This document shows positions 1 to 64,000 of a DNA stretch of 64,000 nucleotides, one piece after another. Both the position numbers and the translations under genes were made by a program. The first letter of the stretch is position 1. Every line of letters starts with the position of its first letter. Source of the DNA: Gammaproteobacteria bacterium (GTDB taxonomy: Bacteria > Pseudomonadota > Gammaproteobacteria > Tenderiales > Tenderiaceae); assembly GCA_016200485.1 (NCBI GenBank), contig JACQEP010000004.1:1-64000 (forward strand), written 5' to 3'. The notes below the pieces were generated by a model that was given only the letters and a program-made list of their open reading frames with translations, searched no databases and was not told where the DNA came from.

Positions 1-165
1 ACTTGCCAGATCAGGCAGGTTTGCAATGAAATTATTTTAGAAAAACAGGAAACCGAAAATGAAGACAACGGTTTGTTTTGAAAAAAATCCACCCAAAGCT
101 GAAACAGGTTTTCAGAATGGGGTTTTTCTACAGCGTCGTTATGCACCAAAGGAAGCTGCGCTCTC

Positions 166-1851
166 ATGTCAATAGCCGTGGTAAAGAACCAGATTAATGC
201 CTTCCTCGCGACCGAGAAGCCAGAAGTTATCGCCATAAAGGGTGCGTGGGGTGTTGGAAAAACATACAGTTGGAAGCAATTCCTCTTTGCTGCCAAACTG
301 TCAAAAGAGATCGCACTGAAGCGTTATTCCTACGTTTCGTTATTTGGCATCAATTCTCTTGACGCACTCAAATATGCAATATTTGAGAACGTCATTAGCC
401 GAGACATTATTGGTACTGACGCCAGCATCGAGACCTTCAAAAGCAATACCACAACTCTTCTTGAAAGCATGGGCCGGAAATCCCTAGGGATATTTAGGGG
501 GGCTTCGCTTCTAAAAGGTTTTACACCAGCCATAGAGTCGCTTTCATTTCTCTCGCTGAACAAATCGGTCATCTGCATCGACGACCTGGAGCGCAGAGGA
601 ACTGGGCTATCCATAAAGGATGTGCTTGGCCTTGTTTCTCAGTTGAAAGAACAAAAGGAATGCAAAATTGTTCTGCTACTGAATGACAAGGAAGACGGGT
701 TGGAGGATTACCAGAAATACCGCGAAAAAGTCATAGATATCGAGCTGGCCTTTGCGCCTACGGCAAGAGAGTGTTCACAAATCGCTTTCGATCCTAACTG
801 TGACACGACGCGCGGCCTGCCGGAGCTGACAGAAAAGTTAAACATCAGAAACATCCGCGTCCTAAAGAAAATTGAAAGATTAGTAACGCTCGCTCAACCT
901 CTTCTTCGGGGGTACGAGCCCGAGATATCCCACCAAGTTGCGCATTCAATAGTCTTGTTTTCGTGGTGCTATTACTGCAACAGCGAAGGCGCGCCACATC
1001 TAGATTTCGTCACTAATCTAGGTTTCAGTTCTTGGGGAATAGGCGATGAAGATGATGCCAGCAACGACGACGAGAAAAAGAAGTGGAAGACCGATATTGG
1101 CACGTATGGCTATACGCAGACTGATGAACTTGATTTGATCTTGGCAGGGGCGGTCCGTTCTGGATATTTTGTTGAAAAATCCTTTCAGGAGCGGGCGGCC
1201 AAAAAAAATGATGAATTGCTGGCGGCGAAAGCAGAGGGCTCGTTCAGTAAAACATGGGAGCTGTATCACAACAGCTTCGACGACAATCAGCATGAGTTGG
1301 TCGGCAAGTTGTACGAGAGCTTCCTTAAGAACGCAAAAAACATCACGCCAATAAACCTGAACGGGACCGTTAGACTTTTTAGGGAATTGGGAGAGTCAGA
1401 AAAGGCATCGATAATTATTGATCACTACATATCCACACGAAAGGAGGAACAAGAACTATTCAATATGGCAGAGAATAACTTTTTTGGTGATATTCGAGAT
1501 CAGGAAATTGTCGACAAATTTAACAACCATTTCCAGAAATCTGTGGCCGTCGAAGATGCACGTATGGTGCTTGCGAGGATTTCGGGGAAGGATGGATGGA
1601 ATCAGAAGGACGAAATTGTTCTGGCGAATACCACTGAGGATGAGTACTACGACATATTCAAATCCGAAAAGGGAGATCATCTGTCGAAATACATCCGTAC
1701 ATGCCTGCGATTCGGGCAGTTCGGAAATGCAAGCGAACAACAGAAACAAATCGCCAGCAGAGCGATTGGCGCTCTAAGGCGAATCGCTGACGAAAGCGAG
1801 TTGAATCGGCGCAGAGTGAAAAAGTTCGGTATTGAAGTTGAGAATGCATAA
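166..1851 (+). CDS. KAP-like P-loop NTPase, orphan
   Basis: A 561-residue protein with a clear Walker A motif GAWGVGKT at residues 26-33 and a Walker B-like stretch ICIDDLER near residue 138, followed by a hydrophobic strand IVLLLND. This arrangement is typical of KAP-family and related STAND-like P-loop NTPases, which often lie in accessory or defence regions. No transmembrane segment is obvious, unlike classic KAP proteins. The C-terminal half is charged and not recognised. An AAGGAAG stretch precedes the ATG. The gene looks more AT-rich than the housekeeping genes to its right. Its stop codon TAA uses the last base of the adjacent group II intron remnant, so the natural C-terminus may be lost. 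Function is unknown; an NTPase activity is inferred from motifs only. Confidence 0.75.
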   Translation: MSIAVVKNQINAFLATEKPEVIAIKGAWGVGKTYSWKQFLFAAKLSKEIALKRYSYVSLFGINSLDALKYAIFENVISRDIIGTDASIETFKSNTTTLLESMGRKSLGIFRGASLLKGFTPAIESLSFLSLNKSVICIDDLERRGTGLSIKDVLGLVSQLKEQKECKIVLLLNDKEDGLEDYQKYREKVIDIELAFAPTARECSQIAFDPNCDTTRGLPELTEKLNIRNIRVLKKIERLVTLAQPLLRGYEPEISHQVAHSIVLFSWCYYCNSEGAPHLDFVTNLGFSSWGIGDEDDASNDDEKKKWKTDIGTYGYTQTDELDLILAGAVRSGYFVEKSFQERAAKKNDELLAAKAEGSFSKTWELYHNSFDDNQHELVGKLYESFLKNAKNITPINLNGTVRLFRELGESEKASIIIDHYISTRKEEQELFNMAENNFFGDIRDQEIVDKFNNHFQKSVAVEDARMVLARISGKDGWNQKDEIVLANTTEDEYYDIFKSEKGDHLSKYIRTCLRFGQFGNASEQQKQIASRAIGALRRIADESELNRRRVKKFGIEVENA

Positions 1852-1921
1852 TCGGGTAAGGGCGAGTTTCTCTCTCGCCCTCCCCACACCACCTAGCATG
1901 CGGGTCCGCACTAGGCGGTTG
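1851..1921 (-). ncRNA. Group II intron domains V and VI (remnant)
   Basis: On the minus strand, ACCGCCTAG (1911-1919) pairs with CTAGGTGGT (1888-1896) to give a nine-pair lower helix. A two-base bulge TG (1897-1898) and an upper helix TGCG/CGCA with loop GACC follow. That is the domain V architecture, with a CGC triad candidate in the lower helix. Next, GGGCGAG (1874-1880, minus) pairs with CTCGCCC (1860-1866), as in domain VI. An A near base 1857 is a candidate branch point about seven bases from the end. Folding was done by eye. Confidence 0.65.
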
Positions 1922-2042
1922 AAGCAGGATAATGAAAACGGACCCACTGATCTTTGATCGACACCAAGCCCTGTGCGGCCAACCAAGCGTTCGACATCGC
2001 CATTTGCGTTATCGGTGTGCGCGACATGGCGTACGGTCCTTC
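1911..2042 (-). pseudogene. C-terminal fragment of group II intron maturase
   Basis: The minus frame ends with SRTPITQMAMSNAWLAAQG followed by LVSIKDQWVRFHYPASTA and a TAG stop. This is the pattern of the extreme C-terminus of group II intron-encoded reverse transcriptases, where an [A/S]RTP..Q..M.NAWL..QGL.S.K..WV..HYPA tail is common. Only about 43 codons remain; the RT palm, X domain and start are absent. The frame stays open on into truD in the wrong frame, which is coincidental. Confidence 0.65.
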
Positions 2043-2043
2043 C

Positions 2044-3051
2044 TTACCGACTCTGAACCACTTCCCCCACCACCGTAGTTGCATAAGCCCCGGCCGGGAG
2101 GCTAAAGCTGAGCTGAAGGCTGTTCTCATCCCATTGCCAGAGGAGTCCTTGGGGGCAAAGACGTAAAGGGCGGCGTTCCTGGTCCATCCCGGCCTCTTCA
2201 CAACCTTGGGTCCAGAGCGGTGGGCAGCTGGCGATGATTTCTTGTTCGAGGACGAGTGCCTGGCCGCGGGTGGGCAATTCGCCTTTGCCCCACAGCGAGC
2301 CGGTGGGATGAATGTCGTGTTCCGCCAGTCGCCGTTGAATGGTTTCGTCGATCTCATCGGCGATGAAAAAGCTGCGGCTGCCGTTGAGATTAAGCGCGTC
2401 ACCGGGTAGCGCTTGTTCCCAAGTGCCTTCACGGACGCGGCGATCAAGTACGGTGTTAAAGATGGCGGAGCGCAAGGTGGAGAGATAGATACCGCGCAAA
2501 TGACGATCTGGTACGCGCTGCTCACCGCGCACCATGGCTTCGGCATTGGCGAGATTGTCGTGGCCAAAACGTTGCTCGCCGAAGTAATTAGGCACACCGC
2601 GCGTGGCGACGAGTCTTAAACGTTCTTCAATCGCATCGCGATCGCCTTGCACATCGCGCAGGGTGATAATGAAACGATTGCCGCGCAGACCGCCACGGCG
2701 CAGCTTGCGGCGGCCGCGAGTGGCATTGAGTACGCGCCAGCCGTTTTCAGTCCATTGCTTGCATTCTTCTGGATCAACATTTTTGAGATGCAACGTGAAC
2801 CATTGGCGAGTGATCGCGTGGCGGTCCTTGAGTCCGGCGTAGCTGACATCATTTATCCGCACCTTGGCGACTTGTGCCAGGCGCTTGGCAAGTTGCTCGG
2901 TGTTGAGGCCGCTTTTTTCGATCCACAGCCAAATATGTTCGCCCTCGCCCTCTGGCTCGAAGCCTAACTCTTCTTCGACAATGAAGTCTTCGGGGGATTG
3001 ACGCATTACGCCAGTGGCGATGGGTTGGCCGTAAGCATAGGCAAGATTCAT
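2044..3051 (-). CDS. truD: tRNA pseudouridine(13) synthase TruD
   Basis: TruD isomerises uridine 13 of tRNA-Glu (and a few others) to pseudouridine. The 335-residue protein shows the family signature around VSYAGLKDRHAITRQWF, with the catalytic aspartate of GLKD near residue 76, and a typical C-terminal LPAGAYATTVV segment. Length is slightly below the E. coli enzyme (about 349). It is the last gene of a minus-strand run that begins with eno, downstream of ispF but separated from it by a palindromic repeat. Its stop codon directly abuts the group II intron remnant, yet the C-terminus looks complete. Confidence 0.95.
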   Translation of the reverse strand: MNLAYAYGQPIATGVMRQSPEDFIVEEELGFEPEGEGEHIWLWIEKSGLNTEQLAKRLAQVAKVRINDVSYAGLKDRHAITRQWFTLHLKNVDPEECKQWTENGWRVLNATRGRRKLRRGGLRGNRFIITLRDVQGDRDAIEERLRLVATRGVPNYFGEQRFGHDNLANAEAMVRGEQRVPDRHLRGIYLSTLRSAIFNTVLDRRVREGTWEQALPGDALNLNGSRSFFIADEIDETIQRRLAEHDIHPTGSLWGKGELPTRGQALVLEQEIIASCPPLWTQGCEEAGMDQERRPLRLCPQGLLWQWDENSLQLSFSLPAGAYATTVVGEVVQSR

Positions 3052-3084
3052 TGGAGTTTTTACCTGCAGATTGATATCGGATTA

Positions 3085-3184
3085 TGTAGGATGCGGTGAC
3101 GAAGGAACCGCATCGTGCCCAAAGCGCTTCGCGGGGCAGGCTCTTCGCGATTGATGCGGTTCGCCATGCTCACCACATCCTACA
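3085..3184. repeat. Nested palindromic extragenic repeat
   Basis: A 100-base nested inverted repeat fills the truD-ispF gap. Outer arms are TGTAGGATG (3085-3093) and CATCCTACA (3176-3184). Inner arms are GAACCGCATC (3105-3114) and GATGCGGTTC (3153-3162), with GGTGA/TCACC between them. It looks like the extragenic repeats of the GTAGGGTGCGGTGAGC type scattered in many proteobacterial genomes. A transcription-terminating role is possible but unproven. Confidence 0.75.
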
Positions 3185-3188
3185 ACTT

Positions 3189-3659
3189 CTATTTTGTAAT
3201 CAGCACCACAGAATGCGCTGCAATGCCTTCTTTACGTCCGGCAAAACCCATGCCTTCGGTAGTCGTCGCTTTGACGTTAACCTCTTCACTGGTTACACCA
3301 AGATCGGCCGCGATGTTGTCGCGCATTTGTTGAATATAGGGTTTGAGTTTGGGTGTCTGGGCAATAATGGTGAGGTCGGCGTTCACGACGCGATAGCCAC
3401 GTGCTTGCAACAGCTTCATCACATGACGCAGCAAAATTCGACTATCGATGTCTTTGTAATCGGCGCTGGTGTCGGGAAAGTGGCCGCCGATATCGCCCAT
3501 GGCGGCGGCACCGAGCAATGCATCGCACAGCGCATGCAACACCACGTCACCATCGGAATGCGCGGCCATGCCTTGATCGTAAGGAATAGTGGCGCCCCCC
3601 AGCACCAAGCGTCGGCCTGGTGCGAAACGATGGGCGTCGTAACCGTGTCCTACTCTCAT
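3189..3659 (-). CDS. ispF: 2-C-methyl-D-erythritol 2,4-cyclodiphosphate synthase IspF
   Basis: IspF cyclises CDP-methylerythritol 2-phosphate, releasing CMP, in the MEP route to isoprenoids. The 156-residue length is standard. The start [12 protein letters not shown] supplies the zinc ligands Asp8 and His10, and [17 protein letters not shown] carries the next ligand and substrate contacts. The gene overlaps the ispD stop by four bases (ATGA), so the two are translationally coupled. The other MEP enzyme in the window is Dxr at 27275. Confidence 0.97.
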
Positions 3660-4369
3660 GCGTTGCGCTCCTGTTGTTCGAGATACATCTGCGCCAGAGC
3701 CAAGTCTTCCGGGCGGGTAATTTTGATATTGTCGGGATGACCTTCCACCATCATCGGCATATACCCTGCCGCTTCCATCGCTGCTGCTTCATCGGTGATG
3801 TGCAAGCCGCGGCTGGCAGCCTGTCGCAGTGCATCACGCAACACCGCAAGACGAAACATTTGCGGCGTGAGTGCCCGCCATAAATGTTCGCGCGGCACGG
3901 TGGCGATAATCTCGCCCTGGGCATTGGTGCGTTTCATGGTGTCAGCCACCGGTAGACCGAGCAATCCACCAATCGGATGTTGCGCCAATTGCTGAATCAG
4001 ACGATCAATATCGCTACTACGCAAACATGGCCGTGCGGCATCATGCACCAGCACCCAGTCATTCTCAGCAGCAACTTTGCTCAAGGCCGTAATTGCATTC
4101 AACACCGAGTCCGCACGCTCAGCACCGCCCACGGTGGTGTAAATCAGTTTACTGATATGAGTCAACATGAGCGTTGGCCACAGCTCATCCTGTGGACTGA
4201 GCGCGACCATCACACCCGAGATGCGTGGATGCGCCACCAAACGAGTAATGCTGTGCTCAAGGATGGTTTTACCACGCAGCGTGAGGTATTGTTTGGGTTG
4301 AACTGCCCCCATACGGGTGCCAATTCCCGCCGCCGGGATCACCGCCCAATAACGCGTTGTTTCACTCAT
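3656..4369 (-). CDS. ispD: 2-C-methyl-D-erythritol 4-phosphate cytidylyltransferase IspD
   Basis: IspD transfers CMP from CTP to methylerythritol 4-phosphate. The 237-residue protein opens with [20 protein letters not shown], the nucleotide-binding signature of the family with its conserved Arg and Lys. VHDAARPC in the middle is also diagnostic. It overlaps ftsB by eight bases upstream and ispF by four downstream, giving the ftsB-ispD-ispF operon common in gammaproteobacteria. Confidence 0.97.
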
Positions 4370-4634
4370 CGACGATCTGGAAGAAGGTTTCGTCTTTGCT
4401 CACCATCCCCAACTCGGCACGGGCGCGTTCATCAATCGCTTCGACGCCGTGTTTGAGATCTTGCACTTCGGCATCGAGCGCCGCATTACGTTCACGCAGC
4501 AGAGCGTTTTTTTGTTGCTGCGCATCGATGGCCTGATGCAACTGGTAGACCTCCATAAAGCTGCCCGAGCCAAACCAGAGCTTGAACTGCAAGACCAGCA
4601 GCAGCACACCCAAGATGGCAATCAGCACCTTCAT
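4362..4634 (-). CDS. ftsB: Cell division protein FtsB
   Basis: FtsB is a small bitopic divisome protein that forms the FtsQLB complex. The protein starts MKVLIAILGVLLLVLQFKLW, one membrane helix, followed by a coiled coil (AIDAQQQKNALLRERNAAL) and a conserved ERARAELGMV..DETFFQI end. I chose the ATG at 4634 because it aligns with the usual FtsB start; an in-frame GTG at 4652 would add six residues and lies inside a hairpin. About 90 residues, as expected. It sits between eno and ispD, the usual place. Confidence 0.93.
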   Translation of the reverse strand: MKVLIAILGVLLLVLQFKLWFGSGSFMEVYQLHQAIDAQQQKNALLRERNAALDAEVQDLKHGVEAIDERARAELGMVSKDETFFQIVDE

Positions 4635-4642
4635 AATCGGGT

Positions 4643-4669
4643 GGCACGCCACGTTACCGTGGCTGTGCC
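4643..4669. other. Hairpin between eno and ftsB
   Basis: GCCACG (4648-4653) and CGTGGC (4658-4663) pair around the four-base loop, extended by GGCAC (4643-4647) and GTGCC (4665-4669). There is no T-run on either side, so it does not look like an intrinsic terminator. It may stabilise or separate the eno and ftsB messages; this is inference. Confidence 0.45.
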
Positions 4670-4682
4670 TTTCACCTCACTG

Positions 4683-5987
<1,305 letters not shown>

Positions 5988-6026
5988 TTATTATTCAACT
6001 ATTGCGAACAATTCACCAAAACCCAA

Positions 6027-6138
6027 AAAAATCCAACGCAGTGACGCAAAGACGCGGAGAAAACAAAATAACATCCACCCCAGCCGTGCGTTTATCCTGC
6101 ATTACCTTTGCGTCTCCGCGCATCCGCGTTGGATTTTT
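6027..6138. repeat. CCAACGC-type MITE-like repeat, copy 1
   Basis: A 112-base element with terminal inverted arms AAAAATCCAACGC (6027-6039) and GCGTTGGATTTTT (6126-6138). It fills most of the kdsA-eno gap. Its interior (GACGCAAAGACGCGGAGAAA ... CCTTTGCGTCTCCGCG) matches, in reverse complement, the element at 22966-23069, including the non-palindromic centre. It encodes nothing and could fold into a long hairpin in RNA. Confidence 0.8.
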
Positions 6139-6166
6139 GAGATTTTTCATGTCTCAGCGATAAAAC

Positions 6167-8682
<2,516 letters not shown>

Positions 8683-8751
8683 TCAGGACGGGAGGGCAGA
8701 TTACCAGAAAGGCCGAATTTACTCAATGGAAACAAGCACTCGGTCACGATT

Positions 8752-8789
8752 CACCACAGAGGCACGGAGGCACGGAGGACACAGAGAAG
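8752..8789. repeat. Short CACGGAGG/ACAGAG repeat tract
   Basis: The pyrG-tilS gap (8647-8899) contains an imperfect tandem of ACAGAGGCACGGAGG-like units, with GGCACGGA repeated twice in a row. Such tracts recur in intergenic DNA of many bacteria. No gene or clear promoter was recognised in this gap. Confidence 0.55.
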
Positions 8790-8887
8790 TTAAATGACCA
8801 CCGGCAGCCGGTGTGGCTTATTGGGTGAGCGCCTCAAAGGCGCCTGAAAAACCAGGTGCCGCCTTAAGGCGGCTGTCACCCGCTATT

Positions 8888-8940
8888 TTCCTCCCCTCCT
8901 CATGACATGAGGAGGGGTGCCCGGAGGGCGGGGAGTTTTT
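8888..8940. repeat. Palindrome overlapping the end of tilS
   Basis: CCCCTCCTCATG (8893-8904) and CATGAGGAGGGG (8906-8917) form a perfect 12-base inverted repeat with a one-base centre. On the minus strand it is preceded by a CCGCCCTCCGGGCACCC block (about 8918-8935). The same block, slightly varied, occurs at 33447-33497. The tilS stop codon lies inside the palindrome, so the last dozen TilS codons are repeat sequence. Confidence 0.7.
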
Positions 8941-10267
8941 CTTGGCCTGCTGCAACCTCTCCTGCCACCTCAACCTGGAACCCTGCCTTCTCCACTGCTG
9001 CGATAAACGGCCCCCACAAGGGAATGCCGGCGATCTGGACCAGCTCATCTCCGAGATAGACCAGCGGCACCCGATCACGCAACCACGGCGGAATCTCCAG
9101 GTCTTGCAGCAGCTTTTTTAACGATGTGGCGTGATTCATTCCCATCACCTGAACCTGCTCTCCCCGCTGGCGGAAGCGCACAGACACCGCTTGCTGACCC
9201 AGTGACGCTTTTTTGAGCTGGCTACAGACCAGGCGCCGACCATCCGGCAGTAACAGTGGTTTTTCCAGGTTATCCCAGGGAATAACGAGATCGAACTGAA
9301 ATTCGGCCAGCGGCGGCATCAGATACAAATAACCGGCATAACGACGCATCTCGGCCCCCGGCCAGTGGACACAGGGCTGGCGATCCTCGCCCGCTGCCAC
9401 CACATCTGACAGCACATGCTGAAGCTTGATATCAGTGGGTAGTGCAAACCCCTGTTGCCGCACCCAATAACGCAGCACATTTCGCTGCCGTTCTGGTGTT
9501 AACATCTTTAAACCGGCAATTGAAATTACATCTGACTTCGCTTCTTGAAGATGAAGCAGATCTTGCTGCGCCAACTCGTCCAGCAACAGCGCTGATTCAG
9601 CACACAAACGCGCACTGCGATCCAGCGTTCTGGTCAGCGATGGCCAGCGCTCGCGCAAGCGTGGGATGATTTCATGACGCAAAAAATTGCGATCATAATC
9701 GGTATCGAAATTGCTCTCGTCATCAATCCACTGCAAATTATAAACACTAGCGTATTCAGCAAGTTCAGCGCGCGTAAATTGCAGCAGTGGCCGTAGCAAT
9801 GTACCTGCGCCAAACGGCGTCTGTGGCGCCATTGCTGCTAAGCCTTTAGGCCCTGCGCCACGCAATAATTGCAGCAATACTGTTTCCGCTTGATCGTCTT
9901 GGTGATGGGCAGTACAGAGATATCCCCCTGACTGAATCAGGTCCAAAAAGGCCTGATAACGTGCCTCGCGCGCGGCGGCCTCTGGGCTTGCGCCTGCCTT
10001 CAAGACTACGGTGACACTAATGGATTTAAATGGCACCGAGAGCGCATTACAGACTTGCTCGCAATGCCGTGCCCAGTCGCTGGCGTGCGGGCTCAGCCCA
10101 TGATTGATATATACCGCACGAAGATTGACTGACAAGGATTCGCGTAACTGTGCCAAAAGATGCAATAACACATGCGAATCCATACCACCGCTGTAGGCCA
10201 CCCAGATACAGGCGCCGGGGGGCAAAAACGATAATTGCTCACCCAACCGCTGGCCCAAAGAAGCCAT
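8900..10267 (-). CDS. tilS: tRNA(Ile)-lysidine synthase TilS
   Basis: TilS attaches lysine to C34 of tRNA-Ile2, changing its reading from AUG to AUA, and is essential. The 455-residue protein carries the PP-loop SGGMDS at residues 26-31 and the downstream CTAHHQDDQAETVLLQLLRGAG signature. The N-terminal ATPase domain, middle domain and C-terminal substrate-binding domain (LLQDLEIPPWLRDRVPLVY) are all present. The final residues (LPALRAPLLMS) come from a palindromic repeat rather than family-conserved sequence. It follows accA by eight bases, as is usual. Confidence 0.95.
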   Translation of the reverse strand: MASLGQRLGEQLSFLPPGACIWVAYSGGMDSHVLLHLLAQLRESLSVNLRAVYINHGLSPHASDWARHCEQVCNALSVPFKSISVTVVLKAGASPEAAAREARYQAFLDLIQSGGYLCTAHHQDDQAETVLLQLLRGAGPKGLAAMAPQTPFGAGTLLRPLLQFTRAELAEYASVYNLQWIDDESNFDTDYDRNFLRHEIIPRLRERWPSLTRTLDRSARLCAESALLLDELAQQDLLHLQEAKSDVISIAGLKMLTPERQRNVLRYWVRQQGFALPTDIKLQHVLSDVVAAGEDRQPCVHWPGAEMRRYAGYLYLMPPLAEFQFDLVIPWDNLEKPLLLPDGRRLVCSQLKKASLGQQAVSVRFRQRGEQVQVMGMNHATSLKKLLQDLEIPPWLRDRVPLVYLGDELVQIAGIPLWGPFIAAVEKAGFQVEVAGEVAAGQEKLPALRAPLLMS

Positions 10268-10275
10268 AATACTTT

Positions 10276-11238
10276 TTACGACTTTGTACTCTCGGTGAAC
10301 TTGCCATAGCCCATCAAACGCTGATAACGCGTTTGCAACAAGGTATCAATATTCACCTTGCGCAGTTGTCTGACCTGCTCCAGCAAAACTTCTTTCAATT
10401 GCACGGCAATCACATCTGGATTCCGATGGGCGCCGCCTTGCGGCTCAGGAATGATGTGATCAATCAGGCCCAATTTTTTCAGGCGATCGGAAGTCAACCC
10501 CAAGGCCTCGGCAGCTTCAGACGCTTTTTCCGCACTCTTCCACAGAATCGAGGCACACCCTTCCGGCGAAATGACCGAATAAGTACTGTACTGCAACATC
10601 ATCACCCGATCACCGACGCCGATTGCCAAGGCACCGCCGGAACCACCCTCACCAATCACGGTACAGATAATCGGCGTACGCAATTCGGCCATCACAAACA
10701 GATTGCGGGCAATGGCCTCACTCTGGCCACGCTCTTCGGCATCGATACCCGGATAGGCGCCCGGCGTGTCGATAAAGGTGAGGATCGGCAATTTAAAACG
10801 TTCCGCCATGTGCATCAGGCGCAAGGCCTTGCGATAACCTTCCGGCCGCGGCATACCGAAATTACGGCGGACTTTTTCCTTGGTGTCACGGCCCTTTTGC
10901 TGACCGATGATCATCACCGGCTCACCTTCCAGCCGCGCCACACCGCCGACAATGGCGGCGTCGTCGGAAAAGGCGCGATCACCATGCAGCTCTTCAAAGT
11001 CGGTGAAAATCCGGGCGATGTAATCCAGGGTATACGGGCGCTGCGGATGACGCGCCAACTGCGAGATCTGCCAGGCGTTCAGATTCTTGAAAATCTGAGT
11101 CGTCAGGGCTTTACTCTTGTCTTCCAGTCGTTTGATCTCGCCTTCGATGTTTAATTCGTTATCGCTGCCAACGTGGCGCAATTCTTCGATCTTGGCTTCA
11201 AGTTCGGCGATTGGTCGTTCAAAATCTAAAAAACGCAT
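10276..11238 (-). CDS. accA: Acetyl-CoA carboxylase carboxyltransferase subunit alpha
   Basis: AccA forms the carboxyltransferase with AccD and makes malonyl-CoA, the committed step of fatty acid synthesis. The 320-residue length is standard. The start [20 protein letters not shown] and the conserved blocks [27 protein letters not shown] and [11 protein letters not shown] are diagnostic. It lies between dnaE and tilS in the common dnaE-accA-tilS order, with a 93-base gap to dnaE. Confidence 0.98.
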
Positions 11239-11312
11239 GGATTGATGACCTAATTGATAGACGTGCGGCTATTTTACCCGGATGTAGCCAGTGGGGGAAC
11301 CCGCAACTAAAC

Positions 11313-11336
11313 AGGGCGATTCGTGACGCCCCTACG
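11313..11336. repeat. GGGGCG...CGCCC repeat at the dnaE stop codon
   Basis: On the minus strand TAGGGGCGTCACGAATCGCC begins with the dnaE stop codon TAG. It resembles the GTAGGGGCGATTCATGAATC repeat found at 54573 and 55251. Arms GGGCG and CGCCC flank the centre. The family assignment rests on short matches. Confidence 0.45.
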
Positions 11337-14300
11337 GGTAAACGACCCGGACTCTCTCTTTCCCCGCCAATTCATTGAGCCGATGGATCAACTCGTCCGC
11401 TGGCCGCACCTGCCACTCCGCCCCGAGTGCCAGCTTGGCCCGAGCACCCTCGCCTTCATAACTCAACCACACAGGGCATCCGCCCTGACGATAAGGCTTC
11501 AACAATTGACTGAGTGAATCGACAAAGCCGTTCGCCGCCTCGGATTGCTCCAGACGAATTTCGAGCCGCTTGGCGAAACGTTCTCGCGCCTGCTCAATGT
11601 CAAAGATGTGTTCGCAACTCATGCGGAATGAACCGGAGTAATCATCGACACTGACCGCGCCTTCAACCACCAGCAATTTATCTTTCACCAGAAGATCACG
11701 ATACCTCTGATAATTTTCGGAAAACACCGCCAGCTCAACCCGTCCGGTACGATCATCGAGCGTGACAAACGCAATGCGATCACCGCGCTTGCTTTGCATG
11801 GTACGCACACCAATGACGAGACCGGCGACCACGATCGCTTGATTCTTATCCGACTTAAGATCCGCCAAACGAGCACTAACAAACTTGTTCAGTTCAGGCT
11901 CATAACGCGTGATCGGATGACCAGTGAGATAAAGCCCAAGCGTTTCTTTTTCGCCCTGCAAACGCTCATCGTCCTGCCATTCGGGTATCACGTTATATTC
12001 GGTAGGACTTTGTTGGAGCTTGGTGCTTTCAAAACCGAACATGTCGGCAAAACCGGCGTTTTGGTTTTGGTTGTGTTGTTCAGCCAAATGAATCGCCGTA
12101 GTCAACGAATTCATCATCGTGGCGCGATTGGGGCCGAGCTTATCCAGCGCACCGGCGCGTATCATTGCTTCCAGTAGACGGCGGTTGACCTTGCGCAAGT
12201 CGATGCGACGGCAGAAATCAAAAATATCTTTAAATGTGCCGTTCTTGCGGCGTTCTTCAATCACGGTATCCAGCGCTGCCACGCCAACACCCTTGATCGC
12301 ACCCAAACCATAGAGAATAGTTTTATCATCAGCAACAGTGAACGAAGAATCGCAGGTATTAATGTCCGGCGAAAACACTTCGAGCTTCATGGTGCGGCAT
12401 TCTTCAATCAGTGTTACCACTTTATCGGTATTGTCCATATCCGCCGACAACACCGCGGCCATAAACGCCGCCGGATAATGCGCCTTCAGCCAGGCCGTTT
12501 GATAGGACACCAGCGCGTAAGCGGCCGAATGCGATTTATTGAAACCGTATTCCGCGAATTTCTCCATCAAGTCGAAAATCGGCGTCGCAATGTTCGGCGC
12601 GATACCGCGTTCTTGCGCGCCCTTGGTAAAGATGTCGCGCTGCTTGGCCATCTCCTCGGGTTTCTTTTTACCCATGGCGCGCCGCAACAAGTCGGCGCCG
12701 CCAAGGCTGTAACCGGACAGCACCTGCGCAATCTGCATGACCTGTTCCTGATACACAATAACGCCGTAGGTGGGCTTGAGTACGGGTTCCAGCAACGGGT
12801 GCGGATAGCTGACTTTGGCCAATCCTTTTTTACGATTGATAAAGTCATCCACCATCCCCGATTGCAAGGGACCGGGGCGGAACAAGGCCACCAGCGCAAT
12901 AATGTCTTCGAAACAATCCGGCTGCAGGCGCTTAATCAGATCCTTCATGCCGCGAGATTCCAGCTGGAACACCGCAGTCGTTTCACAATTCTTTAACAGG
13001 CGATATGCGGCCGGATCGTCCAGTGGAATCAGGTTGATATCGATCGCGTCTTCACCCGCCTGCTTGCGAAGCGCATTAACCGTCTTCAAGGCCCAATCGA
13101 TAATCGTGAGCGTACGCAGACCGAGAAAGTCAAACTTCACCAGTCCAACGGATTCGGCATCATCTTTGTCGAGTTGAGTGACAGCGCCGTGGCCGCCTGC
13201 TTCACAATAGAGCGGACAAAAATCTGTCAGCGGTGTCGGCGCGATCACCACGCCACCGGCATGTTTACCGGCGTTGCGCGACAGCCCTTCCAACGACATT
13301 GCCATGTCGATCAGAGTTCTGACATCTTCATCCTGTTCATAGCGCTGGCGCAGGACTTCTTCCTGTTCCAGCGCTTTTTCCAGCGTGATGCCTAATTCAA
13401 AGGGCACCAGCTTGGCGATTTGATCGACAAAACCATAAGGATGCCCCAATACCCTACCGACATCGCGCACCACCGCCTTAGCCGCCATACTGCCGTAGGT
13501 GATGATCTGCGACACCTGATCGCGGCCATATTTGTGCACCACATAGTCGATGACCTCATCACGCCGATCCATGCAAAAATCGACGTCGAAGTCGGGCATG
13601 GACACACGTTCCGGATTCAGGAATCGCTCGAACAGCAGATCATAACGCAGCGGATCAAGATCGGTAATCAGCAGCGCATAGGCCACTAATGAGCCTGCGC
13701 CCGAACCACGTCCCGGCCCGACCGGGATGCCATTTTCCTTGGCCCAGCGTATGAAGTCAGAAACGATGAGAAAGTAACCGGGGAATCCCATCTTGATGAT
13801 GACATCAAGTTCAGTTTCCAGACGCTGACGATAGGGTTCACACTGCGATGCATACTGCGCAGCAGCGGGATCAAACAATAGAGGTAAACGCGCCGCTAAG
13901 CCTTCGCGCGAACGATGGCGAAAATAATCACTAATCGTCATTTCCGCTGGCACCGGGAAATCCGGCAACACAGGATTGCCGAGTTTGAATTCCAGATTAC
14001 AACGGCGCGCAATCTCTACAGAATTTACCAGCGCCTCAGGAATATCAGCAAACAACGCCGCCATTTCGGTGGCACTGCGCAGATACTGCTGGTTGGAATA
14101 CAGTTTCGGTCGACGCGGATCATCGAGCGTTCGGCCATCGTGAATACACACCCGCGCCTCGTGCGATTCGAAATCATCGGCCTTGATAAAATGCACGTCA
14201 TTGGTGGCCACGACCGGCAGATTAAGTTCCAGCGCCAGGATCAGGGATTCCTGAACATGAATTTCTTCATGATCACGGCCTGTGCGTTGCAACTCTAGAT

Positions 14301-14799
14301 AGAAACGATCCGGAAACAATTGCGCCCAACCCGACGCCAGCTCACGGGCCATCTCCGGATGACCTGCCAACAACGCTTGCCCCACATCGCCGCCACGGCC
14401 ACCGGAAAGCACAATCAAACCGTCGCTGTGACCCGCCAACCATTCATAGTCGAGGGTCGGCACACCGCGATGCTGGCCCTCGATATAGGAGCGCGTGATG
14501 AGGCGGCTGAGGTTAAGATAACCCTCGCGGTTCAGACACAACAGCACCAAGCGGCTCAGCTGCCCGCCATTGATGTTGCGATGGATCCAGACGTCACAGC
14601 CGATGATCGGCTTGATCCCTGCGCCCATGGCCGCCTTGTAAAACTTGACCATGGCAAACAAATTGGACTGATCGGTGAGCGCCACGGCGCCCATCCCACC
14701 CGCGGCGACCGCCTTGACCAGCGGCTTGATCCGCACCACACCGTTAACCAGTGAGTACTCGCTGTGAACCCGGAGATGAACGAATGAGGGTGATGACAT
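11332..14799 (-). CDS. dnaE: DNA polymerase III subunit alpha
   Basis: DnaE is the replicative polymerase catalytic subunit. The protein (1155 residues from the ATG at 14799) begins SSPSFVHLRVHSEYSLVNGV, the PHP domain, continues with GPGRGSGAGSLVAYAL and the catalytic PDFDVDFCMDRR of the PolIIIalpha palm, and ends with helix-hairpin-helix and OB-fold regions (IVVAGLVIGVRTM). The length matches E. coli DnaE (1160). A GTG at 14835 would add 12 residues unlike the family, so I prefer the ATG. It is followed by accA. Confidence 0.97.
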   Translation of the reverse strand: MSSPSFVHLRVHSEYSLVNGVVRIKPLVKAVAAGGMGAVALTDQSNLFAMVKFYKAAMGAGIKPIIGCDVWIHRNINGGQLSRLVLLCLNREGYLNLSRLITRSYIEGQHRGVPTLDYEWLAGHSDGLIVLSGGRGGDVGQALLAGHPEMARELASGWAQLFPDRFYLELQRTGRDHEEIHVQESLILALELNLPVVATNDVHFIKADDFESHEARVCIHDGRTLDDPRRPKLYSNQQYLRSATEMAALFADIPEALVNSVEIARRCNLEFKLGNPVLPDFPVPAEMTISDYFRHRSREGLAARLPLLFDPAAAQYASQCEPYRQRLETELDVIIKMGFPGYFLIVSDFIRWAKENGIPVGPGRGSGAGSLVAYALLITDLDPLRYDLLFERFLNPERVSMPDFDVDFCMDRRDEVIDYVVHKYGRDQVSQIITYGSMAAKAVVRDVGRVLGHPYGFVDQIAKLVPFELGITLEKALEQEEVLRQRYEQDEDVRTLIDMAMSLEGLSRNAGKHAGGVVIAPTPLTDFCPLYCEAGGHGAVTQLDKDDAESVGLVKFDFLGLRTLTIIDWALKTVNALRKQAGEDAIDINLIPLDDPAAYRLLKNCETTAVFQLESRGMKDLIKRLQPDCFEDIIALVALFRPGPLQSGMVDDFINRKKGLAKVSYPHPLLEPVLKPTYGVIVYQEQVMQIAQVLSGYSLGGADLLRRAMGKKKPEEMAKQRDIFTKGAQERGIAPNIATPIFDLMEKFAEYGFNKSHSAAYALVSYQTAWLKAHYPAAFMAAVLSADMDNTDKVVTLIEECRTMKLEVFSPDINTCDSSFTVADDKTILYGLGAIKGVGVAALDTVIEERRKNGTFKDIFDFCRRIDLRKVNRRLLEAMIRAGALDKLGPNRATMMNSLTTAIHLAEQHNQNQNAGFADMFGFESTKLQQSPTEYNVIPEWQDDERLQGEKETLGLYLTGHPITRYEPELNKFVSARLADLKSDKNQAIVVAGLVIGVRTMQSKRGDRIAFVTLDDRTGRVELAVFSENYQRYRDLLVKDKLLVVEGAVSVDDYSGSFRMSCEHIFDIEQARERFAKRLEIRLEQSEAANGFVDSLSQLLKPYRQGGCPVWLSYEGEGARAKLALGAEWQVRPADELIHRLNELAGKERVRVVYP

Positions 14800-14953
14800 C
14801 GGGCTATTGTAGCGTGGCCTTGCAGGCCTCACCACCTGAGAATTTAAATCAAAATATCAACTTTACTCATTGATTAATATAATCTAAGTGTTAACCCGCA
14901 AAAGGGGCGCAACTTTTTGCGTCGGCTCTTTTCAGCACGATGCTTATACGCCC

Positions 14954-15517
14954 TCACGGCATCGCCAGCTCGATAATCAGCTTGCCATCGCGCACCATGA
15001 CGGACTTGATCTCGCTACCCATAAACCGTTGGGGTTCGCTTGTCTGGCCCAGGGCATAAATGGGATAACCTTGCAGCGCCTGCCGAACGACCACCTCGGC
15101 GAACTGCCGGATTTGCTCGACTAAGGGCGGCGCAATATCGACGAGCGTGAGCTTCTCGACGCGGGCATCATCCAGATAAAATTCGCCGCGCTTGCGTTCG
15201 AAGCGCAGTTTTCCATTCACTTCGGCGAAACCGGAAATTGCGATTTGCTGAACCGCCGTCGCCTCTAGCCGCAGGCGTAAACCGATGCGATCACTGTTTT
15301 CACGCAACATCACTTCAGGATGATGCAATTGCATGCTGACCATGCTGTCTTCACGCGTGATGGGAAATAGTCGCTCCACTCGACGCTGCATATCGGCACG
15401 ATCCAGGGTGATGATGAAGCTCATCTCTCCAGCAACCATCGGCTGCACTGGCATCAAGGTCATCAAGATTAAGAAAAATGTGCCTCTGGTTACATTGGCG
15501 AGGCTGCAATGGGACAT
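14954..15517 (-). CDS. DUF1439 (YceB-like) exported protein
   Basis: A 187-residue protein with an N-terminal signal-like segment (FFLILMTLMPVQPMVAGEM) and a body resembling DUF1439/YceB, a family of periplasmic lipid-binding-fold lipoproteins of unknown role. E. coli YceB is a lipoprotein; here no lipobox cysteine is visible, so it would be soluble and periplasmic if cleaved. It sits alone between rnhB and dnaE, where these two are normally adjacent, with its own 88-base upstream gap. Confidence 0.7.
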   Translation of the reverse strand: MSHCSLANVTRGTFFLILMTLMPVQPMVAGEMSFIITLDRADMQRRVERLFPITREDSMVSMQLHHPEVMLRENSDRIGLRLRLEATAVQQIAISGFAEVNGKLRFERKRGEFYLDDARVEKLTLVDIAPPLVEQIRQFAEVVVRQALQGYPIYALGQTSEPQRFMGSEIKSVMVRDGKLIIELAMP

Positions 15518-15605
15518 GGTTATTTCACTGCCCCTGTTTTAATCCTGCGTTCACTTCCCTGTAAGCACATAAACCGTACCCAGTGCAGGGTGGGCAAATC
15601 ATTGA

Positions 15606-16211
15606 TCACACGCTTTCTTTGTTCAGTGAATTCGCCATCGCCCGCTGCACCGGCGCGTAACTGCGGCGGTGGATGGGGGTAACGCCGAGCTGTTGCAGGG
15701 CCTTAAGATGCACGGGCGCGGGATACCCCTTATGTTTAGCGAAGCCATAGCCAGGATAGGTCTGATCGAAGGCCACCATTTCCTGATCGCGCGCCACCTT
15801 GGCAATGATCGAAGCGGCACAGATGGCAGGCACAGATTGATCACCCTTGACGATGGCCTGCGCTGGATACGACAAGATGGGGCAACGATTACCATCAATC
15901 AGCACTTTTGACGGCGCCACGGTCAGTCCTGCGACCGCTCGCTGCATCGCCAACATCGTCGCATGCAAGATGTTGAGCTGGTCAATCTCCTCAACCTCGG
16001 CCCGGCCCAAAGACCAGGCCAGAGCCTTGGCACGAATCTCAATCGCCAACCGCTCACGCTGCGCCTCAGACAATGCCTTGGAATCACGCAGTCCCTCGAT
16101 CGGATTCGCGGGATCTAAAATTACCGCTGCCGTTACCACTGGCCCCGCCAGCGGGCCGCGCCCCACTTCATCGACCCCTGCTACCAGCATGGCTTCTAAT
16201 CCCGACGCCAT
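15606..16211 (-). CDS. rnhB: Ribonuclease HII
   Basis: RNase HII nicks at ribonucleotides in DNA and at RNA-DNA hybrids. The 201-residue protein has the metal-binding [13 protein letters not shown] motif at residues 14-26 (Asp14, Glu15), [10 protein letters not shown] and the later [13 protein letters not shown] and [13 protein letters not shown] blocks. The ATG at 16211 is preceded by GGAG located in the last codons of the GGDEF-EAL gene, so the two are probably cotranscribed. It is normally next to lpxB; here three extra genes separate them. Confidence 0.96.
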
Positions 16212-16214
16212 CGA

Positions 16215-18611
16215 CTACACTCCGCAAACCCATTCTGATTTTCGAATCCATTCCACCAAATCTTCAGGCGGTAATGGCCGCGCCAAATGATATCCTTGCA
16301 CATAATCGCAGTTCAGAGAACGCAGCATTTTCAACACCAGCTCATTCTCCACTCCTTCCGCCACCACGCGCAGCCCCAGATTGTGCGCCAAATCGATGGT
16401 GGCATGCACAATCTTGGCGTCATTCTCGGACTTTTCCATTTCCATGACGAATGATTTATCGATCTTGATCTCATCCACCGGCAAGTTCTTGAGATAACCC
16501 AACGACGAATAACCCGTGCCAAAGTCATCGATCGACAGGCTGACACCCATTTGATCCAGACGATTCAGGATCTCCATTGCACGCTTCGGATCCTGCATCG
16601 TCGCTTGTTCAGTCACTTCCAGACACAATGCCGATGGCGGCAACTCCAGATCACGCAATGTACTTTCTATCCGATTCGGAAGTGATAAATCATATAAGAC
16701 ACGCGATGACAGATTGACAGCGACCTGCAGCTCAATCCCCTGACGCTGCCACTCTTTGTATTGAAGCAAAGCACGCCTGATAACCCAGTCCGTTAACGGC
16801 CCTATCAAACCACGCTGCTCAGACAAGGGAATGAATTGATCCGGCGGAATCATGCCACGCTCCGGATGCCGCCACCGAATCAGTGCCTCGACCCCGGTGA
16901 CACAGCCCCGAGCGATATTCAATTTTGGCTGATAAAACAAGATCATCTGATCTTGCTCAATACCCGCTCGTAATTCCGCCTTTAGCGCCAGTTGATTTAC
17001 GCTATGCCGATCATAGGCAGCATCATAAACCGAAAATGAGCTCTGGATATTCTTGGCCACATAAAGCGCAATATCTACCCGCCGCAACAAGGTCGCCCCA
17101 TCTTCACCATGCTCAGGATACATTGCGATACCCAGTGTGCCCGTGACAATAACATTGTTACCCTCTATCTCAATTGGAGAATCGAGCACTTCAACAATCC
17201 TCTTGGCTACCTTGATTGCACCATCGACATTTTTCAGCGCCGGCAAAAGTACAGCGAACTCATCGCCACCCAAGCGCGCCACTGTCGAAACATCATCAGC
17301 CGTCTGCCCATCGGGATAATAAGGCTCATCTTCACTGCTTACCCGCGCCAGAGTAGAAGATGCACGCAGAATCCTTTGCAAACGCTCCCCTACTTGCTGC
17401 AAAAGCACATCTCCCACATGGTGCCCAAGGGTATCATTGACCTCCTTGAAGCCATCCAAATCCAGCAACAAAACACCCAATTTTTCACCACGGCGCTTGC
17501 TCGACAAAATCATCTGCGCCAAACGATCATTAAACAACGCCCGATTCGGCAGGTTGGTTAGCTGATCCGTGAAAGCCATCTTTTCATATTCATCATAGAG
17601 CCTGGCTAACTCAGTACTCATATCGTTAAATACATTGAAGAGTTTCGTCAGCTCGGCATTCCCCTTAAAATCAATCGCCGCGCCCAGCTGTCGCCAGTCT
17701 CGACGTACATCCGATAATTGCTCAATGAAACGCTGCAATGGCTTCAGGGTAGTACGCTGCAACAACCAAAACGCCAAAATCACCGATAACAGCGTAATAC
17801 CACCCGCAAACAGGATCAATTTATTGCGCGCGGCTCCTATTTCGCCTGCAAAGTTAGCAATACTCTGCTCCACTGAGAGCAAGAGCAATGGCCGTTGATC
17901 AAAAGTTTCCAGCCACACATCAGCAGTGATCACATCATTATTGCTGTCCGCCCACCGGGACCCACGGTAAATATCCTCCTTGTTAGGAGAACTAATTGCG
18001 ATGGGCATACCCATACGCTTCTCGATTTCAATCAGGTTCACAAATGGATCTATCACAATCTGTAGATAACCATTTGCCACAAACGAATCCGTTGGAATAA
18101 TCAGAGAATAATAAACCCGACCCGAACTCGCACACAAACCAGAAATTGACTTTAATCGATCATGCCCCGACCTCAAACTGGCCACATTCACAAGATCGGC
18201 ACACAATACATCCACCCTGCGGTGTGCGCGTATTCCGCCATTCGATTGCGAAACCAGATCAAACCCAGGCGAATACACATAGATTTGAAATAACTTGACA
18301 AGTCCAGCACTGACATAATATTGCTGGAATTGGTCGTCCAACAGACGAGCTAATGCCTCTCGATCCTGCTTTTTAAAAGAATCTTTGAACTTTGTCAGCT
18401 CTCGTAGATGGAGAGCAACATCCAGGACATAACCTTCCATCTCTGCAACAACTTGAGAGGATCTATCCTGAAGCTCGGCTTTCAGAAGTTTACGCTGATT
18501 ATCTAATGCAAGATCGTGATAGGTCTCCCAGGCGAAGAGCACAATGGTCATGCTCAAAATCACCAGCAAAATAGTAACCAAGGTTCGCAGCGATATTCTA
18601 TGCAGGCCCAT
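16215..18611 (-). CDS. GGDEF-EAL cyclic-di-GMP protein with membrane sensor
   Basis: A 798-residue inner-membrane protein. Order: transmembrane helix near residues 9-27, a periplasmic sensor of about 235 residues, a second helix near 262-285, a HAMP-like linker, a GGDEF domain and an EAL domain. The cyclase motif GGDEF is intact at about residue 448, but no RxxD inhibitory site lies five residues before it. The EAL motif (VEALIRWRHP, about residue 575) and DDFGTGYSSL, IKIDKSF and VVAEGVEN are intact, so a phosphodiesterase is likely. The GGDEF domain contains an insertion with SSEDEPYYPDGQTADD before the motif. Direction of net activity cannot be told. It lies inside the lpxB-rnhB interval and may be cotranscribed with rnhB. 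Confidence 0.92.
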   Translation of the reverse strand: MGLHRISLRTLVTILLVILSMTIVLFAWETYHDLALDNQRKLLKAELQDRSSQVVAEMEGYVLDVALHLRELTKFKDSFKKQDREALARLLDDQFQQYYVSAGLVKLFQIYVYSPGFDLVSQSNGGIRAHRRVDVLCADLVNVASLRSGHDRLKSISGLCASSGRVYYSLIIPTDSFVANGYLQIVIDPFVNLIEIEKRMGMPIAISSPNKEDIYRGSRWADSNNDVITADVWLETFDQRPLLLLSVEQSIANFAGEIGAARNKLILFAGGITLLSVILAFWLLQRTTLKPLQRFIEQLSDVRRDWRQLGAAIDFKGNAELTKLFNVFNDMSTELARLYDEYEKMAFTDQLTNLPNRALFNDRLAQMILSSKRRGEKLGVLLLDLDGFKEVNDTLGHHVGDVLLQQVGERLQRILRASSTLARVSSEDEPYYPDGQTADDVSTVARLGGDEFAVLLPALKNVDGAIKVAKRIVEVLDSPIEIEGNNVIVTGTLGIAMYPEHGEDGATLLRRVDIALYVAKNIQSSFSVYDAAYDRHSVNQLALKAELRAGIEQDQMILFYQPKLNIARGCVTGVEALIRWRHPERGMIPPDQFIPLSEQRGLIGPLTDWVIRRALLQYKEWQRQGIELQVAVNLSSRVLYDLSLPNRIESTLRDLELPPSALCLEVTEQATMQDPKRAMEILNRLDQMGVSLSIDDFGTGYSSLGYLKNLPVDEIKIDKSFVMEMEKSENDAKIVHATIDLAHNLGLRVVAEGVENELVLKMLRSLNCDYVQGYHLARPLPPEDLVEWIRKSEWVCGV

Positions 18612-18634
18612 GTTAACCTTATCGTCCAGATCTA

Positions 18635-19066
18635 TTATTCATTTTTATTATAGATGTATTTCTTCTGTATCCATTCTTCCATGCCGCCGCGAAACCAATA
18701 TAACTGGTCATAACCGCATGACTTGGCAATAGCAATAGCGGCCTTGCTGCGCTTGCATTTAGGCCCATTACAATAAAACACTAATGGTCGATGTTTGCTC
18801 GAAATCAATGTTGCTAAAGAACGGCAATTTGTATCAGTATCCGTCAATGCTGCCGAACCTTCAATAAACCCCCTTTTATGATCCGCCGCCAAACGTGAAT
18901 CTATGATCAATAAATCCGGCTTTGCGTTGATCAGATCAATCATCTGTTCCGCATCAATTATCGTCGCCGGATCAGCGACTTGTCCCCAAGCCGGCAACAC
19001 TATGCCCAACCCTGTCAGCGCAACCAGAAAACCGGCCATAACCTTCGCGATGTGACGATCAATCAT
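18635..19066 (-). CDS. Exported rhodanese-like protein
   Basis: A 143-residue protein with a signal-like helix (VMAGFLVALTGLGIVLPAWG) and a single rhodanese domain: IIDSRLAADHKRGFIEGSA, then the active-site loop VFYCNGPKCKRSKAAIA with Cys99, then CGYDQLYWFRGGMEEW. Rhodaneses move sulfane sulfur or act in redox sensing; the substrate here is unknown. The ATG at 19066 overlaps the stop of the upstream lipoprotein gene (ATGA) and has an AGAGGA site nine bases before it, so the two form a couplet. Confidence 0.85.
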   Translation of the reverse strand: MIDRHIAKVMAGFLVALTGLGIVLPAWGQVADPATIIDAEQMIDLINAKPDLLIIDSRLAADHKRGFIEGSAALTDTDTNCRSLATLISSKHRPLVFYCNGPKCKRSKAAIAIAKSCGYDQLYWFRGGMEEWIQKKYIYNKNE

Positions 19067-19395
19067 TGCGATTTTGTCCTCTTCCCAGGAAAATGCTGAT
19101 AGATATCCCAATTGCCACTTGCCCGCGCGGCATCGGCGTAGCGCACATATTCTTCATAGGTCAGGGTTTTCAGATCCTGACAGCGCTTCATGGCCTGGCC
19201 GTAATTTTCTGGCTTCTCCGCAATCAAGGTAGATGACAACAAAGAGGCCATCTCGGTACAACTTGCTCGTTGCAGCTCTTTGTAGCGTCGCTCATCATAT
19301 TTAGCAGCATTCCGATCCACACCACACCCTGCCACTGCGATCAGCAGTGCAAACAGGGTCGCCTTGAATAACTTTGAAGTCGAATTCGCGTCCAT
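19063..19395 (-). CDS. Small predicted lipoprotein, unknown function
   Basis: A 110-residue protein with a signal peptide ending in a good lipobox, LIAVAGC (Cys24). The mature part is charged and contains two cysteines (SCTEMASLL and RCQDLKTLTY) that could form a disulfide. I do not recognise the family. It is coupled by ATGA to an exported rhodanese-like gene, so a shared periplasmic thiol or sulfur role is conceivable but not shown. It begins 14 bases after the lpxB stop. Confidence 0.75.
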   Translation of the reverse strand: MDANSTSKLFKATLFALLIAVAGCGVDRNAAKYDERRYKELQRASCTEMASLLSSTLIAEKPENYGQAMKRCQDLKTLTYEEYVRYADAARASGNWDIYQHFPGKRTKSQ

Positions 19396-19409
19396 TTCAA
19401 TAATTCTCT

Positions 19410-20570
19410 TTAATGTTCTATCAATTCCAAAACTGCGGTCGCGGCCCTTTCACTTGCGTTTTGGCGCAATTGATAATGGATTCGTTGGAACATACCCACA
19501 ATCCGATCATAATCCGTGGGGTTCCGAAGCAATTCCAGCGTCTTTTGTCCAAGATTGTCAGCCGTCGCCTGATCCTGAATCAACTCAGAGACCACCAACT
19601 CGCCCGCCAATAAGTTTGGCAATGACACATAAGGTGTCTTTATCATTCGTTTGGCAATCCAATACGTCAACGGCGCCAGCCGATATGTCACAACCATTGG
19701 TCGCTTTAATAATAAAGCCTCCAATGTTGCCGTCCCCGATGCCAGAATCACGACATCTGCTGCCTCCATGACATCCCTGGCTTGTCCCTCTTGTACTCTA
19801 AGATCAATACCAGATGTGACAAACTCATTGGCAAACTCTTCAAATGCACTCTGAGTTGCCTTGGTCGCCAACGGTGCCACAAAAACAATATCCTTTTGCC
19901 GTTGATGTATCCATGACGCAGTATCCAGCAGCAACTTTCCTAATGCATTGACCTCGCTCATGCGACTGCCGGGCAAGAGCGCAACAATAGGCCGATCCAA
20001 CGGCAAACCGAGCTTCGTTCTTGCGGCAACCCGATCCGCTTCCAGAGGGATCATATCTGCAAACGGATGTCCAACAAACGCTACCCTAACATTATGCTGA
20101 CGATAAAAATCAGCTTCAAATGGAAATAACGTCAAGATGAGATCCACTGATTTGGCGATTTTTTTAACGCGATATTGGCGCCATGCCCAGACTGAGGGAC
20201 TTACATAGTGGACAGTCTTGATTCCAGCTTCTTTGAACAAACGCTCCAGACCCAGATTAAAATCCGGGGCATCAACACCAATAAACACATCCGGCGGTTG
20301 CTTCAGAAAATGATCACGTACCTGGTTGCGAATTCCATGCAACTCACGATAATGCGCCAGCACTTCCACCAAGCCCATCACGGCCAGCTTCTCGGCAGGG
20401 AACAACGCCTTACATCCAGCCGCAATCATCGCCGGCCCCGCGATTCCTTCAAACTCCGCCGTGGGATGACGCTGTTTGATCGACTGGATCAACCCCGCTG
20501 CCAGCAGATCACCTGATGCCTCACCGGCGACAATTCCAATACGCAATGCTCGGTGTTTTTCTACGGTCAC
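19410..20570 (-). CDS. lpxB: Lipid-A-disaccharide synthase LpxB
   Basis: LpxB (glycosyltransferase family 19) joins UDP-diacylglucosamine and lipid X to the lipid A disaccharide at the inner membrane. The 386-residue protein shows GIVAGEASGDLLAAGLI at the start, FIGVDAPDFNLGLE, YVSPSVWAWRQYRVKKI and LLPGSRMSEV, all family signatures. It follows lpxA by 58 bases in the lpxD-fabZ-lpxA-lpxB cluster. Confidence 0.97.
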   Translation of the reverse strand: MTVEKHRALRIGIVAGEASGDLLAAGLIQSIKQRHPTAEFEGIAGPAMIAAGCKALFPAEKLAVMGLVEVLAHYRELHGIRNQVRDHFLKQPPDVFIGVDAPDFNLGLERLFKEAGIKTVHYVSPSVWAWRQYRVKKIAKSVDLILTLFPFEADFYRQHNVRVAFVGHPFADMIPLEADRVAARTKLGLPLDRPIVALLPGSRMSEVNALGKLLLDTASWIHQRQKDIVFVAPLATKATQSAFEEFANEFVTSGIDLRVQEGQARDVMEAADVVILASGTATLEALLLKRPMVVTYRLAPLTYWIAKRMIKTPYVSLPNLLAGELVVSELIQDQATADNLGQKTLELLRNPTDYDRIVGMFQRIHYQLRQNASERAATAVLELIEH

Positions 20571-20628
20571 AGGCTGATGTTATAAATTAGGAGACTTGGC
20601 GATTGCAGTGACATCGCCCGTTCAGGGT

Positions 20629-21399
20629 TTAACGAACAATACCGCGCTCTGATTTGGCAACAAATTCTGCAAAACGAGCAACATGCCCATTTTCCTGTGC
20701 CAATCCTTTAAGCTCTTCCAATGCTTGAACCACTGTCAGATTTGAGCGGTAGACAATTTTATAGGCTCGACGCAAGGCCAAAATATCATCAGCCGTGAAC
20801 CCACGCCGTTTCAGGCCCTCAACATTCAAACCATGAGGTTGCGCCATTTGCCCCGAAATCATCAGGAATGGCGGCACATCTTTGGCCACTGAACTGCCCA
20901 TCGCAGTAAAGCTATGCGCACCGACACAACAAAACTGATGAATCAGTGCTGCCCCACCCAGGATGGCATAATCCTCAATCGTGACATGCCCTGCCAGAGT
21001 GGCATTGTTGGCAAAAATCGTGTTGTTACCCACGACACAATCATGCGCGATGTGCACATAGGCCATGATCCAGTTATCACTGCCCATACGGGTAATACCG
21101 CCACCCTGCACGGTGCCGCGATTTAAGGTGCAACATTCACGGATTACGTTACGATCACCAATCTCCAACAAGGTTGGTTCGCCGCTGTATTTTTTATCCT
21201 GCGGTTCCGCGCCAATCGAGGCAAATTGAAAGATTTTATTATCGCGGCCTATCTTGCATGGTCCGCTGATAACCACATGCGGACCGATCCAGGTGCCAGC
21301 AGCAATCTCAACATCGGGACCGATCACCGAAAAAGGCCCAATCGTGACCCCTTCGCCAATGCGCGCTGAGGAATCAATAACCGCGCGTGAATCAATCAC
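20629..21399 (-). CDS. lpxA: UDP-N-acetylglucosamine acyltransferase LpxA
   Basis: LpxA transfers a hydroxyacyl chain from ACP to O3 of UDP-GlcNAc, the first step of lipid A synthesis. The protein is a left-handed beta helix of hexapeptide repeats (IGEGVTIGPFSVIGP and onward) with the catalytic His in VHIAHDCVVGNN and a helical C-terminal tail. I place the start at the GTG at 21399 (MIDSRAVIDSSARIG, 256 residues): GGGAAG lies seven bases upstream and the length fits. The longer reading from 21423 would overlap fabZ. Confidence 0.95.
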   Translation of the reverse strand: MIDSRAVIDSSARIGEGVTIGPFSVIGPDVEIAAGTWIGPHVVISGPCKIGRDNKIFQFASIGAEPQDKKYSGEPTLLEIGDRNVIRECCTLNRGTVQGGGITRMGSDNWIMAYVHIAHDCVVGNNTIFANNATLAGHVTIEDYAILGGAALIHQFCCVGAHSFTAMGSSVAKDVPPFLMISGQMAQPHGLNVEGLKRRGFTADDILALRRAYKIVYRSNLTVVQALEELKGLAQENGHVARFAEFVAKSERGIVR

Positions 21400-21401
21400 A
21401 T

Positions 21402-21863
21402 TTAAACTTCCCGTTCCGCACACATGACTTCGGCCGCCGCAACCACCTTACCGTCAACCTTGGCCTCGGCCTCAAATTTCCAGACACCCCTCACGGTACG
21501 CAACACTTTGACGTGCAAAATCAGTTGATCACCGGGTTCGACCGGCTGCTTGAAGCGCGCATTATCAATGCCCACAAAGTAATACAATGACTTGCTGGTG
21601 GGGCGAGAATTGGTGGTTTTGAATGCCAGGATGCCCGTCGCCTGGGCCAGCGCTTCCAGAATCAGCACACCAGGCATCACAGGACGATGCGGAAAATGTC
21701 CCTGAAAAAAGGGTTCGTTATATGAAACATTCTTCAGCGCAGTTAAATACTCACCTACTTTATAGTCAATCACCCGATCAATCAGCAAGAACGGATAACG
21801 ATGCGGCAGATGTTCCAATACCTCATGGATATCCAGAGTCGTCATTGTGTTTTGTGTGTCCAT
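21402..21863 (-). CDS. fabZ: 3-hydroxyacyl-ACP dehydratase FabZ
   Basis: FabZ dehydrates 3-hydroxyacyl-ACP in fatty acid elongation. The hot-dog fold protein has [13 protein letters not shown] and the catalytic region [25 protein letters not shown] with the active-site His and Glu. I take the ATG at 21863, preceded closely by GGAAGG, giving about 153 residues; an ATG at 21845 is nearer the usual length but has no ribosome site. Its location between lpxD and lpxA is conserved. Confidence 0.95.
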
Positions 21864-21889
21864 AACCTTCCAATTCTTGCTAGCATCTA

Positions 21890-22912
21890 TCAACCGTCTT
21901 TGCCCAGAGACCGCTCCAGCGTCTTGATACGCCGAGCCAACTCATCCAGCTGACGGAACCTGACCGCGTTCTTATGCCATTGCTGATTCAACTCCAGCGG
22001 CGTCCCTGAGGAATAGACACCTGGTTTGGTAATATTCCCTGTCACCAGAGACATCGCAGTAATATGCACATCGTCGACTATCTTGAGATGGCCGACGATC
22101 CCCACCCCGCCACCAATCTGACACCGCTTGCCGATCTCGGTGCTGCCGGCAATCCCGACACAGCCTGCGATCGCGGTATGGGCGCCTATTATCACATTAT
22201 GCGCAACTTGGATTTGGTTATCCAGCTTGACGCCCTCTTCAATGACCGTATTTCCCAGCGCCCCTCTGTCAATCGTAGTATTGGCACCTACCTCGACATC
22301 ATCACCCAGCGTCACACCACCCAATTGCGGCACCTTCACCCAGCGGCCAGTATCATTGGCCAAACCGAAGCCATCCCCCCCGATGACTACACCCGGATGA
22401 ATCAGGCCATTACGGCCTATTTTCACGCCTCGGCACAATGTCACATTCGCACGCAGGCATGTCCCGTTCCCGATCACGACATCGTCTTCGATAACGCAAT
22501 TCGGGCCGACAAAAACCTCGGCACCGATCTCTACACCGTTCCCGATAACAGCATTGGCCCCAACATGGGCACTCGCATCAATCTTCGCACCTGGGGCAAT
22601 GACTGCGGAAGGCGCAATGCCCGGTTGCTGTTTGGATGCAGGATTGAGCAAGGTTGCGATCTTGGCAAATGCCAGATAAGGATTCTTGGTAATCAGGCAA
22701 TTGGTTTTACAATTCGCTGCCTCTTCGCGGGCAAGAACTACTGCACCCGCTGCACTCTCCGCGAGATAACGTCGATAACGGGAGTTCGCCAGAAAACCGA
22801 TCTGATTCGGACCGGCGTTTTGCAACGTCGCAACACCCTCAATCTGCAAACGGGCATCACCGCGCAATTCCGCGCCGACATATTCGGCCAACTCTGCCAG
22901 ACTTCGAACCAT
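21890..22912 (-). CDS. lpxD: UDP-3-O-(3-hydroxyacyl)glucosamine N-acyltransferase LpxD
   Basis: LpxD adds the second hydroxyacyl chain in lipid A synthesis. The 340-residue protein has the N-terminal uridine-binding domain ([16 protein letters not shown]), a long array of hexapeptide repeats, the catalytic His in [16 protein letters not shown], and a C-terminal helix ([18 protein letters not shown]). It begins the lpxD-fabZ-lpxA-lpxB run and is separated from skp by a MITE-like repeat. Confidence 0.97.
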
Positions 22913-22965
22913 TCACGATTCCAATTAAACTAATTTCTGACTATTCACAGATGCTCTAAAAACAC

Positions 22966-23069
22966 AAAAATCCAACGCGAAGGCGCAAAGGTGATGCCGG
23001 ATGAACACATGTGCCGGGACAGAGCTTTTTGGTTTTCTCCGCGCCTTTGCGTCTTTGCGTTAGGTTTTT
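22966..23069. repeat. CCAACGC-type MITE-like repeat, copy 2
   Basis: A 104-base element in the lpxD-skp gap with arms AAAAATCCAACGC (22966-22978) and GCGTTAGGTTTTT (23057-23069). Compared with the reverse complement of 6027-6138, both share GCAAAGGT.ATGC.GGAT.AAC and GTTTTCTCCGCG.CTTTGCGTC at matching positions. The two copies therefore have opposite orientation. Confidence 0.8.
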
Positions 23070-23085
23070 GGGTTGAAAGCTCTCA

Positions 23086-23607
23086 TCATTTTTTCTTCAA
23101 GCGCTCGATCACCTTGTCCGTGATATCGACGCGCGGACTGGCATAAGAGACGCCTTCATACATGATCAGATCAAATTGCTCATCCTTGCCCACCTGCTGA
23201 ATGGCATCAATCAACAAAGCCTGAATCTTCGACATCTCTTCACTTTGACGAATAGCGAAATCTTCTTTTAAATCGGTCTCCGCCTGTTTGAACTCGCGTT
23301 TCTCGGAAAGAAGATCCCGCTCCTGTTTCTGGCGCTCCCCCGGACTCAAAATCTCGCTGTCCTTAACAAAACGCTCTTCCTTATCACCGAGTTTTTTTTG
23401 ACTCGCAATCAATTGTTTTTCGCGTGGCTCGAATTCCTTCTGCAATCGCTTCGACGCCTCTTCAGCCTGAGGCGCTTCTTTCAACAGCTTGACCCGATTG
23501 ACAAAACCAATCTTGACCTCCGCAGCATTTGCCCACAACGGCACAGCAAGTGTTCCTACCATAGCCACCACAGCAATCAATTTTTTCAACGCTTTATCTC
23601 CCATCAT
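23086..23607 (-). CDS. skp: Periplasmic OMP chaperone Skp/OmpH
   Basis: Skp holds unfolded outer-membrane proteins in the periplasm for delivery to BamA. The protein has a signal peptide (LIAVVAMVGTLAVPLWANAA), a short beta segment (EVKIGFVNRVKLL), then long charged coiled-coil arms, as in the family. About 173 residues as written. A GGGAGA site seven bases before the TTG at 23589 suggests the true start may be there (MKKLIAVVAM), which resembles other Skp starts better. It follows bamA by three bases. Confidence 0.92.
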   Translation of the reverse strand: MMGDKALKKLIAVVAMVGTLAVPLWANAAEVKIGFVNRVKLLKEAPQAEEASKRLQKEFEPREKQLIASQKKLGDKEERFVKDSEILSPGERQKQERDLLSEKREFKQAETDLKEDFAIRQSEEMSKIQALLIDAIQQVGKDEQFDLIMYEGVSYASPRVDITDKVIERLKKK

Positions 23608-23610
23608 CCA

Positions 23611-25884
23611 CTAAAAAAAGGAACCCAAGGTAAACTGGAACGATTCCGTGCGGTCATCCACCTGCTCATTCAGGGGGCGCGCCAAACTAAAAGACAGCGG
23701 GCCGATAGGTGACAACCACAATAATGATACGCCAACCGACTGCCTCAATTCACCCCCTGAGAAACTGGCAATATCCTTAAATACATTCCCGATATCGAAA
23801 AATGTGCTCAGCCGCACCGTCTTGCTATCCTCGGAAAACGGTGGGGGAAATACCAGTTCTACGTTACCCACGGTTCGGAAATTACCCCCCAATGCCAGTG
23901 TGCCATCCTTAGGCCCCAAGGAATTGGATCGGTAACCTCGTACCGAGTGCGCCCCCCCGGCGTAAAATTTTTCAAAGAATGGAACATCCGTTGTATCACC
24001 GTAGCGTTCACCATAACTCAGCTCACCGTTCAATGACAGAGTGAACATCGAAGATAAAGGGTAATACCACTGGGTATCCGAATAAATCTTGTAATAATGG
24101 AGGTCGCTGGCCGGGGCTGTCACATCACCACTTAAATTATGACTAATACCGCTAGTCGGAAACACAGTACGATCACGCGTATCGTGACTCCAACCCAACG
24201 TCAGACGATAAGTGGTAAATTGATGCCCATTGGCATTCAGATAATTCACATAGGACAGCGGAGTGAAAGTTGACGTCTTAATCTCCGCATCTTCATACCC
24301 CACGCCGAGCCGTATCGAATCATATTCGGTAATGGGTATTCCATAGGTCAGTTTCCCACCCAACTGATTCTGTACATATTCAGCAACACTGGTGGCAGAC
24401 GTATCCGTTTGACGATAATACAATTGAGTGGTGAGACTCACGCCATCCATCGTGTAGTAGGGGTTGGTATGGGAAAAGCTGTACACCTTGCTGACCTTGC
24501 TGCTATTGATCTCCGTTGACACTCGCTTGCCGGTGCCCAGGAAATTATTCTGGCTGACGGATGCATTCAGCAACAACCCGTCCCCTGAATACCCCAAACC
24601 CACCATCAATGAACCTGACGGCTCTTCCGTCACCGATAGGTCGACATCAACCACATCGTTGCTGCCCGGCACCAAGGGAGTTTCAACCGTCACATCGCTT
24701 ATATAGCCAAGACGTTGCACACGCACACGCGAACGCTCAAGCTTGTCGGATGCCAGCCAACCACTCTCCATCTGCCTCATCTCGCGGCGCACGACTTCAT
24801 CTTCGGTTTTGGCATTGCCGCTGACATTGATTCGCCGTACCGAGATGCGTTTGCCCGGATCAATAAAGAAATTGAGCGCCACCAACTTATGGTCTTTATC
24901 GACATCGGGAATGGAATTCACATTGGCGAAGGCATAACCATCGCGCCCCAGGCGCTCGGTGATGGCATTGGAAGACTCAGTGACCTTGCGGCGAGAGAAG
25001 ATTTCGCCAGGCGCGATCTTGATCAACTTCCGAAGCTCTTCTTTATCAACCACAAAATCTCCGGCGAGATCGACCGCCGACACCGTAAATTGATCGCCTT
25101 CCGCCACATTTACCGCGATATAGACCGCGCGGCGGTCAGGGGTGATATTGACTTGCGATGACTCAATATTGAAATTGATATAACCACGATCCAGATAGTA
25201 AGAACGCAAGATTTCCAGATCGGCCGTTAGCTTTTGCCTGGAATACTGATCGTCACCAGAAAAGAGCCCGCCGACTCCGGACTGAAAATCCTTCATCAAT
25301 TTATTTTCTGAAAACACTTTATTGCCAACAATATTAATTTGTTTAATCTCTGCGACCAGTCCTTCCCTGACGTTGATATGGATATCACTGCGATTCATTC
25401 CCGCATCTTTTACCTCGGTCTCGACTTCGACGGAGTAGTAGCCGCGGGAGAAATACTGGCGCTGCAAGTCTTGCTGGATCTTATCCAGCAATGAACGGTC
25501 AAAAATCTTACCTTCCGCCAACCCGATTTTTTTCAGGGCGCCAAGCAATTCTTCACTACCAATCTCGTTGTTACCGCTGATTTTTACGCTAGCAATCGAT
25601 GGCCGTTCCTGAACTTTGACTATCAACACATTACCATCGCGCAACAATTGAATATCATTATAGAAACCGGTGGCATAAAGTTGGTTAATGGCATTACGTA
25701 AATTCTTTTCATCCGCCTGGTCACCAATTTTGATTGGCAGGTAATTGAAAACGGTACCCTGACTGATACGCTGCCCACCATCAACTTTGATGTCACTCAC
25801 GGTAAATGCATCAAGTGCCTGCGCCTGCCCGGCAATAAGCAGCCATGCCCAGATACATACCATCCTTGTTCTCTGGAAAATCAT
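23611..25884 (-). CDS. bamA: Outer membrane assembly factor BamA
   Basis: BamA is the central barrel of the complex that inserts beta-barrel proteins into the outer membrane. The 757-residue protein has a signal peptide (WAWLLIAGQAQALDAF), five POTRA domains (the first beginning FTVSDIKVDGGQRISQGTVF), and a 16-strand barrel with the conserved SVRGYRSNSLGP loop and a terminal aromatic F. It lies in the conserved rseP-bamA-skp-lpxD order, 14 bases after rseP. Confidence 0.97.
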   Translation of the reverse strand: MIFQRTRMVCIWAWLLIAGQAQALDAFTVSDIKVDGGQRISQGTVFNYLPIKIGDQADEKNLRNAINQLYATGFYNDIQLLRDGNVLIVKVQERPSIASVKISGNNEIGSEELLGALKKIGLAEGKIFDRSLLDKIQQDLQRQYFSRGYYSVEVETEVKDAGMNRSDIHINVREGLVAEIKQINIVGNKVFSENKLMKDFQSGVGGLFSGDDQYSRQKLTADLEILRSYYLDRGYINFNIESSQVNITPDRRAVYIAVNVAEGDQFTVSAVDLAGDFVVDKEELRKLIKIAPGEIFSRRKVTESSNAITERLGRDGYAFANVNSIPDVDKDHKLVALNFFIDPGKRISVRRINVSGNAKTEDEVVRREMRQMESGWLASDKLERSRVRVQRLGYISDVTVETPLVPGSNDVVDVDLSVTEEPSGSLMVGLGYSGDGLLLNASVSQNNFLGTGKRVSTEINSSKVSKVYSFSHTNPYYTMDGVSLTTQLYYRQTDTSATSVAEYVQNQLGGKLTYGIPITEYDSIRLGVGYEDAEIKTSTFTPLSYVNYLNANGHQFTTYRLTLGWSHDTRDRTVFPTSGISHNLSGDVTAPASDLHYYKIYSDTQWYYPLSSMFTLSLNGELSYGERYGDTTDVPFFEKFYAGGAHSVRGYRSNSLGPKDGTLALGGNFRTVGNVELVFPPPFSEDSKTVRLSTFFDIGNVFKDIASFSGGELRQSVGVSLLWLSPIGPLSFSLARPLNEQVDDRTESFQFTLGSFF

Positions 25885-25898
25885 TTACTTCTCGCCAA

Positions 25899-27269
25899 TT
25901 ATTTTACAAACAGCCGCAAGATATCGTTATAGAACGCCAGCACCATCATGCTGACCAGCATTGCGATCCCCAATTTCTGCCCTATCAGCTGCGTCTTTTC
26001 GGAAACCGGGGTGCCTTTGATCATTTCGATGAGATAATAGAACAGATGTCCACCATCCAGCATCGGTACGGGCAGCAGATTCAGAACACCCAGGCTGATG
26101 CTGACAATCGCAAGGAAGGTGAGGAAGGAAACAAATCCGATACTGGCCGAATACCCTGCATAACGCGCAATACTGATCGGCCCACTAAGATTGGAAATCG
26201 AGATATCCCCGACCACCATCTTGGCCATCATCCGCAGAGTCAACACCGACATGTCCCAGGTCTTGGCACCGGCGCTGATAAGCGCATCGTATGGACCATA
26301 TTTGACAACAGCACGCAAATCCGCTGGCATTTCCTGTAATTGCACCGAGGCGCCGACACGGCCAATATCGCCTTCCTTGGTGACATAGCGCTCGGGCGTC
26401 AATTCAAGCGTTAATTTCTCGCCTTGCCGTTCAATCTGCACCTCAATCCGCTGTTCCGGCCGCGTGCGCACATAATCGACCCAGGCTTCCCAATCGTCCA
26501 TCGTGTGTCCATCGACAGCAACGACCTTGTCACCCTCTTCCATGCCTGCATGCTCGGCCGCGCCACCCGGCGCCAATTGTCCGATGACCGGCGGGATCGC
26601 CGGCCGATAAGGTCGAATACCGATGTAATCGAGGAAACCACCGCGATTCAGATCTTCCGGAAGGGAATCAAAACGCAAATGTCGATCTACTTCGGCTTGC
26701 GTTTCAACCTCTTTGACCTTGACTGTTACTTCATTGAGATCCAATGCCTGATCGAGCATTGTCACAATGACAGCTTCCCATGTTGGCGTCTTGCGATCAC
26801 CTACCTGGAGGATTAAATCTCCCTGATGAAACCCGGCGCGATCCGTAGCAGAACCTGCGGTAATAACACCGACAATGGGTTTCATGCCGGTGACGCCAAT
26901 GACAAAGATCAGCCAATAGGCCGCGATCGCCAGCAGGAAATTAAAAAACGGGCCTGCAAAAACAATGGCGCTGCGCTTGGCCAGACTTTGACGATTAAAG
27001 GCACGATGCTGTTCTTCAGGCGCCACTTCGCCCTCGCGCTCATCCAGCATGCGCACGTAACCGCCTAATGGAATCGCGGCAAGCACATACTCGGTTTGAT
27101 CAGGACCGGCTACTTTTGACCACAACGGCTTACCAAAACCAATGGAGAATTTCAGTACCTTAACCCCCGACTTGCGCGCCACCCAATAATGGCCGAATTC
27201 ATGGACCGTAATCAAAATGCCCAAGGCCAGCACAAAGAAAAACAACGATGACAACAATGTACCCATCAC
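25899..27269 (-). CDS. rseP: RIP metalloprotease RseP
   Basis: RseP is the site-2 protease that cuts anti-sigma factor RseA in the membrane and also clears signal peptides. The 456-residue protein has HEFGH (zinc site) in the first helix, two periplasmic PDZ-like domains (GSATDRAGFHQGDLILQVGD and GGAAEHAGMEEGDKVVAVDG), and NLLPVPMLDGGHLFYYLIE near the C-terminus, which supplies the third ligand. Length is standard. Located between dxr and bamA. Confidence 0.97.
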   Translation of the reverse strand: MMGTLLSSLFFFVLALGILITVHEFGHYWVARKSGVKVLKFSIGFGKPLWSKVAGPDQTEYVLAAIPLGGYVRMLDEREGEVAPEEQHRAFNRQSLAKRSAIVFAGPFFNFLLAIAAYWLIFVIGVTGMKPIVGVITAGSATDRAGFHQGDLILQVGDRKTPTWEAVIVTMLDQALDLNEVTVKVKEVETQAEVDRHLRFDSLPEDLNRGGFLDYIGIRPYRPAIPPVIGQLAPGGAAEHAGMEEGDKVVAVDGHTMDDWEAWVDYVRTRPEQRIEVQIERQGEKLTLELTPERYVTKEGDIGRVGASVQLQEMPADLRAVVKYGPYDALISAGAKTWDMSVLTLRMMAKMVVGDISISNLSGPISIARYAGYSASIGFVSFLTFLAIVSISLGVLNLLPVPMLDGGHLFYYLIEMIKGTPVSEKTQLIGQKLGIAMLVSMMVLAFYNDILRLFVK

Positions 27270-27274
27270 ACCCG

Positions 27275-28456
27275 TTATCTATATTTTGTATTAATCATTT
27301 CATCTGCCAGCTGACGCGCCTGTTGATCGGCGGTCAGAACCACGTCCAGAGAATCCGCCTCATGCACGGAACACGCGCCCAAGGTATGTTCGATCACATC
27401 CGCAATTGCGTTAAAACGCAACCTTCGTTCCAGAAAAGCGGTTACCGCAACTTCATTCGCTGCATTCAGCACTGCGGTTGCCGTGCCGCCACGACGCATG
27501 GCCTCGTAGGCCAGACGTAGACATGGAAAGCGCTCAAAATCGGTGCGTTCAAAACTCAGCTGCCCCACTTGCACCAGATCCAGGCGTTTGACGCCAGATT
27601 CGATTCGCTCTGGCCAGGCCAGGGCATGGGCGATGGGGGTCCGCATATCCGGGCTGCCAAGTTGCGCCAACACCGAGCCGTCGACATACTCTACCATCGA
27701 ATGAATCACGCTCTGCGGATGCAGAACCACTTGCACTTGATCCGGACTGGCATTAAACAACCAGCAGGCCTCGATCACCTCCAGCCCCTTATTCATCATG
27801 GTAGCGGAATCGACGGAGATCTTGCGGCCCATGACCCAGTTGGGGTGGGCGCAGGCTTCTTCCGGGGTAACGGCATCCAGTTCAGAAAGCTTACGGGTTC
27901 GAAATGGCCCACCGGAGGCCGTCAACAGGATCTGGCGTACACCTTTCTGCGCCAGTCCATGAGTATAACCTTCAGTCATGCACTGAAACACGGCATTGTG
28001 TTCGCTATCCACCGGCAATAATTCGGCCTTACCCTGCTGCACCTGATCCATGAACAAGCGCCCAGACATCACCAGCGCCTCCTTGTTGGCCAGCAGGATG
28101 CGTTTGCCAGCAGCAGCAGCGGCCATCGACGGCAACAGCCCAGCGGCACCGACAATAGCCGCCATCACAATCGACACTTGCGGCAGCGACGCAACCCGGC
28201 ACAGGCCTTCGACACCTTGCAATACCTGCACCATCGGACCTTGCTGACGGATTCTGGCGTCGAGTTGAGTGGCGGCCGCCTCAGACGCCATAACCGCATA
28301 TTCCGGACGATGGTAACGGCATTGTTCCAGCATCCGCTCGACATCCTGGTTAGCCGTCAGCGCGACAACCCGGTACCGGTCCGGATGACGCGCGATCACA
28401 TCCAGGGTATTGACCCCGATAGAACCCGTCGCGCCGAGCACAGTAATGCCAATCAT
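27275..28456 (-). CDS. dxr: 1-deoxy-D-xylulose 5-phosphate reductoisomerase Dxr
   Basis: Dxr converts DXP to methylerythritol 4-phosphate with NADPH, the committed MEP step. The 393-residue protein starts [20 protein letters not shown] (Rossmann motif), and has [13 protein letters not shown] (metal ligands Asp and Glu), LTASGGPFR and [16 protein letters not shown]. It overlaps the cdsA stop by four bases and is followed by rseP, in the order uppS-cdsA-dxr-rseP-bamA. Confidence 0.97.
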
Positions 28457-29280
28457 CCGCGCACTCCAAACAGACTCAAACCCAGGGCAAATACCGGCCC
28501 AGCCGCCGTTAAGCTGTCGATGCGATCAAGAACACCGCCGTGTCCTGGCAAAATGCGGCCACTGTCTTTAACCCCGGCCCGACGTTTGAAGAGACTCTCC
28601 AGGAGATCACCCACAATCGAGATCAGCACCGTGATCATGCTTAACGGTAAAAACCAGATTAAATCTGCCGTGGAAAGTTCAAATAATTTACTGGCCACCA
28701 GCGACACGAGCAACGTGATCGCCAGGGCGCCATACACGCCCTCCCAGCTTTTACCGGGACTGACATGCGGCGCTAACTTGTTGCGCCCCCATCGCCGGCC
28801 CGTGAAATAAGCGCCACTGTCGGCACACCAAATCAAAATCATAACGTACAGCAACCATTGCGGGCCGTTGCCGCTATAACCATGCAACTCGCTCAAACCC
28901 AACCACGTAGGCACCAATACCACGACACCGCCGACGACACCGATCACCACATCTCTGGACGTCAAACCGGATTGACCGCGATAACGCAACACCCAGATCA
29001 GCGCACCCACCCACCACAGTGCAGCGATAAACAACAAACAACGAAGTCCGGAATCACTGAGCGGCACGGCCAAAATGGTTGCGATCAACAATCCAATCAC
29101 CACCACATACAACAATCGCATCCAGATTTTGGTAAGCGTAATGAGCCCAGCCCACTCCCAGGCGCCTACCAAGGCAATCCCCGCCAGTACCAAACTGAAT
29201 TGAGATGACGTCAGACCGAAAATTGCCCAGATCATCAGCGGTATCAACACCGCCGCTGTCAACAGCCGGAGTTTAAGCAC
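28453..29280 (-). CDS. cdsA: Phosphatidate cytidylyltransferase CdsA
   Basis: CdsA makes CDP-diacylglycerol, precursor of all phospholipids, in the inner membrane. The protein is highly hydrophobic with about eight helices and ends with the signature [30 protein letters not shown] prefer the GTG at 29280 ([18 protein letters not shown], 275 residues), which overlaps the uppS stop by eight bases and has an AAGG site; the longer reading from 29337 adds 19 residues unlike the family. Confidence 0.95.
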
Positions 29281-30034
29281 TGCGCCCTTGCTCCACTTGG
29301 TCACCAGTACGGCCAAACCGCCGCTGGCGTTGCGCAAATGAATTCAGTGCGGACTCAAACGCTGCTTCCTTGAAATCGGGCCACAGGGTGTCGGTAAAAT
29401 AGAGTTCGGTGTAGGCCAATTGCCACAACAAAAAATTGCTGATGCGCTGCTCGCCGCCGGTTCGAATGAACAAATCGGGCTCAGGCAAATCGGCGATTGA
29501 AAGCCGGTCGCGAATCATCTCTTCGCTAATCGCAGCGGGTTCCACCTTGCCAGCAATCACGTCATCTGCCAAGCGCCGCACCGCCTGCGTGACATCCCAA
29601 CGGCCACCGTAATTGGCCGCCACTGCCAACGTCAAACCTGTGTTAGGTTGAGTCACCATCTCGGCTTTTGCGATCTCATCCTGAAGTTTGGCGGAAAATC
29701 GCGAACGATCACCGATCACGCGTAGCCGGACATTGTTTTCATTCAACCGCTTTGCCTCGCGCTGCAAGGCCATCATGAACAACTCCATCAACAGACTGAC
29801 TTCAGTCTCTGGCCGCCGCCAATTCTCACTACTGAAGGCAAATAGGGTCAGAACTTCAATACCCTTGGCACCACAGAGCTGAACCACACTGCGCACCGAT
29901 TCAACACCGGCACGATGGCCCGCGATGCGCGGCATATGGCGCTGCTTGGCCCAACGACCGTTGCCATCCATGATGATGGCGACATGCCGTGGCAGCTTGC
30001 CATGATGCTCATCCTTGGCCTGTGTCTTAACCAT
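29273..30034 (-). CDS. uppS: Undecaprenyl diphosphate synthase UppS
   Basis: UppS (IspU) extends farnesyl-PP with isopentenyl units to the C55 carrier lipid used for peptidoglycan and O-antigen. The 253-residue protein has the catalytic P-loop IIMDGNGRWAKQRHMPR, LTLFAFSSENWRRP, and the terminal DLFIRTGGEQRISNFLLWQ. It begins just downstream of an intrinsic terminator after frr, so this group (uppS-cdsA-dxr-rseP-bamA) may have its own promoter or rely on read-through. Confidence 0.97.
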   Translation of the reverse strand: MVKTQAKDEHHGKLPRHVAIIMDGNGRWAKQRHMPRIAGHRAGVESVRSVVQLCGAKGIEVLTLFAFSSENWRRPETEVSLLMELFMMALQREAKRLNENNVRLRVIGDRSRFSAKLQDEIAKAEMVTQPNTGLTLAVAANYGGRWDVTQAVRRLADDVIAGKVEPAAISEEMIRDRLSIADLPEPDLFIRTGGEQRISNFLLWQLAYTELYFTDTLWPDFKEAAFESALNSFAQRQRRFGRTGDQVEQGRSA

Positions 30035-30072
30035 CTACTCCTCTTCGATCCATGGATAGGGATCTTGATTTG

Positions 30073-30093
30073 AAAAAGGGGCACTGCTGCCCC
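30073..30093 (-). terminator. Intrinsic terminator after frr
   Basis: On the minus strand GGGGCA (30088-30093), loop GCAG, then TGCCCC (30078-30083) form a six-pair GC hairpin followed at once by TTTTT (30073-30077). This is a textbook Rho-independent terminator, 20 bases after the frr stop. It separates the rpsB-tsf-pyrH-frr transcript from uppS. Confidence 0.82.
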
Positions 30094-30112
30094 TCTTCCC
30101 CTTTATCGGCAA

Positions 30113-30670
30113 TTAAATTGCCATCAAATCCTTTTCTTTCTCCGCCAATACCTTGTCGATCTCGGCGATGTACTTGTCGGTCATTTTCTGAATATCTTCC
30201 TCGCCGCGACGCACATCATCTTCGCTCACTTTTTTATCTTTCAAAAGCGCCTTGATATCATTATTGGCATCACGGCGGATATTACGAACTGCAACCTTGG
30301 CGCCTTCGGCCTCGTGACGCACTACCTTGGTCAGGTCCTTGCGCCGCTCTTCGGTCAGCACCGGCAATGGCACACGAATCAGCTGCCCCGAAGTCGCCGG
30401 ATTCAAACCCAGATCAGAAGTCATGATCGCCTTTTCGATAGGCTGTACCATGCTCTTTTCCCATGGCTGCACGGTCAAGGTGCGTGAATCTGCAACTGAA
30501 ATAGTCGCGACCTGGCTTAGCGGCATCTCAGTGCCGTAATAGTCGACTTTGATGTGATCCAGCAGCGAGGTATGCGCGCGCCCGGTACGGACCTTCGACA
30601 TCGCATCCTTCAATGAATCGATGCTCTTCTGCATTCGACTTGTTGCATTTTTCTTGATGGTATCGATCAT
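30113..30670 (-). CDS. frr: Ribosome recycling factor
   Basis: RRF splits post-termination ribosomes together with EF-G. The 185-residue length and the signatures [26 protein letters not shown] and [32 protein letters not shown] are diagnostic. It overlaps the pyrH stop by four bases and is the last gene of the rpsB-tsf-pyrH-frr cluster. Confidence 0.98.
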
Positions 30671-31410
30671 GCCTTAGCTCCCTGTCTGACAAAGGTGCCT
30701 TCATCACCACCTGTGATCACAGCCATCAAAGCACCTGGTTTATTGATATTCAACACGCACAGAGGCATATTGTAATCACGACACAACACAATCGCCGTTG
30801 CATCCATGACTTCCAAGCGCCGGTCTAGCACTTCATCATAGGTAAGACTGGTATACCGCTCTGCCTTTGGATTTTTGACTGGATCAGCAGAATAGACGCC
30901 GTCCACCTTGGTCGCCTTAATCAACAACCCAGCACCAATTTCGATAGCACGCAAACTGGCCGCTGAATCTGTTGTAAAAAACGGATTACCGGTACCTGCC
31001 GCAAATATCACAACGCGCCCTTTCTCCAAATGACGCACGGCGCGGCGACGGATATAGTCTTCGCAAATTTGATTGATTTTAAGCGCCGACATCACACGGG
31101 CAGAAATACCCATTTTCTCAAGCGAATCCTGCATCGCCAGGGCATTCATTACCGTCGCCAGCATGCCCATTTGGTCGCCGGTGACGCGCTCAATGCCCGC
31201 TTCGGCAAGTCCAGCGCCACGAAAGATATTACCGCCGCCGATGACGAGACCAACCTCAACTCCAGCATCGACCAACTCTTTTATCTCGCCACCGATGCGA
31301 TTGATGGTGGCCGGATCAATGCCGTGCTGCCCCGGCCCCATTAAGGCCTCACCGCTGAGTTTCAGCAGAACCCGCTTGTAAACTGGCTTCTTCGATTCGG
31401 CTTTAGGCAC
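30667..31410 (-). CDS. pyrH: UMP kinase
   Basis: PyrH phosphorylates UMP to UDP and is a hexameric amino-acid-kinase-fold enzyme. The 247-residue protein contains [43 protein letters not shown] and [13 protein letters not shown]. It starts three bases after the tsf stop and overlaps frr, in the universal tsf-pyrH-frr order. Confidence 0.98.
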
Positions 31411-31413
31411 GGA

Positions 31414-32298
31414 TCAGGCTCCTTTCGCTTGAGCCATCACTTCCGCGACAAAATCCTCTTCTTTCTTCTCGATACCCTCGCCGACCTCGATGCGCTCAAA
31501 ACGCAAGACGGTGGCTTTCTTCTCTGCCAGCAGCTTCTCTACCATCACCTCTGGATTTTTGACGAAAGGCTGGCCCAGCAAGGTCACTTCCTTCAGGTAT
31601 TTAGCCACACGACCCAATACCATTTTTTCGATGATATCTGCAGGCTTGCCGCTTTCCGCCGCCTGAGCCGCGAAAATTTCCTTTTCCTTGGCGATCAGCT
31701 CCGCAGGGACTTGCTCGGAACTGACACACACTGGACGACTGGCCGCGATGTGCATCGCGATATCTTTCGCCAGTTCGGCATCACCGCCCTTCATTTCGAC
31801 CAGTACGCCGATGCGGTTACCGTGCAGATAAGCGCCAACAACACCATCCGTTTCATAACGGGCAAAACGGCGCACATTCACGTTTTCACCAATCTTGGAG
31901 ATCAGGTCGCGACGACGAGTTTCGATCGTGGCATCGGAACCTTTCTCGACCGGCAGCGCCATCAATGCATTCAGGTCTGCAGGCTTGCCGGCCAGCACCT
32001 GATGAGCCACTGCGGCCGCAAAACCACGGAAATCGTCACCCTTGGCAACGAAATCGGTTTCGCTATTCACTTCCACCAACACCGCACTCTTGTTACCGGC
32101 GCCGACTTCCATCGCGATGATACCTTCAGCCGCGATACGGCCAGCCTTCTTGTCGGCTTTGGCAGCGCCACTCTTACGCATCAGCTCAACAGCAGCTTCG
32201 ATGTCACCATTGGTTTCAGTCAGTGCCTTTTTGCACTCCATCATGCCGGCGTTGGTACGCTCACGCAGTTCTTTGACCATTGCTGCTGAAATAGACAT
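31414..32298 (-). CDS. tsf: Elongation factor Ts
   Basis: EF-Ts exchanges GDP on EF-Tu. The 294-residue protein has the N-terminal UBA-like region [21 protein letters not shown], the [13 protein letters not shown] motif that contacts EF-Tu, and a C-terminal coiled coil region. It follows rpsB after a 103-base gap holding a terminator-like hairpin that probably lowers tsf relative to rpsB. Confidence 0.98.
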
Positions 32299-32343
32299 AG
32301 CGCTAACCTCTCTATCAATCCTGTTGTTAACAAAACAAATCCG

Positions 32344-32375
32344 GGATAAAACGAGCCGCCCATTGCGGGCGGCTC
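32344..32375 (-). terminator. Attenuator-like hairpin between rpsB and tsf
   Basis: On the minus strand GAGCCGCCC (32367-32375), loop GCAAT, then GGGCGGCTC (32353-32361) form a perfect nine-pair stem, followed by GTTTTATC. The T-run is short, so partial termination is likely. An rpsB-tsf intergenic attenuator is known in enterics. Confidence 0.7.
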
Positions 32376-32401
32376 CTAAGACTTCATTACTTCAACGAGG
32401 A

Positions 32402-33211
32402 TTAACCCTCGTCAGCGGCATCGCCAGCCGCAGAACCCTTACGGGTCCGCTTGACGGTGGTCTTCACCGATTTCTTGCCAGCTTCTTCTTCGACTTCGAC
32501 AAACTCGTCGGCGCTGCCAGCATTCACCACAGAGGCGCGACCGGTAATCACCGCATCGGCGACACCACGCGCATACAATGCAACGGCGCGGGCAGAGTCA
32601 TCGTTACCAGGAATCACATAGTCAATGCCACGCGGATTATTGTTAGTATCGACAATGCCAATGACCGGAATACCCAGCGACTTGGCTTCTGCAACAGCGA
32701 TCTTTTCATGACCCACATCGATCACGAAAATGGCCTCCGGCAGACCATCCATATTTTTGATACCGCCCAGGCTGCGCTCCAGCTTTTCCATATCGCGCTT
32801 CAGACCCAGGGCTTCTTTCTTGTTAAAACGATCGAGACCGCCTTCCTTCTCCATTGCCTCAAGGTCTTTCAGACGCTTGATGGACTGCTTGATGGTCTTG
32901 AAGTTGGTCAGCATGCCGCCGAGCCAACGGTGGTTGACGTAAGGCATGTCGGAACGTAGTGCTTCTTCGCGAACAACATCTTGCGCGGCACGCTTGGTGC
33001 CCACGAACAAAATCTTGCCTTTCTTGGCCGCCAGACTGCTGATGAAATTCATTGCATCGTTGTACAGCGGCAGGGTCTTTTCCAGATTGACGATGTGAAT
33101 CTTGTTCCGATCACCGAAAATGAACGGGGCCATCTTCGGATTCCAGTAACGGGTCTGGTGGCCAAAGTGAACACCGGCCTCCAGCATTTGACGCATAGAA
33201 ACATTAGACAT
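32402..33211 (-). CDS. rpsB: 30S ribosomal protein S2
   Basis: S2 binds the small subunit head-body junction and recruits S1. The 269-residue protein starts [26 protein letters not shown] and has [12 protein letters not shown] and [26 protein letters not shown]. It is about 25 residues longer than E. coli S2 because of a charged, low-complexity tail ([21 protein letters not shown]). The ATG has a strong AGGAG site six bases upstream. It is expected to autoregulate through the leader. Confidence 0.98.
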
Positions 33212-33405
33212 GATTTACTCCTAACTGTTGGGTTATGGCCTCCACGCACCCCATTCGCCACCCCACTACTGAATACGTGGGGCACCCGGGCGAGATGTGC
33301 CGGTGCGTGTGTGGATTTTTTACCGGCTACGCCGGCGACCTAAGGACTGCCAGAAAATTCCGGCAGTTGGCGCGCTTTATATCATATAAAGGCCCGTTTG
33401 CTCAA
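33212..33405 (-). promoter_or_regulatory. rpsB promoter and structured leader
   Basis: On the minus strand a -35 TTGAGC (33400-33405), an 18-base spacer and a -10 TATAAA (33376-33381) are followed by GCGCGCC, a GC-rich discriminator typical of stringently controlled ribosomal promoters. Transcription from about 33369 would give a leader near 158 bases. In it, CCCCAC and GTGGGG flank a ten-base loop (about 33256-33280), a candidate S2 autoregulatory hairpin. The site is a prediction from sequence only. Confidence 0.65.
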
Positions 33406-33446
33406 TCTCTTACCTACAAAACCCGCGGCCGAAGGCCGAATCAACG

Positions 33447-33497
33447 TTCTCTCTCCCGCTCGCGGGAAAGGGTGCCCCGGAGGGGCGGGAGAGGGAA
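33447..33497. repeat. GGGAGAG palindromic repeat upstream of map
   Basis: CTCTCTCCCGCTCGCGGGAAAG gives a CCCGC/GCGGG stem, and CCCGGAGGGGCGGGAGAG follows. It lies in the rpsB-map divergent gap (33212-33627, 416 bases), which otherwise holds the rpsB promoter and leader on one side and no recognised gene. The CCGCCCCTCCGGGGCACCC block on the minus strand links it to the repeat at 8888-8940. Confidence 0.65.
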
Positions 33498-33627
33498 AAG
33501 CCCTAGCAAGAACCCCAAAAAATCTTGTGCTGACAATGACATGCCTCTGAGGCTAATATTCGCCTTTGGACCCGCAAGCGGCGATTTAAATGCCGTCTGC
33601 CCTGAACGAGCGATCACCGTGGACAAA

Positions 33628-34395
33628 ATGACTATTACTATCAAAAGCTTGGAAGAGATCGAGAAAATGCGTACTGCGGGCCGCCTGGCTGCGGAGGTAT
33701 TGGAGATGATCGCCCCACATGTTCGCCCCGGCGTGACTACCGAGGAATTGAACACTATTTGCCACAATTACATCGTTAATGAGCAGCAGGCCATCCCCGC
33801 CCCCCTTAATTACCATGGCTTTCCCAAGTCGATCTGCACCTCGGTCAATCACCAGGTCTGCCACGGCATCCCAGGGCCCAAGGTGCTGAAGAAGGGTGAC
33901 ATCGTCAACATCGACATCACTGTCATCAAGGACGGCTACCATGGCGATACCAGCAAGATGTTCTTTATCGGCGAACCCTCGGTGCTGGCCCGTCGCCTGA
34001 GCCAGACCAGCTATGAGTGCATGTGTCTGGGGATCAAGATGGTAAAACCTGGCGTGCGGCTTGGCGATATCGGTCATGCCATCCAGAAGCATGCCGAGAC
34101 CAACGGCTTCTCCGTAGTGCGCGAATACTGCGGCCACGGCATCGGCGTTAACTTCCATGAAGAACCGCAGGTACTGCATTACGGCACGCCGGGCACTGGC
34201 GAAGCGCTCAAGGCGGGAATGACCTTTACCATCGAGCCCATGATCAATGCCGGAAAACGCAATGTAAAAGTATTGCCCGACCAATGGACCGTAGTCACCC
34301 GCGACCATAGTCTCTCGGCACAATGGGAACATACTGTTTTGGTAACAGCCACTGGAGTGGAAGTTCTGACCCGACGCCCGGATGAAGAATTTTAA
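33628..34395 (+). CDS. map: Type I methionine aminopeptidase
   Basis: MetAP removes the initiator methionine from nascent proteins. From the ATG at 33628 the protein is 255 residues, MTITIKSLEEIEKMRTAGRL, with metal ligands in NIDITVIKDGYHGDTSKMF, GHGIGVNFHEEPQ and FTIEPMINAG. The reading frame is open for 131 codons further upstream, through a palindromic repeat, but that stretch is unlike the family and I exclude it. Divergent from rpsB, upstream of glnD: the conserved order. Confidence 0.96.
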   Translation: MTITIKSLEEIEKMRTAGRLAAEVLEMIAPHVRPGVTTEELNTICHNYIVNEQQAIPAPLNYHGFPKSICTSVNHQVCHGIPGPKVLKKGDIVNIDITVIKDGYHGDTSKMFFIGEPSVLARRLSQTSYECMCLGIKMVKPGVRLGDIGHAIQKHAETNGFSVVREYCGHGIGVNFHEEPQVLHYGTPGTGEALKAGMTFTIEPMINAGKRNVKVLPDQWTVVTRDHSLSAQWEHTVLVTATGVEVLTRRPDEEF

Positions 34396-34413
34396 AATCG
34401 CCGGATATCTGGC

Positions 34414-37071
34414 ATGACCACGGTCATCGACAAACTATTAACGTCCGCCACACCGGATCAAGCGCTGGCCACCGGTGAAAAACCGGTCAAGGCTTTTCGC
34501 TCTGCATTAAAGCGATTACAGGACCAACTGAAGACCTTATTTGATGAAGGTGTCGAAGTCGAAGTGTTGGTGCATGGCCGCGCCACGGTCATCGATCACA
34601 TTCTCAAAAAGGCCTGGAATACTTATTTCAAGGCAAATGATGACAGCCTGGCCTTGATCGCCGTTGGCGGTTATGGCCGCGGCGAATTACATCCGGGCTC
34701 TGACATCGACCTCATGGTCTTATTGCGCGATACGCACACCAACGGCCATCGCGAGACCATCGAACAATTGGTTATGTTTCTGTGGGACATTGGTCTTGAG
34801 ATCGGCCACAGCGTGCGCACCCTGGGCGATTGTGTTCTAGAGGCGGAACGCGACATCACCGTCGCCACTAATTTAATGGAAGCGCGACTGCTTGCCGGCC
34901 CGCAGGATTTATTCAATGCGATGCGTGACATGACCGCGCCGCCACGCCTCTGGCCGAGCCGTGAATTCTTTGAAGCCAAATGGCAGGAACAAATCCAGCG
35001 TCATCACAAGTTTCACGATACCTCATACAACCTTGAACCGAATATCAAGGAAGGACCCGGCGGGTTGCGCGACATTCAGATGATCGGCTGGGTCGCCAAA
35101 CGTCACTTCAATGCCAATACCTTGCATGACCTGGTCAAACATGGATTTCTGACCGAACGCGAATATGCGCAACTGATCGAAGGCCAAAACCTGCTGTGGC
35201 AAATCCGGTTCGCGCTGCACATTGCCGCAGGCCGCCGTGAAGATCGATTGTTATTTGACTATCAACGCCCGCTTGCCGATCGCTTTGGCTATACCGACGC
35301 CCGCACCGAACTTGCCGTCGAGCAGTTCATGAAGCGTTATTACCGCACGGTTGCCGAATTGAACCGGTTGAATGAAATGCTGTTGCAATTATTCCAGGAA
35401 GCCATCCTCTACGCCGACGATCCAGCGCAACCGATCCCCTTAAATCGCCGTTTTCAAATCCGTAAAGGATTTATCGAAGTCACCCATAATCAGGTGTTTC
35501 GGCGCTATCGCTTTGCACTGTTCGAGATTTTCCTGCTCATGCAGCAAAATCCAGAGATCAAAGGGATTCGCGCCGCCACCATCCGCCTGATCCGCGATCA
35601 TCGTTACCTGATTGATGAAAATTTTCGCAAAGACATTCGCAATCGTAGCCTGTTCATGGAGATTATGCGCCAGCCAATGGGGCTCACTCACCAACTGCGA
35701 CGCATGAATCGTTACGGTATTCTGGCCAACTACATCCCTGCCTTTGGCAAAATCTCCGGCCTGATGCAGTATGACCTGTTCCATGTCTACACGGTGGACG
35801 AACATACACTGATGGTGGTGCGCAATCTGCGCCGCCTGACCGTCGCCGAACATAATCATGAACTCCCTTTTTGCAGCGACCTGATCAAGACGATCCCAAA
35901 ACTCGAAATCCTGTATCTTGGTGCGTTGTTTCACGACATCGCTAAAGGACGTGGCGGCAATCATTCTGAACTCGGCGCCGATGAAGCCTATGAGTTTTGC
36001 ATCCTCCATGGCTTGAGTAATCACGATGCCCGCTATGTGGCATGGCTGGTACGCAATCATTTAATCATGTCGAGTACCGCTCAACGCAAAGACATCAGTG
36101 ACCCGGATGTGATTCTTGAATTCGCCACCACTGTTGGTGATCAAACGCACCTCGATTATCTCTATTTGTTAACTATCGCTGATGTGCGAGGCACTAATCC
36201 TTCGTTGTGGAATGCCTGGAAAGATTCTTTGCTGCTCGAACTCTATATCAGCACCAAGCGCACCCTGGCGCGCGGCTTGGCTAACCCCGTGGATCAAGCC
36301 GAACATATCGCGGAAATCCAAAAACTGGTGCGCGATTACCTGGTTGAAATCGGGATTTCTGGCGACGCAATTGCTCAACTTTGGAAACATTTGGGCGACG
36401 ATTATTTCCTGCGCCACAGCGCCGAGGAAATTGCCTGGCAAACCCAATCCGTGATTCACAATGCAGGCCAGGAAATGCCCTTGGTGTTGGTACAGCAGGA
36501 AACAGAGCGCGGCGGCACGGAAATATTCATTCACGCTCTGCTGGCCAAACACCTGTTCGCCGCCACCACCCAAACCCTGGATCAAATGGGCCTGACGGTC
36601 GTCGATGCCAAAATTATTCATTCCAGTGACGGCTACACCTTTGACACCTATGTCGTTCTTGAAGCCTCCGGCGACACTATCAGCAGCGAACTTCGCATCC
36701 AGGAAATTCTGGATCAATTGCGTCATGAGTTGCGTGACCCCAACTGGGCATCGAAGAAATCGAGCCGCCGACTGGCGCGCCAGCTCAGACACTTCCGCAC
36801 CCCCACGCAGGTTAGCTACATTCAGGATACACGCAAACAACGCACTGTCATGGAGCTCGTAACCGCCGACCGCCCAGGCCTCTTGTCTCGTATCGGACGC
36901 GCATTGATGGAATGCGATATTTATTTGCAGAACGCCAAGATCGCCACTATTGGCGAGAAGGTGGAGGATGTGTTTTTTATTTCCGACCGCGATAATCGCC
37001 CCATTCTCGATGACGCCAAGCTGCTGCAATTGCGGGAACGGATTGTCAGTTATCTCGATGCCAGCGATTAA
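34414..37071 (+). CDS. glnD: Bifunctional uridylyltransferase/uridylyl-removing enzyme GlnD
   Basis: GlnD senses glutamine and adds or removes UMP on PII proteins, controlling nitrogen metabolism. The 885-residue protein has an N-terminal nucleotidyltransferase with VGGYGRGELHPGSDIDLMVLL, a central HD domain (LGALFHDIAKGRGGNHSELGADEA), and two C-terminal ACT domains (the last with MELVTADRPGLLSRIGRAL). Length matches the family. It follows map by 18 bases. Confidence 0.97.
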   Translation: MTTVIDKLLTSATPDQALATGEKPVKAFRSALKRLQDQLKTLFDEGVEVEVLVHGRATVIDHILKKAWNTYFKANDDSLALIAVGGYGRGELHPGSDIDLMVLLRDTHTNGHRETIEQLVMFLWDIGLEIGHSVRTLGDCVLEAERDITVATNLMEARLLAGPQDLFNAMRDMTAPPRLWPSREFFEAKWQEQIQRHHKFHDTSYNLEPNIKEGPGGLRDIQMIGWVAKRHFNANTLHDLVKHGFLTEREYAQLIEGQNLLWQIRFALHIAAGRREDRLLFDYQRPLADRFGYTDARTELAVEQFMKRYYRTVAELNRLNEMLLQLFQEAILYADDPAQPIPLNRRFQIRKGFIEVTHNQVFRRYRFALFEIFLLMQQNPEIKGIRAATIRLIRDHRYLIDENFRKDIRNRSLFMEIMRQPMGLTHQLRRMNRYGILANYIPAFGKISGLMQYDLFHVYTVDEHTLMVVRNLRRLTVAEHNHELPFCSDLIKTIPKLEILYLGALFHDIAKGRGGNHSELGADEAYEFCILHGLSNHDARYVAWLVRNHLIMSSTAQRKDISDPDVILEFATTVGDQTHLDYLYLLTIADVRGTNPSLWNAWKDSLLLELYISTKRTLARGLANPVDQAEHIAEIQKLVRDYLVEIGISGDAIAQLWKHLGDDYFLRHSAEEIAWQTQSVIHNAGQEMPLVLVQQETERGGTEIFIHALLAKHLFAATTQTLDQMGLTVVDAKIIHSSDGYTFDTYVVLEASGDTISSELRIQEILDQLRHELRDPNWASKKSSRRLARQLRHFRTPTQVSYIQDTRKQRTVMELVTADRPGLLSRIGRALMECDIYLQNAKIATIGEKVEDVFFISDRDNRPILDDAKLLQLRERIVSYLDASD

Positions 37072-37095
37072 CGGTCAATTTTCGGCTATTATTAA

Positions 37096-37320
37096 AACCT
37101 ATCTCAAATTGGTTATATCGGCCCGATAATACTGGGAGCACCTATTATCGTACCCTCCCCCTCTTGAGGGGGAGGGTTAGGGAGAGGGTGAAAAACCCGA
37201 AAAAACTCTGCACCCCGCCCTCTCCCCATCCCTCTCCCGCCAAGCGGGAGAGGGGGTGATACCTACTGGCGAAACTGGATTCAAATTGTTTTTGATCTCA
37301 TTCCAATTTTGAGATAGGTT
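37096..37320. mobile_element. MITE-like element with 17/18-base terminal inverted repeats
   Basis: A 225-base element exactly between glnD and the rhomboid gene. Ends are AACCTATCTCAAATTGG (37096-37112) and CCAATTTTGAGATAGGTT (37303-37320), inverted repeats differing by one base insertion. The interior carries CCCTCCCCCTCTTGAGGGGG and CCCTCTCCCGC/GCGGGAGAGGG stems. A 45-base interior stretch (about 37216-37260) is identical to part of 47022-47066. No transposase is encoded. Confidence 0.72.
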
Positions 37321-37326
37321 CTAGGC

Positions 37327-37923
37327 ATGAACTCCCTCACTCCCCAATCGCTCCGCCAAAGCCTGTCGCGACATATTTTGCCATTAGCAATGGCCATCAT
37401 CTCCATCGCCATCGCGCTCGGCGGTGACGCTGCCAAGGTTGCCCTGCAATACCAGGCACAAGCGATCCAGAACGGCGAATGGTGGCGATTGATCACCGGC
37501 AACTTTGTCCATTTGGGTTTCGGACATCTGGTGATGAACTTGCTGGGCTTGGCGCTAATCTGGAGCTTGTTACGCGAATCGTTTTCGATTTTAGCGTGGA
37601 TAATTATCACCATAACCAGCACCCTCGCCGTCAGCTTCGGCTTGTTGTTGCTAAGCCCCGAAATTCATTGGTACGTCGGCTTGTCAGGCCTGCTGCACGG
37701 CATTTTTGTCGCAGGACTTGTTGGCGGATTACGCCGCGGTGACTGGCGTGAAGCAACACTGCTCGCCGCCGTCGCGCTCAAACTGATCTGGGAACAATAC
37801 TTCGGCCCCCTCCCCGGCAGCGCAGAAATGGCCGATGGCCCGGTCGTTACCGTTGCCCATCTTTATGGGGCGATGGGTGGGTTGATTGCGGGATTGTTGT
37901 GTCGGCCGAGGATGTGGTGTTGA
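37327..37923 (+). CDS. Rhombosortase-like rhomboid protease
   Basis: A 198-residue membrane protein of the rhomboid serine protease family with about six helices. The catalytic Ser120 is in GLSGLLHG and the His178 in VTVAHLYGAMGG. The compact size and the VGLSGLLHG and AHLYGA pattern match rhombosortases (RrtA), which process proteins carrying a GlyGly-CTERM tail for surface delivery. No GlyGly-CTERM protein was seen in this window. The ATG begins seven bases after a MITE-like element, so its promoter may lie in or before that element. Confidence 0.82.
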   Translation: MNSLTPQSLRQSLSRHILPLAMAIISIAIALGGDAAKVALQYQAQAIQNGEWWRLITGNFVHLGFGHLVMNLLGLALIWSLLRESFSILAWIIITITSTLAVSFGLLLLSPEIHWYVGLSGLLHGIFVAGLVGGLRRGDWREATLLAAVALKLIWEQYFGPLPGSAEMADGPVVTVAHLYGAMGGLIAGLLCRPRMWC

Positions 37924-37990
37924 TGCTTTTATTCCAATCGCGTTTGGTTTAAAAATTGTAGTGGTTCAGACTATAATTGACAGATATGCG

Positions 37991-38056
37991 TCATATCTCG
38001 ATATGACCGAGTTAGACCAATAGCAGCCTGATTAAAACTGGACCCAACAGGCTGCT
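37991..38056. other. Two hairpins upstream of the DUF2971 gene
   Basis: TCATAT/ATATGA with loop CTCG (37991-38006) and AGCAGCCTG (38022-38030) pairing with CAGGCTGCT (38048-38056). The gap 37924-38155 is otherwise without recognised genes. Neither stem is followed by a T-run. They could mark a boundary of inserted DNA or regulate the next gene. Confidence 0.45.
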
Positions 38057-38155
38057 GTATTGTCGGCTTGGTTGGCCTGCTTACAGACTCTTGAGAGTTT
38101 AGTAGACTGTATACGCCCCAACAATGCGGGGCATTCTATTAGTTGGAGACTCTGT

Positions 38156-38890
38156 ATGCGCCTGTACTACTACACCGCAAAGCAATGGGGCATGAAGTCA
38201 TTATGGGAGAAGCGATTAAAGATCGCCGAGTACGCCGACTTGAACGACCCTTTCGAACTGCTGCCATTCCAGCAGAAAGACAAGGACGCGCGGGTTCACA
38301 TAAATATGGTTGTTAGCGCTTTATCCCAAGGACATGGCGTGCTGTGCTTTTCGGAGTCATGGAAATCAACATTGATGTGGGCGCACTACGGCGACAAGCA
38401 CAAAGGGATGTGCCTTGGATTCGAGATTGAAGATGGTCCACATTTGACGAAGATCGACTACGTTTCGAAGCGGATTCCCAGCCCGATTGATTTCAGCAAG
38501 CCGCTTGGAGGTATTGACGAGGCGATGTTAACTAAGTGTTTGAACGTTAAGCATAGCGGCTGGAAATACGAGAAAGAACGTCGGCTGCGGGTCAGTTTGC
38601 GAGAACAGCGAGACGGCATCTACTACAACCCATTTAACAATGGTATGAAGTTACGCGAGGTCATCATCGGTGCACGTTCGAGCCTGTCAATCATGGATGT
38701 GGCGGAAGCGATCGGGAAACAACCTGATGCTGATGTTGAGATATGGATAGCGCAACCAGCATTCGATAATTTCAATATGTGCGTTAATAAGGAGCTGCCG
38801 AGAAAAATCATTCGTGGCATTGATCCCACAGTGAAGAATCAGGAGCTACTCGCAGAAATCTTGAGAAAAAGAAAAGAGAAAAGGTACTAA
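38156..38890 (+). CDS. DUF2971-type protein, unknown function
   Basis: A 244-residue protein starting MRLYYYTAKQWGMKSL, with ADLNDPFELLP near residue 30 and LCFSESWKSTLMWAHYGDKHKGMCLGFEI near residue 70. These are the hallmarks of DUF2971, a family often found near mobile or defence genes and without an established activity. The ATG at 38156 has GGAG eight bases upstream; an open 32-codon extension lacks support. It stands alone between a rhombosortase and a transporter in the accessory patch that splits glnD from dapC. Confidence 0.75.
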   Translation: MRLYYYTAKQWGMKSLWEKRLKIAEYADLNDPFELLPFQQKDKDARVHINMVVSALSQGHGVLCFSESWKSTLMWAHYGDKHKGMCLGFEIEDGPHLTKIDYVSKRIPSPIDFSKPLGGIDEAMLTKCLNVKHSGWKYEKERRLRVSLREQRDGIYYNPFNNGMKLREVIIGARSSLSIMDVAEAIGKQPDADVEIWIAQPAFDNFNMCVNKELPRKIIRGIDPTVKNQELLAEILRKRKEKRY

Positions 38891-38940
38891 TCCGGCAACC
38901 GCCCGCCCTCACCTCAAACATTGAATGACCGCTAGGGGTC

Positions 38941-38977
38941 GGTGTCAGCCACTTGGGACAAAAAGACATCTGACACC
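38941..38977. repeat. GGTGTCAG/CTGACACC inverted repeat
   Basis: GGTGTCAG (38941-38948) and CTGACACC (38970-38977) flank 21 bases between the DUF2971 gene and the EamA gene. Similar GTGTCAG palindromes occur near REP-associated transposases in other genomes, but none is present here. It could also be a bidirectional terminator, as the two flanking genes converge. Confidence 0.45.
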
Positions 38978-39007
38978 GTCTGGCAGATCAAGTCTGAACT
39001 AATACAG

Positions 39008-39883
39008 TTAATCCATCTGCTCCCTTGCCGCCACCCACGCCGCATACAAAATCAACGCGCCACCAATCCACTCAATCGGCCGCACCACTTCATTAGTGAG
39101 TAGTTCCGACGAAACAGCACCAACGATCAATTCAAACAACAAAATCACCGCCGATTGATGCACGGGCAAATGGGTAACGCCGTATTGCACCGCAAGTGTG
39201 GCGAGGCCGAGCATGAAAATACCCATCAACACCGCACCAATCCACGCTCCGCTAACGACCACCGGCCAGGACGCCTGCGTCAGAATCAACCATCCAGCAG
39301 CGAGCACGACGCCGCCCAACCAAACGGTAATTGTTTTGCTGGCGACGGAAACAGTTTGACGCTTGCGCACAAACACGTTGGAGAGTGCGAAGGCAAAGCC
39401 CGATGAAATTGCAAACCAATCACTGATTGATCGTGGCCAGGGCGCGCCGATTTCGGGTTCCCAGAGCATTAACAGGGCACCGCTCATCGCCACAACCACC
39501 ACCACTTTAGCGGAGCGTGTCATGTGTTCTTTGACCACCAGATGCCCGAGCAGCACCGCCCACACGGGCGACAGATAAAACAGCAGCAGTGCGCGCACTA
39601 CGGTTCCATCCAGCACTGCCAGGATAAACGCCAGGTTGCACCAGCCGCTGGCCAATCCGACCAGCGCAAAGTAGAAAGGATATTGTTTGAACTCGCGCAT
39701 ATGGCGCCAGGCCAGGGGGATACCGATAATCAGTGGCGTGGCATAGGCGATCAGCGTCGTCCAGACCCCATTCAGGCCCTGCGCATCCAGCAGCCGGAGG
39801 GGATACCACATCACCCCCCAAATAGAAGCTGTGGTCAGCAGACAAAGAATCGGTAAAATGCGATCGACACGGTTTGGCGTCAT
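39008..39883 (-). CDS. EamA/DMT-family transporter
   Basis: A 291-residue inner-membrane protein with about ten helices in two repeats, of the drug/metabolite transporter (EamA) superfamily. The first repeat begins LPILCLLTTASIWGVMWYPLRLL and the second near SDWFAISSGFAFALSNVFVRKR, each with the family's xIWG/N..RK style ends. The substrate cannot be told; amino acid or metabolite export is usual for the family. It is divergent from dapC, separated by 86 bases. Confidence 0.88.
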   Translation of the reverse strand: MTPNRVDRILPILCLLTTASIWGVMWYPLRLLDAQGLNGVWTTLIAYATPLIIGIPLAWRHMREFKQYPFYFALVGLASGWCNLAFILAVLDGTVVRALLLFYLSPVWAVLLGHLVVKEHMTRSAKVVVVVAMSGALLMLWEPEIGAPWPRSISDWFAISSGFAFALSNVFVRKRQTVSVASKTITVWLGGVVLAAGWLILTQASWPVVVSGAWIGAVLMGIFMLGLATLAVQYGVTHLPVHQSAVILLFELIVGAVSSELLTNEVVRPIEWIGGALILYAAWVAAREQMD

Positions 39884-39969
39884 AAGAATGTTATAATGTC
39901 CCTTTTTATCCTTGGCCTACGCGTGGATACCCTGAGAGAGCGATCTGCGCTCCCCATATAGATCGGCAG

Positions 39970-41166
39970 ATGAATCCAGATTTACAGAAATTACAGCCCT
40001 ATCCGTTCGAAAAACTGGCCAAGCTCAAGGCGGGCATTACTCCCCCGGCTGGACTGAGCCATATTGCGCTGTCGATCGGTGAGCCAAAACACGCCGCGCC
40101 TGCATTCATTGTGAACGAAGTGGTCACTCATTTGCACACAGCTTCGAATTACCCCACCACCAAGGGGACTACCGAATTGCGGCAGTCGATTGCCGATTGG
40201 TTGTGTCGGCGTTTCCAGTTGCCGGCCAGCAACATCGACCCGGAGCGCCACATCCTGCCGGTAAATGGCACCCGGGAGGCGCTGTTTGCCTTCGCTCAGG
40301 CCGTAGTCGATCGTAGCGCTCAGCCACTGGTGATGATGCCGAATCCGTTTTACCAAATCTACGAAGGCGCGGCCCTGCTTGCGGGTGCGGAACCTTATTT
40401 TCTGAATACCACGACGGCGACCGGTTACCGTCCCGACTTCGATGCAGTACCGGAATCTGCCTGGCGCCGCTGTCAGTTACTTTACATCTGCACACCAGGC
40501 AATCCTGCGGGTGCGGTGCTTGATCAAGCGACTTTACAACATTTGATCACACTGGCACAGCGTTATGATTTTATCATCGCCTCCGATGAATGTTATTCAG
40601 AACTTTATCCGGATGAAAACAATCCGCCGGTTGGACTGCTACAAGCCGCGCAAGCCATGGGCTTAAACGATTATCACCGTTGCGTGGTGTTTCATAGTTT
40701 ATCGAAACGTTCTAATTTGCCGGGACTACGTTCAGGCTTTGTGGCGGGTGATGCTGAAGTCATCAAACAATTTTTGCTTTATCGCACCTATCATGGCTGC
40801 GCCATGCCGCCGTATCACCAAGCTGCCAGCACCAAGGCGTGGGCCGATGAGGCGCATGTACGACTGAATCGCGATCTCTACCGCCAAAAATTCGCGGCTA
40901 TGCTCGAAATACTGGGCGATAGTATTGAAGTGCAACAGCCGGATGCCGGATTTTATCTCTGGCCACGCACGCCGATCAGCGATACCGAGTTTACACGGCG
41001 CCTGTTTGCCGAACAAAATGTCACCGTGCTACCGGGCAGCTATCTTTCACGTGAGGCACATGGCCTGAATCCGGGCCAACATCATGTGCGTCTGGCGCTG
41101 GTGGCTCCGCTGGAAGAGTGCGTTGAAGCCGCACAACGAATTCGTAATTTTCTTGACCATTTATAA
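39970..41166 (+). CDS. dapC: Succinyldiaminopimelate transaminase DapC
   Basis: DapC transfers an amino group from glutamate to N-succinyl-2-amino-6-ketopimelate in the succinylase route to diaminopimelate and lysine. The 398-residue PLP enzyme (class I/II fold) has [41 protein letters not shown] and the Schiff-base lysine in [17 protein letters not shown]. It is followed 23 bases later by dapD, which supports DapC over a generic aminotransferase. Confidence 0.93.
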
Positions 41167-41189
41167 TTAACGATACTGGAGTTCACATT

Positions 41190-42011
41190 ATGGCCGAATT
41201 AAAAACCATCATCGAAGAAGCCTTTGAGCGCCGCGCTGACATCAATCCGCGTAAGGTTGATACCCACGTCAAAGAAGCCGTGCTTGAAGCACTTAACCTG
41301 CTTGATGGCGGCAAGTTGCGCGTTGCAGAGAAAAAAGACGGCCAGTGGGTTGTCAATCAATGGCTGAAAAAAGCCGTGCTGCTTTCGTTCCGCATTCAGG
41401 ACAACTACTTCATGAAGGGCGGCTTCACCAACTATTTCGACAAAGTGCCGCCGAAGTACGCCGATTACAGCTCGCGCGACTTTCATGAATCCGGCGTCCG
41501 CGTTGTGCCCCCCGCCACCGTGCGCAAAGGGGCTTATATTGCACCGAGCGTGGTGCTGATGCCGTCTTACGTCAACATCGGTGCTTATGTTGATAGCGGC
41601 ACAATGGTCGACACCTGGGCCACGGTTGGGTCTTGCGCACAGATTGGCAAGAACGTGCATCTTTCCGGCGGTGTAGGCATCGGCGGCGTATTGGAACCCT
41701 TGCAGGCGGCACCGACCATCATCGAAGACAACTGCTTCATTGGCGCCCGTTCAGAAGTTGTAGAAGGCGTAATTGTCGAAGAAGGCTCCGTGATTTCAAT
41801 GGGCGTTTACATTGGCCAAAGCACCCGCATTTATAACCGCGAAACTGACGAAATCACTTATGGTCGCATTCCTGCCGGCTCGGTGGTTGTTTCCGGTAAC
41901 CTGCCATCAAAAGACGGAAAATACAGCCTCTATTGCGCTGTGATCGTCAAACAAGTGGACGAAAAGACGCGCAGCAAGGTCGGCATCAACGAATTGTTGC
42001 GCGATATTTAA
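41190..42011 (+). CDS. dapD: Tetrahydrodipicolinate N-succinyltransferase DapD
   Basis: DapD succinylates tetrahydrodipicolinate with succinyl-CoA. The 273-residue protein has the helical N-terminus ([18 protein letters not shown]), a left-handed beta helix of hexapeptide repeats ([22 protein letters not shown]) and the conserved [23 protein letters not shown]. The length is standard for the gammaproteobacterial enzyme. Cotranscribed with dapC. Confidence 0.97.
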
Positions 42012-42023
42012 GAAACGAATTGT

Positions 42024-42072
42024 GTTGCTACGCAACGCTTGGTGGGTTACGCGGCTACGCCGCTAACCCACC
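42024..42072. repeat. Paired TAC-loop hairpins after dapD
   Basis: GTTGC-TAC-GCAAC (42024-42036) is followed by GGTGGGTTA, GCGGC-TAC-GCCGC and TAACCCACC (42041-42072), an almost perfect 32-base palindrome. Both have a TAC apex, typical of extragenic repeats containing GGGTTACG. It lies 12 bases after the dapD stop and may end or stabilise the transcript. Confidence 0.7.
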
Positions 42073-42088
42073 CTACATTTGAAAAAAC

Positions 42089-42439
42089 ATGACTACGATC
42101 TACGGCATCAAAAACTGCGACACTATGAAGAAAGCTATGCAATGGCTTGATGATCATGGCGTTGAATACCAGTTTCATGATTTCAAAAAATCCGGGGTTG
42201 ATGAAAAGTTGCTCAAGTCCTGGATCAAGCAAGTCGGCTGGGAACCGCTCGTCAATCAACGCGGCACCACTTGGCGAAAATTATCGGAAGCAGATCGTGC
42301 CAATCTCGATGAAGCCAAAGCGATCAAGGTGATGTTAGCCAATAATAGTCTGATCAAGCGCCCAGTGCTGGACGTTAAAGGAAAACTACATATCGGTTTT
42401 AGTGACGGCGAGTACAGCCAATTTTTCAATAATAAATAG
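42089..42439 (+). CDS. ArsC/Spx-family reductase (YffB-like)
   Basis: A 116-residue thioredoxin-fold protein starting TTIYGIKNCDTMKKAMQWLD, with a single N-terminal cysteine (about Cys10), then FHDFKKSGVDEKLLKSW and RPVLDVKGKLHIGFSDGEY. This matches the YffB/Spx-like arsenate reductase family, which in gammaproteobacteria lies beside dapE. The true role is unclear and is probably thiol-dependent; arsenate reduction is not implied. Confidence 0.88.
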   Translation: MTTIYGIKNCDTMKKAMQWLDDHGVEYQFHDFKKSGVDEKLLKSWIKQVGWEPLVNQRGTTWRKLSEADRANLDEAKAIKVMLANNSLIKRPVLDVKGKLHIGFSDGEYSQFFNNK

Positions 42440-42442
42440 TCA

Positions 42443-43027
42443 TCAGAAGGGTATCTTCACCCCTGCACAAATCAAATTCGATCCACCCCGCACATCACCG
42501 AATACGCCATAAACACCGGAACGGTGATGAACGCGCGTCACTAGGCTCCAGTCATGAACTTTCGGTGGTGCCATTTCAACCTCCACCAAAATGTAATTCA
42601 ACAAACGTGTGGCGCCAGTATTGGAATGACTAGCGCTTTCAATCCGCGGCACGTCACTGGCGTAAGACAAACCATCCCCCACCGCAACACTGGTCCGCAG
42701 CAAATGGTTCCACGGAAACTGCTGCCAACGGTAAATCGCCAGCAGATTAAACTCCCAGTTATCCTGGCCCTGAAAATGCTTACCGAGCTGTCCTTCCAAC
42801 TCCCAACGATGCTTGGATGAAGTCAGAGGAAAGGCCCGTGCCAGCGCCACTACCCCAAGGTATGAATCCTCATAGGTAATCGGCCTGCTCAACAAAACCT
42901 CACCCAGGCGGTCATCCGTATATTTGCCCGCATAGACCGTCAGGTAACGATCGGCCGCCAGCAACGGGAAACTTAGCGCCCATTGCAAAACAATGATCAT
43001 CATCCGCACTGAGAACTTCATTCTCAT
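42443..43027 (-). CDS. Predicted outer-membrane beta-barrel protein, PagL-like?
   Basis: A 194-residue protein with a signal peptide (MMIIVLQWALSFPLLAADRY), alternating hydrophobic strands and a terminal aromatic F (ICAGVKIPF), typical of small outer-membrane barrels. Near the C-terminus VTRVHHRSGVYGVFG has an adjacent His and Ser reminiscent of the lipid A 3-O-deacylase PagL. That assignment is tentative because I cannot align it. It is convergent with the ArsC-like gene (three bases apart) and divergent from dapE. Confidence 0.6.
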   Translation of the reverse strand: MRMKFSVRMMIIVLQWALSFPLLAADRYLTVYAGKYTDDRLGEVLLSRPITYEDSYLGVVALARAFPLTSSKHRWELEGQLGKHFQGQDNWEFNLLAIYRWQQFPWNHLLRTSVAVGDGLSYASDVPRIESASHSNTGATRLLNYILVEVEMAPPKVHDWSLVTRVHHRSGVYGVFGDVRGGSNLICAGVKIPF

Positions 43028-43064
43028 TAGCCGTGAGCGCCCAAGACAGGTAAAATCAGTTTAA

Positions 43065-44246
<1,182 letters not shown>

Positions 44247-44282
44247 ATTCAAGTTTGTTCAACCCATTGGGAGTCTAAGCGC

Positions 44283-44657
44283 GTGACTAAACAACAAGAT
44301 GACAACAAACGCCGTTTCAGCCGCATCGCCTTTGATGCCGATGCCGTCCTGATTCAAAACGGCAAGGAATGGCGCAGCCACCTATTGGATATCTCGCTTA
44401 ACGGCGTACTCATCAAAACCCCCGCCCACTGGGATGCTGCAATGGGTGAACACTTCAAGCTCGAAGTCATCTTCGCCAACGGCGGCAACTTGATCAGTGC
44501 CGATGTCGCCGTCGCCCATAGTGAAAAAGAACATGTTGGCTTCCGCATCATCAACATCGATATTGAAAGTGTCAGCCACCTGCGACGTCTGGTTGAACTG
44601 AATCTGGGTGATTCAACGCTGCTGGAACGCGAGTTGGGCGCGTTACACTGGAAATAA
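44283..44657 (+). CDS. PilZ domain protein
   Basis: A 124-residue single-domain protein with the cyclic-di-GMP-binding PilZ motifs RRFSR (an RxxxR, residues about 11-15) and DISLNG (D/NxSxxG). The start codon is GTG. It lies 36 bases after dapE, so it may be cotranscribed. Such small PilZ proteins act as c-di-GMP receptors for motility, alginate or cellulose systems; a partner cannot be named. The window's GGDEF-EAL protein shows that c-di-GMP signalling is present. Confidence 0.9.
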   Translation: MTKQQDDNKRRFSRIAFDADAVLIQNGKEWRSHLLDISLNGVLIKTPAHWDAAMGEHFKLEVIFANGGNLISADVAVAHSEKEHVGFRIINIDIESVSHLRRLVELNLGDSTLLERELGALHWK

Positions 44658-44838
44658 AATCTGATCAGATTTAATTCAGGTAGGGATAATGAGCGCCCAG
44701 TGAACTCCTGATTACGTTTTACTTCATCCGGACTACTTGCCCCGACCCTTTCAAATTTTGGCAGTATTAAGCCAATTTTGCAGGCGTTGAATGAATAAAT
44801 AAAGTCGCTCTCGCAACACACTACAACATTCTGAGTAG

Positions 44839-45046
44839 TGTCGGAATTTTTTACATCACTACACGCATGGTTTAATCTATAAAAACTTCTATTTTACAAA
44901 CACATACTTGTTAAACGCAACCAACTAACCCCGCACAGTCCTTCACATCTGTCGAAAACTTTTACAGTACCGCGGAATTGAAAGCGTACATATACTTTTA
45001 ACATGTTGATAAACATTGGAAATATATTTACGGCACAATTCATGCC
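44839..45046 (+). promoter_or_regulatory. Candidate sigma-54 promoter with two upstream 17-base sites
   Basis: Two related 17-base sites, TGTCGGAATTTTTTACA (44839-44855) and TGTCGAAAACTTTTACA (44950-44966), match at 14 positions and have imperfect dyad symmetry (TGT..ACA). Downstream, CGGCACAATTCATGCC (45031-45046) has GG and GC ten bases apart, as in -24/-12 sigma-54 promoters (TGGCAC-N5-TTGC). The ATG of the PEP-CTERM gene is about 125 bases further on. PEP-CTERM genes are known to use RpoN and the PrsK/PrsR system. The long gap 44658-45171 holds no gene I recognise. Confidence 0.5.
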
Positions 45047-45171
45047 TTATCAACTACGAGAATCAGATTGCAAGTCGTCTGTTTCCATGGAGTGGTGGCA
45101 AGGTTCTAAGGAGGGAACACAAGGAATTCTGGCCATCTACTTTAAATCGGCTGATTTAAGGAGAAACAATC

Positions 45172-45834
45172 ATGACTATTAAGTTCAAGAAAATCGGAAC
45201 AGCCTCTGCCTTGATATTAGGGTTGGCAATGGCGGGACAAGCACAAGCAGTAGTGTTTTACAACAACACCATAACGCAATGGGGCATTGATAGCCCGGTG
45301 GTGGATGCCGACAACGACTCGCTCTGGACTCTGCTCGCCTATGATGCTGTCCTCGACCCAGCAAAAGTAGTGCTGAGCGAAATAGAACTCGGTGGAAAAG
45401 ATTACTATAGTGCTACGATTGATTTTACGCCGGTAAACCCGAACTTGGGTGGTCTAGGAGTGGGTAAATATAACCTTAAATATTCGATTCAACTTGCGGA
45501 TGAAAAATTTCTCGACGTAGGCCTAGATTCGACCGTACTTGGCGGACACCCGCCTGACACAACTGTAATCAAGGAAATTTTTAGTGATCTGAACATGACA
45601 AACCTGATCACCACACTAACCAGCACCAATGGGAGCCATGCGGGATCAAACAGTTTGGCAGGCTACCAGACAATTTATGTCAATGAGACATTTACTGTTG
45701 GTGACAATATGGTTCTCACTGGCACCAGCAATGACTATACAGTTCCCGAACCTGGCACCGTATTCCTGCTCGGCAGTGGATTAATGGGATTGGTCTACGG
45801 CCGACGTAAAGTTACTGAAACAAGTACGACCTGA
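45172..45834 (+). CDS. PEP-CTERM sorting-domain protein
   Basis: A 220-residue secreted protein with a signal peptide (ASALILGLAMAGQAQAVVF) and a C-terminal PEP-CTERM tail: VPEPGT at about residue 191, a hydrophobic stretch (VFLLGSGLMGLVYG) and the basic RRK. Exosortase is expected to cleave and sort such proteins, often with exopolysaccharide; no exosortase is in this window. The middle part, rich in Asp, Asn and Thr, is unrecognised. AAGGAG lies eight bases before the ATG. A sigma-54 type promoter lies upstream. Confidence 0.9.
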   Translation: MTIKFKKIGTASALILGLAMAGQAQAVVFYNNTITQWGIDSPVVDADNDSLWTLLAYDAVLDPAKVVLSEIELGGKDYYSATIDFTPVNPNLGGLGVGKYNLKYSIQLADEKFLDVGLDSTVLGGHPPDTTVIKEIFSDLNMTNLITTLTSTNGSHAGSNSLAGYQTIYVNETFTVGDNMVLTGTSNDYTVPEPGTVFLLGSGLMGLVYGRRKVTETSTT

Positions 45835-45860
45835 TTCTATCATTCCATCCGCCAACCTGC

Positions 45861-45891
45861 CCCCGTGATCAGTGTTTCGCTGATCATGGGG
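45861..45891. terminator. Bidirectional hairpin between PEP-CTERM gene and dusC
   Basis: CCCCGTGATCAG (45861-45872) and CTGATCATGGGG (45880-45891) pair at 11 of 12 positions around a seven-base loop. The flanking genes converge here. There is no strong T-run, so termination efficiency is uncertain. Confidence 0.6.
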
Positions 45892-45962
45892 AGCAGTTAT
45901 TCCGCATGAGCCGTGCAAAAGTTGGGCAGCACGGATCGATGGGATAAGGGGCCACGCGCACA

Positions 45963-46919
45963 TTATTTAAGGCACTGCTCACCACGCAGAAAACATTCCA
46001 TATCCGCATAATTATCAACGACGCGCACCCACTCAAAACAACGTTGCGCCTCTGGGTACTGACCCTTTAACATCTTCAACCATTGCTTAATGCGCGCCAC
46101 AATATAACGGCTTTCGACATTTTCTTGCATTGCCGTGGCTAAGCTCAATATCAAGCTATGCACCTCTGACCAACGCATCGCCGCGTATGGCAGATTTTGC
46201 TGATAAGATTGTATTTGGTGCGCCAGATTGGGGCATGCAATCGCACCGCGACCGATCATCACATGTTCACAACCGCTGATCTCGCGACAACGCTGATAAT
46301 CTTCCACACTGTTGATATCGCCATTGGCGATCACTGGAATAGTCAAAGCTTCATTGATGCACGCCAACCATTCCCATCGTGCCGGTGGCTTGTAACCATC
46401 CGTCTTGGTACGAGCATGCACGGTAATGCAATCGGCACCCGCTGCCTGCACGGCATGGGCATTGTCCAGCGCCAGATCGGTATTGTCATAACCCAATCGA
46501 ATTTTGGCGGTGACCGGGATTTCTGCTGCCACGGCATTGCGCACAGCGTGGACAATATCATGGATGCGCTGCGGCTCTTTGAGCAACACCGCGCCACCCG
46601 CGTTACGATTCACGAATTTCGAGGGACACCCGAAATTGATATCGATACCAGGTGCACCCATGGCCGCTGCGCGTTGCGCGTTGGCCGCCATGGCCTCGGG
46701 AATGCCACCTAATAATTGAACGACGACCGGTGTACCGGCGCGTGTGCGGCCACCATTTGCCAGCTCAGGGCATAATCTACGAAACACCCGCCCTGGCAAC
46801 AGCTGATCGGTCACCCGCACAAACTCGGTGACACAGCGGTGGTAACCGCCCTGCGCGGTCAGCAGCTCACGCATGTGGTGATCAATCACGCCTTCCATGG
46901 GCGCGAGCAGTATGTTCAT
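45963..46919 (-). CDS. dusC: tRNA-dihydrouridine(16) synthase DusC
   Basis: DusC reduces U16 of tRNAs with FMN and NADPH. The 318-residue protein starts MNILLAPMEGVIDHHMRELL, has the catalytic cysteine in INFGCPSKFVNRNAGGAVLL, and HARTKTDGYKPPARWEW plus IPVIANGDINS. The NRNAGGAVLL and YKPPARW wording fits DusC rather than DusA or DusB. A single gene, convergent with the PEP-CTERM gene. Confidence 0.94.
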   Translation of the reverse strand: MNILLAPMEGVIDHHMRELLTAQGGYHRCVTEFVRVTDQLLPGRVFRRLCPELANGGRTRAGTPVVVQLLGGIPEAMAANAQRAAAMGAPGIDINFGCPSKFVNRNAGGAVLLKEPQRIHDIVHAVRNAVAAEIPVTAKIRLGYDNTDLALDNAHAVQAAGADCITVHARTKTDGYKPPARWEWLACINEALTIPVIANGDINSVEDYQRCREISGCEHVMIGRGAIACPNLAHQIQSYQQNLPYAAMRWSEVHSLILSLATAMQENVESRYIVARIKQWLKMLKGQYPEAQRCFEWVRVVDNYADMECFLRGEQCLK

Positions 46920-46965
46920 GTTTTCAACCGGTAAAAAATCAAATAAAAACTATCCCATTCTCATT

Positions 46966-47066
46966 CCCTCCCCCTCTTGAGGGGAGGGTTAGGGAGAGGG
47001 TGAAAAAACTTTGTAATGATTGGCCCTCTCCCCATCCCTCTCCCGCCAAGCGGGAGAGGGGGTGAT
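46966..47066. repeat. GGGAGAGGG palindromic repeat sharing the MITE interior
   Basis: CCCTCCCC...GGGGAGGG, a TTAGGGAGAGGGTGAAAAA spacer, and CCCTCTCCCGC (47036-47046)/GCGGGAGAGGG (47050-47060). It shares a 45-base identical block with 37216-37260 and then diverges, though AAATTGTTTAAGATAGAT at about 47090 resembles the right MITE end. It is in the dusC-radA gap (46920-47244), where I see no gene. Confidence 0.72.
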
Positions 47067-47155
47067 ATGCACTATGGGAACCGCACCCAAATTGTTTAAG
47101 ATAGATACTATTGATCCAGCCTGATGAAGTTTTAACTTTGATCGGCACGGATACT

Positions 47156-47180
47156 CCCTCTCCCGCGCTGCGGGAGAGGG
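47156..47180. repeat. Perfect 11-base GGGAGAGGG hairpin
   Basis: CCCTCTCCCGC (47156-47166), loop GCT, GCGGGAGAGGG (47170-47180). It is followed by GTTGGGGAGAGGG. A second palindromic unit in the dusC-radA gap, of the same family as 46966-47066 and 49324-49344. Confidence 0.72.
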
Positions 47181-47244
47181 TTGGGGAGAGGGAGCAATTT
47201 CAAACATATTCATGCCGCATCAATAGCAAATGAAGTTACTGTGA

Positions 47245-48609
47245 CTACATCGCATCAATCGCATCACCCAAACGCTGCACGGCGACGATTTCCAAATCTT
47301 CCAATCCACGCTTCGGGACATTGGCCTTGGGGACAATTGCACGCTTGAATCCGTGTTTAGCGGCTTCTTTTAAGCGCTCCAGGCCACCCTGCACCGGTCG
47401 AATTTCTCCGGCCAGACCGACTTCACCAAAGATTACTAAATCCTGCGCCAAAGGCCGATTCCGCAGACTCGACAATGCGGCCAGGATTAGCGGTAAATCG
47501 GCAGCGGTTTCCGTGACGCGCACGCCACCCACGACGTTGATGAACACATCTTGATCGTAAGTGGTGATGCCCCCATGCCGCTGCAACACTGCCAACAACA
47601 TCGACAACCGATTTTGATCCAGCCCTAATGTTACGCGACGTGGATTGGCCATGTGGCTCTCGGCCACCAAGGCCTGCACCTCCACCAACAACGGCCGACT
47701 GCCTTCACGCGTGACCATAATCGCGCTGCCGGTGACTTGTTCCTGATGTCGCGATAAAAAGATGGCCGAGGGATTGGTCACTTCGCGCAGACCTTTATCG
47801 GTCATCGCGAACACACCGAGTTCATTCACCGCACCAAAACGATTTTTAATCGCACGCACAACGCGGAACTGACTGCTGGTGTCACCCTCAAAATAGAGCA
47901 CCGTATCGACCATGTGCTCCAGCACACGCGGCCCTGCCAAGGTGCCTTCTTTGGTGACATGGCCCACCAGAAACAGCGCCGTACCCGTTTGCTTGGCAAA
48001 ACGCACCAGTTTCGCCGCGCTCTCACGCACCTGCGCCACTGAACCGGGCGCTGATTGCAATTGTTCGGTGTAAATCGTTTGTATCGAATCGATCACCATT
48101 ACTTGCGGCTTTTCTCGATTGGCGTGATTGATGATGGCTTCGACACCGGTTTCCGCCAGCAACCGCACCTGATCCGCTTGCAGATTCAGGCGGTGGGCGC
48201 GCATGCTCACCTGTTGCAGCGACTCTTCACCGGTCACATACAAGGTATTCATCTGCTCGCTGAGTAGTGCTACCGTCTGCAATAACAAAGTCGATTTGCC
48301 GATGCCAGGATCACCGCCGATCAGGATCACCGACCCCGGCACCAGACCACCGCCCAGCACCCGGTCCAGCTCGCCCTGGCCGGTAGGGGTCCGCTGCACG
48401 GCATCGAGCTGCACCTCCCCCAGACGCTGCACGGTGACCGCCGCCGATTCACCGGCATACCCGGCAAACCGAGGGTTAACTTTGGACACCGGGGCGGCGA
48501 TGGCCTCCACCATGGTGTTCCATTCCAGGCAGTCCGGGCACTGCCCGGCCCATTTCGGCTGCTGTGCGCCACAGGCGCTACAGGAATAAATTGTTTTGGC
48601 TTTGCTCAT
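47245..48609 (-). CDS. radA: DNA repair protein RadA
   Basis: RadA is a RecA-like DNA helicase that helps process recombination intermediates. The 454-residue protein has an N-terminal zinc finger (CSACGAQQPKWAGQCPDC), a Walker A at GGDPGIGKSTLLLQ, the RadA motif KNRFGAVNELGVF, and a C-terminal Lon-like domain ending in LERLKEAAKHGFKRAIVPKA. Length is standard. Divergent from cobO with a 49-base gap. Confidence 0.97.
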   Translation of the reverse strand: MSKAKTIYSCSACGAQQPKWAGQCPDCLEWNTMVEAIAAPVSKVNPRFAGYAGESAAVTVQRLGEVQLDAVQRTPTGQGELDRVLGGGLVPGSVILIGGDPGIGKSTLLLQTVALLSEQMNTLYVTGEESLQQVSMRAHRLNLQADQVRLLAETGVEAIINHANREKPQVMVIDSIQTIYTEQLQSAPGSVAQVRESAAKLVRFAKQTGTALFLVGHVTKEGTLAGPRVLEHMVDTVLYFEGDTSSQFRVVRAIKNRFGAVNELGVFAMTDKGLREVTNPSAIFLSRHQEQVTGSAIMVTREGSRPLLVEVQALVAESHMANPRRVTLGLDQNRLSMLLAVLQRHGGITTYDQDVFINVVGGVRVTETAADLPLILAALSSLRNRPLAQDLVIFGEVGLAGEIRPVQGGLERLKEAAKHGFKRAIVPKANVPKRGLEDLEIVAVQRLGDAIDAM

Positions 48610-48658
48610 CGGATAACTGCACTAGATAATTACACTGTGGATGATAAACTACTTTACC

Positions 48659-49267
48659 ATGAATGACTCTTCCTCCAAAGACGAACGCCATCGCCAGCGC
48701 ATGCAACGTAAAAAAGAGCATGTCGATTCCAAAATCGCGACGGCAACCATCGAGCGCGGTGTGTTGGTCGTCAATACCGGTAACGGCAAAGGCAAAAGCT
48801 CCTCCGCCTTTGGCATGGTCGCCCGCGCTTTGGGGCATGGCATGCGCGTCGGTGTGGTGCAATTCATCAAGGGTGCTTATGAAACTGGGGAAGAGGCCTT
48901 TTTCAAGCATCAGCCCAATATCGAATTTTATGTGATGGGCGCTGGCTTTACTTGGGAAACACAAGACCGGGAACGTGACACGCAGGCTGCGCAACAGGCC
49001 TGGGCACAGGCCATGCGTTTTTTAACAGACAGCAACATCCATCTCGTCGTGCTTGATGAACTGACAATCGCTTTAAAATATGGATACATCGCCATTGATG
49101 ATGTGCTGTCTGCGTTGCGCAGTAGACCCGTTCACCAGCACGTGGTAATCACCGGTCGCGCGGCACCGCCAGAACTTATCGAATTAGCGGATACCGTAAC
49201 CGAAATGGGTGCAATCAAACATGCATTTCAGAAAGGTATAAAGGCACAGAAGGGGATTGAGTTGTAA
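48659..49267 (+). CDS. cobO: Cob(I)yrinic acid a,c-diamide adenosyltransferase
   Basis: CobO/BtuR attaches the adenosyl group to cobalamin or cobyrinic acid diamide. The roughly 202-residue protein has the P-loop NTGNGKGKSSSAFGM, VGVVQFIKGAYETGEE, GFTWETQDRERDT and VVLDELTIALKYGY, all family signatures. The start MNDSSSKDERHRQRMQRKKEHVD resembles BtuR; an ATG 18 bases earlier, at 48641, is also possible. No other cobalamin gene is near. Confidence 0.95.
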   Translation: MNDSSSKDERHRQRMQRKKEHVDSKIATATIERGVLVVNTGNGKGKSSSAFGMVARALGHGMRVGVVQFIKGAYETGEEAFFKHQPNIEFYVMGAGFTWETQDRERDTQAAQQAWAQAMRFLTDSNIHLVVLDELTIALKYGYIAIDDVLSALRSRPVHQHVVITGRAAPPELIELADTVTEMGAIKHAFQKGIKAQKGIEL

Positions 49268-49323
49268 ACCTAGGATGAAGGGATGAACTAATAGCGTTAG
49301 TTTATTAGATCCCCTCACCCCAA

Positions 49324-49344
49324 CCCTCTCCCTGAGGGAGAGGG
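49324..49344. repeat. CCCTCTCCC/GGGAGAGGG hairpin after cobO
   Basis: CCCTCTCCC (49324-49332), loop TGA, GGGAGAGGG (49336-49344), in the cobO-amrS convergent gap. It may act as a bidirectional terminator. Same family as 47156-47180. Confidence 0.65.
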
Positions 49345-49378
49345 AATTAATGGGACAGCAGTGGCTCAGTTAATTAAT

Positions 49379-50479
49379 TCAGCTCACGGCAAAATCCTTC
49401 AACCTCACCGGCATCCGCTTCGCCCCCCAGGTACCCGCCTTTTCCTGAAATACTCCAGCACAGGCTGTGCCACAGTATTCGCAGTGACCATCGGCGGTCA
49501 AATGCCAGTCGGATAATACATACCAGTCACGGCCAATCAGCATCTTGCCGCAGTGATGGCAATACGTGCTATTGCCGGATTTATCGTGAACGTTACCTGT
49601 GTAAGCATAGTGCACGCCATTGTTCATGGCGATAGTGCGGGAACGCGTTAATTCAGCTGGAGGTGTCGGTGGAACATCCATCATTTTCCAGTCGGGGTGG
49701 AAAGCGGTAAAGTGCATCGGCACATCGGAACCGAGGTTCTTAACCACCCACTTCGTCATGGCGTCGATTTCCTGTTCGGAATCGTTTTTGCCGGGAATCA
49801 GTAGCGTCGTCAGTTCAATCCACACCTTAGTTTCATGCTTAAGATAGACTAAGGTATCGAGCACCGTTTGCAAATGGCCGCCGCAGATTTTGTGATAAAA
49901 ATCCTCGGTGAAGGCTTTGAGATCGACGTTAGCGGCATCCATGTAGCTGAAAAACTCTTTACGCGGTGCTTCATTGATATAACCGGCCGTCACTGCAACA
50001 GATTTTATATCCAGTTCACGGCAAGCCTTGGCGACATCAATGGCGTATTCCATGAAGACGACTGGATCGTTATAGGTATAGGCGACACTGCTACAGCCCA
50101 GTTTTTTTGCTGCTTTAGCGATCACTTCCGGCGGTGCCTGGTCGGCGAGGATATCCATCTCCCGCGCCTTGCTCATATCCCAATTCTGACAAAACTTACA
50201 GGCAAGATTGCAACCTGCCGTGCCAAACGACAGAATCGGCGTACCGGGTAAAAATTGATTGAGCGGCTTCTTTTCGATCGGATCAATACAATAGCCTGAC
50301 GAACGGCCATAAGTCGTGAGCACGATTTGATTGTTTTGATTAGCGCGTACAAAACATAAGCCTTGCTGCCCATCATGCATCTTGCAATAACGAGGGCAGA
50401 CATCACACTGCACCCGGCCATCGTCGAGCAGATGCCAATAATGGGTGGGTACTACCGATTTGAATGCGGGGGAATTCAT
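49379..50479 (-). CDS. amrS: AmmeMemoRadiSam radical SAM enzyme (AmrS)
   Basis: A 366-residue radical SAM protein. The cluster-binding CNLACKFC (CxxxCxxC) is in FGTAGCNLACKFCQNWD near residue 105. Extra cysteines occur at the N-terminus (CDVCPRYCKMHDGQQGLC) and in a C-terminal zinc-ribbon-like tail (CHHCGKML...CEYCGTAC). The blocks EKKPLNQFLPGTPILSFGTAG and YTYNDPVVFMEYA are typical of the family that co-occurs with Memo and AMMECR1 proteins. The substrate is unknown. The ATG at 50479 has a GAGG site; divergent from the next two genes with a TATAAT at 50565 between them. Confidence 0.9.
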   Translation of the reverse strand: MNSPAFKSVVPTHYWHLLDDGRVQCDVCPRYCKMHDGQQGLCFVRANQNNQIVLTTYGRSSGYCIDPIEKKPLNQFLPGTPILSFGTAGCNLACKFCQNWDMSKAREMDILADQAPPEVIAKAAKKLGCSSVAYTYNDPVVFMEYAIDVAKACRELDIKSVAVTAGYINEAPRKEFFSYMDAANVDLKAFTEDFYHKICGGHLQTVLDTLVYLKHETKVWIELTTLLIPGKNDSEQEIDAMTKWVVKNLGSDVPMHFTAFHPDWKMMDVPPTPPAELTRSRTIAMNNGVHYAYTGNVHDKSGNSTYCHHCGKMLIGRDWYVLSDWHLTADGHCEYCGTACAGVFQEKAGTWGAKRMPVRLKDFAVS

Positions 50480-50606
50480 ATCGACACCTCTTTGTTTAAA
50501 GATAGGGGCCCTCCCCTCTAACTTCAAGTCATGACGACAGGCTGTTTATTATCAACAGTAAGCTTATAATCATAGTACGTTTCTGGTTATATAACAGGAG
50601 ATAACC

Positions 50607-51410
50607 ATGACTCGATTACGCAATCCAGCCGTTGCAGGCACGTTTTATCCCGCCGATGCGGCGGAACTACGATCGATGTTAAACAACTTCCTGGCGCCAT
50701 TAAAACCCGCACAGGAAACAGCCCCTGTCCCCAAGGCCATGATTGTGCCGCATGCTGGCTATATTTATTCCGGCCCGGTGGCGGCCAGCGCATATCGACT
50801 GTTGTGGCCCGCGCGAAATAACATCCGCCGTGTAGTGTTACTCGGCCCTTCACATCGCGTTCCACTGTTTGGCCTCGCCGCCAGCAGCGCCGACGCATTT
50901 AACACGCCACTGGGGCAGATTGCGCTCGATAAAGTGGCGATTACTCGCCTCCTGGAGTTACCTCAAGTCAAATTGATGGATCAGGCCCACACCCTCGAAC
51001 ACAGCCTGGAAGTACAATTGCCGTTTCTACAAACTGTGCTCAATGATTTCACACTCGTACCCCTGGTCGTGGGCGAGGCCTCGCCGCAGGATGTTGCCGA
51101 AGTATTGGATGTACTCTGGGATGGAGATGAGACCTTGATTTTGATTAGTTCTGATCTGAGCCATTATCATGATTACAATACCGCCAGACATATGGATCAG
51201 GCGACTTCAAAAGCCATCGAACAGCTAAAGCCTGAGACAATACTCTACGATGATGCCTGTGGCCGCAATGGCATCAATGGTTTATTGTTAGCCGCACAAG
51301 AACATGGTTTACAAGCACGCACTATTGATTTACGAAGCTCTGGTGACACGGCCGACCCTCGAGATCAGGTCGTAGGATATGGCGCCTATGTCTTCGAACC
51401 TCACCACTGA
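50607..51410 (+). CDS. amrB: AmmeMemoRadiSam protein B (Memo-like)
   Basis: A 267-residue homologue of human MEMO1, whose fold resembles class III extradiol dioxygenases. Motifs: RNPAVAGTFYPADAAEL, VPHAGYIYSGPVAASAYR, LLGPSHRVPLFG, DQAHTLEHSLEVQLPFLQ and SSDLSHYHDY, including the conserved histidines. CAGGAG lies seven bases before the ATG. It overlaps the AMMECR1-like gene by 32 bases, so the two are coupled. The biochemical role is not established. Confidence 0.93.
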   Translation: MTRLRNPAVAGTFYPADAAELRSMLNNFLAPLKPAQETAPVPKAMIVPHAGYIYSGPVAASAYRLLWPARNNIRRVVLLGPSHRVPLFGLAASSADAFNTPLGQIALDKVAITRLLELPQVKLMDQAHTLEHSLEVQLPFLQTVLNDFTLVPLVVGEASPQDVAEVLDVLWDGDETLILISSDLSHYHDYNTARHMDQATSKAIEQLKPETILYDDACGRNGINGLLLAAQEHGLQARTIDLRSSGDTADPRDQVVGYGAYVFEPHH

Positions 51411-51978
51411 ACATATATTTCAGCTTGATCGCCCTTCGCAGCTGCAACTACTGGCGGTAGCCCATACATCGATAAAACTCGGATTGGATCAGCAGCAATC
51501 TTTAAGAATTAGCCTGAGCCAGTATCCAGCCACAGTTCAATCCCAGGGCGCGAGTTTTATCACACTCAGAATTCAAGGCGAACTACGCGGCTGCATCGGC
51601 ACACTGGAAGCGCGCCAGCCCCTGGTACAGGATGTCGCTCAAAATGCCTTTAATGCCGCGTTCCGCGATCCACGCTTTGCACCCGTGAGTTCACGGGACT
51701 ATTCGCTACTGGATATCCACATTTCAGTTCTTAGCCCGGCAACAGTGATGAGTTTCAGATCTGAAGCCGATTTATTACGTCAATTACGACCTGGAATTGA
51801 TGGTTTGATTCTGAGCGAGAATGGCTACCGTGGCACATTTTTACCTGCGGTATGGGCATCACTCCCTGCAGCAGAAGAATTTTTCCAGCAACTGAAATTA
51901 AAGGCAGGCTTACCGGCAGATTACTGGTCGCCAACCCTGCGGGCTGAACGCTATACGACGTTTTCTTTTAGTGATTGA
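51379..51978 (+). CDS. amrA: AmmeMemoRadiSam protein A (AMMECR1-like)
   Basis: A 199-residue AMMECR1-domain protein with the invariant LRGCIGTLE motif, preceded by ASFITLRIQGE, and NAFNAAFRDPRFAPVS and PADYW. In eukaryotes AMMECR1 is of unknown function. The start could be the ATG at 51379 or 51388. It ends immediately next to the convergent pentapeptide gene with no intergenic base. Confidence 0.93.
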   Translation: MAPMSSNLTTEHIFQLDRPSQLQLLAVAHTSIKLGLDQQQSLRISLSQYPATVQSQGASFITLRIQGELRGCIGTLEARQPLVQDVAQNAFNAAFRDPRFAPVSSRDYSLLDIHISVLSPATVMSFRSEADLLRQLRPGIDGLILSENGYRGTFLPAVWASLPAAEEFFQQLKLKAGLPADYWSPTLRAERYTTFSFSD

Positions 51979-52887
51979 CTACTGCGTGGGAAATTTTCCG
52001 CCAGGGATACACCTGCCCACCGAACCCATCGCGCAGATCGTCCGATCCACCCAAATGGCACGATCGAGTTTGGCACCTTCCAGCTTGGCGCCGCTAAGAT
52101 CGGCCCCCCAAAAATCGGCGTAGGACAAATCGCTACCACTCAAATCCGCACCTTGCAGATTGCTCCCCTGAAACGCAGCCCCGACAAGTTTTGCAAAACG
52201 AAAATCAGACTGAACCATCTCCGACATGCTCAGATTGGTGTAGGAAAGATCGGCATCCGCAAGAACAACACCGCTAAAATTACTCCCCGAAAAATTAGCA
52301 TTCATTGCCTCTGCACCACGCATATTGATCTGCTGAAGATCGATACCCTGCATGAAACAATTGTTCCAGTTAACCTTAGGCCCCGGCGCTGCTGCACAAT
52401 CCGCCGCATTGCTAAATTGAGTCTCCGGCTTGTACTCCCAGATCACCCATATCATCACCCCCAATACCACTCCGAGAAATGGAATCACTAACATCATGGA
52501 CGGTTGATCACGCCTCGCCTCCAGCATCCGTTCCAATCTGGCTTTGCGATAGGTAACCTCTTCCGGCGATTCAAACTCACGGCGATCTGTGCCACGACGA
52601 TTCTGATCTGGATTATCCTGTTGCTGCCGGCGATCCAGGGATCGTTCATCAGCAGCACGACGAGCCGCTTCCAGCCGATCCTGTGCAATCGGATCAGTAA
52701 GATCCGCCTTCATCACTTCGGGGATCAGTTCCTCAACTTCGTTAATCTTTTGCCAACTCTTGCGATCGAGACTGACTTCATCGCTATCATGTAAGCGACC
52801 GATCAATAAATACTGGGCAATTACCCGCTGGGGGAAAGGCCCCCGCACGTCATCGTTGCGTCGCGTGTACCACAGTTGATGGCTCAT
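51979..52887 (-). CDS. GYF-like/pentapeptide-repeat membrane protein
   Basis: A roughly 302-residue protein. The N-terminus MSHQLWYTRRNDDVRGPFP resembles a GYF_2 domain (W-Y...G-P-hydrophobic). A charged linker with many Arg and Gln (RRAADERSLDRRQQQD) follows, then one membrane helix (MMLVIPFLGVVLGVMIWVIW near residue 140), and a C-terminal pentapeptide array (ANFSGSNFSGVVLADADLSY onward, about 13 repeats) ending with two cysteines. The array should be periplasmic or cytoplasmic depending on topology. No function is known. ATG at 52887. Confidence 0.85.
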   Translation of the reverse strand: MSHQLWYTRRNDDVRGPFPQRVIAQYLLIGRLHDSDEVSLDRKSWQKINEVEELIPEVMKADLTDPIAQDRLEAARRAADERSLDRRQQQDNPDQNRRGTDRREFESPEEVTYRKARLERMLEARRDQPSMMLVIPFLGVVLGVMIWVIWEYKPETQFSNAADCAAAPGPKVNWNNCFMQGIDLQQINMRGAEAMNANFSGSNFSGVVLADADLSYTNLSMSEMVQSDFRFAKLVGAAFQGSNLQGADLSGSDLSYADFWGADLSGAKLEGAKLDRAIWVDRTICAMGSVGRCIPGGKFPTQ

Positions 52888-53007
52888 AAGCTCGACTATA
52901 ACGCTGCCACGATTCACTTCCAATCAGACTAGCCGACCGCCAGCCCCTGTCTTATACTGCTTATACCTTGAATTATCGGCATATTCCGCCAATGCTTTAT
53001 ATATAAA

Positions 53008-54231
53008 ATGGAAATCAACGGCTTACCGCCCCCTCTGCCCTTGAAACTATTGACGACACTGGTTGATAGCTGGCGCGTGGGCCAAATTCTGCAAGCCACC
53101 GTTGTCCGGCCATTAAGCCCGCAAATTGTATTACTCCAAATCAACCAGCAAACGCTTCCGGCCGAGACCCCTATTCATCTCACCTCTGGTCAACGCCTGG
53201 AACTACAGGTCACTCAATTAAGACCCAAACCGATCCTCAGTATCCTGCTTCCCGCGCCTGAAACACCCGTGATGCAACATGCCCTGCGCGAGGCCTTGCC
53301 GCGCCAAACGGGGATGGCGCCATTGCTGGCAAACCTGAGTGCGATTGCGACTCAACAAGGCGAGCAGGTGCGGTTACTCCCCGCTCCGGTAGTAGCGGCC
53401 GCACGCGATCTGCTCAATAAGTTGACCAAGAGTGAGCAGATTACTCAACCCAACGTATTAAAAACAGCGATTGCCAATTCCGGTTTATTGTTGGAACACA
53501 AACTTGTTGACCCCCAGCGCCGTGAAAACCCTGAGGAGTTTGATCGCGACATCAAGGCGCTGTTACTGCGTTTACTCAATGTCACCACCCAGAATCAAGC
53601 GGCATCCTCACGCCAACCCACCGTGGCGGCATCTCCCAATGTTACGACCACTGCTTTACCACCCTTGCCATCATCCATTGCAGCAGCCTTACCGCCACCA
53701 CAACACTTGACACCCAAGGCTGAACCTGCGGCCGAGGCCAGCATGCAGCAACTCAGTAACTTGCTACAGGTGATGCATGAATTAGGCCGTCAGAGCGAAG
53801 GCAGTCTGGCACGTTTACAACTCCAGCAACTCAACTCGCTGCCGCAACCCGATCAACCCACCCTGTTATGGAGTTTTGAGCTCCCCATTCGCCATCAGGA
53901 ACAGGTCAATGTATTTCAGTTTTTTATTGAGGGCGAGGCAGCTTCCGAAAAAAAACGACGTCACAAGAAGCGCTGGGCTGTCACCGTTGCCTTTGATCTC
54001 AAAGAGCTGGGGCCCGCCTATGCCCGGCTGGGCATGGAAGACGAAGCAGTGTCTGCAACATTCTGGGCTGAACGCCAAGGAACCACGAAACTCATTCATC
54101 AACATCTCGATGAACTCGGACAACGCCTCCGCCATGCAGGCATCGAACCCAAAGCATTGCAATGCTTTTGTGGTACACCACCCGCGCTCAAGACACGCCC
54201 CAAGACTATGTCACTGGATATCAGCGTATGA
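53008..54231 (+). CDS. FliK-like flagellar hook-length control protein
   Basis: A 407-residue protein with a proline- and glutamine-rich N-terminal half and a C-terminal domain resembling the Flg_hook domain of FliK: LLWSFELPIRHQEQ, WAVTVAFDLKELGPAYARL and the following strands. FliK measures hook length and switches export specificity. This copy lies outside the main flagellar cluster and is coupled to a small FlhB-like gene. No clear ribosome site precedes its ATG. Confidence 0.75.
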   Translation: MEINGLPPPLPLKLLTTLVDSWRVGQILQATVVRPLSPQIVLLQINQQTLPAETPIHLTSGQRLELQVTQLRPKPILSILLPAPETPVMQHALREALPRQTGMAPLLANLSAIATQQGEQVRLLPAPVVAAARDLLNKLTKSEQITQPNVLKTAIANSGLLLEHKLVDPQRRENPEEFDRDIKALLLRLLNVTTQNQAASSRQPTVAASPNVTTTALPPLPSSIAAALPPPQHLTPKAEPAAEASMQQLSNLLQVMHELGRQSEGSLARLQLQQLNSLPQPDQPTLLWSFELPIRHQEQVNVFQFFIEGEAASEKKRRHKKRWAVTVAFDLKELGPAYARLGMEDEAVSATFWAERQGTTKLIHQHLDELGQRLRHAGIEPKALQCFCGTPPALKTRPKTMSLDISV

Positions 54232-54521
54232 AAAAATCGGACGAACAACCTGTTCCTACCGCTGTCGCCCTGCAATGGGATGGTTACACCACACCCCGTG
54301 TCACCGCCAAGGGGGAAGGTGCCGTTGCCGCGGAAATCATCGCCCTTGCGGCCAAACACGACATTCCCTTGCAGGAAAATGCGGAACTGGCGCGTGTTTT
54401 GTCGCAAATTGAATTAGACGAAGAGATTCCGGAGGTGTTATACCGGGCGGTCGCAGAAGTGATTGCCTTTGCCTATTATCTTTCGGGGCGGGTATCCGTC
54501 ATACCGCCAGACAGAGCTTAA
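54228..54521 (+). CDS. Small FlhB C-terminal homologue
   Basis: A 97-residue soluble protein matching the cytoplasmic tail of FlhB (EscU/YscU family): AVALQWDGYTTPRVTAKGEG, AEIIALAAKHDIPLQENAELARVL, and IPEVLYRAVAEVIAFAYYLSG. It lacks the membrane part and the NPTH autocleavage motif; the equivalent position reads WDG. Such FhlB-type proteins can substitute for the FlhB tail. The ATG overlaps the stop of the FliK-like gene (ATGA), so both act with the export apparatus. Confidence 0.88.
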   Translation: MKKSDEQPVPTAVALQWDGYTTPRVTAKGEGAVAAEIIALAAKHDIPLQENAELARVLSQIELDEEIPEVLYRAVAEVIAFAYYLSGRVSVIPPDRA

Positions 54522-54572
54522 AAGACTCTCGAATACATTGATCAGGTATTCAAAGATGGGCGGGAAAGAAAT

Positions 54573-54593
54573 TGTAGGGGCGATTCATGAATC
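54573..54593. repeat. GTAGGGGCGATTCATGAATC repeat, copy 1
   Basis: Contains the 12-base palindrome GATTCATGAATC (54582-54593). The same palindrome occurs at 55252-55263. The two copies flank the DUF2802 gene and the 59-codon gene. Confidence 0.6.
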
Positions 54594-54616
54594 CTCAGTA
54601 CGTTTTCAACAAGCTG

Positions 54617-55015
54617 TCAGACCAGTTCTTCTGCTACCGATGTTCCATGCAACCGCACCAGCAACTCCGCCTCTTCGCGCAGCAAATGGCAGCGTTTCAT
54701 CAGATCAGTAACTGACGCACCGCGCTGAGCCATTTCAATGGCCTGATTGTAGGTCTGTACCGAGGGATCGTGCACATCCATTTGATCCTGACGATAGGAG
54801 AGATTACCCAACTTGGACTCCACTCGCGCCAGATGTGTACCCACACCCGCCGCACCGGCATACAAAGCCCGCAATTCGTTTTCAATCACCTTGATGCGCA
54901 GGCATGCCGAATTTAATTCACGATTCAACCGTCGCTGCCGCCGAATCAGGATCATCCCGCCCAGCAACAACACTCCAATTAACGAAAATACAATGATGGC
55001 ACTTATCGTATCCAT
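54617..55015 (-). CDS. DUF2802 membrane-anchored protein
   Basis: A 132-residue protein with an N-terminal transmembrane helix (ISAIIVFSLIGVLLLGGMI), a coiled coil (RRLNRELNSACLRIKVIENEL) and the DUF2802 tail ending with AIEMAQRGASVTDLMKRCHLLREEAELLVRLHG. It occupies the same place, last gene after cheW, as the DUF2802 genes of Pseudomonas chemotaxis operons. Its function is not known. A link to chemotaxis is inferred from position. Confidence 0.85.
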   Translation of the reverse strand: MDTISAIIVFSLIGVLLLGGMILIRRQRRLNRELNSACLRIKVIENELRALYAGAAGVGTHLARVESKLGNLSYRQDQMDVHDPSVQTYNQAIEMAQRGASVTDLMKRCHLLREEAELLVRLHGTSVAEELV

Positions 55016-55030
55016 CGCAAAAATCCTGTG

Positions 55031-55210
55031 CTATGCATATTCATCGATCCCCGTTTGACCATCATCGCGCGGCCCTTGGTCTTTTTTGGGTGGTTGCTTT
55101 TTTGGGGGTTGTCGCGGTGGCTGCTGCGACTTTTCCTTGTCATCAATGGGTCGTAACGGTCTCTGGGGCCAAGTGGGTCCAACGGGAGGTGTATTATCAA
55201 TCTCGGCCAT
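55031..55210 (-). CDS. Small proline-rich protein in the che operon
   Basis: A 59-codon frame on the minus strand, ATG at 55210, stop TAG at 55031: MAEIDNTPPVGPTWPQRPLR at the start, a basic, Pro/Gln/Lys-rich middle and a GQTGIDEYA end. The PPVGPTWPQRP opening and the acidic DEYA end resemble short proteins found between cheW and DUF2802 in other gammaproteobacterial chemotaxis operons. It lies 57 bases after cheW and 15 before the DUF2802 gene. No ribosome site is obvious. Probably disordered; the role is unknown. Confidence 0.65.
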   Translation of the reverse strand: MAEIDNTPPVGPTWPQRPLRPIDDKEKSQQPPRQPPKKQPPKKDQGPRDDGQTGIDEYA

Positions 55211-55250
55211 TAAACATTAGTATCCCTACGTGGTACTTAAGTGATAAGCG

Positions 55251-55272
55251 CGATTCATGAATCGTCCCTACA
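55251..55272. repeat. GTAGGGACGATTCATGAATC repeat, copy 2
   Basis: On the minus strand TAGGGACGATTCATGAATCG begins with the cheW stop codon TAG (55268-55270). It shares the GATTCATGAATC palindrome with 54582-54593. A related unit overlaps the dnaE stop at 11332. Confidence 0.6.
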
Positions 55273-55756
55273 GACTGGAAAACTCCTTCCATTCTTCGTC
55301 AGTCAACAATTTATCAATATCCACCAGAATCAACAAACCGTCATCGCGATTAGCGACCCCTTGAATATAGCGCGAACTCTCATTGTTGCCGACTCTCGGT
55401 GCACTCTCGATCTCGTTCTGCTTGAGATAAACCACTTCCGCCACGCTGTCGACCAGGATGCCCACTACCTGCTCCCCGGCCTCAATAATCACAATCCGGG
55501 TGGAGTCATCTGATTCTTTTTGATCCAACCCAAAGCGCTTGCGGGTATCCACTACCGTAACCACATTTCCGCGAAGGTTAATAATCCCGAGTACATAATC
55601 CGGCGCACCGGGGACAGGCGCAATTTCCGTCATGCGCAACACTTCCTGTACCTGCATGACATTAATACCGAAGGTTTCTTCCCCCAGGCGAAAGGTAACC
55701 CATTGAGTTACTTCACTATCCTGTGCTTGTGCCTGCGACTGATGATTTATGCTCAT
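55268..55756 (-). CDS. cheW: Chemotaxis coupling protein CheW
   Basis: CheW links chemoreceptors to CheA. The 162-residue protein has EVTQWVTFRLGEETFGINVMQVQEVLR, PGAPDYVLGIINLRGNVVTVVDTRKRFGL and VVGILVDSVAEVV, all typical. The ATG at 55756 has GGGAG 10 bases before it; an upstream TTG would add six residues. Follows parP by 82 bases; the stop codon is inside a repeat. Confidence 0.96.
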   Translation of the reverse strand: MSINHQSQAQAQDSEVTQWVTFRLGEETFGINVMQVQEVLRMTEIAPVPGAPDYVLGIINLRGNVVTVVDTRKRFGLDQKESDDSTRIVIIEAGEQVVGILVDSVAEVVYLKQNEIESAPRVGNNESSRYIQGVANRDDGLLILVDIDKLLTDEEWKEFSSL

Positions 55757-55838
55757 TAACGTGTGCTCCCACAATCCTTAGAGGTAGCTACCCCCCCACA
55801 AACAGCGCAGACCGATCTCTGAGACCAGTCCCTACAGA

Positions 55839-56543
55839 TCATATGTCGTCTCCGCGACGAGTTTCTTTAGTTGTACCCGGACTCACTAATCCGATAAGGC
55901 GCTCGACATCCAGCAGGGCGCACATTTGGTCGATCAACATCCCGGCCAGCCATGGCCGCTGGCTCCTATCCCTTCTCCAGCGTATCTTGTCACGTGTCAA
56001 TTTTAGGACCTTACCCATACTTTCACAGGCCAGTCCCCATTCGCCATTGCCCACCAGGATGATGTGTGTGAAGGGACGTGACTGCGCCAAGGCCTCACGC
56101 GCCCGATGACGCTCGGGGATCACGAGGCGGGCCACATCAATCACCTTTACCTGCCGCCCCCGCACCGGCATCAACCCAAGAAACCAATCCTGACGTCCTG
56201 GCAAGGCGGTCACTTGATTATTCCATCTCACAATACCATTCAGTTCGATCAAGGGCACCGCCAACGTCAGCGCCCCGGCTACCTTATATAAGACGCAATC
56301 GAATTGACTGTCCGCCCATGCGGGATACGTCAATTCCACTTCCACTGCGTTAGTTTCTGATTTTTGCCCAACTACGACTTGCGATGAAGCCACCGGAACC
56401 ATTTGGCTCTCAACCACCTGCAAGGCGGGTATAGACGTAATGGCGACTTCAGTAACATCATCCAGCAAAGCATCGATATAAACCTTGAGCGCCAGATCCT
56501 GCGCAAGCAATTGTCCAACCGCCTGTTTTTCAAGCACCGTCAT
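55839..56543 (-). CDS. CheW-domain protein, ParP-like
   Basis: A 234-residue protein with a CheW-like domain in its C-terminal half (ALTLAVPLIELNGIVRWN, LMPVRGRQVKVIDVARLVIP, LACESMGKVLKLT) and an N-terminal acidic segment. In Vibrio and Pseudomonas the gene in this position, right after parC, encodes ParP, which ties the ParC ATPase to CheA and the receptor array at the pole. It overlaps parC by four bases. Naming as ParP rests mainly on position. Confidence 0.8.
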   Translation of the reverse strand: MTVLEKQAVGQLLAQDLALKVYIDALLDDVTEVAITSIPALQVVESQMVPVASSQVVVGQKSETNAVEVELTYPAWADSQFDCVLYKVAGALTLAVPLIELNGIVRWNNQVTALPGRQDWFLGLMPVRGRQVKVIDVARLVIPERHRAREALAQSRPFTHIILVGNGEWGLACESMGKVLKLTRDKIRWRRDRSQRPWLAGMLIDQMCALLDVERLIGLVSPGTTKETRRGDDI

Positions 56544-57325
56544 ATCGCTACCGCTCGGGTCACATTTTTCTCATTCAGTTTCAGGGCTTCCAGCAACTGC
56601 TGATAGGCAACAACTCCGCGTGCACCCGGCTCCATCATCGGTAATGGAATACCGGCCTTGCTGGCCTCCCGGAATTGCGTATCTACAGGAATCACTGAGT
56701 TCCATAAATCCGGCGCATAACGCTCACGCAATGTCTGCAACGCATCTGTCGAAGCACGTGTCCGCCGATCAAATAACGTTGGCACGATCAAGTAAGGCAG
56801 CTTGACACTGCGCGAACGCGTGATCATCGTCAATGTATTTACCATCCGCTCTAATCCTTTTAATGCCAGGAACTCTGTTTGCACTGGAATCACCAGTTGA
56901 TCACACGCCGCCAGGGCATTGACCATCAAGACGCCTAACATCGGCGGGCAATCAATGACTGCGTAATCAAACTGGTCACTGAGTTGAGTCAGCGCCTTTT
57001 TAATGACCAAGCCCATTCCGCTCTTGGTCCCCAGCTGTCGATCCAATGTTGCCAACGCCATTGACGCTGGCAACAATCGCAACCGATCAAAGCGCGTTGG
57101 CAGAATCACGCTTTGCGGACTGATGTGAGTATCCTGAAATAAAGTATATACACTCTTTTCCAGATCGTCCGGGCTATAGCGAAAATAAGAGGTCAAAGAA
57201 CCATGCGGGTCGATATCCACCAGTAAAGTGCGTTGCCCCGCCCTTGCCAGCAAACCACCCAGCGAAACCGCTGTTGTGGTTTTACCCACACCCCCCTTTT
57301 GATTGGCAATGGCGATCACTTTCAT
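56540..57325 (-). CDS. ParA-family ATPase of the chemotaxis operon (ParC)
   Basis: A 261-residue MinD/ParA-type ATPase starting MKVIAIANQKGGVGKTTTAV, with the deviant Walker A at residues 10-17, LLVDIDPHGSLTSYF and VIDCPPMLGVLMVNALAA. In chemotaxis operons ParC positions the signalling array at the old pole. It lies between motD and the ParP-like gene, starting two bases after the motD stop. Confidence 0.9.
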   Translation of the reverse strand: MKVIAIANQKGGVGKTTTAVSLGGLLARAGQRTLLVDIDPHGSLTSYFRYSPDDLEKSVYTLFQDTHISPQSVILPTRFDRLRLLPASMALATLDRQLGTKSGMGLVIKKALTQLSDQFDYAVIDCPPMLGVLMVNALAACDQLVIPVQTEFLALKGLERMVNTLTMITRSRSVKLPYLIVPTLFDRRTRASTDALQTLRERYAPDLWNSVIPVDTQFREASKAGIPLPMMEPGARGVVAYQQLLEALKLNEKNVTRAVAI

Positions 57326-57327
57326 CG

Positions 57328-58416
57328 CTATCTACTCTTTACCGGAGCTTGTTGGGCAGGCGTTTGCGGAGCCCGCTCTTCGATCTTTTTCATTGAATCA
57401 GTGGCCTTAAGCTGATCCATCACCGATTTCATTTGATCCTCCCGCGTCGGTGTCGGCTTCGCTTGCTCACGCGTAGTCAGCAACTGGTCCACCTTCGGCG
57501 GTGCATCAAGATCAATATTGGCCTGTGGCAATGCTGGTAACGCCTTTTCACTCTCATCACCCGGCGATTGCATATCTTCTGACAAAATCACTATTTTCAC
57601 CCGGCGATTCCGGGCACGACCTTCTGGAAGATTGTTATCCGCCACCGGCCGGTATTGACCATAGCCTATAGCCATCATGCGCTCTGGCGCCACCTTAACA
57701 TCATCGAACAGATGTACAACGCTGGCGGCTCTAGAAGCCGAAAGTTCCCAATTTGATCGAAATTCTGAACTCCTGAAGGGCTGGTTATCCGTATAGCCTT
57801 CGACCTTGATCGGATTTTCGAATTTACTCAACACTCCGCCCACGTCGGTTAACACCTTCACGGCTTCCGGCTGAATATGTGTGCTACCAGTGGCAAATAA
57901 CACAGCCGAGTTGATTTCTACTTCAATCCTATCTTCGCTCTGACTAATTTTGGCCTGATTCTTATCGATTAACTGACTGAGAGCCTTTTGCATGTCCTGA
58001 GAGATACGTTTCATTTTCTCTTTCTTGGTATCCTGCGCATTTTTTTTATCTTGCGAGATGCGTTTCATATTGTCCTTTTGCAACTCGGACGCCTTACCCC
58101 CTGCCGTTCTGAGTTCTCGTTGTTGTTGAACCGGGACTCGTATTAACTGAGCGGTGGTTGGATCGGGCCGCACACTTTCAAACGGGGACTGAGGCGCCGT
58201 AATCGGCGTCCCTACCTGCACCGGTTCCAAGCTTCTGGGTGCCGCATGAAAAGCCGAGATTAAAGACTGGGACAAGACACGAAACTTACCTTCATTAATC
58301 GAAGACAAGGCATACATCACCACGAAAAAGGCAAACAGGAGGGTAATAAAGTCGGCATAGGAAACCAGCCAACGTTCGTGGTTTTCATGTTCTTCGTGCT
58401 TTTTCTTGCGTGCCAT
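57328..58416 (-). CDS. motD: Flagellar motor stator protein MotD (MotB family)
   Basis: A 362-residue stator B subunit. One transmembrane helix (FITLLFAFFVVMYALSS) follows the plug region and carries the proton-binding Asp22 in SYADFITLL. A long linker precedes a C-terminal OmpA/MotB peptidoglycan-binding domain (VEGYTDNQPFRSSEFRSNWELSASRAASVV). The linker contains the near-repeat MKRISQDKKNAQDTKKEK/MKRISQDMQKAL. The ATG at 58416 has CAGGA five bases upstream; the longer start is rejected. Confidence 0.93.
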   Translation of the reverse strand: MARKKKHEEHENHERWLVSYADFITLLFAFFVVMYALSSINEGKFRVLSQSLISAFHAAPRSLEPVQVGTPITAPQSPFESVRPDPTTAQLIRVPVQQQRELRTAGGKASELQKDNMKRISQDKKNAQDTKKEKMKRISQDMQKALSQLIDKNQAKISQSEDRIEVEINSAVLFATGSTHIQPEAVKVLTDVGGVLSKFENPIKVEGYTDNQPFRSSEFRSNWELSASRAASVVHLFDDVKVAPERMMAIGYGQYRPVADNNLPEGRARNRRVKIVILSEDMQSPGDESEKALPALPQANIDLDAPPKVDQLLTTREQAKPTPTREDQMKSVMDQLKATDSMKKIEERAPQTPAQQAPVKSR

Positions 58417-58524
58417 GTATTCCTGCTCGCCATCTTCCTGGACAATGGCTGTCAAAATGTCGACCATTCATTAATGGTGCAAGATACGTGCCTATTACGG
58501 CGCCGATTTATATTATCCCTATCA

Positions 58525-59265
58525 CTAATGCAAGTATCCCTGGAGTTTGGTCTCGATACTGCGCGGATTTTCACCTTCGGCGATGGAAATGATGCCCTCG
58601 ATCAGCATCTCTCGAAACTGCGTTTGCTTGTGAATCAGACCTTTTAGCTTATTCGCAATCGGCAACAGGAACAAATTGGCCATGCCGACCCCATAGATCG
58701 TCGCCACGAAGGCCACCGCAATCCCTGAACCCAGCTTGCTGGGATCAGCAAGATTATTCATGACATGGATCAAACCCATGACCGCACCGATAATCCCGAT
58801 GGTTGGAGAATATCCTCCCATACCTTCATAAACCTTGGCGGCCTGGGTATCGAAATGTTCCTTGGTGCCAATTTCGACCTCCAGAATCTTGCGAATGGCC
58901 TCTGGCTCACTACCATCCACCAGCAATTGCAAGCCTTTCTGGGCAAAGAGATCGGTTTCCGCTTCAACCAAGGACTCCAAACCCAACAGCCCTTCCTTGC
59001 GTGCAATGCTACTCCAGCTAATAATCTTCTCGATGGCGCCCTTCTCTTCCACCTTGGGCGGAAACACCATCCACATCAGCATGGTCAGTGAACGCAAGAA
59101 GACGGACATCGGCGTTTGGACCAATATTGCTCCGATTGTCCCCCCCGCCACGATCAAAAATGCGGTCAGCTGTAGCAAAGACCCAATGTGACCGCCTTCC
59201 AACGCGTTACCACCGAGTATGGCGCCCAGGCCAAGTGCTACACCGAGGATGGTGAGTATATCCAT
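58525..59265 (-). CDS. motC: Flagellar motor stator protein MotC (MotA family)
   Basis: A 246-residue four-helix stator A subunit of the MotA/ExbB/TolQ family: MDILTILGVALGLGAILGGN, VLVQTPMSVFLRSLT-like (AILVQTPMSVFLRSLTM), and the GGYSPTIGIIGAVMGLIHVM motif with conserved Pro residues, then VAFVATIYGVGMANLFLLPIA. Followed by motD 108 bases on, as in the Pseudomonas che operon. Confidence 0.95.
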   Translation of the reverse strand: MDILTILGVALGLGAILGGNALEGGHIGSLLQLTAFLIVAGGTIGAILVQTPMSVFLRSLTMLMWMVFPPKVEEKGAIEKIISWSSIARKEGLLGLESLVEAETDLFAQKGLQLLVDGSEPEAIRKILEVEIGTKEHFDTQAAKVYEGMGGYSPTIGIIGAVMGLIHVMNNLADPSKLGSGIAVAFVATIYGVGMANLFLLPIANKLKGLIHKQTQFREMLIEGIISIAEGENPRSIETKLQGYLH

Positions 59266-59268
59266 GGC

Positions 59269-60330
59269 CTAAACCGATTCCACCAACCCTGATCCCACGT
59301 CTTTCAATGACACCACCCGATCCGCAAGCCCCGCCTCTACAATCGCCGCTGGCATGCCGTAGATGACACAGGATGCCTCATCCTGCGCCCACACTGTCGC
59401 TCCTTTTTGTTTGAGTACGCGCGCACCCTCACGTCCATCTGCCCCCATCCCGGTGAGTACTACGGCCAAGACATCACCGTCATAAACACCCGCCACAGAG
59501 GTAAACGTAACATCGACACTCGGTTTGTAGGTCTGTCCGGCCTCAGCCTCAATAATTCTGATATGTGGCGCACCACTGTGTTGCGCTTCAATCAACATTT
59601 GCTTGCCACCCGGCGCCAGAAATGCTGTCCCTGGAGTCAGAACGTCGCCATCATGCGCTTCTTTAACTGCAATCTGGCATAACTTGTTCAAGCGTTCTGC
59701 AAATGCCGGCGTAAATGTGGACGGCATATGCTGAATCAAAACAATGGGCAAAGGAAAATTCTTGGGTAACTGCGTCAATACTTCTTGCAATGCCACCGGC
59801 CCACCGGTCGAGGTACCTATCGCCACCAACCGATACTTACCCTTGCGCACCGCTGGTTTCACCGATGGGGTGACAACAGGCATCGCTGGCATAGGTTTCT
59901 TGGGGGTCTTCACAGCACTAGACTTCGCCAATCCCCGCGCCCCGATTAAACGCACACGCGCACACAACTGTCGCTTGACTGTCTCGCGATCGGAGGAAAT
60001 TTCCTCCATTTGTTTTGGAAGAAAATCGACGGCACCGGCATCCAAGGCATCAAAGGTTGCCTTTGCCCCTTCGGTTGTCAGCGATGAAAACATCAATATG
60101 GGCGTCGGTGTGGATTCCATAATGCGCCGTACAGCACTGATGCCATCCATGATCGGCATTTCGATATCCATGGTCACCACATCAGGTTTTAATTTCGCGA
60201 CCTGATCTACCGCTTCCTTGCCATTACTGGCCGCGCCGACAACTTCGATATGGCTATCGCTCGACAGTATCTCTGTCAATCGTTTTCTGAAGAATGCCGA
60301 GTCATCGACCACTAAGACCCGCACTGGCAT
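59269..60330 (-). CDS. cheB: Chemotaxis methylesterase CheB
   Basis: CheB demethylates and deamidates chemoreceptors and is activated by CheA phosphorylation. The 353-residue protein has an N-terminal receiver (RVLVVDDSAFFRKRL, phosphoacceptor Asp55 in VTMDIEMP), a linker, and a methylesterase domain with the Ser-His-Asp triad in AIGTSTGGPVA, LIQHMPSTFTP and LTGMGADGREGA. It lies between cheA and motC, with three bases to motC. Confidence 0.96.
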   Translation of the reverse strand: MPVRVLVVDDSAFFRKRLTEILSSDSHIEVVGAASNGKEAVDQVAKLKPDVVTMDIEMPIMDGISAVRRIMESTPTPILMFSSLTTEGAKATFDALDAGAVDFLPKQMEEISSDRETVKRQLCARVRLIGARGLAKSSAVKTPKKPMPAMPVVTPSVKPAVRKGKYRLVAIGTSTGGPVALQEVLTQLPKNFPLPIVLIQHMPSTFTPAFAERLNKLCQIAVKEAHDGDVLTPGTAFLAPGGKQMLIEAQHSGAPHIRIIEAEAGQTYKPSVDVTFTSVAGVYDGDVLAVVLTGMGADGREGARVLKQKGATVWAQDEASCVIYGMPAAIVEAGLADRVVSLKDVGSGLVESV

Positions 60331-60339
60331 AAAACTCTC

Positions 60340-62469
60340 CTAAATCGTATGGGCGTAGGCTTCCATCAAACCTGGCATATCCAAAATCAACGCTATGCCC
60401 CCATTGCCAGTAATCGTCGCACCAGACACACCCTTTGTTCCATGCAAAAGCGCACCCAAAGGTTTAATGACGACCTCTTCCTGTCCCACCAGGTTATCGA
60501 CAATAAATCCAATTTGCTGGGTACCCACGGTGGTGATTACGACATAACCCTGAACCGAACGACTGTCATAACTCGGATCATTCACCAACCAGCGGCCAAG
60601 ATGTACCAATGGCACCGCTCGGTCACGAATGACCACCACATCCTTGCTATCGACAGTACTGATCCTGGCCGACTCACGATCAAATATCTCATTCACATTC
60701 GCCAGCGGGAACGCAAAAATCTGCTTACCCAGCACTACCATCAATGTCGGCATGATTGCCAGGGTTAACGGTAACTTGATCACAATCCGGCTGCCTCGAC
60801 CCTTGAGAGAATCAATTTCAACGGCGCCATTGAGTTGTGCGATACGCGTTTTAACTACGTCCATCCCCACACCGCGCCCGGATACATCCGAGATTTCAGT
60901 CTTGGTGGAAAAGCCTGGTGCAAAGATCAAATTGAAACAGGCACGATCATCGAGACGCGCAGCGGCATCTTCATCCATCATCCCTTTTTCCACCGCCTTA
61001 CGCCGCAGAACTTCGGGATCCATACCTTTGCCATCGTCTTCAATAGTAAGAAGAATATGATCGCCTTCCTGTTCTGCTGACAACACCACCGTCCCCGCCC
61101 GTGGTTTTCCTGCTGCCACACGCTCATCCGGCGATTCCACACCATGATCGACTGCATTACGCACCAGGTGAACCAGCGGGTCGGCGAGGGCCTCCACCAG
61201 ATTCTTGTCCAGGTCGGTTTCCTCACCATGCAACTCGAGATTGACTTCTTTCTTAAGACTGCGCGCCAAATCCCGTACCACGCGCGGGAAACGGCCAAAC
61301 ACTTTCTTGATCGGCTGCATCCGCGTCTTCATCACTGCGGTTTGCAAGTCGGAAGTCACCAGATCGAGATTGGCAATGGCTTTTGTAACTTCTTCATCAG
61401 CCATAGTGCTTCGCAGCGTCGACATGCGGTTTCGAACCAACACCAACTCGCCAACGAGATTCATGATGTCATCCAGGCGCTTGGTATCGACACGAACCGT
61501 AGTTTCTACAGCAGCCTCTTTTGAAGCCGCAGCGGCCTTGCTCTTGTCATGCTCATCCGTCTCAGACGCAGATTTATCCTCAACGGCGGGCTTTGGCGCC
61601 GCCGCAACAGCAGCCGGTTTCGGTGCCGATGCTGCGGGCGCAGGTGCAGGCTTTGCCTCAACCGGCACAGCAGCGGGAGGCGTAGCCGCTCCCGCCTTGC
61701 GATTTGCTGACAACTCATCAAGCAACGCATCAAATTCAGAGTCCGTGATCTCATCTGATGCCGCTGCTTTGGGTGCTGGAGCAGGTGTGGGTTTGGCCGC
61801 AACAGGTGCTGTCGCACCCGAGTTACTATGCAATTTATCCAGCAAAGCCTCAAATTCATCTTCACTAATTTCATCAGAAGCCGGTACCACAGCGGTACTT
61901 GCAGGCACAGTAGCAGGGTTGCCTGCACCAGGCTTACCTTGCAACTGATCCAGCAGCGATTCAAATTCGTCGTCTGTAATTTCATCACTCGCGGGGGCCT
62001 CACTGGCGACTGATGCCGGCATCGCTACCACAGGTGCCGCTACCATCTCTACTTCAACAACCGGCGCAGGCGCTGCTGCACCAGGCGCCTTCAAATCCTC
62101 TAATGCCTGCAAAAGAGAGGGATCTGCGTCTTCAGGATCAACACCGCTTTTAATGCTATCCATCATCCCATTGACAACATCTACCACCCTCAGGATGACA
62201 TCCATCAAATAGGAATCAACATTGCGCTCACCTTGACGCAGCAAATTGAATACATCTTCAGCACGATGACATACTGCCACCAGCGAAGTTAAATTAAGAA
62301 ATCCGGCGCCCCCCTTGACGGTATGAAACCCACGAAAAACGGAATTTAACAGATCTTTGTCATTCGGGCGCTGCTCAAGTTCAACCAGCTGTTCGCCCAG
62401 CTTTTCCACGATCTCACTCGCCTCGACAAGAAAATCCTGTAATATCTCATCGTTTAGATCGATTGCCAT
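60340..62469 (-). CDS. cheA: Chemotaxis histidine kinase CheA
   Basis: A 709-residue kinase. An HPt domain at residues 1-110 has the phosphorylated His49 in FRGFHTVKGGAGF. A long linker (about 125-325) follows with three copies of an acidic helix motif, SDEI(T/S)..EF..LLD.L, at about 160, 196 and 236, embedded in Ala/Pro-rich sequence. Then the dimerisation domain, the HATPase (LVHLVRNAVDHGVESPDERVAAGKP, DDGKGMDPEVLRRKAV, GRGVGMDVVKTRI) and the CheW-like domain. No clear P2 domain is visible. Upstream of cheB; downstream of cheZ. Confidence 0.96.
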   Translation of the reverse strand: MAIDLNDEILQDFLVEASEIVEKLGEQLVELEQRPNDKDLLNSVFRGFHTVKGGAGFLNLTSLVAVCHRAEDVFNLLRQGERNVDSYLMDVILRVVDVVNGMMDSIKSGVDPEDADPSLLQALEDLKAPGAAAPAPVVEVEMVAAPVVAMPASVASEAPASDEITDDEFESLLDQLQGKPGAGNPATVPASTAVVPASDEISEDEFEALLDKLHSNSGATAPVAAKPTPAPAPKAAASDEITDSEFDALLDELSANRKAGAATPPAAVPVEAKPAPAPAASAPKPAAVAAAPKPAVEDKSASETDEHDKSKAAAASKEAAVETTVRVDTKRLDDIMNLVGELVLVRNRMSTLRSTMADEEVTKAIANLDLVTSDLQTAVMKTRMQPIKKVFGRFPRVVRDLARSLKKEVNLELHGEETDLDKNLVEALADPLVHLVRNAVDHGVESPDERVAAGKPRAGTVVLSAEQEGDHILLTIEDDGKGMDPEVLRRKAVEKGMMDEDAAARLDDRACFNLIFAPGFSTKTEISDVSGRGVGMDVVKTRIAQLNGAVEIDSLKGRGSRIVIKLPLTLAIMPTLMVVLGKQIFAFPLANVNEIFDRESARISTVDSKDVVVIRDRAVPLVHLGRWLVNDPSYDSRSVQGYVVITTVGTQQIGFIVDNLVGQEEVVIKPLGALLHGTKGVSGATITGNGGIALILDMPGLMEAYAHTI

Positions 62470-62479
62470 ATGGTGCGCC

Positions 62480-63211
62480 TCAGAACCCTAAGCTCGACAG
62501 CAGATCATCTACATCATCCTGGCCCTTGACCACCCCTTTATCGATACCTGGCACCGCTGGCCCCTGAGCGGTGATATCACGCTCATTACTAGTCTCGACA
62601 GGTTTCACAATCTGGCTACCCGTAATACGAATTAATTCCACCAAACTGCCTTCTACTTCCTGCACCAGATTGATGACACGTTTGATAATCTGGCCGGTCA
62701 GATCCTGAAAATCCTGCGCCATCATGATATCCGAGATATTTCCCTGAATCGCAGGCACATTCTCACCCAGCCATTGAAAATACGTTTCCAGCTCCTTACT
62801 GAGCTTACGAAATTCCTCTACTTGCATATCGCGGCGCTGGAATCTATCCCATTCTTTCTGCAATGCGTTAGATCGCGAACCAAGTTCATCGGTAAGCGGT
62901 TGCAGCTTTTCAATAGAGGTCAGTGTTCTATCCGCCGCCTGCTGCGTCATCACAATGACATAATTGAGACGTTCTTTAGCGTCAGGAATATCCTTTTCAG
63001 TCAGCCCAGCAATGCGCGAATCAAGCTGAAAATTATTTAGCGTGCTATGCAGCTCACGCGTCAGTTTTCCTAGCTCTTGAAATAGGTGCGATTCCTGCAG
63101 TGGCGATAACGCATCCATCGAGCGTGCCGCACCAACCTCATCACCGGATTCAAGTTGCTGTACCAGAAGCTTGGCTTGTTCCAGAAAATAATTGTTATTT
63201 TGATTGGTCAT
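62480..63211 (-). CDS. cheZ: Protein phosphatase CheZ
   Basis: CheZ dephosphorylates CheY-P. The 243-residue all-helical protein contains the phosphatase motif MMAQDFQDLTGQIIKRVINLVQEVE and the C-terminal CheY-binding peptide DDVDDLLSSLGF. Typical of gammaproteobacterial CheZ. Between cheY and cheA. Confidence 0.95.
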   Translation of the reverse strand: MTNQNNNYFLEQAKLLVQQLESGDEVGAARSMDALSPLQESHLFQELGKLTRELHSTLNNFQLDSRIAGLTEKDIPDAKERLNYVIVMTQQAADRTLTSIEKLQPLTDELGSRSNALQKEWDRFQRRDMQVEEFRKLSKELETYFQWLGENVPAIQGNISDIMMAQDFQDLTGQIIKRVINLVQEVEGSLVELIRITGSQIVKPVETSNERDITAQGPAVPGIDKGVVKGQDDVDDLLSSLGF

Positions 63212-63250
63212 TATTTAACCTTGGAGTCGTGGGTTCTGCATAACCAATAA

Positions 63251-63643
63251 CTAGCCATTCGCCTCAATACGCTCAAATATTTTGTCAATTTTTTCCTTGA
63301 GCGTTGCCGCAGTGAACGGTTTAATAACATACCCGCTGACACCCGCTTGTGCCGCCTCGACAATCTGCTCGCGCTTCGCTTCGGCAGTCACCATCAATAC
63401 CGGCAAACTGGCCAAGTTGGCATCGGCGCGCACCGCCTTGAGCAAATCTATCCCCTGCATGCCAGGCATGTTCCAATCTGTAATCAGAAAATCGAATTTT
63501 CCCACCTGCAGCATGGGCAATGCTGTCTGACCATCGTCTGCCTCATGGGTGTTATTAAATCCGAGATCGCGAAGCAGATTTTTGATAATCCTTCTCATTG
63601 TCGAGAAATCGTCCACAATGAGAATTTTCATATTCTTGTCCAA
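63251..63643 (-). CDS. cheY: Chemotaxis response regulator CheY
   Basis: CheY-P binds FliM to change rotor direction. The 130-residue single receiver domain has the phosphoacceptor Asp56 in [20 protein letters not shown] and [15 protein letters not shown] prefer a TTG start at 63643 ([18 protein letters not shown]), since GGAGG lies eight bases before it; the ATG at 63631 gives 126 residues. Immediately downstream of fliA. Confidence 0.96.
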
Positions 63644-63722
63644 AATCGAACCTCCGTTTACCAATTTCTTTCCGTTAGTACCCTGCTCTTAAATATAAAT
63701 ATCTGCACCAACGGCAAAAATT

Positions 63723-64000
63723 TTAGCCTTCCTTGCCTGTCCAGTGCCCCAGCCGGGCCTGGAGACGAATAAGCGCCTGACTATGAATCTGGCTGACCCG
63801 GGATTCACTCACCCCCAAAACGGCGCCGATCTCACGCAAATTTAACTCCTCATCATAATAAAGCGTCATGACCAAACGTTCGCGCTCCGGCAATCCTGCA
63901 ATCGCCTCTGCCAAGGAACGCTTAAAATCGTCGCGCTGCAATCCATCAAACGGGCTGGCAGAGCCGTTATCAGCCAAGTGAATCGCCACTGCCTCATCAT
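63723..64000 (-). CDS. fliA: Flagellar sigma factor FliA (sigma-28), 5' end outside window
   Basis: The last 91 or so residues of a sigma-70-family protein, cut by the window edge: the frame continues past 64000. The end LPERERLVMTLYYDEELNLR and EIGAVLGVSESRVSQIHSQ is region 4 of sigma-28, with its helix-turn-helix. FliA transcribes late flagellar and chemotaxis genes. It sits at the head of the fliA-cheY-cheZ-cheA order. Confidence 0.94.
   Translation of the reverse strand, partial: DEAVAIHLADNGSASPFDGLQRDDFKRSLAEAIAGLPERERLVMTLYYDEELNLREIGAVLGVSESRVSQIHSQALIRLQARLGHWTGKEG

Follow-up and report, generated by a model that had tools for sequence, protein, structure and literature searches.

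What lies between the gene for a KAP-type P-loop NTPase and truD, and what does it tell about how an accessory gene came to stand beside a core one? We addressed this question in the window, a stretch of 64,000 nucleotides from a gammaproteobacterial genome. The initial annotation, made by reading the letters, described a decapitated group II intron wedged between the two genes and named two outcomes that would refute it, the lack of a domain V hit in a covariance-model search and a 43-codon tail unlike maturases. Neither was the case. The Rfam covariance model RF00029 (Intron_gpII) matches positions 1920-1851 of the minus strand over the whole model (1-77) with 42.4 bits, which exceeds its gathering score of 40 (E 5.7e-5, computed over the whole 64 kb), and the tail is clearly maturase-like, resembling a group II maturase ORF elsewhere in the same genome (contig C7).

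The remnant occupies positions 1851-2041 of the minus strand, about 190 bases, and corresponds to the 3'-terminal tenth of a group II intron; the element had been placed at 1851-2043, and only its 5' limit needs to be moved, to about 2041. Read on the minus strand, an open tail of 43 codons is followed by TAG, domain V, domain VI and CCCGAT. The tail (1911..2041, with TAG at 1913-1911) is the C-terminus of a reverse transcriptase/maturase, identified by similarity to the copies on contigs C5 and C7. It has neither a start codon nor RT domains, so that only the C-terminal ~43 codons of an intron-type maturase are present here, the matching C7 ORF being a TIGR04416 protein. A GUGYG-like 5' end and domains I-IV are absent from the remnant, and homology to C5 and C7 stops at 2041. 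The 191 nt amount to 10% of an annotated relative of 1926 nt on a Pseudomonas putida plasmid (L138 2413-4338), in agreement with the earlier estimate that the 5' 90 percent is missing. Judged by its sequence, the remnant is an intron fragment and not an intact intron. It is unable to splice, to move or to encode a working maturase, and no function is indicated for it.

Domain V (1888..1919, minus strand) carries a CGC triad with a G.U wobble and a two-base bulge; a CGC triad has been recorded for some group II introns (PMC4424553). The predicted fold gives ten lower and three upper pairs around the bulge, where nine and four had been counted; the bulge is the same and the two counts are alternative registers of one helix. 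Domain VI (1853..1886, minus strand) contains a bulged branch-point A at 1857, and the intron closes with CCCGAT (1851..1856, minus strand), a 3' end of the AY type. Domain VI and CCCGAT, already noticed at first reading, are borne out by the fold, by covariation and by identical ends in seven of seven aligned introns, including the P. putida copy, in which both boundaries are readable. In these seven IIC-attC introns, the window copy among them, each of the 26 pairs in domains V and VI is preserved, nine of them being changed on both sides. The minus strand of the remnant folds into two hairpins that are very stable (z -4.9; 0 of 200 shuffles equally stable). This stability, together with a domain V as in C5 and C7, would suit hairpins retained between truD and the KAP gene to end convergent transcription or to stabilise RNA, but the remnant has no T-run and drew no terminator call, its recent origin explains its intactness, and it is kept in none of 55 related genomes. 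We regard such retention as extremely improbable.

Three more copies were found in the genome, at C5:246-438 (95% identity), C7:1269-1461 (87%) and C16:292483-292627 (82%). The initial annotation had suggested a search for intact copies that would show the true boundaries, and none of the three is intact as assembled: the C5 copy is cut by the contig end, the C7 copy is damaged and the C16 copy is badly decayed. The C7 ORF of 416 aa is a group II RT/maturase (TIGR04416, 401 bits), whose maturase domain lacks 13 residues that C5 and the P. putida relative have; just upstream of its ATG this ORF borders on a repeat that is also present at six further contig ends. The maturase tail of the window copy differs from C5 at 1 of 131 nt and from C7 at 17 of 131 nt. 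Domain V is the same in the window copy, C5 and C7. Domain VI is identical in C5 and C7, and the window copy departs from it at 8 of 30 bases, six of these differences forming three double compensatory changes. Because its tail is nearly identical to that of C5 whereas its domain VI is unlike that of C5 and C7, the window copy is probably, as read from these alignments, a mosaic descended from functional introns. In a search of 56 genomes with the remnant, all matches in other genomes were short and fell in domains V and VI.

We also considered an artefact of assembly. The longest exact run shared by the remnant and C5 is 130 bp, below the 141-base overlap at which the assembly breaks, and a misjoin of two intron copies is therefore unlikely from the sequences; an assembly swap with C5, which we had suspected, is disfavoured on the same ground. 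A second RF00029 match in the genome (C4:327508-327584, minus strand, L108; 63.4 bits) is of a different type, with an AGC triad, and its intron domains adjoin an apparent transposase C-terminus. It was rejected as parent of the remnant, since no RT ORF accompanies it and its domain V is of the AGC type.

The remnant belongs to the group IIC-attC introns. The C5 and C7 introns are placed in the R'' core of an attC, in each case that of a first cassette, which starts directly behind attI-like DNA. At the 3' junction the C7 intron continues into TAGACC and the C5 intron into TAGCCG; the opposite strand, including the last base of the intron, reads GGTCTAA and CGGCTAA, respectively, which are attC R'' cores. 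The C7 intron adjoins an integron integrase gene (TIGR02249, 494 bits), and the attI-like DNA beside it, TCTACTTTAA|GTTAGACC, is also found beside the C5 intron. A second attI-like region (C5:1391-1520, L107) is similar to that next to intI in C7, and no intI follows it. Annotated plasmid relatives belong to class 1 integrons, run antisense to an aadA1, aadA11 or GES cassette and share the final CCCGAT, which abuts the ends of aadA and GES cassettes. Maturase identity to these relatives is 50-51%, and the best-covered plasmid maturase matches, taken pairwise, are mostly integron-borne introns at this same level. The P. putida copy, TTGT|GTACG...CCCGAT|TAGAC, has the ends expected from the TTGT/T rule that PMC7923331 gives for the insertion of group IIC-attC introns. 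In the window, TATGC forms the 3' exon at the stop codon of the KAP gene, so placed as in C5, C7 and the class 1 integron relatives; the 3' junction lies in the bottom strand of an attC R'' core, antisense to the cassette, and the TTGT half of the site is deleted. The initial annotation was thus too general: it overlooked the group IIC-attC subclass, the placement in an attC core and a genomic integron with two sister copies.

Compared with the IIC-attC introns of class 1 integrons (ltrA next to aadA1, P. putida pVIM_Pse-KSS14, E. coli pB39_C), the remnant shares the CCCGAT end, the architecture of domains V and VI, the attC R'' placement, the orientation against the cassette and a related maturase, but its length is 10% of a full one, and it lacks an RT domain, a 5' exon and an attC remainder. 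The group IIC introns that target terminators have the ribozyme class IIC in common with it; their target is a terminator hairpin, whereas here it is an attC core. UHB.F1, from a soda-lake cassette array, is likewise a 5'-truncated IIC-attC intron antisense to neighbouring cassettes (PMC7923331); it lies within the array, whereas the cut end of the window remnant abuts the housekeeping gene truD.

The KAP-type NTPase gene (166..1851, plus strand, 561 aa) is a probable integron cassette. Its product gives a weak match to KAP_NTPase and a clearer one to the candidate anti-phage model PDC-S49, and its full-length plasmid homologues include proteins annotated KAP P-loop. With TATGC as 3' exon, the KAP stop codon falls in GCATAA on the plus strand (1846..1851), apparently the remains of an attC R'' core (GCATAA|C expected) placed as in C5, C7 and aadA cassettes; the last A of both core and stop is supplied by the final base of the intron. 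GTTATGC (138..144, plus strand), the reverse complement of the right core GCATAAC, is the probable left boundary (G|TTATGC). Of its only two occurrences in the 64 kb, one lies 21 bases ahead of the KAP start codon ATG. Cassettes are bounded by a G|TTRRRY left core and an RYYYAAC right core, complementary to each other and close to the start and stop codons. GTTATGC and GCATAA are complementary and near the start and stop, arranged as in aadA, but show one deviation from RRR/YYY, and the right core is missing its final base. A complete attC hairpin is absent downstream of the KAP gene, where truD follows; it was presumably removed together with the 5' part of the intron. An intron in an attC-type core and a complementary GTTATGC before the ATG together suggest that the KAP gene is probably a cassette, at most a former one. 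Little is visible to the left of the gene because the window starts at a contig end.

On the other side of the remnant, truD (2044..3051, minus strand) is apparently complete (NF002153 equivalog, 441.7 bits, residues 3-333 of 335). Homology to the C5 and C7 introns begins 2-5 bases past its stop codon, so the element passes straight into the truD stop, as had been described; at this junction ~90% of the intron, from its 5' side, is gone, along with the 5' exon and the remaining attC sequence. Of eight family relatives with a truD match we examined two in detail, G003 and G004, and found no empty truD site and no intact ancestral arrangement; in both, truD is followed by unrelated genes. Among named relatives, even the nearest TruD proteins reach only about 52% identity. 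The usual neighbour of truD in other Gammaproteobacteria is surE. Whether it had been displaced was checked; in this genome surE is on C8 next to nuoN, which is uninformative.

The initial annotation took the remnant as the trace of a deletion by which accessory segment and core chromosome became neighbours, which is plausible, with no empty site found. Given the features of the intron class, the 3' end, the position in an attC core, the sister copies and the missing 5' part, all of which we observe, we hold it highly probable that a IIC-attC intron inserted at the attC of the KAP cassette and that a deletion then reached the flank of truD. The intron would have retrotransposed into the attC bottom strand at the end of the cassette, in the usual orientation opposite to it. 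A later deletion would have taken the 5' ~90% of the intron, the remaining attC and whatever followed, with its far end just beyond the truD stop codon; deletions extending into truD were probably selected against. The remnant would then be a fossil of the former cassette/attC junction, and deletion is the likeliest and simplest account of the missing intron and attC sequences.

The copy may instead never have been complete, if reverse transcription stopped early during retrohoming and the partial cDNA became attached to neighbouring DNA. In bacteria, group II introns are commonly truncated at the 5' end, and for the 5'-truncated introns of a cassette array the proposed cause is reverse transcription that was not completed (PMC7923331; PMC4424553). 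In the simple case, however, the rest of the attC bottom strand, ending in TTGT, should remain upstream; truD is there instead, so a deletion or rearrangement is needed even with a truncated insertion, and we consider this origin unlikely. Yet another route would be recombination between two introns, one in the KAP attC and one past the truD terminator, joining cassette and truD convergently before the 5' part decayed. Leon and Roy reportedly put forward such recombination between intron copies as a means of cassette formation, and the order truD > intron < cassette is the one that their model predicts. The mosaic remnant indicates that copies have probably recombined, and targeting of terminators by IIC introns is documented (PMC4424553). 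Neither a terminator hairpin nor an intron 5' part remains beside truD, however, where no terminator-like site was found, and we judge this route very unlikely.

The remnant is a dead representative of a well-known element and has little consequence for intron biology; it is also ordinary, since most introns in bacteria are truncated or inactivated (PMC4424553). It is useful as a marker, suggesting that the KAP NTPase gene, a candidate for phage defence, originated in an integron array and ended up attached to core chromosomal DNA together with a piece of an attC-targeting intron. A broader reading, that recombination between IIC-attC copies reshapes the genome and fuses cassettes to core genes (in this case a candidate defence gene to truD), with the remnant as a caught intermediate of cassette capture or release driven by introns, would be a long shot.

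The window opens with the end of a repeat of at least 138 bp (1..138, plus strand), which recurs at C16:301725-301862, C11:80093-80230 and C7:215982-216119, all contig ends. The repeat ends at GGTTTTTCTACAGCGTC, and a GTTA-type core comes next in four of four places (GTTATGC, GTTAGGC, GTTAGGC and GTTAGCG); one copy sits just after a flagellar-hook-like gene. It gave no plasmid match and no viral-contig match, and only short similar ends were seen, in the genomes of three relatives. An attC-like hairpin and the end of a site-specific insertion element are candidate readings. An IS1111-attC element was not confirmed: one IS110-type transposase is encoded at C24, and the repeat has no match there. 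The other repeat, which abuts the maturase ORF in C7, lies at both ends of C17, at ends of C10, C20, C25 and C1, and at the start of C7 (L124-L129, L110). It ends at ATCATACAAGG, abuts small hairpins at most sites (GCGGC...GCCGC, GGCGGGTTTGAAACCCGCC, GGATGCGG...CCACATCC) and looks like a hairpin-seeking insertion element. Elsewhere in the window, the Rfam t44 RNA model matches positions 33232-33331 of the minus strand with 63.1 bits.

Follow-up and report, generated by a model that had tools for sequence, protein, structure and literature searches.

A small gene beside fipA in Gammaproteobacteria encodes a conserved, probably disordered protein, a candidate adaptor of the FlhF-FlhG-FipA module

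Introduction

The closest described system is that of FipA, a membrane protein with a transmembrane segment and a single cytoplasmic copy of DUF2802 (PMC11620751). According to that source, FipA binds FlhF, is needed for polar localization of FlhF and is restricted to genomes that also encode FlhF and FlhG. FlhF links HubP to FliG (PMC11236974), and ParC and ParP are polar array localization proteins of Vibrio (PMC5706961).

We describe here a small gene that adjoins fipA on the same strand in nearly all genomes that carry it. The small protein differs from FipA in having neither a transmembrane segment nor a DUF2802 domain, nor any Pfam match. In the DNA analyzed, the gene lies in the same cluster as putative genes for ParP and ParC; these, however, are folded CheW-like and ParA-like proteins, and some copies of the small gene have neither in their vicinity. 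In SSB and FtsZ an acidic disordered tail ends in a short invariant C-terminal peptide. The analogy to the tail of the small protein is one of possible working, with no sequence kinship found or claimed, and unlike SSB and FtsZ the small protein has no attached folded domain. The chemoreceptor C-terminal pentapeptide NWETF is a tether. Both NWETF and the tip of the small protein are short aromatic-acidic peptides at the extreme C terminus, but their residues differ and the tip is not on a receptor.

The small gene and its surroundings

The window, i.e. the whole 64,000-nucleotide stretch analyzed (contig JACQEP010000004.1 of a member of the Tenderiaceae), contains the small gene at 55031..55210 on the minus strand, an assignment drawn from conservation, profile matches and dN/dS. 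The frame runs from an ATG start to a TAG stop and its product has 59 aa, MAEIDNTPPVGPTWPQRPLRPIDDKEKSQQPPRQPPKKQPPKKDQGPRDDGQTGIDEYA (minus-strand translation, 55210 to 55031); the plus strand across 55031-55210 is broken by a stop. The preliminary description had placed a frame at exactly these positions, naming no strand, and the head PPVGPTWPQRP, the Pro/Lys/Gln body and the DEYA end that it gave match the minus-strand translation. An in-frame stop is located three codons 5′ of the ATG with no alternative start codon between them, so this ATG is the sole possible start. The ribosome-binding site of the window copy is weak (TAGGG about 14 nt 5′ of the ATG). The head motif occupies residues 8-18 (55157..55189, minus strand) and the C-terminal tip residues 54-59 (55034..55051, minus strand); the tip reads GIDEYA here and HIDEYA in most relatives.

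Directly 5′ of the gene is cheW (55268..55756, minus strand; PF01584, E 1.1e-43), whose stop is 57 nt upstream. Directly 3′ is the gene for a 132-aa DUF2802 protein of the FipA family (54617..55015, minus strand; PF10975, E 3.2e-21), which starts 15 nt downstream. A second CheW-domain protein (55839..56543; PF01584, E 7.4e-16) and a ParA-type ATPase (56540..57325; PF13614, E 1.6e-49), both on the minus strand, are taken by us, from their position, to be ParP-like and ParC-like, respectively. The order of transcription is CheA, CheB, MotA-like and MotB-like proteins (presumably MotC and MotD), the ParA-type ATPase, the second CheW-domain protein, CheW, the small gene and DUF2802. This cluster is faced by an FlhB-like gene (TIGR00789 match) and a FliK-like gene. 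Neither a promoter nor a terminator was found on the minus strand of the spacer between cheW and the small gene, and the spacer has no special fold (z-score 0).

Several other features of this DNA were observed. The window holds two copies of a palindromic repeat, TAGGGGCGATTCATGAATCG, at 54575-54594 and at 55251-55270; the latter copy (listed on the minus strand) is between cheW and the small gene and includes the cheW stop codon. Genome-wide, 80 forward and 80 reverse matches to the repeat were found (up to three mismatches), the reversed control giving 1 and 0. The same genome has 13 CheW-domain matches, most of them on the window contig (G000:C4, about 55-144 kb), which suggests that it may hold several chemosensory systems. 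The C-terminal half of a 314-aa ORF at 51979-52923 (minus strand) appears by eye to be pentapeptide-repeat-like.

Conservation and distribution

A search of 144 genomes with the single sequence returned full-length relatives, the strongest at E 4e-12, in the family of the window and beyond; judged by these relatives, the frame is conserved far beyond chance. An alignment of 20 relatives shows no variation at M1 or D56-E57-Y58 and retention of P9, P12, W14 and P15 in at least 90%, in agreement with the conserved PTWP...DEYA frame expected earlier. Recurrence of the frame between cheW and DUF2802, as claimed in the preliminary description, was verified by tblastn, which found both neighbors beside relatives.

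A profile built from the 20 relatives was run against 370 gammaproteobacterial genomes, each of at least 90% completeness, and matched in 73 of them at E<=0.003; PF10975 (DUF2802) matched in 171 of the same genomes. At least 69 of the 73 profile matches are, among the matches listed, directly upstream of DUF2802 on the same strand, with 159-436 nt between the small gene and the DUF2802 domain. A 70th (genome G370) adjoins FipA and has CheW beside it as well, and two others (G301 and G077) are beside CheW in sequence cut by a contig end. Counts for DUF2802 loci cover 150 of the 171 genomes, among the matches listed. Of the listed DUF2802 genomes, 80 lack an adjacent profile match; in 18 of these we detected a diverged copy, defined as an ORF that lies just upstream of FipA, spans at least 45 codons and has the tip pattern. 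In these 80 loci the tip pattern was found at 18 of 308 ORF ends up to 700 nt upstream of FipA, compared with 0 of 1173 ORF ends elsewhere in the same loci and 2 of 6100 in a control set of 40 longer loci. Because diverged copies were gathered by their tail pattern, which selects for the tail itself, tail percentages from sets gathered in this way are biased; unbiased support for the tail comes from the 20-relative alignment, the profile search, the comparison of DUF2802 coordinates and the per-genome tip count.

Overall, the small gene is present in at least 88 of the 150 listed DUF2802 genomes (70 adjacent profile matches and 18 diverged copies). Of 41 other DUF2802 loci with CheW, 34 have at most 274 nt between CheW and the DUF2802 domain. 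Thus at least 34 of the 80 loci have no room for the small gene, which is therefore dispensable for FipA in those lineages. Mapped on a FipA tree (FastTree, 174 rows after thinning), its presence requires 21 changes, whereas 30 shuffles averaged 46.8; the distribution is patchy, not random.

Values of dN/dS (NG86) ranged from 0 to 0.59 and were 0.32 or lower in 59 of 62 close pairs (dS<2, at least five differences), the pairs being not independent, with many from Thiodiazotropha and related symbionts. Three pairs come from the family of the window; its own gene, with a nearest relative 51% identical, is outside all 62. By this measure selection on the small gene is purifying.

The exact HIDEYA-stop pattern occurs in 97 stretches in genome contigs, 78 of which are the gene beside CheW or FipA; some of the other 19 are plainly chance (Paenibacillus, Lachnospiraceae, Bacteroidetes). 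Carriers include Ectothiorhodospira, Candidatus Thiodiazotropha, Candidatus Tenderia, Thiogranum, Sedimenticola, Thiohalobacter and Methylocaldum. A search for spread outside the class, covering 397 genomes of the phylum, gave full-length matches only in the window and two other Gammaproteobacteria; the remaining matches were weak and mostly partial. As far as sampled, these searches place the family in Gammaproteobacteria only. One contig titled Rhodospirillales (Alphaproteobacteria; locus L104) shows the order fliA-gene-fipA, which reflects either wrong binning or spread of the gene past Gammaproteobacteria.

The window protein matched no Pfam or NCBIfam family over the curated cut-off. With 44 members, NCBIfam gave no match and Pfam a single weak one (DUF7620, E 0.0042). 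A description of the gene was not found in titles and abstract starts of the literature on DUF2802, cheW and FlhF/FlhG polar flagella. The family has no name, and Pfam and NCBIfam models for it are absent. Taken together, these comparisons indicate that the small gene is almost certainly a genuine, conserved protein-coding gene.

Protein architecture

The 137 distinct small proteins are 53-90 aa long (median 58) and contain 39% D/E/K/R and 16% order-promoting residues. They share a tripartite layout in which a linker, charged and of low complexity (89% D/E/K/R/Q/P/N/S/G/H), joins a Pro/aromatic head to a near-invariant tip, [I/V]DEY[A/V]-stop, which is the best-kept part of the protein; the net charge of the last 12 residues averages -3.4. 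Within residues 8-21 of the head, P directly preceded by an aromatic or aliphatic residue was found in 109 of the 137 distinct genes, and exact WP in 47. The head varies between a WPxRP type and, in several lineages, a longer one that reads TPLVREKRHYP. Seven loci (L101, L118, L119, L143, L155, L197 and L199) represent a longer subfamily with the head TPLVREKRHYP or close to it and with the tip HIDEY[AV] kept.

AlphaFold2 run with 44 sequences gave no secondary structure, with a pTM of 0.19 and a pLDDT of 74; the latter exceeds the usual value for plain disorder. No fold was thus predicted for this low-complexity, probably disordered protein.

Nine of ten genomes contain a single match to the tip pattern and the tenth (G280) contains two, and the idea that the tip is a motif shared by other pole or chemotaxis proteins was rejected because it is single in nine of the ten. 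The second G280 match (G280:C1:439018-439034, locus L297) occurs in addition to a gene in the usual place; FipA and CheW were not found beside it. A candidate Rosetta-stone fusion, a 249-aa frame in G255, was also discarded, since in this GC-rich DNA the frame reads through cheW out of frame.

Gene neighborhood and alternative explanations

HMMs for FipA and CheW were run on 343 loci, duplicates included, 208 of which have the small gene. Both neighbors were found in 186 of these 208, FipA only in 19 and CheW only in three; for the 144 distinct genes the corresponding numbers are 126, 15 and three. All three CheW-only genes are at contig ends, with 58, 124 and 338 nt of downstream sequence left. 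Two FipA-only genes (L129 and L173) have no upstream sequence. In the 13 that do, the upstream ORF, identified by eye, is motD (six), fliA (five), a parC-like ATPase (one) or unrelated (L177). FipA is beside all 141 distinct genes with enough downstream sequence, a figure that is partly circular because selection required a FipA or CheW neighbor, the unbiased count being 70 of 73. A median of 9 nt separates the small-gene stop from the first possible start of FipA. No clean column marking carriers was found in an alignment of 202 FipA sequences, 142 with the small gene and 60 without it (best Jensen-Shannon value 0.30).

Several explanations for these data were considered. The weak ribosome-binding site of the window copy would suit a frame that is not translated, be it a conserved leader or one arising by chance. 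This is hardly credible in view of the amino-acid conservation, the dN/dS values far below 1, the length variation in whole codons, which preserves the frame, and an SD-like core present 5′ of 59 of the 137 distinct genes versus 21% in shuffles. The preliminary description regarded the frame as a gene of the chemotaxis operon encoding a linker or regulator of the chemosensory array; such a protein would serve CheW, ParP or ParC as a tether to the array or the pole. It is true that cheW is the commonest upstream neighbor, directly upstream in 126 of the 144 distinct genes, and that among 20 long loci with the small gene ParP was found in 17 and a ParC-type match in all 20 (the ParC query may also match FlhG). 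However, ParP and ParC-type matches were as common in 20 loci without the gene (19 and 20, respectively; both sets were hand-picked for long contigs), and chemotaxis genes are equally present near fipA loci that lack it. In a 14.7-kb locus of G071 the order is motC-motD-gene-fipA, and cheW, cheA and parP are all absent. CheW was found somewhere in nine of ten carrier genomes tested; the tenth, G334, carries a diverged copy and gave no CheW match in any part of its draft genome (about 90% complete). Where cheW and fipA part, the small gene remains with fipA, and a role as an array component was accordingly down-weighted and now seems unlikely. The data support the part of the earlier proposal that describes a genuine, conserved small protein of low complexity, probably disordered and recurrent at this position; its assignment to the array and to the chemotaxis operon is not supported.

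A protein with one end on chemosensory pole proteins and the other on FipA or FlhF, allowing array and flagellum to share a pole, would agree with the separate conservation of the two ends, with the variable linker between them and with the position of the gene between cheW and fipA in most genomes. Such a coupler is nevertheless improbable, since the gene persists where chemotaxis genes are not nearby. Another explanation is a flagellar regulator that is not tied to FipA but binds FlhF, FlhG or FliA, and that is found beside fipA through fixed operon order. In G072 the small gene is located after flhG-fliA (locus L262, G072:C10), no DUF2802 match was found in the genome, and neither FipA nor cheW was found in the 3-kb locus; this is the single exception to the link with fipA. 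FipA may thus not be the direct partner, which, judging by G072, could be FlhF or FlhG, and fliA is directly upstream of the gene in several loci. Against such a regulator, FipA is the only neighbor kept in every gene of the partly circular count (and in 70 of 73 of the unbiased one), and we consider this explanation unlikely.

Proposed role and significance

The small gene stays with fipA, which implicates the FlhF-FlhG-FipA module, and FlhF was above cut-off in all ten carriers tested, out of at least 73 known. The small protein probably works in this module rather than in the chemosensory array. Its two separately conserved ends and variable charged linker suggest a tether or adaptor, and a two-ended mode of action is proposed tentatively. 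With similar caution, the best overall explanation of the sequence data may be that of a two-ended disordered adaptor of the FlhF-FlhG-FipA module, which places the polar flagellum. Such an adaptor would contact one partner through its Pro/aromatic head and another through its acidic [HG][IV]DEY[AV]-COOH tip, with the reach set by the charged linker (proteins of 53-90 aa). The likeliest partners would be the cytoplasmic DUF2802 domain of FipA, and FlhF. The small protein could stabilize capture of FlhF at the pole or regulate it by competition, and co-expression from the same transcript would fix its ratio to FipA.

A well-studied operon has concealed a protein family for which neither Pfam nor NCBIfam has a model, because its members are short and low in complexity. 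Its presence beside fipA in so many of the listed DUF2802 genomes makes it a ready candidate for the missing step. More speculatively, the family might be a missing dedicated component of polar-flagellum placement, a bivalent disordered adaptor that, in a large share of the polar-flagellated Gammaproteobacteria, acts together with FipA and FlhF; the latter two would then work differently in the many lineages that lost the small gene or never had it.
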